Shown in pieces: positions 1-28,632 of a DNA stretch of 28,632 nt (position 1 is the stretch's first letter; every line of letters begins with the position of its first letter). The DNA is taken from positions 1-28,632 of the forward strand of contig CAIYOB010000383.1 of the NCBI GenBank assembly GCA_903927685.1. Reading direction: 5' to 3'. This DNA comes from an uncultured Planctomycetaceae bacterium. Its GTDB lineage: Bacteria; Planctomycetota; Planctomycetia; Pirellulales; Pirellulaceae. Position numbers and translations under genes: made by a program. The notes below the pieces were generated by a model. It was not told the DNA's origin, did no database searches, and saw only the letters and a program-made list of their open reading frames with translations.

Positions 1-15
1 CGACCCCGGCCACCC
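1..15 (+). repeat. Partial copy of GC-rich intergenic repeat at window edge
   Basis: The first 15 bases (CGACCCCGGCCACCC) are identical to 2196-2210, inside the hairpin repeat downstream of the Gfo/Idh gene. This is probably the right end of another copy cut by the window start. A 15-base GC-rich match alone is weak, but the same core occurs again near 22961. Confidence 0.5.
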
Positions 16-118
16 TTCCTTGGCTTCTTCTCTTAACCTCGTACCATTCGCAATACAGAGACTTTGATTGTCCGTCTTCCCAACTCTCCGTGCAACGAGC
101 AGCCGCACTTTTCTCGCT

Positions 119-144
119 GCCCCGTCTTGCCGCCCCGTCTTGCC
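119..144 (+). repeat. Tandem duplication of a 13-mer
   Basis: GCCCCGTCTTGCC at 119-131 is repeated exactly at 132-144, upstream of the small membrane protein gene. Nothing else is recognised in 16-198, which presumably holds that gene's promoter. It may be only a replication-slippage duplication. Confidence 0.7.
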
Positions 145-198
145 GCGGGATGGTCGCGGCGGTAGCGTGAAAGTCGGATCGGCGAGTGATTCAGCGGC

Positions 199-549
199 GT
201 GCGGGAGCCCGAAGTGACGGACATTACGAGTGCCAAGTTGCTGTGGTGCAAAGGCATCCTGTTCGTCGCCATCGGCGTGGTCGCGAGCGTCCTGCTGCTG
301 ATTGAATCGCCGTCGTGGAAAGTCGGCGTGCTGCTGGCGCTGGCGATCTGGGCGTTCTGCCGCGCCTATTACTTCGCCTTCTACGTTGTCGAACACTACG
401 CCGATCCCGGCTTTCGGTTCTCCGGCTTAGGGGCGTTTCTGGGCTACGCCCTGCGGCGGCGGGCGCGTGAAAACGCGGGGACGGATACCACCCTCCGCGT
501 TCCGCCGGCAACGAATTCCCCGGCCCGCCGCGATCAATGCGGCGGGTGA
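199..549 (+). CDS. Small two-helix membrane protein, function unknown
   Basis: This 116-residue protein is not recognised. Two hydrophobic stretches, about residues 17-35 (beginning KGILFVAIGVVASVLL) and 42-60, look like transmembrane helices joined by a very short turn. The tail from about residue 80 is Arg-rich and polar and is probably cytoplasmic or disordered. The start taken is GTG at 199; GTG at 214 is an in-frame alternative and neither has a strong ribosome site. A 198-base gap follows before the oxidoreductase, so the two need not be cotranscribed. The coding call rests on the hydrophobic pattern and the lack of a better frame. The low-complexity tail after residue 85 makes the true C-terminus somewhat uncertain. 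Confidence 0.55.
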   Translation: MREPEVTDITSAKLLWCKGILFVAIGVVASVLLLIESPSWKVGVLLALAIWAFCRAYYFAFYVVEHYADPGFRFSGLGAFLGYALRRRARENAGTDTTLRVPPATNSPARRDQCGG

Positions 550-726
550 CGTCCGGCAATCTTCCCGCCTGGTCGCAGGATACGCGCTGAAACATCCTGG
601 AGCTTTTCCGCGGTCGAATGAGATGGTAGGCTTCAGCGAGAATTGGCCTTGCTCCGCAGCCTGTCGCTGGGGCTACTGGAGCAGGAACGATCCGCTGCCT
701 AACCAACACCACCCGATTCGTTTTTT

Positions 727-738
727 GGAGGAGAGGAG
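727..738 (+). promoter_or_regulatory. Strong ribosome binding site of the Gfo/Idh gene
   Basis: GGAGGAGAGGAG lies 9 bases before the ATG at 748, directly after a T6 run at 721-726. It fixes the start of the oxidoreductase and suggests efficient translation. The rest of 550-726 shows no convincing feature. Confidence 0.75.
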
Positions 739-747
739 ACCGCACGC

Positions 748-2115
748 ATGAGTCAAGCATCAGATCGGACATCGACCCGTCGCGACTTTCTCAAGAGCAC
801 CGGCCAGGCGGCTGCCGCTTCGGCCTTGGCGGCCGCCGTGGTGCCGCACGTGCACGCGGCCGAGGACAACACGATTCGTGTGGCCCTGGTCGGCTGTGGG
901 GGCCGCGGCACGGGCGCGGCCGCCAATGCCTTGTCGGTCGAGAACGGGCCGATCAAGCTGGTCGCGATGGCCGACGTGTTCGCCGATCGGCTGGCCGCCA
1001 GCTTTGCCAACCTGCAGAAAGCGTACGCCGACCGGATGGATGTGCCGGAGGACCGCCGGTTCGTCGGCTTCGACGCCTATCGCCAGGCGCTGGACTGCCT
1101 GCAGCCGGGCGACGTGGCCTTGTTCGCGACCCCGCCGGCCTTTCGCTGGGTGCACTTCGGCTATGCCCTGCAGAAGAACCTGAACGTGTTCATGGAAAAG
1201 CCGGTGACCGTCGACGGGCCGACCTCGCGGCGGATGCTGGCCCTGGCCGACCAATCGGAAGCCGCGGGCCAGAAAGTCGGCGTCGGGCTGATGTGGCGGC
1301 ACTGCCACGCGCGGCAGGAACTGGTCCGCCGGATCAAGGACGGCCAGATCGGCGACGTCGTCTCGATGCGCTGCTACCGCCTGCACGGCCCGATCGGCTC
1401 GTTCGATGCGCCGCCGAAGCCTGAGGGGATCACGGACGTGATGTACCAGATCCAGCGGTTCCATAGCTTCCTGTGGGCCAGCGGCGGCTGCTACAGCGAT
1501 TTCAACATCCACAACATCGACGAGCTGTGCTGGCTGAAAGGCGACTGGCCGGTCGAAGCCCACGCCTTGGGCGGACGCCACTACCGCGCCGGCAGCGTGG
1601 ACCAGAACTTCGACAACTACTCCGTCGAATACGTCTTTCCGGACGGGGCGAACCTGTTCATGTTCGGCCGCTGCATCAACGGCTGCGAGAACCGTTTCTC
1701 CGGCTTCATCCGCGGCAGCAAGGGGCTGGGGACCATCGAGAGCATGCGGGGCGGGGCCGGGATCTGCGCCTTGTACTCCGGCCAGAAGGAAGCCGAAGCA
1801 CAGCTACTGTGGCGTTCGCCGGAGGTTCCCAACCCCTACCAGCTGGAATGGGACGAGCTGATCGCCGCCATCCGCGAGAACCGGCCCTACAACGAAGCCC
1901 GCCGCGGGGTGATCGCCAGCCTGGTCACCTCGATGGGCCGGATGGCGGCGCACACCGGCCAGGCCATCACCTACGACCAGATGCTGGCCTGCGACCACGA
2001 GTTCGCCCCGGACGTCGACAAGCTGACTCCGGACGGACCGCCGCCGCTCCAGCCGAACGCCGACGGCACCTACCCTGTTCCCCTGCCGGGACTGGTCAAG
2101 AACCGCGAGTACTAA
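748..2115 (+). CDS. Gfo/Idh/MocA family oxidoreductase with Tat signal
   Basis: Likely an NAD(P)-dependent sugar or polyol dehydrogenase exported in folded form. Residues 11-38 form a twin-arginine signal: RRDFLKS, a hydrophobic Ala-rich stretch, then AHA-type cleavage near residue 37-38. A Rossmann fold follows, with the dinucleotide loop GCGGRGTG at residues 49-56. The family's EKP motif (E150, K151, P152) supplies the conserved lysine near the nicotinamide. The C-terminal half is the usual alpha/beta oxidoreductase domain. The length of 455 residues is normal for the exported planctomycete subfamily. The substrate cannot be read from sequence; members act on inositols, glycosides and amino sugars. 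The start is set by the strong ribosome site at 727-738. A hairpin repeat follows the stop and probably separates this gene from the convergent lipoprotein gene. Confidence 0.93.
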   Translation: MSQASDRTSTRRDFLKSTGQAAAASALAAAVVPHVHAAEDNTIRVALVGCGGRGTGAAANALSVENGPIKLVAMADVFADRLAASFANLQKAYADRMDVPEDRRFVGFDAYRQALDCLQPGDVALFATPPAFRWVHFGYALQKNLNVFMEKPVTVDGPTSRRMLALADQSEAAGQKVGVGLMWRHCHARQELVRRIKDGQIGDVVSMRCYRLHGPIGSFDAPPKPEGITDVMYQIQRFHSFLWASGGCYSDFNIHNIDELCWLKGDWPVEAHALGGRHYRAGSVDQNFDNYSVEYVFPDGANLFMFGRCINGCENRFSGFIRGSKGLGTIESMRGGAGICALYSGQKEAEAQLLWRSPEVPNPYQLEWDELIAAIRENRPYNEARRGVIASLVTSMGRMAAHTGQAITYDQMLACDHEFAPDVDKLTPDGPPPLQPNADGTYPVPLPGLVKNREY

Positions 2116-2148
2116 GCCGTGGGCCGTCGGCCCTGACGGCGTTGCTCT

Positions 2149-2210
2149 GGTCGAGCGCCGCGAGCCCACCGTTCGTTCCGGGGGCTCGCTGCACTCGACC
2201 CCGGCCACCC
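2149..2210 (+). repeat. GC-rich inverted repeat, copy of dispersed element, possible terminator
   Basis: Arms 2149-2167 and 2182-2200 are 19 bases long and pair at 17 positions around a 14-base loop; the innermost 8 pairs (2160-2167 with 2182-2189) are perfect. The 23 bases at 2180-2202 are an exact reverse complement of 22961-22983, and 2196-2210 equals 1-15. The element lies between two convergent genes, where it could fold in either transcript. No T-run follows, so it is not a classic intrinsic terminator. The rest of 2116-2301 is GC-rich spacer. Confidence 0.75.
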
Positions 2211-2301
2211 GACGCGGCACTCGCCCCCGGCCATCCCATCCCGCGCTCGGCGACCCGGGGGGAAGTGCGAAACGCAGCGACTCGCGGAACACGGCTCGTG
2301 T

Positions 2302-2865
2302 TCACCGGTCCCAGAGCGTGCTGTCCACCGCGCGGCGGATCTGTTGGCGGCCCTTGTCGTCGGTCGCCCAGAACAGGCCGACGAACGAGTACACGCGATC
2401 ACGGCGACGGAAGCAGACGACCTCCTTGGTCATCGTCCGCCCGCCGAGTTCACCGCTGTAGATCAACCGCTGGCAGGCGACTCCGCCGATCGTCAGGTCC
2501 TGCGGCGGCTCGGCGACCGTCCAGCGCTGGACGCCGTACGAAGCGGCCGCATGATGCTCGGCCGGCACGAACCCGGACCCGTCGGGACCGCACTCGACCT
2601 GCAGCCTGGCTCCCGGCTCGGGCGTGTTGATACGATACCGGACGAGGAAGGACTCGCCCTCGAGCGGGCCTTCGGGCAGGACGGTGCTGGCCGTCTGCAC
2701 CCAACCGTCGGGGACGAGAAACCGCAGCCCCTCCGCCTCGTTGCGGTAGATCGGCGAATCGCGCAGGACGGGTGCCTGCGGCCGGCGTTCGCAACCGCTC
2801 ATGCCGACCGCAAACGCGAACGCCACGGTGATTGCCCGCGTGATCCGCCAGATTTTGTGTGACAT
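2302..2865 (-). CDS. Small exported lipoprotein, function unknown
   Basis: This 187-residue protein has a lipoprotein signal: MSHKIWRITR, a hydrophobic core, then GMSGC, with the lipidated cysteine at about residue 24. The mature part is a soluble alpha/beta or beta-rich domain with motifs such as FLVPDGWVQ and YSFVGLFWATDD. These resemble small stress- or PsbP-like domains that start from a 'vpdgW' motif, but this is only similarity by eye. The start used is the ATG at 2865; an upstream in-frame start at 2943 would put a charged, non-signal extension before the lipobox and is unlikely. A good sigma70-type promoter lies at 2914-2943. It is convergent with the oxidoreductase and divergent from the propeller operon. 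Confidence 0.8.
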   Translation of the reverse strand: MSHKIWRITRAITVAFAFAVGMSGCERRPQAPVLRDSPIYRNEAEGLRFLVPDGWVQTASTVLPEGPLEGESFLVRYRINTPEPGARLQVECGPDGSGFVPAEHHAAASYGVQRWTVAEPPQDLTIGGVACQRLIYSGELGGRTMTKEVVCFRRRDRVYSFVGLFWATDDKGRQQIRRAVDSTLWDR

Positions 2866-2913
2866 GGGAAGCCCTTTCCGCCGGTGCCTTGCTGGTGCAC
2901 CGTCCCGGCCCCA

Positions 2914-2943
2914 ATCATAGGCCCAAACCGGGAGGGGCGTCAA
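2914..2943 (-). promoter_or_regulatory. Sigma70-like promoter of the lipoprotein gene
   Basis: On the minus strand TTGACG (2943-2938) and TATGAT (2919-2914) are separated by 18 bases, each matching 5 of 6 consensus positions. Predicted transcription would begin near 2907, leaving a leader of about 42 bases before the ATG at 2865. It lies in the 118-base gap shared with the divergent propeller operon. This also argues against the upstream start at 2943. Confidence 0.5.
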
Positions 2944-2983
2944 CGCGTCGGCAAGATGGTACAGTTACCAGAGGCGTTCGCAA

Positions 2984-5500
2984 GTGTCCCGGCCCATTCC
3001 CCTTGACGGAGTCATAACCTTGATCGGGGTCGTGCCAGTTCTGCCGACGTTGACAGCTTTGGCGCTGGCGTTGCCGGCGCTGCTGCTGTCGATCGTCACG
3101 GCCTTGGCGGCGTTGCGCCGCCCGGATGTCGCACGGCAAGTCCTGCGCCTGGCCTGGCAGCAGAAGTACGCCCTGTTGCTGCTGGCGGCATGCGGCTTGG
3201 CCGTCAGCTGGGCTGGAGCCCACTGGCCGGGGCGCGGCGGCGGGCGGAACGTCGCCACACCCGCGGGCGGAGCGGATTGGCCGCTGGATCGCGGGGGGGT
3301 GCAGCGGCGCGGCTGGGTGCCGGGCGTCTCCAATCCGGCCAGCGGTTCGCTCCGCTGGTCGACCGGCCGCACCGGCGAGGCGTTCTGGTCGTCGCCGGCG
3401 GTCGTCGGCGACCGCGTCTATGGCGTATCCTCGCGCGGCGATCGGGCCTTGATCGGCTGCTGGGACGCGGAGACCGGCGAGCCGTTGTGGAGTTCCGCGC
3501 CCGCCGGCTACCGGGCCACGTTCTCGTCGCCCGTGATCTCCGGACGATACTTGTTGTGCGGCGAAGGCTTGCATCACGCTCGTCTGGCGAGGGTCGTGTG
3601 CCTGGATCTGGAAGCACCGGACGCGGGTCGAGTCTGTTGGACGTTCACCACCAACGGCCACGTGGAATGCACGCCGGTGGTCGCCGCGGGACGCGTGTAC
3701 GTCGGAGCGGGCGACGACGGCATCTACTGCCTGCGGTTGGATCCGGCGGCGGCGGACCGGGACCGCGTCGTCTGGCACGCACCGGGGGACCGTTATCCGG
3801 ATGCCGAGACCAGCCTGGCGGTCTGGCAGGATCGTGTCTACGCCGGGCTCGGGCTGGGAGGAACCGCGCTGTGCGTCCTGGACGCCACGACCGGCGAGGA
3901 GCTGGCTCGGCGACCGCTGCCTTACCCGGTCTTCAGTCCGCCGGCGATCGCGGGTGATCGGTTGTTTGTCGGGATGGGACGCGGCGACTATGTGCGACCG
4001 ATCGCAGATCCCGCGGGCAGCCTGCGGTGCTTTGAGCTGGCCGGCTGGAAAGAATGCTGGTCGGCAGAACTTCCGGCAACTGTGCTGGGCGCCGTCGCCG
4101 CAACTTCGGATCGCGTCGTGGCCGCGTGCAGCGACGGCTGCGTGTATCTGCTGGACCACGCGGGCCAACTGCTGCGCAGGTGGGACAGCCGTTCGCCGCT
4201 GGTCGCGGGGCCGGCGGTCAGCGACCGCTTGGTGTGCGTGGTGAATCAAGACGGTCTGTTGGTGGCCCTGGACGCGCGCTGGCTGCAGCCGGTGTGGGAA
4301 GCCCGCTTGGGCGCGCCGGGGCGATACTTCAGCGCCCCGGTCATTGCCCGGGGGCACGTCTACGTGGGGACGCCGGAGGACGGCTTGCAGTGCCTGGGCG
4401 CCCCCTCGTCCCAAACCGAGGATGACCGCTGGCCAGGGGCAGGCGGCGGCGCGGGCGCGGCCGGCTGCCGGGACGGTTCGCTGATCCCGCCGCAAGGCCG
4501 CGTGCGGTGGCAGTTCGACCGTCTGGCCCCGGACGCGGCTCGGCTGGAGGTGACGGCCGGCGTCGCCATCGCCGCCGGGACATTGGTCGTTCCCTTTCGC
4601 GCGGAAGCCGACGCGGGGTTGCTGGCGTTGGCGATGGATGAAGCGAAAGAACCACGGCCCCGCTGGGTGCATGCGTTCCCGGCCGGCGCGGCGACCGAAT
4701 CGCCGGCGATCGCGGGCGGTCGCGTGTTTGCCGTCACGGGCGCGCCCGGCGCCTCGCCTGGCCGCCTGCTGGCCTTGGATCTGGCGACGGGCCGGGGACT
4801 GTGGACACGGGCGTTATCGGCGCCGAACGCGGCGCTGACGGTTTCCGCGGAGCGCGTGTTGGTGCAAGAGTCGCCGGGGCGGTTGGCCAGCATCGACCTG
4901 GATGGCCATCGGGAGTGGACTTCCGAAATCGGTCACCGGGCGCATGGTCTCGATGCCTCGACTTCCATCCTGGTCGCCGCCGTCCAGACGCCGCCGTCAC
5001 TGGTGGCCATCGACGCGCCCAGCGGCCGAACGCTGTGGACCTGCCGCTTGCCGCAGCCGGCCATCACGCCGCCGGCCGTGCGCGGCGTGCGGATCTGCCT
5101 GGCGGATGCGTCCGGCGTACATGTTCGTTCGCTGCTCGACGGCCAAGCGTTGGCTCAAGCGGAAGTTGCCGTCAGCGGCCCGCTGTATGCCGCTCCCGAT
5201 CGTTTCGCCTTGATCAGCGACCAGGGAACACTGGTGCTGGGCGATTCGGCCAGCGGCCTCGTTCTGGCTCGAGTGCCGGGAGCCGTCCCCGGCACGAGTC
5301 CACTGGTCGGATTCAACGGCGTCCTGTTCTGCGGCCGCGAGGCCATCCGCGCCGCCGACTTGCAGGGGCGGAACGTGCGAACCTGGGCGGAATTGGAGCT
5401 CACCCGGGTCACCGCCCAACCGGTTCTGCATGCCGGCCGGGTCTATGTCGGGCTCGCTGGCCGCGGTCTGGTTTGCCTGGCCGGAGACGATGTGCCGTGA
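2984..5500 (+). CDS. Membrane-anchored PQQ-like beta-propeller protein
   Basis: This 838-residue protein begins with hydrophobic segments, roughly residues 10-42 and 60-78, predicted to anchor it. Two tandem beta-propeller modules built from PQQ/quinoprotein-type repeats follow. Recurring blades show patterns such as SPAVVGDRVYG, CWDAETGEPLW, VVAAGRVYVGAGDDGIYCL, CVLDATTGEEL and SPAIAGGRVFAV, each ending in a D-x-x-x-G-x-x-x-W type turn. Such proteins bind a partner or ligand rather than necessarily using PQQ, and no dehydrogenase catalytic residues are evident. GTG at 2984 is the longest start, with AGAGG 9 bases upstream. TTG at 3020, preceded by GGAG at 8 bases, is a credible alternative that still keeps the anchors. 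The stop overlaps the next gene's start by 4 bases, so it is the first gene of a three-gene operon. Confidence 0.85.
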   Translation: MSRPIPLDGVITLIGVVPVLPTLTALALALPALLLSIVTALAALRRPDVARQVLRLAWQQKYALLLLAACGLAVSWAGAHWPGRGGGRNVATPAGGADWPLDRGGVQRRGWVPGVSNPASGSLRWSTGRTGEAFWSSPAVVGDRVYGVSSRGDRALIGCWDAETGEPLWSSAPAGYRATFSSPVISGRYLLCGEGLHHARLARVVCLDLEAPDAGRVCWTFTTNGHVECTPVVAAGRVYVGAGDDGIYCLRLDPAAADRDRVVWHAPGDRYPDAETSLAVWQDRVYAGLGLGGTALCVLDATTGEELARRPLPYPVFSPPAIAGDRLFVGMGRGDYVRPIADPAGSLRCFELAGWKECWSAELPATVLGAVAATSDRVVAACSDGCVYLLDHAGQLLRRWDSRSPLVAGPAVSDRLVCVVNQDGLLVALDARWLQPVWEARLGAPGRYFSAPVIARGHVYVGTPEDGLQCLGAPSSQTEDDRWPGAGGGAGAAGCRDGSLIPPQGRVRWQFDRLAPDAARLEVTAGVAIAAGTLVVPFRAEADAGLLALAMDEAKEPRPRWVHAFPAGAATESPAIAGGRVFAVTGAPGASPGRLLALDLATGRGLWTRALSAPNAALTVSAERVLVQESPGRLASIDLDGHREWTSEIGHRAHGLDASTSILVAAVQTPPSLVAIDAPSGRTLWTCRLPQPAITPPAVRGVRICLADASGVHVRSLLDGQALAQAEVAVSGPLYAAPDRFALISDQGTLVLGDSASGLVLARVPGAVPGTSPLVGFNGVLFCGREAIRAADLQGRNVRTWAELELTRVTAQPVLHAGRVYVGLAGRGLVCLAGDDVP

Positions 5501-8202
5501 CCCCACCGCGCTGGCTGTACCAGTTCGACGAGCCCTTGCCCGCGTCGTGCGACCCGGCGGCGGTGTGCGGCGGCAAAGGCGCGGTCCTGCGCACGTTGGC
5601 CGCCGCCCGCCTGCCGACGCCTCCCGGGTTCACGATTACGACCGACGCCTGCCGCGCGTACTTCGCCCACGGCCGACAGTGGCCGCAGGGACTGGCGGAA
5701 CAGATCCAGACGGCAGTCGGCGCACTGGAGCGAGCCGTTGCACAGTCCTTTGCTGCGCCGCCTCGTCCGCTGCTGTTGGCCGTCCGCAGCGGCGCGCCGG
5801 TCTCCCTGCCGGGGATGCTGCTCACGCTGTTGAATGTCGGCTTGACGCGTCAACTGGCCGAGGTGCTGGACCGTCCGGCGATCTGGTCGGCATACGCGGA
5901 ACTCGTGCGGGACTTGTCCGCGGCGCGCGGGATCGAGCGGTCGGCGGAACGGCGTTTCGACGCGTCGGGCGACGCACGAGCCGAGTGCCTGCAGCTGCTG
6001 GACCGGTGCGAACGGACGTGCGGCGAGCCGTTTCCGCAGGATCCGTGGGACCTGCTGTCGCTGGGGGTCTCGGCGGTCTTCGACTCGTGGGCCAGCGACC
6101 GGGCCGTCGCCTACCGCCGCTGGAGGCAATTGGATGATTCCTCCGGCACGGCCGTCACCGTCCAGGCAATGATCGCGACCGAGGCGGCGGGGGTGCTGTT
6201 TTCACACGATCCGCGGCAGCCGCAGGGTGATGCGTTGGTGATCGAGGCGGTGCGAGGTTCAGGCGCGTCTTTGGTCGCGGGCCACGTGACGCCGCAGCGG
6301 TACGAGGCCGCTCGGCAGACGCCCGGGATTGCGCAGGCTTCGCCGCCGCGCGAGTCGATCCTGAATGCGGCGCAGTTGGCCGATCTGTCTTCCCTGGCAC
6401 TGCAGGTCGAGTCGTTGCTGGGCGGGCCGGTGGACGTCGAGTGGGGCTGCGCGGCGGGACGGGTGTGGCTGTTCCAGGCTCGCCCGTTGGCTCCGCCGCC
6501 GGGCCGCGAGCCAACGGCGGAACTCTGGGCCGAGGAACGGCAGCGACTGCAGCACTCGGCTCGCCGGCACGGCACGCGGCGGTGGGTCCGGCATAACCTG
6601 GGCGAGACGCTGCCGGCCCCGACGCCGCTGACCTGGGACCTGGTCCGCCGCTGGATGAGCGGCCGCGGTGGTTACGGGCGCATGTACCGCAGCCTGGGTT
6701 ATGCGCCCTCGCGGCGCGTGTGCGAAGACGGCTTTCTGGAATTGGTGGCCGGCCGCATCTGCGCCGATCCGGATCGGCTGGCCGAGGTGTTCTGTGCCGG
6801 GCTCCCCCTGGGATACGATCTGGCGGCCCTGGAGGCGGACCCACGGCGATTGGACAGCGGGCCCACCGTGCTGGTCCCGGAACGCGCCGCTCCGTGGCTG
6901 CTGTTCCGCCTGCCGGGCCTGCTCTGGCGGATGTGGCGAGCTGGACGGTGCGTAAGGCGCGAATCGCGGTGCGTCGAGGAGCGGTTCGAGCAGCACGTGC
7001 TCCCGCCTTACCGGTCCTGGGTGCAGCAGCAGCGACACCTGGATCTGTCGCGGCTGTCCGCTCGCGAACTGGCCGAATTGCTGGAAGCCCGCTGTGCCCG
7101 GGTCCTGGACGACTTCGCCGCCGAATCGCTGCGGCTGGCGTTCTTCGCCGGCCGAGCCATGCAGACGCTGGAAAGCCGCCTGGTCCGCTTGCTGGGACCG
7201 CACGAAGGCAGCCGTGCGGCGCGCGATCTGATCCTGGGACTGGTCGCTCCTGGGGAGGCCTCGGGCGAGGTCGAGCTGTATCGAGTCGGACAGGGGCAGG
7301 CCAGCGTGGCGGAGTTCCTGGACCAGTTCGGCCACCGCGGCCCGGACGAAATGGAACTGGCCGCGCCGCGTTGGCGCGAGATGCCGGACCAAGTCGAGCG
7401 ACTGGCGGCCTGGTTGCGGGACAGCCAGGCACCGGATCCGGCGGCGTTGCGACAGCGGGCGGCGGAGCAGCGCCAGCACGCCTGGAACGAGTTGCCGGAC
7501 CGCTTGGCGCGCCACGGCGCATCGGCCTTCACCGAGGTCGTCCAGCAGGAAGCCCGGCGGGCGCAGCAGCTGCTGCCGTACCGCGAGTTGGCCCGACACG
7601 CGTTCCTGCTGGGCTACGAACTGATCCGGCAGGTCGTGAAGGAAATCGGCGGGCGCCGGGGCCTTGGCGACGACATATTCTTCCTGACGTACGACGAGCT
7701 AGGCTCCACCGACGCCTGCGGCCTGCCGTTCAGCGGGACCGGCCTGCTTTCCGACCGCCTGCGCCAGCGGCGGGAACGCTGGCAGCGGCTCCAGCGTGTG
7801 AGCGTGCCCGAGGTGATCGATCCCGACGGCCTGGATACGCTGGGGTGCCTGCCGGCGCAAGCCGCCGCCGGCGCCGCCCTGGACGCCCTCGCCGTATCTG
7901 CGGGCACGGCTCGCGGTCCCGTTCGGATCTGGACGCCGGCCAAGTCCAGGCAGGATCTGCCGGCCGGTTCGGTACTGGTCTGCCCGGCGCTCGATACGGG
8001 CCTGACGCCGCTGTTACTGCGTGCGGCCGCCGTCGTCGTCGAACGGGGCGGCCTGCTGTCACACGGGGCCCTGGTCGCCCGGCAGCTTGGCATTCCCGCA
8101 ATCGTGCTGCCCGACGCGATCCAACGACTGCACGACGGCCAGATGGTCGTCGTCGACGGCGATCGCGGTCGCCTGCTGGCCGAGGGAGGCTCCCCGCCAT
8201 GA
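5497..8202 (+). CDS. PEP-synthase/rifampin-phosphotransferase-like ATP-dependent phosphotransferase
   Basis: This 901-residue protein has three parts. Residues 1-335 are a PPDK/PEP-synthase-type ATP-binding domain with GGKG (K27), AVRSGA (R97), a PPDK-style SLPGMLLTLLNVGL segment, VDVEWG (E315) and FQARP (Q327, R329). Residues 340-780 are mainly helical and resemble the substrate-binding domain of rifampin phosphotransferase, including FGHRGPDEMEL, PRWRE and DDIFFLTYDEL. Residues 785-901 are the swivelling phosphohistidine domain, with LLSHGALVARQLGIPAIV and catalytic H856. The PEP/pyruvate-binding TIM barrel is absent. By family analogy, ATP phosphorylates H856 and the phosphate passes to an unknown acceptor. 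GTG at 5497 overlaps the upstream stop; the frame runs open further upstream, but that part is a shadow of the propeller gene. Its stop overlaps the next ATG. Rifampin itself need not be the substrate. Confidence 0.88.
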   Translation: MTPPRWLYQFDEPLPASCDPAAVCGGKGAVLRTLAAARLPTPPGFTITTDACRAYFAHGRQWPQGLAEQIQTAVGALERAVAQSFAAPPRPLLLAVRSGAPVSLPGMLLTLLNVGLTRQLAEVLDRPAIWSAYAELVRDLSAARGIERSAERRFDASGDARAECLQLLDRCERTCGEPFPQDPWDLLSLGVSAVFDSWASDRAVAYRRWRQLDDSSGTAVTVQAMIATEAAGVLFSHDPRQPQGDALVIEAVRGSGASLVAGHVTPQRYEAARQTPGIAQASPPRESILNAAQLADLSSLALQVESLLGGPVDVEWGCAAGRVWLFQARPLAPPPGREPTAELWAEERQRLQHSARRHGTRRWVRHNLGETLPAPTPLTWDLVRRWMSGRGGYGRMYRSLGYAPSRRVCEDGFLELVAGRICADPDRLAEVFCAGLPLGYDLAALEADPRRLDSGPTVLVPERAAPWLLFRLPGLLWRMWRAGRCVRRESRCVEERFEQHVLPPYRSWVQQQRHLDLSRLSARELAELLEARCARVLDDFAAESLRLAFFAGRAMQTLESRLVRLLGPHEGSRAARDLILGLVAPGEASGEVELYRVGQGQASVAEFLDQFGHRGPDEMELAAPRWREMPDQVERLAAWLRDSQAPDPAALRQRAAEQRQHAWNELPDRLARHGASAFTEVVQQEARRAQQLLPYRELARHAFLLGYELIRQVVKEIGGRRGLGDDIFFLTYDELGSTDACGLPFSGTGLLSDRLRQRRERWQRLQRVSVPEVIDPDGLDTLGCLPAQAAAGAALDALAVSAGTARGPVRIWTPAKSRQDLPAGSVLVCPALDTGLTPLLLRAAAVVVERGGLLSHGALVARQLGIPAIVLPDAIQRLHDGQMVVVDGDRGRLLAEGGSPP

Positions 8203-9005
8203 GCGACCTCTGGCGAAACGCCTGCTGCCGCCTGGGAGACGTCTTGCTGGGCTGGCTGCTGTGGCTGCCGCGCGACGCGGCCTTGGTGCTGCTTGCGCTC
8301 GTTTCGGTGCTGCTGGCCCTCGGCCTCCGCCGCCTGGTGACGGACGCTGTCCTGTTGCGACGAATCCGGCAGGACGAGCGGCGACTGAAGGAACGGATCC
8401 GCCAGGCGCGGGTCGACCGCGACGCCTCGGCACGAGCCCGTTATCGGCGGACCGCCGGAGCCGTGGCCCTGCTCCGGCTCCGCCAGGAGCTGCGCGCCCT
8501 CGCGGTCGGTTTGATTCCGCTGGCCCTGGTGGTGACGTGGGCCGCCGAGCGGATCCACCTGGTGCCGCCCGCGGCGAACGAGCCCGTCGAGTTCAGCGTC
8601 TGGCTGCCGTCTTCGGCCGTGGGCGAGGTCGCGCATCTGGTGCCCGTGCAGGGACTGCAGAGCCAGAGCGGCTGGGTTCGGAGCATCGAGTCAGCGCGGC
8701 GCGGGACGGGGCCGCGCGGAACGGCCAAGTGGCTCCTGCAAGCCCCCGCCAGCGACCGCCCCTATCGGTTGACGGTCCGCTTTCGGGGGCAATCCTGGGA
8801 TCATTCGGTGCTGATTGGGCAACGCCGGTATGGTCCCACGCGGCTGCTTCACGGCGCCGACGTCGAGACCGAAATCCGGCTGCGCGAATACCGGCCGTTC
8901 GGCATCGGCGGTGGCGGCGGGCTGTCGTCGTGGCTGCTGGCCTATCTCGCCTTGGCGGCGATCGCCTATCCGCTGCTGAAGCGGCTGGTGGGAGGCGAGT
9001 CGTGA
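8199..9005 (+). CDS. Three-helix membrane protein resembling DUF106/EMC3/TMCO1
   Basis: This 268-residue protein starts at ATG 8199, overlapping the previous stop by 4 bases (ATGA). The predicted layout is TM1 at about 27-43, a long Arg/Glu-rich amphipathic or coiled-coil segment at 44-97, TM2 at 101-116, a soluble beta-like domain of about 125 residues (118-240), a Gly5 stretch and TM3 at 243-261. A helix, a cytoplasmic coiled coil and two more helices is the plan of DUF106/EMC3/TMCO1 proteins of the Oxa1/YidC superfamily, which insert membrane proteins. The large domain between TM2 and TM3 is an addition to that plan. The assignment rests on topology and residue pattern only, so a generic membrane partner of the phosphotransferase remains possible. 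The 178 bases after it hold no recognisable gene. Confidence 0.7.
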   Translation: MSDLWRNACCRLGDVLLGWLLWLPRDAALVLLALVSVLLALGLRRLVTDAVLLRRIRQDERRLKERIRQARVDRDASARARYRRTAGAVALLRLRQELRALAVGLIPLALVVTWAAERIHLVPPAANEPVEFSVWLPSSAVGEVAHLVPVQGLQSQSGWVRSIESARRGTGPRGTAKWLLQAPASDRPYRLTVRFRGQSWDHSVLIGQRRYGPTRLLHGADVETEIRLREYRPFGIGGGGGLSSWLLAYLALAAIAYPLLKRLVGGES

Positions 9006-9183
9006 AGGGGCGGGGGTTCGCGGGGCTCCGTGAAGTTCCCAAACCTGCTTCCGGGGGCATGGGGCAGGTGGGCCAGTCCCCTTGGCAGGAATGCGCGACT
9101 TTCCAGGCACCAAGTCCAAGACTGCAGAATTCGAGCGGCCCAAGGGCTGATGTGCAACGGCCGTGTCACCGCGCGGCAGGCTA

Positions 9184-12100
9184 TTACAGCCAGTCGCCGA
9201 CCAGGTCCAGGTCGTAGCCCAGCGGCGGCGTCTCGCTGGCTTCGTCGGCACCCCCGGCTGCGGCGATCGCCCGGACGCGTTCGAAAGCCACGGCTCGAGC
9301 GAGCAGGTCCAGTTCCGCGTCAGTCGTCAGGGTGGCCGAGTCGCCGACGGCCGCCAGTTGGTCGTCATGCGGTGAATCCTGCAGGACGGCCCGCCCGGCA
9401 TCGCCTCCGCTGGTGGCTTCGACACGCTCGGCGCCCGCCGCTTCCACGGCATAGTTCCAGACGACGGCCGTCCCGCCGGCCGGCAACGGGCTGGCAACTT
9501 CGTCACGCACCGCAGCATAGCTGGGCTGCGTGCGGAGAACTTCGCTGGCGGCCGAGCCCGCATAGGTCACGGTGTCCCGGCCGGCTCCCGCGTCGATCGT
9601 CACGATCTTTGTGTCGGCGGTCGCAAACGATCTGACGGGGCCGCCGTTGACCGTGACCTGCACGGCGCCGCCGACAGCTTGAACGTCGATCTGATCCGCG
9701 CCGGATGTTCCCCGCACCACGGCCGACGAAACGTCCAGCGGCTCGTAGACCGTCGCCTGCCGGGGCGTGGCCGAGCCGAATACCATCCGCTTGTTGACGC
9801 ACGCCGCCCGCAAGCCCAACTCGCCAAAATTGTAGTCAATGCCGTGCTCGTCGGCGCCGATCGCGATCCCCGTAATCCGGTCCGCACCGGCGGTGCCCCG
9901 CGCTTCCCGGCCAGGCAGGACGATCCCCACGGACTCGCTGCCGTCCAGGAAGCAGGCCGGCTGGGTCGTCTGGATCAGGTCGTACGTCCCCGGCTCCAGG
10001 TCCTCGAAGTGATACCAGCCGTCGGGGCCGGTCAGATCGGCCTGGACCAGCTGTCCAGCCCGCCATAGGGCGATTTCCACCTGGGGAAGCCCGAGTTCGA
10101 TTGGCGCTCCGGCGGCATCGACGTCGCGGCGGCCGTCCGCGTCGACGTCGGCGTACACGAAGCCGGACAGGCTGCCCCGGATCCGGCGATTGCCAAAATC
10201 GTTGCCGTCGTCGAACTGGCCGGACACGAGCGTGACGGTGTAGGTGCCCGCGGGAGGCGCGGTCTGGACCCAACCGGTCGGCAATTCCTCGTGCAGCGAG
10301 TAAACACCCGGCGGGACCGCGAACGAGTAGCGTCCTTGAGCATTCGTCTGAGCCACTCGGGTGACGGCATTTCCCAGGCCATCGATGCCGTTCAAACGAA
10401 TCGTCCAATCGGGCAGCAGCGATTCGTCGGTGTCCTTGATGCCATTGCCGTTCTCGTCGTTGAATTTGACGCCGCCCACGGATCCGTCGCGGAAGTTACC
10501 GAAATCACGGTTCTCGGTGACGCCGCACGAGGCCAGCGTCAGTTGATAGCCCCGGGTCCCGTTGGGCGCCGTGACGATGCCCGCGCCGGGCAGCGGGGAC
10601 GACTGCGTCCAGGTCGCATCCAGTAACGCCTCATAGACCGTGTACGTCCCGGGGGGCACGGAAAACGTATAGCTTCCGTCGGCGTCGGTTGTGGCCGTTC
10701 GCTGGACCGAGTTTCCCAAGCCATCGGAGCCGGTCAGCTGGATGGTCCATCCGCTCAACCCGGGTTCCCCAGTGTCCTTGACTCCGTTGCCGTTTCGATC
10801 GTCGAACTTGACGCCCTTCGCCGTCGAATCGCAGTAGTTGCCGAAATCGTTGCCCGCGTCCGTTTCGCCGGACGTCAGGGTTATCTGATAGCCCCGCGTG
10901 CCGTTGGGCGCCGTGACGATCCCGGTGCCCGGCTGCGGAGCCGACTGGTGCCAATGGTCGCCGATCAACGCTTCGTACACGATGTAGGTCCCCGGCGGAA
11001 CCCGGAACGAATAGGCTCCGTCGCTGTCCGTCGTCGTCTGCCGATCGACCGCGTTGCCGAGCCCGTCTGTACCCGTCAGCCGGATGGCCCACCCCAATCG
11101 GCCCGGTTCGCCGGCGTCCCGGACGCCATTGCCGTTGGTGTCTTCGTACTTGACGCCGCTCTTGGTTGCCTCAGGGGAATTGCCGAAGTCCAGGTCATCC
11201 AGCCCGCTGTTGGGATCGCAGGGCTGAATCGTGACCGCGTAGCCGTAATCGCCCAAGCGGATCGAGCCCGTATCGAGTCCCGGGGCGAGGACGGCGTGCT
11301 GCGACTCGCGCGGGTAGCTTTGGGTCCAGTCGTCGTTCCGCACTTCAACCACAATGTACGCTTGCGGTGTGCCCGCGGGGCATGCGCCTCCCGGAGCCGG
11401 CGCGGCGGTGTCCAGGGCCAATTGGTACCGACCGTCGGCGCCGGTCGTCACGAAGCCGTCCGGCGAACCGTCCTGCGGGACCGCACCGGCGAGGAATTCA
11501 GACTGCTGCAGGACGCCATCGCCGTTCTGGTCCAGGTACGCGGCGATTCGCCACCCTTCGATACCCGCGTCGCCGGCGTCCGGTTGGCCGTTGTAGTCTC
11601 GATCCTCGAATTTCCGGCCCGCGACAACCGCTTGCACGCGCAGATAACGAGTCACCGTGAGCGGATCGTTCTGGTTGGCGTCCGCAATGCCGTCCAGACG
11701 CGCGCCGTCGGCAAAGGACATCGATCCGGCGAGCGTCATCTGGAACGGCACGGTCAGCCCGGCCCCCACGGCCTCGAAATGGATCAGGCTGAACTCGCTG
11801 GCGGCAGGAGCGAGCGGATCGGGCGGGAGCTTGCCGATCGCCTGACCCAGGCCGGCGGCCGGCAGGCTCGCGCCGCGCAGGCCGAGAATCTCCTGGCTAT
11901 GCGGGTCGGCCGCGTCGTCGACGTTGAATTCGCTTACGGACCGCTGCAAGGGGAAACTGGCGGTGACCACCGCGTTGGGCACAGTCGGAGGCGGAACAGG
12001 GATCGTGGCGGGACTTGTCGGAGGCGTTGCGCTGCCGCTGGGATACCGCAGGATGTCATCCCGCCATTGCAGGTCCAAGGGCAATGCGATCACGCCGGCG

Positions 12101-12348
12101 GGCGTCCCCAAAGTCCGTTGATCCTCCGTGGTCACGCTCAGGAAGAGCGTCTCGCCAACTCGAGCCGAGCTGAGCGGGGCCCCGCGAGTACCGCTGTTGT
12201 CGGCATATAACTGGACGTCTAGATCCAAAGTTGCGAGCAGGCGCCGACTCTCTAACGGTTCAAACGCCGCTCGGCGCAGGACGCAGACGGGGCGCACTCG
12301 ATCCGCGCGACGCCGCCAGCGGGACAACGAGCTACGAAGCCAACGCAT
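9184..12348 (-). CDS. Large secreted SdrD B-like repeat protein
   Basis: This 1054-residue protein carries the planctomycete-type N-terminus of giant extracellular proteins: a basic Arg-rich start, then FEPLESRRLLA near residue 32-42. Residues about 50-235 resemble a cohesin- or adhesion-like beta domain. SdrD B-like (Cna_B-type) domains follow from about residue 244, with three closely similar units at 398, 512 and 626 and another near 729. Each opens with a Ca-binding-like DxNGNGxxDxGE loop and contains the PPGTY and DFGN signatures. The C-terminal 200 residues hold Asp/Gly-rich stretches (GTSGADQIDV, DAGAGRDTV) resembling RTX or haemolysin-type turns. It is probably a surface or matrix protein. 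The ATG at 12348 is preceded 9 bases upstream by GGAGGG; an upstream in-frame start is unlikely. No sorting signal or dockerin is visible. It follows the SDR gene by 111 bases. Confidence 0.85.
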   Translation of the reverse strand: MRWLRSSLSRWRRRADRVRPVCVLRRAAFEPLESRRLLATLDLDVQLYADNSGTRGAPLSSARVGETLFLSVTTEDQRTLGTPAGVIALPLDLQWRDDILRYPSGSATPPTSPATIPVPPPTVPNAVVTASFPLQRSVSEFNVDDAADPHSQEILGLRGASLPAAGLGQAIGKLPPDPLAPAASEFSLIHFEAVGAGLTVPFQMTLAGSMSFADGARLDGIADANQNDPLTVTRYLRVQAVVAGRKFEDRDYNGQPDAGDAGIEGWRIAAYLDQNGDGVLQQSEFLAGAVPQDGSPDGFVTTGADGRYQLALDTAAPAPGGACPAGTPQAYIVVEVRNDDWTQSYPRESQHAVLAPGLDTGSIRLGDYGYAVTIQPCDPNSGLDDLDFGNSPEATKSGVKYEDTNGNGVRDAGEPGRLGWAIRLTGTDGLGNAVDRQTTTDSDGAYSFRVPPGTYIVYEALIGDHWHQSAPQPGTGIVTAPNGTRGYQITLTSGETDAGNDFGNYCDSTAKGVKFDDRNGNGVKDTGEPGLSGWTIQLTGSDGLGNSVQRTATTDADGSYTFSVPPGTYTVYEALLDATWTQSSPLPGAGIVTAPNGTRGYQLTLASCGVTENRDFGNFRDGSVGGVKFNDENGNGIKDTDESLLPDWTIRLNGIDGLGNAVTRVAQTNAQGRYSFAVPPGVYSLHEELPTGWVQTAPPAGTYTVTLVSGQFDDGNDFGNRRIRGSLSGFVYADVDADGRRDVDAAGAPIELGLPQVEIALWRAGQLVQADLTGPDGWYHFEDLEPGTYDLIQTTQPACFLDGSESVGIVLPGREARGTAGADRITGIAIGADEHGIDYNFGELGLRAACVNKRMVFGSATPRQATVYEPLDVSSAVVRGTSGADQIDVQAVGGAVQVTVNGGPVRSFATADTKIVTIDAGAGRDTVTYAGSAASEVLRTQPSYAAVRDEVASPLPAGGTAVVWNYAVEAAGAERVEATSGGDAGRAVLQDSPHDDQLAAVGDSATLTTDAELDLLARAVAFERVRAIAAAGGADEASETPPLGYDLDLVGDWL
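10180..11160 (-). repeat. Tandem SdrD B-like coding repeats with exact 342-base period
   Basis: Equivalent points at 11149, 10807 and 10465 (the GVK codons opening each unit) are exactly 342 bases, or 114 codons, apart. A 35-base segment at 10886-10920 matches 10544-10578 at 33 positions, far above the divergence of neighbouring parts. The third unit lacks the inserted segment (APNGTRGYQ in the first two) and is shorter. This suggests recent duplication or gene conversion of the first two units. Confidence 0.8.
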
Positions 12349-12357
12349 GGATGCAGA

Positions 12358-12363
12358 CCCTCC
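12358..12363 (-). promoter_or_regulatory. Ribosome binding site of the SdrD-like gene
   Basis: GGAGGG on the minus strand (12363-12358) lies 9 bases before the ATG at 12348. It decides the start against the longer open frame that begins upstream at 12453. The rest of the 111-base gap up to 12459 includes a T6 run just after the SDR stop, but I see no convincing stem before it. Confidence 0.65.
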
Positions 12364-12459
12364 GGAAACACGAACCAGCGCCGCATTCCGTGGGCCCCTG
12401 GCAACGTCCTGTCCCCCTCCAGGGTAATCAGGGAGAGTCGCGCATGCCAACAAAAAACA

Positions 12460-13446
12460 CTAGCCAGACCGGGACGCCGTGTACGCGATCACCGCCTGGA
12501 TGACGGCCTCCAGGTCGTAGCGGTTGCGGTGGGTGATGGTCCGGTGCAGGCGAGTCAGGACCGGGACGCGACGGCGGACGTCTTCGAAATCCTCGTCGTA
12601 TGCGTCAGCGTAGCTTTGGAACTGGAGCGGTGCCTGGGAATTGGCCAGCCGAACCACGTCCCGAGCCAAGTCCAGGATCGAGACGGGCTGGTCGCTGCCG
12701 ATATTGAACACCCGGCCCAGGGCGGCCGGAGTGTCCATCAGTTCCAGCACGCTGGCCAACACGTCGCTCACGTGGGCAAAGCAGCGGACCTGGCGGCCGT
12801 CGTCGTGCACGACCAGCGGCCGGCCCGCCAGGGCCGCCTCGACGAACCGCGGCAGCACCATGCCGTACGCGCCGCTCTGGCGCGGCCCGACCACGTTGAA
12901 GAATCGGCCGATGACGACCGGCAGCTGGTACTCCCGCCAGCAGGCCAAGGCCAGGAACTCGTCGATCGCCTTGGACGCGCCGTACGACCAGCGGGCCTTG
13001 GTCGTGGCTCCGAAGACCAGGTCCTCGTCCTCCGTCCAAGCGGGCTTGGGATTCTTGCCGTACACCTCGCTGGTGCTGGCCAGGAAGCACTTGACGCGCT
13101 CGCCGCGTCCCCAGCGCTGCACCAAGGCGTCCAGCACCAACTCGGTGGGATGGATATTGCGCTCGATCGTCTCCATCGGCTGGCGGGCGATCAAGGCGAC
13201 GCCCACGGCGGCCGCCAGGTGATAGACCTCGTCAACGTGGGCGGTCACGCGGGCCACCAGGTCTGAATCGCCGATGTCACCGCGGATGTACTCCAACTGC
13301 GGATGCTGGTGCACGGCGGCCAGGTTTTCGTATCGGCCCGTGGATTCATCGTCCACCACGGTCACCCGATCGCCTCGGGCCAACAGGGTCTCGGTCAGAT
13401 GCGAGCCAATGAACCCCGCGCCGCCGGTTACCAGGATGGATTTCAC
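12460..13446 (-). CDS. NAD-dependent epimerase/dehydratase (extended SDR)
   Basis: This 328-residue extended short-chain dehydrogenase binds NAD through TGGAGFIG (residues 7-14). It has the STSEVYG strand followed by the catalytic YxxxK (Y155-G-A-S-K159), the GRFFNVVGPRQ substrate-loop pattern and FNIGSDQPVSI. This fits UDP-glucose 4-epimerase, UDP-glucuronate decarboxylase or dTDP-glucose 4,6-dehydratase relatives, and the choice cannot be made by eye. The role is nucleotide-sugar conversion in the cytoplasm, feeding cell-surface polysaccharide. The start is GTG at 13446, 3 bases after the hemA stop with GGGA upstream, so translation is probably coupled to hemA. The usual family length is 310-350. 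No heme function is implied; the neighbour relation may only reflect shared transcription. Confidence 0.9.
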   Translation of the reverse strand: MKSILVTGGAGFIGSHLTETLLARGDRVTVVDDESTGRYENLAAVHQHPQLEYIRGDIGDSDLVARVTAHVDEVYHLAAAVGVALIARQPMETIERNIHPTELVLDALVQRWGRGERVKCFLASTSEVYGKNPKPAWTEDEDLVFGATTKARWSYGASKAIDEFLALACWREYQLPVVIGRFFNVVGPRQSGAYGMVLPRFVEAALAGRPLVVHDDGRQVRCFAHVSDVLASVLELMDTPAALGRVFNIGSDQPVSILDLARDVVRLANSQAPLQFQSYADAYDEDFEDVRRRVPVLTRLHRTITHRNRYDLEAVIQAVIAYTASRSG

Positions 13447-13449
13447 GCA

Positions 13450-14724
13450 CTAATCCCTTAATTGAAACAGCCTTTTCAACGCTTCGATCAAGCCGTGCGG
13501 CGGGCCGCTCTCGGCTTCGTCCCGCAACGACTCCAGCGGCGGGTGCAGCAGCTTGTTCACCAACCGGTCGAACGAGCGGGTGATCTCGTTGCGGCTGCGT
13601 TCGTCCACATCGCCCAGCTTGTTTAACAACCGCCGCAACTCGTCGTTCTTGACTTCGTCCGCCTGGGCTTTCAGCCGCTGGATGGTCGGCCCGGTCGCCC
13701 GATGGTGCAACTCGGTCATGAACCGAGCCGTTTCCTCGTCGACGATGCGTTCCGCCTTGGGCCACTCTTTCTCGCGTTCCCGCCGATTGGTCTCGCACGC
13801 CGCTTTCAGATCGTCGATGGAATACAGGTAGACGCCCAGAAAGTCCCCCACCGCCGACTCGATGTCCCGCGGCACGGCCAAGTCCAGCATGAACAGGGGC
13901 CGCTGGTGGCGGGCCTGGTGGATCGGGCGAAAGGCGGCCCCGGTCAGGATCGGCTCGGCGGCGCCGGTCGTCGAGATCACCAGATCCGCCTCGGTCAAGG
14001 CGGCGTGCAAGTCGTCCCACGGCCGGGCTTGGGCTTGGATTCGTTCCGCCAATCCCTGGGCCCGCTCCAGGTGCCGGTTCACCACGGTGATGTCCCGGAC
14101 ACCTTCGTCGATCAGGTAGCGAACCGTCTCCTCGCCCATCTCGCCGGCGCCGATCACCAGGACGCGTTTGTCTTCGAATCGCTCGAAGATCTGCTTGGCG
14201 AAATCCGCCACGGCGACGCTCGGAATGCTGACTCGCCGTTGGTTGATCGCCGTCTCGTGCGCGACGCGCTTGGCGACGCGCATCGCGGCCTGAAACGCGG
14301 CGTTGGTCAGCGGCCCGGCGTTGTTCGTCGTGCGGGCCAACTCGTACGCCTGCTTGACTTGCGCCAGAATCTGGGCCTCGCCCACCACCATGCTGTCCAG
14401 GGCCGAAGCCACCATGAACAAGTGCCGGACGGCGTCCTCGCCGGTCCGCTCGAACAGCACGTCAAAAATGTCCGCCGACTCCAGTTGGTGGAAACCCGCC
14501 AAGAACTCGACCAATTGGTGATGCGTCGGACACTGCGCCGGATCCTCGGCGGCCGCATACACCTCGACCCGATTGCACGTGGACACCAGCACCGACTCGG
14601 CGGCCGGAAACCGCTCACGCAGATGCGCCAACGCGGTCGGCGCCTGGTCGCCGGAAAACGCCAGTCGCTCCCGCACTTCGACCGAGGCCGTATGATGGCT
14701 GCAGCCGACCAATTGGAACTTCAT
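13450..14724 (-). CDS. hemA: Glutamyl-tRNA reductase
   Basis: HemA reduces glutamyl-tRNA(Glu) with NADPH to glutamate-1-semialdehyde, the first committed step of C5-route tetrapyrrole synthesis. The 424-residue protein has the catalytic STCNRVE motif with nucleophile C50, the signature GEAQILAQVK, the NADPH-binding GAGEMG and the VVNRHLERA segment. It ends in the helical dimerisation domain (RLLNKLGDV to FDRLVNKLLHPP). Length and order match the family. The ATG at 14724 overlaps the stop of the upstream HemX/CcsA-like gene by 4 bases. The open frame continues far upstream, but that part is a shadow of the upstream gene. The SDR gene follows after 3 bases. HemA with a HemX-type neighbour is a known arrangement in several phyla. 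No other heme gene (hemC, hemL, hemB) lies in this window. Confidence 0.97.
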   Translation of the reverse strand: MKFQLVGCSHHTASVEVRERLAFSGDQAPTALAHLRERFPAAESVLVSTCNRVEVYAAAEDPAQCPTHHQLVEFLAGFHQLESADIFDVLFERTGEDAVRHLFMVASALDSMVVGEAQILAQVKQAYELARTTNNAGPLTNAAFQAAMRVAKRVAHETAINQRRVSIPSVAVADFAKQIFERFEDKRVLVIGAGEMGEETVRYLIDEGVRDITVVNRHLERAQGLAERIQAQARPWDDLHAALTEADLVISTTGAAEPILTGAAFRPIHQARHQRPLFMLDLAVPRDIESAVGDFLGVYLYSIDDLKAACETNRREREKEWPKAERIVDEETARFMTELHHRATGPTIQRLKAQADEVKNDELRRLLNKLGDVDERSRNEITRSFDRLVNKLLHPPLESLRDEAESGPPHGLIEALKRLFQLRD

Positions 14725-15629
14725 GGAGTCTCCCCGCGCGGCAAGTGGTCGGCGAGGCCCGCAGCAGGCGGAGTTGGCACCGCGGCGGAAGGACTGGCGT
14801 GCCGCGAAGGACCGAGCAGCACCATCCCCAGCACCAGCACCAGGAACACGAAACTGGCGAAGGTCAGGTAAGCCACTTTGCGGCCCTGCACCGCGGGCTT
14901 GTACAACGATTCGAATACCAGCACCACACTCAGCCATACGAACAAGATGCCCGACGTCCAGACGACGGGATCGGTCCAAGGCAGGGCGGCCTGACGTTGC
15001 AGCAAGTTCAAGACCACGCCGGCCAGCAGACCGGCGGCCAGCAGCCCCGACGAGAACAGCAGCGATCGCTGCGTGGCCTGCTGCAGCCATTCCAGGCTGG
15101 GCAGTTTCAGCCCGCCCTGCGGCGGCAACTTCCGTTTCAATCGCGACGATTGCACCAGGTACATGCTGCCGCTGACAAACCCCAGCATCACAACGATCGA
15201 GCCCACCATCAACGCCATCCCGTGCACCATGCCCCAGACGTACAGGGCCTGATCCCGCGGGAACGGCTCCGCGTGCCGGAACAACGAGGCGATCGCGATC
15301 AGCACCAACACCAGCGGCAGCATGAACACCCCATACGCCGCTTGGGGCCGACGAAGCGAACTCGTCAAGTACACGACGGCCACGCCCCAGGCCACTAGCA
15401 GCAGCCAATCAAACCAACCGGACAAAGGCGGTGTTTGATCCGGATTGGGGCTGGTTCGCAGCACGATGTAGATCGTCTGGGCCAGAATCCCGGCACCCGT
15501 GAACCCCAGCGTCCCCAGGATGCGCGCTGGCGAGCGGAGCATCAGACGCAACAGCTCCAGCAGCAAGGCCACCGAATAACTGGCGACAAAACACGACAGA
15601 TGTACGTGGGTCAGCGAGAAGCCGGTCAT
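14721..15629 (-). CDS. HemX/CcsA-type cytochrome c assembly membrane protein
   Basis: This 302-residue protein has about eight hydrophobic helices, matching the cytochrome c assembly (CcsA/HemX) family. Conserved-looking elements are an early His in THVHLSCF, the segment around VHGMALMVGSIVVMLGFVSGSMYLVQ with a central His, and a basic loop SSRLKRKLPP followed by a late pair of helices. The tryptophan-rich WWD heme-handling motif of true CcsA is not evident, so HemX, thought to affect GluTR levels, is a better guess than the synthetase itself. It overlaps hemA by 4 bases and begins 9 bases after the UroD-like gene, so all belong to one operon. The C-terminal 25 residues are Pro/Ala-rich and probably soluble. 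The ATG at 15629 has only a weak ribosome site, consistent with coupling. Confidence 0.85.
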   Translation of the reverse strand: MTGFSLTHVHLSCFVASYSVALLLELLRLMLRSPARILGTLGFTGAGILAQTIYIVLRTSPNPDQTPPLSGWFDWLLLVAWGVAVVYLTSSLRRPQAAYGVFMLPLVLVLIAIASLFRHAEPFPRDQALYVWGMVHGMALMVGSIVVMLGFVSGSMYLVQSSRLKRKLPPQGGLKLPSLEWLQQATQRSLLFSSGLLAAGLLAGVVLNLLQRQAALPWTDPVVWTSGILFVWLSVVLVFESLYKPAVQGRKVAYLTFASFVFLVLVLGMVLLGPSRHASPSAAVPTPPAAGLADHLPRGETP

Positions 15630-15638
15630 GGCGGACTA

Positions 15639-16859
15639 TTATGCGTTGCCGGCGACAGCCTGACCACGGGGGATGGCCGGGAACGTTCCGTATTCCTCCG
15701 CCAGTTCTGCGAGCAACCGGAGCCGCTGCGGCGGGACCCGCGGCGCGACCGAGCAGGCGGACGAGAGGATGTAACCCGAGCCTGGCTGCCCAATCCGCAG
15801 CCGATCCAGCGCGGCCTGCCGAAAACGGGCGTCGTCGGCGTACAGCATCTCGTTGACGGCGTCCAGGTTTCCTTTGAAGAACAACCGCGAACCGAACTCG
15901 GCTTTCGCCCGGGCCAGATCAACCGTGCCCAGCGGCGGCGGGTCCAACGTATCGATTCCGTCCAGCCCCGTATCGGCCATCAGGTCCAAGCGATCGCCGA
16001 TCGCGCCGCACGTATGCGTGTACGCCGGAATCCCAAACTGGTGAATCGCTTCGACGACGCGCCGCTCATAAGGCACGACGAACTCCCGGTACATGTCGCG
16101 GCTGATGAACCCCGCCCCGGCGAACGCCGAACTGATCAGGATCGCGTCGGCCTGATGCGGACCGTAGCAACACACCATCGCGACGACCATCCGGGTGAAT
16201 TGTTCGAGCAGCCGATGACACAACGGCGGCACGTCCAGCATGGCCATCAAGGCCGGCTGGTAGCCAAACAACTCGAGCAGATGCGTCAGCGGCGAAAAGA
16301 CCTCCATGTGCACGGACACGTCGGGACAGGCGACACGAGCCAAGCGGAGTCCCAGCGTCAGCCACTCGGGGTAGGCTGCCGGATCCGTGAGATCGGCATC
16401 GGCGGGCAGGTCGAACAGCGTCGGCGCGTGCCACGTGTTCCAGACGTAGCCGGGCAGCCGATAGGTCGCCGGATCCGCCGGATCGACGTGCGCCGGATCG
16501 GCGCGCGGCAAATCGCTGCCATCCGCCAGCGTCGTATGCCCATTGTCGTCGGGCGGAAAGGTGGTCACGAAGCCGTCGGCCCAGGTCAACACCTGCCGGC
16601 CGCTCTCCCGCCGCTGGCCGCGCAGCCAGTGCCGCCAATCCGCCGGCCGGCCGGGCACGTTGATCAGGAATCCGTCGAACCGGTACCGCTGCTGAAACTC
16701 GCTCAGCGTCCGGACAAATACTTCGCTGTCAAACCAGATTTCCGCCGGCTCGAACCGGCTGTGCAGGAAATAGTGCCCCAGGGCCAGTTGGCACATCACC
16801 GGCACCCGATCCGGAGTCTCGTGCCGCATCGCCGCCGCCACTCGCTCGCGTGAATTCAT
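15639..16859 (-). CDS. Uroporphyrinogen decarboxylase-superfamily protein (likely methyltransferase-like)
   Basis: This 406-residue TIM-barrel protein begins MNSRERVAAAMRHETPDRVPV, the opening typical of UroD-superfamily members. The HemE signature near the N-terminus (RQAGR) is absent. It does show HTC (H282, C284) and a later cysteine in SSACSV (C369), matching the His-x-Cys...Cys zinc site of corrinoid methyltransferases such as MtaA/MtbA. Carbon transfer between a methyl donor and a cobalamin or thiol acceptor is therefore a better guess than heme synthesis. The ATG at 16859 has GGGAGA upstream; an open extension to 16985 runs through a repeat and is rejected. It is the first gene of the operon with the HemX-like gene and hemA. 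True HemE is not excluded until the residues are aligned. Confidence 0.85.
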   Translation of the reverse strand: MNSRERVAAAMRHETPDRVPVMCQLALGHYFLHSRFEPAEIWFDSEVFVRTLSEFQQRYRFDGFLINVPGRPADWRHWLRGQRRESGRQVLTWADGFVTTFPPDDNGHTTLADGSDLPRADPAHVDPADPATYRLPGYVWNTWHAPTLFDLPADADLTDPAAYPEWLTLGLRLARVACPDVSVHMEVFSPLTHLLELFGYQPALMAMLDVPPLCHRLLEQFTRMVVAMVCCYGPHQADAILISSAFAGAGFISRDMYREFVVPYERRVVEAIHQFGIPAYTHTCGAIGDRLDLMADTGLDGIDTLDPPPLGTVDLARAKAEFGSRLFFKGNLDAVNEMLYADDARFRQAALDRLRIGQPGSGYILSSACSVAPRVPPQRLRLLAELAEEYGTFPAIPRGQAVAGNA

Positions 16860-16902
16860 GGCCGTCTCCCGGTCTGGAAACCAGCAGTATCCTGGTAGCA
16901 AG

Positions 16903-16929
16903 CTCTCCCACTCGCTGGCGCTTCGGGCT
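16903..16929 (-). repeat. Dispersed planctomycete repeat, SPKRQRVG half
   Basis: Read on the minus strand this stretch translates as SPKRQRVGE, a phrase I recall recurring in spurious planctomycete ORFs. Its core 16910-16925 matches the reverse complement of 16990-17005 at 13 of 16 positions, so it forms an inverted pair around a 64-base spacer. It sits between divergent genes, upstream of the UroD-like operon. Recognition of the family is from memory, not a search. Confidence 0.65.
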
Positions 16930-16989
16930 ACAGTAGGGAACCGCCCTGGCGGCCGAACGTCCAGCGGCAAACGACCCGCCAACATAACA

Positions 16990-17005
16990 CGCAGCGTCAG
17001 CGAGG
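16990..17005 (+). repeat. Dispersed planctomycete repeat, ITRSVSE half
   Basis: The stretch around 16981-17007 translates on the plus strand as NITRSVSED, the other common spurious-ORF phrase. It pairs at 13 of 16 positions with 16910-16925. Its end, CGAGGAC, lies 3 to 9 bases before the ATG at 17009 and seems to supply the ribosome site of the zinc-ribbon gene. Confidence 0.65.
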
Positions 17006-17008
17006 ACT

Positions 17009-17380
17009 ATGGTATCAAGGCTGATCGAAACGATCATCTGCCCCGCATGCGACGCCGAGTTGCCGCCCTCGGCCGGCGTCTGCCCGCGTTGCGCGAGTCC
17101 GACGTCGGTCGACTCGCCGCGGTCGGCCAGCGAATTCCCGTCTGCCACGGCACGCGAGCAGCGAACCTCGCTGCTGGACCAGCCGTGGTTTATCGTCGGC
17201 TTGCTGTTCCTGGTGACGGCGATCCTCGGCCTGCCGCTGCTGTGGGCCAGCCGCGGCTTCTCTCGGCTCGGGAAAGTCGCGCTCAGCGTGGCCGTGACGC
17301 TGTATACGGCCGCGCTGCTGTGGGGCTTCTGCCTGATTATGCACTGGTCCTGGTCGCGGATCCTGGACAGTCTGCGCTGA
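17009..17380 (+). CDS. Zinc-ribbon two-helix membrane protein
   Basis: This 123-residue protein of unknown function has an N-terminal zinc ribbon with cysteines C11, C14, C25 and C28 (CPAC...CPRC). A Ser/Thr-rich linker of about 25 residues and two transmembrane helices, about 60-79 and 88-110, follow. Such zinc-ribbon-plus-helices proteins are common small membrane proteins in planctomycetes; the ribbon presumably faces the cytoplasm and binds a partner or nucleic acid. The ATG at 17009 directly follows the repeat half at 16990-17005, whose GAGGA serves as ribosome site. The gene is convergent with the DUF1559 gene 6 bases downstream. A long antisense-type frame across 16858-18171 is rejected because it runs through the repeats and the DUF1559 gene. 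Confidence 0.75.
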   Translation: MVSRLIETIICPACDAELPPSAGVCPRCASPTSVDSPRSASEFPSATAREQRTSLLDQPWFIVGLLFLVTAILGLPLLWASRGFSRLGKVALSVAVTLYTAALLWGFCLIMHWSWSRILDSLR

Positions 17381-17386
17381 AGCCCC

Positions 17387-18223
17387 TCAGTACTTCACCG
17401 CAGGCTCGCCGCCCGCACGGGTCGCCAAGCCATGGTAGACGTCCAGGTCGATGTCGCTGCCGATCAGCCGCACCGAAGCGTCGCCGAGCACGAAGTTGGC
17501 GCCGGTGGCGTGGTAGCTGCCAAAGTCGTCAAAGTGGGCGTGAGGGTCGTTCGGCACGTGGTCGCACGAGCCTACGACGCGGGCCATGGCGTCCGTCGCT
17601 CCGTGGATCATCCCGACCCAGGTCGAATCGCCATACCGCGACGAACGCTCGCCGACCAGCAGGGTGTTGCTCAGGCCGTCTCGGATGTCGGCAAACCGGA
17701 TCCAACTGTTGTGGAAGAAGGTCCCGTTCCCGTTGCTCGGGTCGTCCTCGACCTCCTCCGTGCCGAACATCCCCACATAGTTCGACCGTCCCACCTCGAA
17801 CAACGACGTATGCAGCCCCGTCAGCCGCACCAAGTCGTCCGCCTTGGGGTCGCTGGGACAGGTGTAGATCGGAATCATGGCCTGTCGAGCCTCGGCATTC
17901 TCGTCTTCGTCAATGTGATCATCTAAGTGGATCTGATTGTCGAGCAGGGCGTTCTGTTCCAGGAAATGCAGCAGGTGCGCCCCCCAGCCCCAGCCGGGTT
18001 CGCCATCCGGTACATCGGCAATCCAGCCAGCCGGCAAATGCCCATGTACGTCGTGGAAATTGTGCAACGCCACACCCACGTTCCGCAGATGATTCGTGCA
18101 CTGCGTGCGGCGAGCCGATTCCCGGGCGTACTGGATTGCCGGCAGCAACAACGCAACCAGAATCCCAATGATGGCGATCACAACCAATAATTCAACCAGC
18201 GTAAAAGCGCGTCTCGAGCGCAT
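17387..18223 (-). CDS. DUF1559 prepilin-like protein
   Basis: This 278-residue protein has a type IV prepilin-type N-terminus: RRAFTLVELLVVIAIIGILV with Phe-Thr-Leu at the processing site and Glu at mature position 5. A DUF1559 domain with paired cysteines and aromatics follows, ending at RAGGEPAVKY. Motifs include ARESARRTQCTNHLRN, CPSDPKA, NTLLVGERS and LGDASVRLIG, all typical. DUF1559 proteins are highly expanded in planctomycetes and are thought to be surface or pseudopilin-like; function is not proven. The ATG at 18223 has GGGAGAG about 8 bases upstream. It lies 133 bases downstream of the Cys-rich gene on the same strand. The spacer (18224-18356) holds a T6 run read on the minus strand but no clear stem. 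Confidence 0.93.
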   Translation of the reverse strand: MRSRRAFTLVELLVVIAIIGILVALLLPAIQYARESARRTQCTNHLRNVGVALHNFHDVHGHLPAGWIADVPDGEPGWGWGAHLLHFLEQNALLDNQIHLDDHIDEDENAEARQAMIPIYTCPSDPKADDLVRLTGLHTSLFEVGRSNYVGMFGTEEVEDDPSNGNGTFFHNSWIRFADIRDGLSNTLLVGERSSRYGDSTWVGMIHGATDAMARVVGSCDHVPNDPHAHFDDFGSYHATGANFVLGDASVRLIGSDIDLDVYHGLATRAGGEPAVKY

Positions 18224-18356
18224 AGAGAACTCTCTCCCGTGTAATGAATGCCAAAAAAGCCGTGCAGCGGGATGCCGCGTCGGCCGCGATCGAGACGTCG
18301 GTCCAGATCGTGAGCGCCGGCGAGGCCCGCCACAAGAACGAGGCAGCGAGATGAGT

Positions 18357-18767
18357 TCAGACGGGAGGCGCTCGGCTGTGATAACTGGATGGCGAACCCG
18401 CGGCGGAAACGGACTGGACCGTCGCGGACGGCCGCTCGGGAGCGACGCACGGCGGGCCCAGGGTCAGGATCAGCGTCGGCAAGGACCGCTCAGCCAGGTA
18501 GCGGCACGCCAGACAGTTCTGCCAGTCGTGATGTGTCGAACCGGACTCGTGCGAGTCATCCGATCCGGCCCAGGATTCACCGGCTGTGGGGCAGCAAGCT
18601 GTGGTCCCATGACAGCCCGAATCGGCCGTGGCGGCGGCAGCGGGGCGAACGCAGCACGTGTGCTGACACCAGACGTGGTACAGCGTGCCCAGCGTCGAGC
18701 CTTGGATGACGCAGAACGCCATCATGGCAACGACCAGCCACTGCGATCGAACTGAGCACCGGCGCAT
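18357..18767 (-). CDS. Small Cys/His-rich secreted protein, function unknown
   Basis: This 136-residue protein is not recognised. The first 30 residues form a signal or anchor (MRRCSVRSQWLVVAMMAFCVIQG). The mature part contains many Cys and His: C34, C38, C39, C52, C58, C59 and the motif HHDWQNCLACRYLAE (C85, C88). The CxxC with an upstream His pair resembles small metal-related DUF2946-like proteins, but only by pattern. The start used is ATG 18767, with a possible promoter TTGACA-N17-TAACTT at 18828-18800 giving a leader of about 26 bases. It is divergent from the GH106-like gene and sits upstream of DUF1559. The ribosome site is weak. It may bind metal, heme or form disulphides; it may also be a non-catalytic partner. 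Confidence 0.6.
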   Translation of the reverse strand: MRRCSVRSQWLVVAMMAFCVIQGSTLGTLYHVWCQHTCCVRPAAAATADSGCHGTTACCPTAGESWAGSDDSHESGSTHHDWQNCLACRYLAERSLPTLILTLGPPCVAPERPSATVQSVSAAGSPSSYHSRAPPV

Positions 18768-18799
18768 ACGAGAATCCCAAGGCCATATCCAACCACTTC

Positions 18800-18828
18800 A
18801 AGTTAGAGAGATGCCGGGCAATTGTCAA
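18800..18828 (-). promoter_or_regulatory. Possible promoter of the Cys-rich protein gene
   Basis: On the minus strand a perfect TTGACA (18828-18823) is followed after 17 bases by TAACTT (18805-18800), which keeps the first, second and last positions of the -10 consensus. Transcription would begin near 18793, about 26 bases before the ATG at 18767. On the other strand, toward GH106, I find no comparable promoter in 18768-18906. Confidence 0.35.
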
Positions 18829-18895
18829 CTTCGTTAATGCCGAATTCCACAGGCGGTTCGCAGTTTGGTAGGATGGGGCAATTCAAACCAACGAC

Positions 18896-18900
18896 AGGAG
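18896..18900 (+). promoter_or_regulatory. Ribosome binding site of the GH106-like gene
   Basis: AGGAG at 18896-18900 ends 6 bases before the ATG at 18907. It chooses this start over the in-frame ATG at 18865, whose extension (NSNQRQER) would spoil the signal peptide. Confidence 0.75.
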
Positions 18901-18906
18901 CGGAAT

Positions 18907-21900
18907 ATGCAATTGCGTATGCGGAACGCCACGGTTATCTGGGCCAGCGTCTTCGGGCTGGTGGTCCCGCTCGTCCTCGGGTCCACGACGGCGGTTCGCG
19001 GGGCGGAGCCTACGGGCGCCCCGGCAGCCTCAACGTTGATCCAAGGCTTTCGCCAGCCGCCGGAGGAGACGAAACCTTGGGTTTACTGGTACTGGATCAC
19101 GGACAACATCTCCCGCGAAGGCATCACCCGCGACCTGGAGGCGATGGCCCGCGCCGGGATCGGCGAGGCCCTGATCGGCAATATCTACCTGGAGGATGTC
19201 CAGCGGGGCAGCGTCAAGGCGCTGACGGACGAGTGGTGGGGCATGGTGGAGCATGCGATCCGCGAAGGCGGCCGGTTGGGGGTGAACATCGGCATGTTCA
19301 ACTGCCCCGGTTGGAGCCAGTCGGGAGGGCCGTGGATCAAGCCGGACCAGGCGATGCGCTACCTGGTCTCCAGCGAGTGCCGCGTGACGGGTCCGGCCAA
19401 GTTCGACCAACGGCTGCCGGTGCCTAAGGAGCCGTTTCAGGATGTCGCCGTGCTAGCATTTCCCGCCCCGCGGAGCGACGCCGAGTCGGCCGCCAGCCGT
19501 GCACCCAAGATTACCTGCAGCCCGGCCGTCCAGTCCGCGTCCCAACTGTGCGACGGCGACTTGAGCACCGTGCCCCAGATTCCGGCGGCCGCGCTTTCCA
19601 ACCGCGGCTCGTTGGTCATCGACCTCGAATTCGCCGAGCCGTTCACCGCGCGGAGCCTGACTGTGCATCCCGCGGCGGCGGCCCTCGCCGCCCAGTGCGA
19701 ACTGCAGGCGGCCGATGCCGCCGGGGATTTTCAGACCATCCGCTCGTTCTCGTTGGATCGGTCGAATGTCGAGATCAATGTCGGCCCCATGCCCTACGGA
19801 CCGGTCGCGGTTTCCTTTCCGCCGACCTGTTCCCAGCATTTCCGCCTGACATTGACCAACGTCCGCGGACGCGGCGGATTGGCGGAAATCGAGTTGTCGG
19901 GCGCGGCCCGCCTGGAGCGGTTCGTCGAAAAACAACTCGGCAAGATGCACCCCACGCCGCTGCCGATGTGGGATACGTACCTGTGGCCGACCCAGGCGGA
20001 GCCCGACGCGACTCAGCTCGCCGTCCCGCCAGGCGAAGTGGTCAATCTCAGCGACCGGCTGGCCGCCGACGGCACGTTGCGCTGGGAGGTGCCGGCGGGC
20101 GATTGGATCATCCTCCGCACGGGCATGACCACGACGGGCACCAAGAACGCCCCCGCCTCGCCTGAAGGCCAAGGCCTGGAGGTGGACAAGATGAACCGCC
20201 AGGCCGCCGAGGCGCATTTCGAGGCCTTCATCGGCCAATTGCTGGCGCGGATGCCGGCGACGGACCGGACCGCATTCAAACATGTCGTGGCCGACAGCTA
20301 TGAGATGGGCTCCCAAAACTGGACGGACGGATTCGATCTCTTGTTCCGCGAGCAGTACGGTTACGACGCACGGCCTTGGCTGCCGGTGCTGACGGGGCGG
20401 ATCGTGGGCAGCGCCGACCAGTCGAACCGGTTCCTGTGGGATCTGCGGCGGCTGGTCGCCGACCGCGTGGCACTCGACTACGTGGGCGGCCTGCGGGAGG
20501 TGTGCCATCGGCACGGACTGAAACTATGGCTGGAGAACTATGGCCATTGGGGGTTCCCAGCCGAATTCCTCCAGTACGGCGGCCAGGCGGATCACATCAG
20601 CGGCGAGTTCTGGGCGACCGGAGAGCTGGGCAGCATCGAGCTGCGTGCGGCTTCGTCCGCTTCGCACATCTACGGGATGCCGATCACGTCGGCCGAAGCG
20701 TTCACGGGTGGCCCGTTCTTCGCCAGCACGCCCTGGGCGCTCAAACGCCGCGGCGACTGGGCGGTCACCGAGGGCATCAACCACTTTGTGCTCCATGTCT
20801 ACATCCACCAGCCGACCGACGAACGGCGGCCCGGCGTCAACGCCTGGTTTGGCACCGAGTTCAACCGGCACAACACGTGGTTCGGGGCGAGCGGATCGTG
20901 GTTCCAGTATCTGCGCCGTTCGCATTTCCTGCTGCAGCAGGGCCGGCACGTCGCCGACCTGGCCTACTTCATCGGCGAAGATACGCCCAAGATGACCGGC
21001 GTCTGCCAGCCGCCTGTGCCGACGGGCTACGATTTTGACTACCTCAACGCCGAAGTCATCGAGAACTCGCTGAGCGTGAAAGACGGGCGGTTCGTTCTGC
21101 CGGACGGTACCAGCTATCGCCTGCTCGTCCTGCCGGAACTGGAGACGATGCGTCCGGCACTGCTGCAGAAGGTTCGCGACTTGATCGCCGCCGGCGGCGC
21201 GGTGCTCGGCCCGCCCCCGGCTCGGTCGCCCAGCCTGCAGGACTATCCAGCCTGCGACGAACAGGTCAAGAAGCTGGCGGCTGGGGTTTGGTCGAACTGC
21301 GATGGGAAATCCGTCAAACAAGTCCGCTGCGGCCAAGGCCGCGTATTCCGCGACCTGCCGTTGGCCGACGTGCTGGCGGAACTCCAGTCGCCGCCGGATG
21401 TCAGCGGCGTGGACCCGAAGAAGCTGTTGTGGACGCATCGCCGGTCCGGCGAGGCGGACATCTACTTCCTGTCCAGCCAGAGCGACGCGCCCGCCTCGCT
21501 CACGCCCCTGTTTCGCGTCGGCCGCCAAGTCCCGGAACTGTGGGACGCGGACAGCGGACAGATCGTGCCCAGCGCGGCCTTCGAAATCGTGGACGGAGGC
21601 GTGCGGGTGCCCCTGGACCTGGACGCCCGCGGCTCGGTGTTCGTCGTGTTCCGCGAAGCAGTTGGCTCCGCCCTGTCGGTCACGGAGGTCACACGAAATG
21701 GACAGGTGGTGCTGAGCACAGCGGCCAAGGCGGTCGAGTCCCGGGCGGACTCGGCGGACAAGGGCGTCGTCAGTACGTTCACCCTGGCCGGCTGGCTGAA
21801 ACCGAAGGCCGACATCGCGCTGCCGCAGGAAGCCGACAGCGGTGTGTTTCTTCAGGCCGCCCGCAACGACGCGATCTTTGCCGTGCACGGCGCATCCGCG

Positions 21901-22917
21901 TTCGGCGACGATCGGCAGGCCGGCGCTGGACTGTCCGTGGGCCGCAACGGCGTCGCGGTTTACGAGCACTCGTCGTCGTATTTCGCACCGCTGCTGGTCC
22001 ACGCCGCCCCGCTGGCCGCCTGGACGCACATGGCCGTGGTGTACCAGGAGGGTCGACCCAGCCTGTATCTGAACGGCAAGCTGGCCCACCAGGGGCTGCA
22101 GAGCCGCTACGTCGTGCACCCCAGTCCCGCGGGACAGGGCGGCCCTGGCGGACCGTTCCAAGGCGAGTTGGGCGAGATTCAGCAGTTCCCGCGAGCTTTG
22201 GCGGCAGCCGAAATCGCCGATCTGGCCGCATCCTCGCCGCCCGCGGCCGGCGAGACGTCCTTGCCGGAGATCACCGTCATTCGCACCGCCGCGGGAGACC
22301 TGCAAGCCGACGTGGCGGCGACGGGCGTCTACCGCATGAAGCTGGCCGACGGCCAGGCTCGCGAGTTGGAGGTCTCAGCCCTGCCGCTGCCGCTGGAGAT
22401 CAGCGGCCCCTGGGAAGTACGCTTCCCGGACCGGATGGACGTGCCGGCGCAGACGACGTTCGAGCAACTGGTGTCCTGGACGGAGCATCCCCAACCTGCC
22501 ATTCGCTATTTTTCCGGCACGGCGACTTACGCCCGCTCGTTCGAGCTGCCGGTCGAGCGAGTGAGCGGCAGCCGCCGCGTGCTGTTGGACCTGGGACGAG
22601 TCGAGTCGTTGGCGGAAGTCGTCGTCAACGGCCGCAAGCTGAGCGTGCTCTGGAAACCGCCGTTCGTCGTGGACATCACCGACCTGGTGCAGCCTGGCCA
22701 AAACACGCTGCAAGTCCAGGTAACTAACGCCTGGCTGAATCGCCTGCTGGGTGACAAAGAGTACCCGCAAGGTTTCCCGGACGCCGGTCCGCTGCAGTTC
22801 AAACCGCAGCTGTCCGCCGACATCAGTAACCGCCTGGGCAGCCAGCCCGCGCCGGCCGGCCTGATCGGCCCCGTCCGGCTGCTGGCGACCGAACGAGTGC
22901 GGATTCCGGCCCGGTAG
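18907..22917 (+). CDS. Large secreted GH106-like glycoside hydrolase
   Basis: This 1336-residue protein begins with a signal peptide (hydrophobic residues 8-25, cleavage near 32). The GH106-type start KPWVYWYWITDNISREG leads a long catalytic region to about residue 940. GH106 includes alpha-L-rhamnosidases of plant pectin and other polysaccharides. Residues about 195-335 look like an inserted discoidin-like beta sandwich, about 950-1105 a LamG/concanavalin-like domain (TFTLAGWLKP, WTHMAVVYQEGRPSLYLNGKL), and 1200-1336 a GH2-type galactose-binding sandwich (VVNGRKL, VDITDLVQPGQNTLQVQVTNAW). E466 (DSYEMGSQNW), E543 (WLENYGHW) and E567 (GEFW) are acidic candidates for catalysis; I have not aligned them. 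It is exported and probably cleaves rhamnose or a related sugar from algal or plant glycans. The GC-rich hairpin repeat follows. Confidence 0.87.
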   Translation: MQLRMRNATVIWASVFGLVVPLVLGSTTAVRGAEPTGAPAASTLIQGFRQPPEETKPWVYWYWITDNISREGITRDLEAMARAGIGEALIGNIYLEDVQRGSVKALTDEWWGMVEHAIREGGRLGVNIGMFNCPGWSQSGGPWIKPDQAMRYLVSSECRVTGPAKFDQRLPVPKEPFQDVAVLAFPAPRSDAESAASRAPKITCSPAVQSASQLCDGDLSTVPQIPAAALSNRGSLVIDLEFAEPFTARSLTVHPAAAALAAQCELQAADAAGDFQTIRSFSLDRSNVEINVGPMPYGPVAVSFPPTCSQHFRLTLTNVRGRGGLAEIELSGAARLERFVEKQLGKMHPTPLPMWDTYLWPTQAEPDATQLAVPPGEVVNLSDRLAADGTLRWEVPAGDWIILRTGMTTTGTKNAPASPEGQGLEVDKMNRQAAEAHFEAFIGQLLARMPATDRTAFKHVVADSYEMGSQNWTDGFDLLFREQYGYDARPWLPVLTGRIVGSADQSNRFLWDLRRLVADRVALDYVGGLREVCHRHGLKLWLENYGHWGFPAEFLQYGGQADHISGEFWATGELGSIELRAASSASHIYGMPITSAEAFTGGPFFASTPWALKRRGDWAVTEGINHFVLHVYIHQPTDERRPGVNAWFGTEFNRHNTWFGASGSWFQYLRRSHFLLQQGRHVADLAYFIGEDTPKMTGVCQPPVPTGYDFDYLNAEVIENSLSVKDGRFVLPDGTSYRLLVLPELETMRPALLQKVRDLIAAGGAVLGPPPARSPSLQDYPACDEQVKKLAAGVWSNCDGKSVKQVRCGQGRVFRDLPLADVLAELQSPPDVSGVDPKKLLWTHRRSGEADIYFLSSQSDAPASLTPLFRVGRQVPELWDADSGQIVPSAAFEIVDGGVRVPLDLDARGSVFVVFREAVGSALSVTEVTRNGQVVLSTAAKAVESRADSADKGVVSTFTLAGWLKPKADIALPQEADSGVFLQAARNDAIFAVHGASAFGDDRQAGAGLSVGRNGVAVYEHSSSYFAPLLVHAAPLAAWTHMAVVYQEGRPSLYLNGKLAHQGLQSRYVVHPSPAGQGGPGGPFQGELGEIQQFPRALAAAEIADLAASSPPAAGETSLPEITVIRTAAGDLQADVAATGVYRMKLADGQARELEVSALPLPLEISGPWEVRFPDRMDVPAQTTFEQLVSWTEHPQPAIRYFSGTATYARSFELPVERVSGSRRVLLDLGRVESLAEVVVNGRKLSVLWKPPFVVDITDLVQPGQNTLQVQVTNAWLNRLLGDKEYPQGFPDAGPLQFKPQLSADISNRLGSQPAPAGLIGPVRLLATERVRIPAR

Positions 22918-22933
22918 GGCGACGTCGCGGGGT

Positions 22934-22983
22934 GGGGGCTCGACGGAATCCCGGGTGCCTGGGGTCGAGTGCAGCGAGCCCCC
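22934..22983 (-). repeat. Dispersed GC-rich hairpin repeat, inverted copy
   Basis: The 23 bases at 22961-22983 are the exact reverse complement of 2180-2202. Arms GGGGGCTCG (22934-22942) and CGAGCCCCC (22975-22983) form a perfect 9-bp stem around a 32-base spacer; a competing 6-bp stem (22939-22944 with 22964-22969) is also possible. It lies 17 bases after the GH106-like stop and could end that transcript or protect its 3' end. No T-run follows. Confidence 0.75.
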
Positions 22984-23052
22984 AGAGGCAGAACACTGGG
23001 GGCGATTGGGCGGCCGGAGACAGCCGCGGATCACGAGCAGAATGGGTGAAGT

Positions 23053-24705
23053 GTGACTTTCGAGACCGACATTTCGTCCCAACCATCCACACGCCTGCGT
23101 TGGATCACGTGGGCCGTGTTGGGAATCGCGGTCGTCGTGGCAGGGTGCGGACCGGCGGCCAGCAAGCCGGCGGTGCGGAAGAAGAAACCCGCCCAGCCGG
23201 CGACTTCGCCGGCGACCGGCAAGTCGATCACAGCCTCACCGGCGCGGACGCCCGCCAAGCCTGACGGGCCCTCGCCGGCTCCAGCACCGGTGCCGGCCGG
23301 CGATGCTGCTCAGAACACCGACCCCAACGATCCGTCCAACCCGCGCCGGCCGCCGCCGGGATTCGGGCCCGCGCGCATGCCCACGGGCCCACGCACCTTT
23401 GCCGACCTGATTGCCTCCGACCCGGACGCCGCGACGGCGCCCGCCGCCGTGCCGGCGGGGCAGCAGGGTGAAGCGACGGAAATGGTGATCGACGATAGCA
23501 AGGCGGCGACGGCTGGCATTCGCAAGCTGGCCGGCAAGCACTTGGCGCTGTACACCGACGTCTTGCCGGCTCCGGAGGTCGACGACTTGACGGAGGCGTT
23601 CGACGCCGCCGTGCCCCTGTGGTGTCAGTACTTCGAGATCCCCGTCGAACGGGCGGCCGACTGGCGGCTGACCGGCTTCCTGATGCAGGAAAAGAACCGT
23701 TTCATCGGCGCCGGCATGCTGCCCGCAGACCTGCCGCCGTTCCCCAACGGCTATCAACGCGGCAACTGCTTGTGGCTCTACAACCAGGTCGAAAACTACT
23801 ACCGCCGGCACCTGCTGTTGCACGAGGGGACGCATGCGTTCATGGCCCACTTCCTGGGATCGATTGGCCCGCCCTGGTACGCCGAAGGCATGGCGGAATT
23901 GCTGGGGACGCATCGTTGGCAAGACGGCCAGTTGACGCTTGGTTACCTGCCGAAGAGCAAGGCCGAGACGCCCGGCTGGGGCCGGATCAAGATCATCAAG
24001 GACGAAGCCGCGGCGGGCCGCGGACTGATGCCCGCGATGATCATGGATTATGGTCCGACCGCCCATCAGCGCAACGAACCGTACGGCTGGTGCTGGGGGC
24101 TGGCCTCCTTCCTGGATTCGCATCCACGCTGCCACCAGGCCTTTCGCCAGTTGCGCGGCATGGTCCGCCAGCCCGGACTGACGGCCTGGTTCCGCGAACA
24201 GTTGCAGGCCGATTGGCCAGACCTCAACGAGCAGTGGCAGTTGTTTGTCATGAACTTGGACTACGGCTACGACGTGGGCCGCGAGGCAATCGAACGCCAG
24301 GACGTCCAACCGCTGCCGCCGGACGGCGCGACGGTGACGATCGCGGCCGACCGCGGCTGGCAGTCGACCGGTTTTCGCCTGGAAGCGGGAGCGACCTATC
24401 GGCTGGTGGCGACAGGCCGTTACCAGGTCGGCCAATCGAGCGGCCCGTGGTGGTCCGAACCGGGCGGCATCACGTTGCACTATCATCACAGCCGACCGCT
24501 GGGGCTGCTGCTGGGCGCGGTCCGCGACGACAGCCAACCCTTGGCCGGGCTGACGCCGCTGGCACGACCCGAACCGATCGGCCTGGAAACGAGCTTGACC
24601 GTTCGCGCGGCCGGAACGCTGTATCTGCGGGTCAACGACTCGGCGGCCGGACTGGCCGACAATGCGGGCGCGCTCGAAGTCCAAATCGTCCCCGTCCGCT
24701 CGTGA
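23053..24705 (+). CDS. Lipoprotein with HExxH metallopeptidase-like and PA-IL-like lectin domains
   Basis: This 550-residue protein has a lipoprotein signal (VAGC, lipidated C32) and a Pro/Ala/Lys-rich linker to about residue 130. A gluzincin-like domain follows, with HEGTH (H257, E258, H261) and downstream WYAEGMAE, where E278 or E282 is the likely third zinc ligand. Residues about 428-547 form a beta-rich domain with LYLRVNDSAAGLADNAGALEV, the pattern of PA-IL (LecA-like) galactose-binding or sugar-binding modules. It is predicted to be a surface-anchored peptidase or glycan-associated protein; DUF1570-type peptidases are the nearest family I can name. GTG at 23053 is the start, with only a weak ribosome site. 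It is convergent with the small membrane protein, 5 bases downstream. Cleavage activity has not been shown. Confidence 0.82.
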   Translation: MTFETDISSQPSTRLRWITWAVLGIAVVVAGCGPAASKPAVRKKKPAQPATSPATGKSITASPARTPAKPDGPSPAPAPVPAGDAAQNTDPNDPSNPRRPPPGFGPARMPTGPRTFADLIASDPDAATAPAAVPAGQQGEATEMVIDDSKAATAGIRKLAGKHLALYTDVLPAPEVDDLTEAFDAAVPLWCQYFEIPVERAADWRLTGFLMQEKNRFIGAGMLPADLPPFPNGYQRGNCLWLYNQVENYYRRHLLLHEGTHAFMAHFLGSIGPPWYAEGMAELLGTHRWQDGQLTLGYLPKSKAETPGWGRIKIIKDEAAAGRGLMPAMIMDYGPTAHQRNEPYGWCWGLASFLDSHPRCHQAFRQLRGMVRQPGLTAWFREQLQADWPDLNEQWQLFVMNLDYGYDVGREAIERQDVQPLPPDGATVTIAADRGWQSTGFRLEAGATYRLVATGRYQVGQSSGPWWSEPGGITLHYHHSRPLGLLLGAVRDDSQPLAGLTPLARPEPIGLETSLTVRAAGTLYLRVNDSAAGLADNAGALEVQIVPVRS

Positions 24706-24710
24706 GCGGC

Positions 24711-25169
24711 TCAGACGCGTTCGCCGGACTCTTCGAGCACCAAGGCAGGTTTGCCAAAGCGGGCGCGCAGGCGATTCACGCGGTCCAGGACCCGCGGCAT
24801 TCCGACCAGGCGCCGTTCCAGCTTGCGTTTGCCGGGAAAATCGAGCAGCATCACGCCCAGCAGGATCGTCAGCACGCCTTGCCCCGGAATTCCCGGCAGG
24901 GACAGTACGGCGCCCAAGGCGATCAAGCCGGCCCCAAGCAGGTTCTTGAGCGCGATGCCTGACCAACGCACCACCGGATGCTGGTCGATCCACAGCCCGC
25001 GTTCGTGGCGATCAAGGAAGTAGGTCGCCGGCAGTCGGACCAACAGGAAGCCGACAACCGCCAGGCTGAGCGTGAACGTGATCACGAACCCAAGCGCCAG
25101 CAGCGCGGCGCTCCAGAGCCACACGCCCCAGTTCGCTCCCAGAAGATAGGTCAGCGGGACATGGTCCAT
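24711..25169 (-). CDS. PGPGW-type putative transmembrane protein
   Basis: This 152-residue protein has hydrophobic helices at about 14-45 and 74-110. The second holds LPGIPGQGVLTILLGVMLLDFPGKRKLERRL, which fits the Pfam 'putative transmembrane protein (PGPGW)' family with its Pro-Gly-x-Pro-Gly turn followed by a conserved hydrophobic strand and a basic tail. Function of the family is unknown. The C-terminal 40 residues are charged and helical (RVLDRVNRLRARF), facing the cytoplasm. The ATG at 25169 is used; the ribosome site is weak. It is 67 bases downstream of the transporter gene on the same strand, so it may be read from that transcript. It is convergent with the lipoprotein gene. Confidence 0.78.
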   Translation of the reverse strand: MDHVPLTYLLGANWGVWLWSAALLALGFVITFTLSLAVVGFLLVRLPATYFLDRHERGLWIDQHPVVRWSGIALKNLLGAGLIALGAVLSLPGIPGQGVLTILLGVMLLDFPGKRKLERRLVGMPRVLDRVNRLRARFGKPALVLEESGERV

Positions 25170-25222
25170 ACCGACATTTTCCGCAGAAGACGGCTGTGCG
25201 TCAAAGGCCCCTCGAGCCGGTC

Positions 25223-25236
25223 CCGCCCAAGGGCGG
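25223..25236 (-). terminator. Small GC hairpin after the transporter gene
   Basis: CCGCCC (25223-25228) and GGGCGG (25231-25236) are complementary arms separated by two bases, one base beyond the transporter stop. In RNA a 5-bp stem with a 4-base loop could form. There is no T-run, so this is weak support for termination before the PGPGW gene. Confidence 0.3.
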
Positions 25237-27066
25237 CTAAATTGGATGAAACGGGAAAGCCAGCGGTGTTAGCGAGACTGTAACCGCCATGAAAACCAGA
25301 TCCAGTGGCACGCCGATCCGCAGGTAGTCGGTGAACCGGTAGCCGCCCGGTCCGTATACCATCAGGTTCGTCTGGTAGCCAATCGGCGTGGCAAAACAGC
25401 TTGACGCAGCGACCATGATGGTGATCGCAAAGGGCAGGAAACTGACGTCGAGCGAACGGGCCGCGGCCAACGCGATGGGGAAGACCAGGACGGCGGCCGC
25501 ATTGTTGGTGATTAGTTCCGTGAAGCACATCGTGACTAGGTAGACCATGACCAGGACCAGCCAGGGATGTCCGCTGGCCAGGCTGATCAGGTTGCTGGCT
25601 ACCACCTGGGCGGCGCCGCTCGTCTCCAACGCCCGGCCGATTCCCAGCGACGCACCGATCACCAGCAGCACCGACCAATCGATGCTCTGGCGAGCTTCGG
25701 CACTGGTGCAGCAGCGGGCCAGGATCATCAGCAGGCCGGCCACCAACGAGGCCGTCAGCATGTCCAACCATCCCAGGCTGGCCACCAGCACCATGCCTGC
25801 GAGGATTGCCAATGCCAGCCAGGCCCGTTCGTGCCGGGGCGGCGCCGAATTCTCGACGCCGCTGATCAGGTAGAAATGGCTCGAGTTGCGGCGCTGCTGG
25901 ACGAATTCCTGATGCGCCTCCAACAGCAACGTATCGCCGGCCTGCAACACGATGTCGCCGATGCGGGCGGCAATCCGCTTGCCGCTCCGAGCCACCGCGA
26001 TCACGGCGGCGTTGTACTCCGAGCGGAACCGACCCTCGCGGATGCTCTTGCCGACCAGCGGGCAGCGGTCCGAGACGACGGCTTCGATCAGGCACCGCTG
26101 GGTGCGCGGGGCATTCAATTTGAATGTCTGGTCCGTGGCGGGAATCAGGCCGCGCAACTTCTGCAGGTCGACCACTGATTCGATGATCCCGACGAAGCCC
26201 AGTCGGTCGCCGGCCTGCAATCGCTCGTCCGGCCCGACCGCCGGCAGCACAATGCCTTGCCGATCGATCTCCGCCAGATACAGTCCCGGCAGGTGACGCA
26301 GGCCGGCTTTCTCGACGCTCTGCCCGACGAGCGGGCCTCCGGGTTGGACCAGCATCTCGACGGTGTACTGCCGCGGATCATCGGTCAGGCTGATTGCCGG
26401 CCGCCGATCGGGCAGCAAGCGGCGGCTGAACAGCAGAATGTACGCGACTCCGGCGACGGCACAGGGCAGACCGACCCAAGTGACATCGAACATCCGCACG
26501 GCGGGCATGTCCGGCAGTCCCGCTTGGGCAATCAACCCGGCGACGATCAAGTTGGTGCTGGTGCCGATCAAGGTGCAGACGCCGCCAAACGTCGCGGCAT
26601 AAGCCAGCGGGAGATACAGCTTGGAGGGGCTGATGCCGGTCTTCTTGCAGATTTCGTTCACCACGGGCATAAACATGGCGACGACGGGCGTGTTGTTCAG
26701 AAAAGCACTCAGCGTCGTCACCGGCAGCAACAGTCGCAACTGGGCCGCCAAGGCTGTGCTGGGCCGGCCCAACAGCGGCTGGACGATCAGGGCCATCGCC
26801 CCCGTCTGTGTCAGGCCGGTCACGACGACGAACAGGGCCCCCACGGTGATTAAGCCGGAATTGCCCATGCCCGCCAACGCTTCGCCAGCCCCCGGCAACT
26901 GGTCGCTGCCGGTCAACGCGCCGAGCATCACAAGGATCGCCAGGCACGCCAGGCTCAACAGGTCCGGGGCCGCCCAACCGCGGGCCAGCCCGAGGATGAA
27001 CATGGCGACCACCGTGATCGTGGCCCAGCCTTCCCAGGTCATCTCGTGAAGCCACTCAAACGCCAT
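25237..27066 (-). CDS. SLC13/DASS-type transporter with two RCK_C domains
   Basis: This 609-residue protein has the two-repeat fold of SLC13 (divalent anion:Na+ symporters) with two membrane halves of about five or six helices. The first half has FLNNTPVVAMFMP and GTSTNLIVAG; the second has LITNNAAAVLVFP and TPIGYQTNLMVYGPGG, the paired SNT-like sodium/substrate motifs. Between them are two TrkA-C (RCK_C) domains, about residues 220-300 and 310-380, with VGQSVEKAGLR and VGKSIREGRF starts and an ERLQAGDRL or DIVLQAGDTLL end, a known arrangement in bacterial members. Likely substrates are sulfate, dicarboxylates or similar anions; not decided here. The ATG at 27066 has GGGAG upstream. It is divergent from the dipeptidase gene across a 236-base region. 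Confidence 0.92.
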   Translation of the reverse strand: MAFEWLHEMTWEGWATITVVAMFILGLARGWAAPDLLSLACLAILVMLGALTGSDQLPGAGEALAGMGNSGLITVGALFVVVTGLTQTGAMALIVQPLLGRPSTALAAQLRLLLPVTTLSAFLNNTPVVAMFMPVVNEICKKTGISPSKLYLPLAYAATFGGVCTLIGTSTNLIVAGLIAQAGLPDMPAVRMFDVTWVGLPCAVAGVAYILLFSRRLLPDRRPAISLTDDPRQYTVEMLVQPGGPLVGQSVEKAGLRHLPGLYLAEIDRQGIVLPAVGPDERLQAGDRLGFVGIIESVVDLQKLRGLIPATDQTFKLNAPRTQRCLIEAVVSDRCPLVGKSIREGRFRSEYNAAVIAVARSGKRIAARIGDIVLQAGDTLLLEAHQEFVQQRRNSSHFYLISGVENSAPPRHERAWLALAILAGMVLVASLGWLDMLTASLVAGLLMILARCCTSAEARQSIDWSVLLVIGASLGIGRALETSGAAQVVASNLISLASGHPWLVLVMVYLVTMCFTELITNNAAAVLVFPIALAAARSLDVSFLPFAITIMVAASSCFATPIGYQTNLMVYGPGGYRFTDYLRIGVPLDLVFMAVTVSLTPLAFPFHPI

Positions 27067-27165
27067 CGGGTGCGTCTCTCCCACCTGCCGATGACCACGC
27101 TGTGTGTGGCGATCCGCTCCCGCTCGGCAGAGGCAGGGCTGGGATCGCCGGTGCCCAAACCGTGG

Positions 27166-27194
27166 ATGATAGCCGGTTTGTGCCGCCAAGTCAG
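27166..27194 (-). promoter_or_regulatory. Possible promoter of the transporter gene
   Basis: On the minus strand CTGACT (27194-27189, 4 of 6) and TATCAT (27171-27166, 5 of 6) are separated by 17 bases. Transcription would begin near 27160, leaving a leader of about 94 bases. This is a moderate match in a GC-rich region. Confidence 0.35.
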
Positions 27195-27220
27195 GGCGAG
27201 TTCCCGTTTTTGGCCAGCCG

Positions 27221-27251
27221 ACTGTACGCGGGCCCGCGGGCGGCGTACAGT
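27221..27251. promoter_or_regulatory. 31-bp inverted repeat in the divergent promoter region
   Basis: ACTGTACGC (27221-27229) and GCGTACAGT (27243-27251) are perfect 9-bp complementary arms around a 13-base spacer that itself contains the palindrome CCCGCGGG (27233-27240). It ends 51 bases before the dipeptidase ATG. It could be a dimeric-regulator operator or a leader hairpin. The remaining gap to 27302 includes the ribosome site GAGGAG near 27290. Confidence 0.55.
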
Positions 27252-27302
27252 GACGGTCGGTAAGCTGCCACTGTCGACGCCTTCCCGTGAGGAGCCACTG
27301 CG

Positions 27303-28370
27303 ATGTTGATTTTCGATGGCCACCTGGACCTGGCCATGAATGCGATCGAATGGAACCGCGACTATACTCGCCCCCTGGCCGAAGTGCGACAGCGCGAGCA
27401 GGGGCTGACGGATAAACGAGATCGGGGGCTGAACGTCCTGACTCTGGACGAGATGCGGCGGGGGCGGGTGGGCGTCTGCATCGCCACCCAGATCGCCCGC
27501 TATGTCGGTCCCGATAACCCACTGCCGGGTTGGCATAGCCCCGAAATCGCCTGGGCCGTCACGCAGGCCCAACTGGCTTGGTACCGCGCGATGGAAGAGG
27601 CGGGCCAGATGGTACAGATCGTCGATCGCCAGGGCCTGAACCGAATGGTCGAACTGTGGCAACACGATCCGCCGCCGGACGCGCCGATCGGCTACATCCT
27701 GAGCCTGGAAGGCGCGGACTCGATTCTTACCCCGGCGCACCTGGAGCGGGCTTATGCCGACGGTCTGCGGGCGGTCGGTCCCGCGCACTACGGCCCCGGC
27801 CGCTACAGTCCGGGCACCGCGGCCAGTGGCGGCCTGACGCCGCTGGGAAGGGAACTGCTGTGCGAGATGCAACGCCTGGGCGTGGTGCTCGACGCCACGC
27901 ACCTGACCGATGAAGCCTTCTGGGAAGCGCTCGACTTGTTCGACGGCCCCGTCTGGGCCAGCCACAACAACTGCCGCGCCTTGGTCCCCGAGGGCCGCCA
28001 GTTCAGTGACGATCAGATTCGGGCGCTGATTGAACGAGACGCGGTCATCGGCATGGCGTTCGACGCCTGGATGATGACGCCGGGCTGGATCCGAGGTCAA
28101 ACGACGCCGCAGCAGGCGAACCTGAACCTGGACCGGATCGTCCCGCATATCGATCACATCTGCCAACTGGCCGGCAACGCCCGGCATGTCGGCATCGGGT
28201 CCGATCTGGACGGCGGCTACGGCCGCGAACAGTGCCCGCAGGACCTGGAGACGATCGCTGACTTGCAGCGGTTGACCGGGCTGCTGGCCGAGCGCGGCTA
28301 TCCGCAGCCGGATATCGAAGCGATCATGTACGGCAACTGGGTGCGGCGGCTGAATGAGATCTGGGGTTAA
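27303..28370 (+). CDS. Membrane dipeptidase-family metallohydrolase (M19)
   Basis: This 355-residue protein matches peptidase family M19 (renal dipeptidase-like), an amidohydrolase-fold zinc enzyme acting on dipeptides, including D-amino acid or beta-lactam-like ones in some members. Metal ligands appear as DGHLD (H7, D9), LEGAD (E136), DATHLTDEAFW (H200) and WASHNN (H221); the conserved acid is in GSDLDGGYG (D301). The spacing of the last two histidines (21 residues) equals that of the human enzyme (H198, H219). No signal peptide is visible, so it is probably cytoplasmic. The ATG at 27303 has GAGGAG upstream at suitable distance. It is divergent from the transporter, whose substrate could be related to dipeptide products, but this is speculation. 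Confidence 0.93.
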   Translation: MLIFDGHLDLAMNAIEWNRDYTRPLAEVRQREQGLTDKRDRGLNVLTLDEMRRGRVGVCIATQIARYVGPDNPLPGWHSPEIAWAVTQAQLAWYRAMEEAGQMVQIVDRQGLNRMVELWQHDPPPDAPIGYILSLEGADSILTPAHLERAYADGLRAVGPAHYGPGRYSPGTAASGGLTPLGRELLCEMQRLGVVLDATHLTDEAFWEALDLFDGPVWASHNNCRALVPEGRQFSDDQIRALIERDAVIGMAFDAWMMTPGWIRGQTTPQQANLNLDRIVPHIDHICQLAGNARHVGIGSDLDGGYGREQCPQDLETIADLQRLTGLLAERGYPQPDIEAIMYGNWVRRLNEIWG

Positions 28371-28390
28371 CACCCCATAGCCTCCACCAA

Positions 28391-28400
28391 AGGGAGGTGA
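28391..28400 (+). promoter_or_regulatory. Strong Shine-Dalgarno-like sequence without a well-spaced gene
   Basis: AGGGAGGTGA contains GGAGGTGA, a perfect 8-base complement to the usual 16S tail. The nearest starts are TTG 28414 and ATG 28417, 13 and 16 bases away, and they open a 60-codon frame ending at 28596 that overlaps the Nudix gene in another frame. It may be a chance match or a leader ORF. Confidence 0.3.
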
Positions 28401-28430
28401 CAAAAAAAGTCTCTTGATGGCCCTAATTCA

Positions 28431-28446
28431 GGTTGCAATTGCAACC
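28431..28446. promoter_or_regulatory. Perfect 16-bp palindrome upstream of the Nudix gene
   Basis: GGTTGCAATTGCAACC reads identically on both strands. It lies in a locally AT-richer spacer (28371-28468) and ends 22 bases before the Nudix ATG. It overlaps the -35 hexamer of a promoter candidate (28433-28462), so a dimeric regulator could bind here and block transcription. Confidence 0.6.
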
Positions 28447-28462
28447 ATCGTAAGTCTATCAT
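28433..28462 (+). promoter_or_regulatory. Possible promoter of the Nudix gene
   Basis: TTGCAA (28433-28438, 4 of 6) and TATCAT (28457-28462, 5 of 6) are 18 bases apart. Transcription would begin near 28469, at the ATG itself, so the message would be leaderless or nearly so. The -35 lies inside the palindrome. Confidence 0.35.
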
Positions 28463-28468
28463 CAGGGC

Positions 28469-28632
28469 ATGATCCACTCCGCTGGAACTTTGCTGTATCG
28501 GTATCGCGAGGGGTCGCTGGAGGTACTGCTGATCCATCCCTCCGGTCCCTACCATCGCCGGACGCCTTGGGGCATTCCCAAGGGTGTGCCGAATGACGGC
28601 GAGGATTTCGAACAGACGGCCCGGCGGGAGAC
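28469..28632 (+). CDS. Nudix hydrolase, 5' part (cut by window end)
   Basis: The visible 54 residues begin MIHSAGTLLYRYREGSLEVL, the opening of Ap4A-pyrophosphatase/MutT-like Nudix proteins. WGIPKG and the first part of the Nudix box, G-x5-E-x7-R-E (GVPNDGEDFEQTARRE), are complete before the window ends. Family members hydrolyse nucleoside diphosphates linked to another moiety, such as diadenosine polyphosphates or damaged nucleotides, in the cytoplasm with Mg2+. The start ATG 28469 has no strong ribosome site, in keeping with a possibly leaderless message. The gene follows the dipeptidase by 98 bases. Substrate specificity and the rest of the Nudix box lie outside the window. Confidence 0.85.
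   Translation, partial: MIHSAGTLLYRYREGSLEVLLIHPSGPYHRRTPWGIPKGVPNDGEDFEQTARRE

Follow-up and report, generated by a model that had tools for sequence, protein, structure and literature searches.

Three overlapping genes on the forward strand of the window (the whole 28,632-nucleotide stretch of DNA that was analysed, from an uncultured Planctomycetaceae bacterium) encode a propeller protein (P1), a dikinase (P2) and an EMC3-like membrane protein (P3), and this trio is well supported as a functional unit. Planctomycetes share a conserved neighbour set made up of an ATP-driven phosphate-transfer enzyme, a membrane protein akin to archaeal and human membrane-protein insertases, and a propeller whose place is probably outside the cell membrane. 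No description of this combination was found in the literature. The features are as follows.

2984..5500, forward strand: P1, membrane-anchored PQQ/BamB-type double beta-propeller, 838 amino acids from GTG at 2984 (or from TTG at 3020)
3059..3205, forward strand: predicted hydrophobic segments of P1, residues 26-44 (strong) and 56-74 (weak), with an Arg-rich loop between them (hydropathy and charge counts)
5497..8202, forward strand: P2, RPH-type dikinase of 901 amino acids with an ATP-grasp domain, a middle substrate domain and a C-terminal phosphohistidine swivel domain
7582..7587, forward strand: codons of P2 Arg696-Glu697, aligned with the acceptor-site pair Arg666-Glu667 of RPH-Lm
8062..8064, forward strand: codon of P2 His856, aligned with the swivel histidine His825 of RPH-Lm
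8199..9005, forward strand: P3, DUF106/EMC3-TMCO1-like protein (Oxa1 superfamily) of 268 amino acids, predicted to have three transmembrane segments (TM) and a TM2-TM3 insert of ~120 residues
8283..8534, forward strand: P3 TM1 (29-47), charged cytoplasmic hairpin and TM2 (94-112) as predicted by hydropathy; the stretch aligned to MJ0480
8553..8978, forward strand: predicted periplasmic insert (~119-241) and TM3 (242-260) of P3 (hydropathy)

Gene layout and domain content

All three reading frames are open at these coordinates. P2 starts with GTG at 5497 and P1 stops with TGA at 5498-5500, and P3 starts with ATG at 8199 and P2 stops with TGA at 8200-8202; the four-base overlaps noted in the first-pass annotation are thus present as GTGA and ATGA. 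At locus L001, from Anammoximicrobium, P2 and P3 each have their first aligned residue four bases within the preceding gene, which fits the same overlaps provided that these residues are the starts. Database relatives were found for P1 (31-100% identity, 112 matches at E<=7e-95 out of 120), P2 (37-100%, best 120 of 1108) and P3 (34-100%, 21 matches with P3 itself counted), and all three are therefore real genes. The start of P1 is uncertain, the database copy P0144 (826 amino acids) being 12 residues shorter, which corresponds to the TTG at 3020.

P1 was identified by the domain scan as PQQ_2/BamB-like (6.5e-45). Its blades are of the same type as those of BamB/PQQ-type propellers, from which it differs in having two propellers, predicted N-terminal membrane segments and a clade of its own, below which E-values drop from 7e-95 to 2e-36. 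An outside-in-outside topology is predicted, which would place the propellers in the periplasm; the second segment has a hydropathy of 1.32, no better than false segments within the propellers. The homologue L089 carries a signal-peptide-like start, as judged by eye, ahead of the same region.

P2 contains PPDK_N (2.9e-41) and the PEP-utilizers mobile domain (1.8e-19), and its N-terminal part most strongly resembles pyruvate phosphate dikinase. The domain order of ATP-grasp, substrate domain and C-terminal swivel is shared with RPH and with small-molecule dikinases such as HpeHI, an RPH-type enzyme (PMC12167813). In the part of PMC4844700 drawn on here, His825 of RPH-Lm is given as the swivel residue, Arg666-Glu667 as the acceptor site and Lys22 and Arg117 as ATP-grasp residues. 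Among 35 P2 frames, the acceptor-site Arg and Glu were kept in 33/33 aligned sequences and the swivel His in 32/32, the remaining frames being gaps in cut frames. Lys27 and Arg97 of P2 sit in the ATP-grasp motifs to which Lys22 and Arg117 of RPH-Lm belong, Arg97 being matched by motif because the RPH alignment does not span that stretch; the Lys was found in 21/21 and the Arg in 20/21 aligned P2s (Glu in L054), with a gap at this site in 14 of the 35 frames, some of these 14 being truncated and others divergent at the N-terminus (fused and short branches). The earlier assignment of P2 to a phosphotransferase fold with a swivelling histidine agrees with the presence of residues that would serve this mechanism. 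P2 differs from RPH in scoring far under the cut-off of the rifamycin-inactivating equivalog NF041857 (168.3 bits against 999), in adjoining or being fused to a membrane protein and in its PPDK-like N-terminus. Plasmid records gave 291 matches to P2, all below 60% identity and none covering 80%, so that there is no close plasmid-borne relative among them. PF27448 is recorded in the protein database for most P2 relatives among the matches listed and was absent from the Pfam scans run here.

P3 of the window matched nothing in Pfam, even at E<=10. Its relative P0023 matched PF01956 (EMC3_TMCO1) with 27.1 bits, which is precisely the cut-off, and 10 of the 27 members of the P3 family profile A5 matched it at E<=0.01 (best 1.7e-9). 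The archaeal, YidC-like DUF106 protein MJ0480 was matched by the family profiles A6 (5.3e-9) and A5 (3.4e-4), the next PDB hit being at 0.16; the alignment spans profile positions 6-112, covering TM1, the cytoplasmic hairpin and TM2, and is insignificant for TM3. Profile comparison thus shows P3 to be in the DUF106/EMC3-TMCO1 branch of the Oxa1 superfamily, a membership that holds at family level and not for the window P3 alone and that supports the EMC3/DUF106-like assignment and the Oxa1/YidC-type topology given in the first-pass annotation. The three core TMs and the cytoplasmic hairpin between the first two that define the superfamily (PMC8675477) were recognized by hydropathy and by the MJ0480 alignment, with a weak correspondence for TM3; the hydropathy plot is crude, its threshold being passed by five false segments in soluble P2 as well. 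The insert may have beta character. In comparison with MJ0480, EMC3 and TMCO1, which share TM1, hairpin and TM2 with it, P3 is bacterial, occurs in addition to YidC, carries a predicted outside insert and is tied to a dikinase.

Linkage and fusion across Planctomycetota

Of the 294 Planctomycetota genomes sampled, 26 carry P2 relatives by profile search, at 28 loci in all. P3 accompanied P2 at 23/25 readable loci, adjoining it at 17 and being fused with it in one frame at six. Contig ends cut the loci of G313 and G473, yet P2::P3 or P3 was found on another contig; the G412 locus was unreadable for P3. Because the P2 loci of G459 and G257 and the short-P2 clusters L083, L086 and L087 showed no P3, it is not indispensable. 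P1 lay within the cluster at 25/25 readable loci, in some on weak scores (55 bits in G394, 100 in G313, 122 in G294 and 131 at the cut G445 locus); in G473 (L022) the 350-450 bases that precede P2 contained no P1. The loci cut by contig ends include L053, L065, L022, L056 and L019, for which the tree label 'P1-P2-P3' is inexact. Of the 29 genomes with P1, six lacked a strong P2 match (G217, G277, G311, G341, G404 and G426); in five of these P1 is followed by a shorter or cut P2-like gene, and in the remaining one the contig (L088) is short.

The wide P3 profiles (A5, A6 and the script profile) include sequences found through adjacency or fusion, and searches with them are therefore partly circular; PF01956 and A1 are free of this circularity. 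PF01956, which is independent of the profiles built here and blind to P2, matched 9/294 genomes, seven of them directly beside P2 (hypergeometric p = 6e-7 for the overlap with P2 genomes), and exceeded its curated cut-off in three, all beside P2. A1 matched 2/196 genomes within the order, in each case next to P2. Two PF01956 matches away from P2 (G452:C21 and G235:C307) were below the cut-off, had no A5 match in the stretches fetched around them and were taken as chance. The candidates scored per genome numbered three (A3, A4), up to eight (A5, A7) or up to 13 (A1), and absences in these searches are accordingly soft.

The fused proteins were recognized by a P3 profile lacking fused rows, which matched L077 (2e-13), L062 (4e-10), L059 (2.2e-5) and L060 (5.1e-5) and, weakly, L061 (0.008) and L064 (0.007); with each fused lineage left out in turn the matches were still 1e-28 to 1e-37. 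The fusion is therefore not a circular result, and this leave-out test supersedes the fused-locus scores of the locus survey, whose profile included fused sequences so that these scores arose by construction. Hydropathy placed an extra hydrophobic segment ahead of P3 TM1 in 4/5 fused proteins (two in L059, no clear one in L062), which would fit the topology because the chain must cross the membrane once more between a cytoplasmic P2 and a P3 N-terminus that faces outside.

The set remains clustered although its order varies: L054 has P1-P3-P2, and in L077 and L080 a P1-type gene comes behind the fused protein and behind P3, respectively. Crude calling gave 283 genes, in which the only families common to at least 12 loci were P1, P2, P3 and an FG-GAP-type protein (13 members; six scanned, 6/6 matching FG-GAP models). 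These families come from longest-frame calling, which in GC-rich DNA keeps opposite-strand shadow frames and loses some true genes. A neighbour family seen at six loci was judged by its position to be such a shadow frame. The first-pass annotation had regarded the three genes as partners and had named homologues that are mostly unlinked across genomes as evidence to the contrary; this comparison was carried out and returned linkage, to which fusion and reordering in divergent lineages add support. It had also seen no defence association, in agreement with which none of P1, P2 and P3 matched the PADLOC models at E<=0.01; a role in anti-phage defence was dropped.

A candidate phosphotransfer machine and its alternatives

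The preferred reading, on an evenly balanced judgement, is that the trio is one membrane-spanning phosphotransfer machine with P3 as its core and a membrane-held substrate. To the linkage, fusion, reordering, conserved active-site residues and family membership of P3 described above, it would add a physical complex, the predicted topology, a chemistry by analogy with RPH and the nature of the substrate. P3 would direct its charged hairpin towards the cytoplasm and its large insert towards the periplasm, and P2, covalently joined to it in some lineages, would dock on its cytoplasmic side. By analogy, His856 would receive the beta-phosphate of ATP, and Arg696-Glu697 would be the site where the phosphate is handed to an acceptor brought by the membrane core, most probably an alcohol that is lipid-linked or otherwise held in the membrane. 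The propellers of P1, predicted to be periplasmic and anchored by N-terminal helices, may bind or sense the outer part of this substrate or the cell surface.

Other EMC3-like neighbourhoods bear on what P3 may do. One neighbour family lies downstream of P3 at three loci, its scanned member being a calcineurin-like phosphoesterase. A second EMC3-like family, which accounts for the EMC3-like matches in the P2-less genomes G212, G360, G409 and G479, adjoins PF01663-type phosphodiesterase genes at 24/25 loci, or 20/21 without the four seed loci from which the phosphodiesterase profile was built. As the recurrent partner enzymes of EMC3-like proteins handle phosphate, phosphorylation of a substrate is favoured over control of insertion. 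It is conceivable, although tentative, that Planctomycetota turned DUF106/EMC3-type Oxa1 proteins into membrane cores for phosphoryl transfer, in the P1-P2-P3 and the type I phosphodiesterase families alike, with the groove, which in other settings inserts proteins and scrambles lipids, presenting or flipping the substrate. Protein insertases have been reported to scramble lipids (PMC10491306).

An insertase function was considered in two forms. A housekeeping role for P3 was rejected because YidC was found in 24/26 genomes searched (25 of the 26 P2 genomes, G313 being left out, and G026); the two genomes without a match, G257 and G445, are perhaps incompletely assembled. The second form, a counterpart in bacteria to the ER membrane complex in which P3 inserts or chaperones membrane proteins, P1 acts like EMC1 as the outside propeller and P2 controls insertion by phosphorylating the core or client proteins, would agree with the placement of P3 in one family with EMC3, TMCO1 and MJ0480. 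In the portion of PMC8675477 used, a 2021 analysis, the superfamily comprises four families, YidC in prokaryotes and TMCO1, EMC3 and GET1 in the ER, and non-archaeal PF01956 proteins are treated as EMC3 and TMCO1. The PQQ-like repeats of EMC1 are found at the far side of the membrane (PMC7188443), and P1, a PQQ-type double propeller beside an EMC3-type protein, is predicted to lie there too; it differs in its anchoring through N-terminal hydrophobic segments, and nothing in its sequence points specifically to descent from EMC1. EMC1_N matched 1/30 scanned P1 members (4.6e-4) and EMC1_C 0/30, and EMC1 was absent among the best 60 of 70 PDB sequences matched by the P1-type search. PF07774 or PF25293 stands in the precomputed Pfam lists of a few propeller relatives (P0194, P0218, P0247, P0259, P0260 and P0262), assignments that are regarded as generic propeller cross-hits. 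P1 was accordingly dropped as an EMC1 relative, the resemblance being no more than that of generic propellers. With YidC so widely present and with P2 kin of known function using small molecules (PMC12167813; PMC4844700), such a counterpart appears unlikely.

That use of small molecules, seen in HpeHI, would suit a P2 that phosphorylates a soluble metabolite and is tethered to the membrane by P3, a degenerate insertase serving as mere anchor, while P1 senses or scavenges in the periplasm. P3-less clusters exist and conservation within the trio is lowest for P3 (median identity 0.26 over 17 loci), but W114, R118, W178 and W245 are invariant in 27 aligned P3 sequences, although an anchor could do without them, and P3 is retained at 23/25 readable loci; this arrangement is improbable. 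Inactivation of a rifamycin-like antibiotic, as by RPH, is very improbable: the active-site pair and histidine are conserved, but P2 falls far short of the equivalog cut-off and the part of PMC4844700 drawn on describes no membrane partner for RPH. Hardly any weight is given to genes that merely travel together with unrelated functions. The patchy distribution and the correlated divergence of the three proteins (r 0.78-0.85, over the only 17 loci with all three well covered) would fit joint block transfer, but the P2::P3 fusion contradicts unrelated functions, and so do the reordering, the overlapping or tight spacing at most loci and the retention of the set where P2 identity is as low as 27% (the median for the 17 loci being 37%).

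With the fused P2::P3, structural work can start from a single chain, and the trio gives a direct test of whether insertase-type grooves serve lipids or lipid-linked substrates (compare PMC10491306). If the phosphotransfer reading is true, a bacterial DUF106/EMC3-type family that exists beside YidC and is joined to an ATP-driven phosphotransferase would widen the roles of this fold.

The three overlapping genes

The three frames which the first-pass annotation had described as translationally coupled were all open and were joined by a GTGA overlap at 5497–5500 and an ATGA overlap at 8199–8202.

2984–5500, +: P1, 838 aa, PQQ/BamB-type propeller repeats
5497–8202, +: P2, 901 aa, ATP-grasp part (PPDK_N) and C-terminal phosphohistidine mobile domain
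8199–9005, +: P3, 268 aa, three hydrophobic segments

Hydropathy analysis located one strong and one weak hydrophobic segment flanking an Arg-rich loop at the N-terminus of P1, the remainder of which matched as two propellers. Translation of P1 may start at TTG 3020 instead of GTG 2984, because the database copy (P0144) is shorter by 12 aa. In a P1 relative (L089) an apparent signal peptide, judged by eye, preceded the conserved N-terminal segment.

P2 was aligned by profile with the Listeria rifampin phosphotransferase (RPH; 5hv2). Arg696-Glu697 aligned with Arg666-Glu667 of RPH, after correction for the 12 residues by which the numbering of 5hv2 and 5fbs differs in the match table, and His856 aligned with His825; the functional roles of these RPH residues were taken from PMC4844700. 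Among 35 frames examined, Arg and Glu were conserved in 33/33 aligned P2s and His in 32/32. Judged on these residues P2 is predicted to be an RPH-type dikinase, in agreement with the swivelling-histidine phosphotransferase proposed previously. It has the same active-site residues as the rifamycin-inactivating RPH, but its family-model score was 168 bits against a cut-off of 999 and membership of that family was rejected.

P3 contains a charged stretch between hydrophobic segments 1 and 2 and ∼120 residues between segments 2 and 3 (hydropathy). The window P3 by itself gave no Pfam match; PF01956 (EMC3_TMCO1) was matched by ten of the 27 members of the A5 family alignment at E ≤ 0.01 (best 1.7e-9). 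Profile A6, drawn from 27 sequences of the family with fused and reordered versions included, was compared with PDB sequences and matched MJ0480, an archaeal YidC-like protein, at 5.3e-9 (next match 0.16), with an alignment spanning TM1, the hairpin and TM2; the TM3 alignment was insignificant. MJ0480 was also the top match (3.4e-4; next 0.035) of the profile without fused rows (A5). From these matches, and using the Oxa1 superfamily framework of PMC8675477, P3 is assigned by sequence to the DUF106/EMC3 branch of that superfamily, and the EMC3/DUF106-like character first suggested for it is upheld.

Further along the window, two minus-strand frames were noted.

9184–12453, −: large protein that looks secreted; carries four SdrD_B-like stretches and, below threshold, a planctomycete extracellular motif
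13450–15408, −: glutamyl-tRNA reductase (HemA) frame, predicted start, ∼230 additional N-terminal residues without a Pfam match

Linkage and fusion across Planctomycetota

Genome sampling was centred on an Anammoximicrobium MAG (L001), found via P3, and comprised 294 genomes from its phylum. A P2 profile built from database matches, with context ignored, identified 28 loci in 26 of these genomes at E ≤ 1e-100; their flanks were fetched and scored with profiles for P1 and P3. P3 directly adjoined P2 at 17 of the 28 loci (G001, G213, G340, G294, G275, G476, G307, G325, G436, G354, G480, G469, G394, G272, G472, G206 and G483) and was joined to the P2 C-terminus in a single open frame at six (one each in G368 and G232, two each in G339 and G445, where a contig end truncates one). 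In G313 and G473 the region was broken across contigs, the other contig carrying P2::P3 and P3, respectively; the G412 locus was unreadable for P3, and P3 was not found in the profile-scored flanks of P2 in G459 and G257. P1 was present in the cluster at 25/25 loci readable for it, excluding G473 and the two loci whose P2 is interrupted by a contig end, G472 and G206; four of these matches were weak or partial (G394, 55 bits; G313, 100; G294, 122; the cut G445 locus, 131). In G473 the 350–450 bases upstream of P2 contained no P1, and a P1-type gene followed P3 on the other contig. A second P1-type gene lay downstream of the fused fragment in G313, and the gene order in G272 was P1-P3-P2. Conserved adjacency, which the first-pass annotation had named as support for a system, was thus found.

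PF01956, which was built blind to P2, matched nine of the 294 genomes; seven matches directly adjoined P2, among them all three over the curated cut-off (genome overlap with P2, p = 6e-7). A profile of database relatives only (A1) matched 2/196 genomes of the order, both adjoining P2. The wider A5 search (24/294 genomes) includes rows found through adjacency and serves only as supporting evidence. At E ≤ 1e-60 the P1 profile (database matches only) matched 29/294 genomes, and 23 also carried P2 (p ∼ 1e-25); five of the other six had a shorter or cut P2-like gene directly after P1.

The five uncut fused frames (1186–1276 aa) consisted of P2 followed by 373–404 residues containing the EMC3-like region. 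The P3 profile without fused rows matched L062 (4e-10), L059 (2.2e-5) and L060 (5.1e-5), weakly L061 (0.008) and L064 (0.007), and the split-contig fragments L077 (2e-13) and L080 (3.5e-10); with each fused lineage omitted in turn, it was still recovered at 1e-28 to 1e-37. Four of the five fused proteins showed an additional hydrophobic segment between P2 and TM1 (two in L059; none clear in L062), as a cytoplasmic P2 linked to an outside-facing P3 start would need, in a crude hydropathy plot whose threshold also flags five segments in soluble P2. The large fused branch lay apart in the tree from the reordered locus and from the loci lacking P3, which were also separate from each other. Divergence of P1, P2 and P3 was correlated (r 0.78–0.85, 17 loci; 0/2000 permutations reached r), which fits co-inheritance; common ancestry alone also yields correlation.

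Among 283 crudely called genes around the loci, an FG-GAP repeat protein was the sole further common family (12 loci). Its gene was directly upstream of P1 in eight (L041, L044, L047, L048, L049, L050, L063 and L064), including the following.

L041 13040–14956: FG-GAP gene
L044 10329–12224: FG-GAP gene
L049 3205–5049: FG-GAP gene
L064 10193–12178: FG-GAP gene

Directly upstream of P1 in the window there was no FG-GAP gene and a minus-strand frame instead. In L083, L084, L086 and L087, P1-type single propellers (tandem in L083 and L084) were followed by a shorter P2-like gene, with no P3-like gene in the stretches read; that of L084 ends just past P2.

Proposed mechanism and alternatives

P1, P2 and P3 probably constitute one functional unit. 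Dikinase residue conservation, the P3 family, linkage, fusion and reordering were observed directly; from these we infer a complex across the membrane and a phosphate route. P2 would lie inside, P3 in the membrane and P1 outside, and phosphate would pass from ATP to His856 and from there to an acceptor made available in the membrane or at it. This mechanism is given an even chance. An EMC-like insertase role, close to the control of membrane-protein insertion entertained previously, is considered unlikely, and a role as a mere anchor equally so.

Among the open-access papers listed on EMC3/Oxa1/DUF106/TMCO1 in bacteria, and on EMC1/PQQ propellers and RPH-type dikinases, no title or abstract opening described such a system. 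Planctomycetes with EMC3 returned nothing from the open-access literature searched, most subscription papers being outside its coverage. At the level of open-access abstracts, rifampin phosphotransferase with planctomycetes returned only a review of plastic-waste resistance genes, and PEP-utilizing/swiveling phosphotransferase operons in Planctomycetes only work on selenoprotein kinase-like domains. Planctomycetes did not come up when PMC8887752 and PMC8675477 were searched as text.

EMC3-like proteins and phosphate enzymes

Four weak P3-profile matches led to another EMC3-like family (A7; 99.2% probability in profile comparison with A5), which matched 44/294 genomes, one match (G213) being a family-1 P3.

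L078 7986–8876, −: second EMC3-like family
L079 8176–9144, +: second EMC3-like family
L081 7955–8788, +: second EMC3-like family
L082 7834–8691, −: second EMC3-like family
L092–L116: second EMC3-like family, further loci

A PF01663-type phosphodiesterase gene directly preceded the A7-family gene at 24/25 flanked loci, or 20/21 without the four seed loci from whose PF01663 genes the phosphodiesterase profile was built; the one locus without a match (L099) begins at a contig edge. The seed loci carried two phosphodiesterase genes in tandem, and 8/8 neighbours scanned matched PF01663. At three related family-1 loci (G307, G436 and G480), genes of one common family directly followed P3, and the member scanned (L046, G307) was a calcineurin-like phosphoesterase.

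L046 11089–12306: gene family after P3
L048 1–612: gene family after P3
L050 3–938: gene family after P3

Genes for EMC3-like proteins in Planctomycetota therefore stand next to genes for phosphate-handling enzymes, namely a dikinase, phosphodiesterases and a phosphoesterase.
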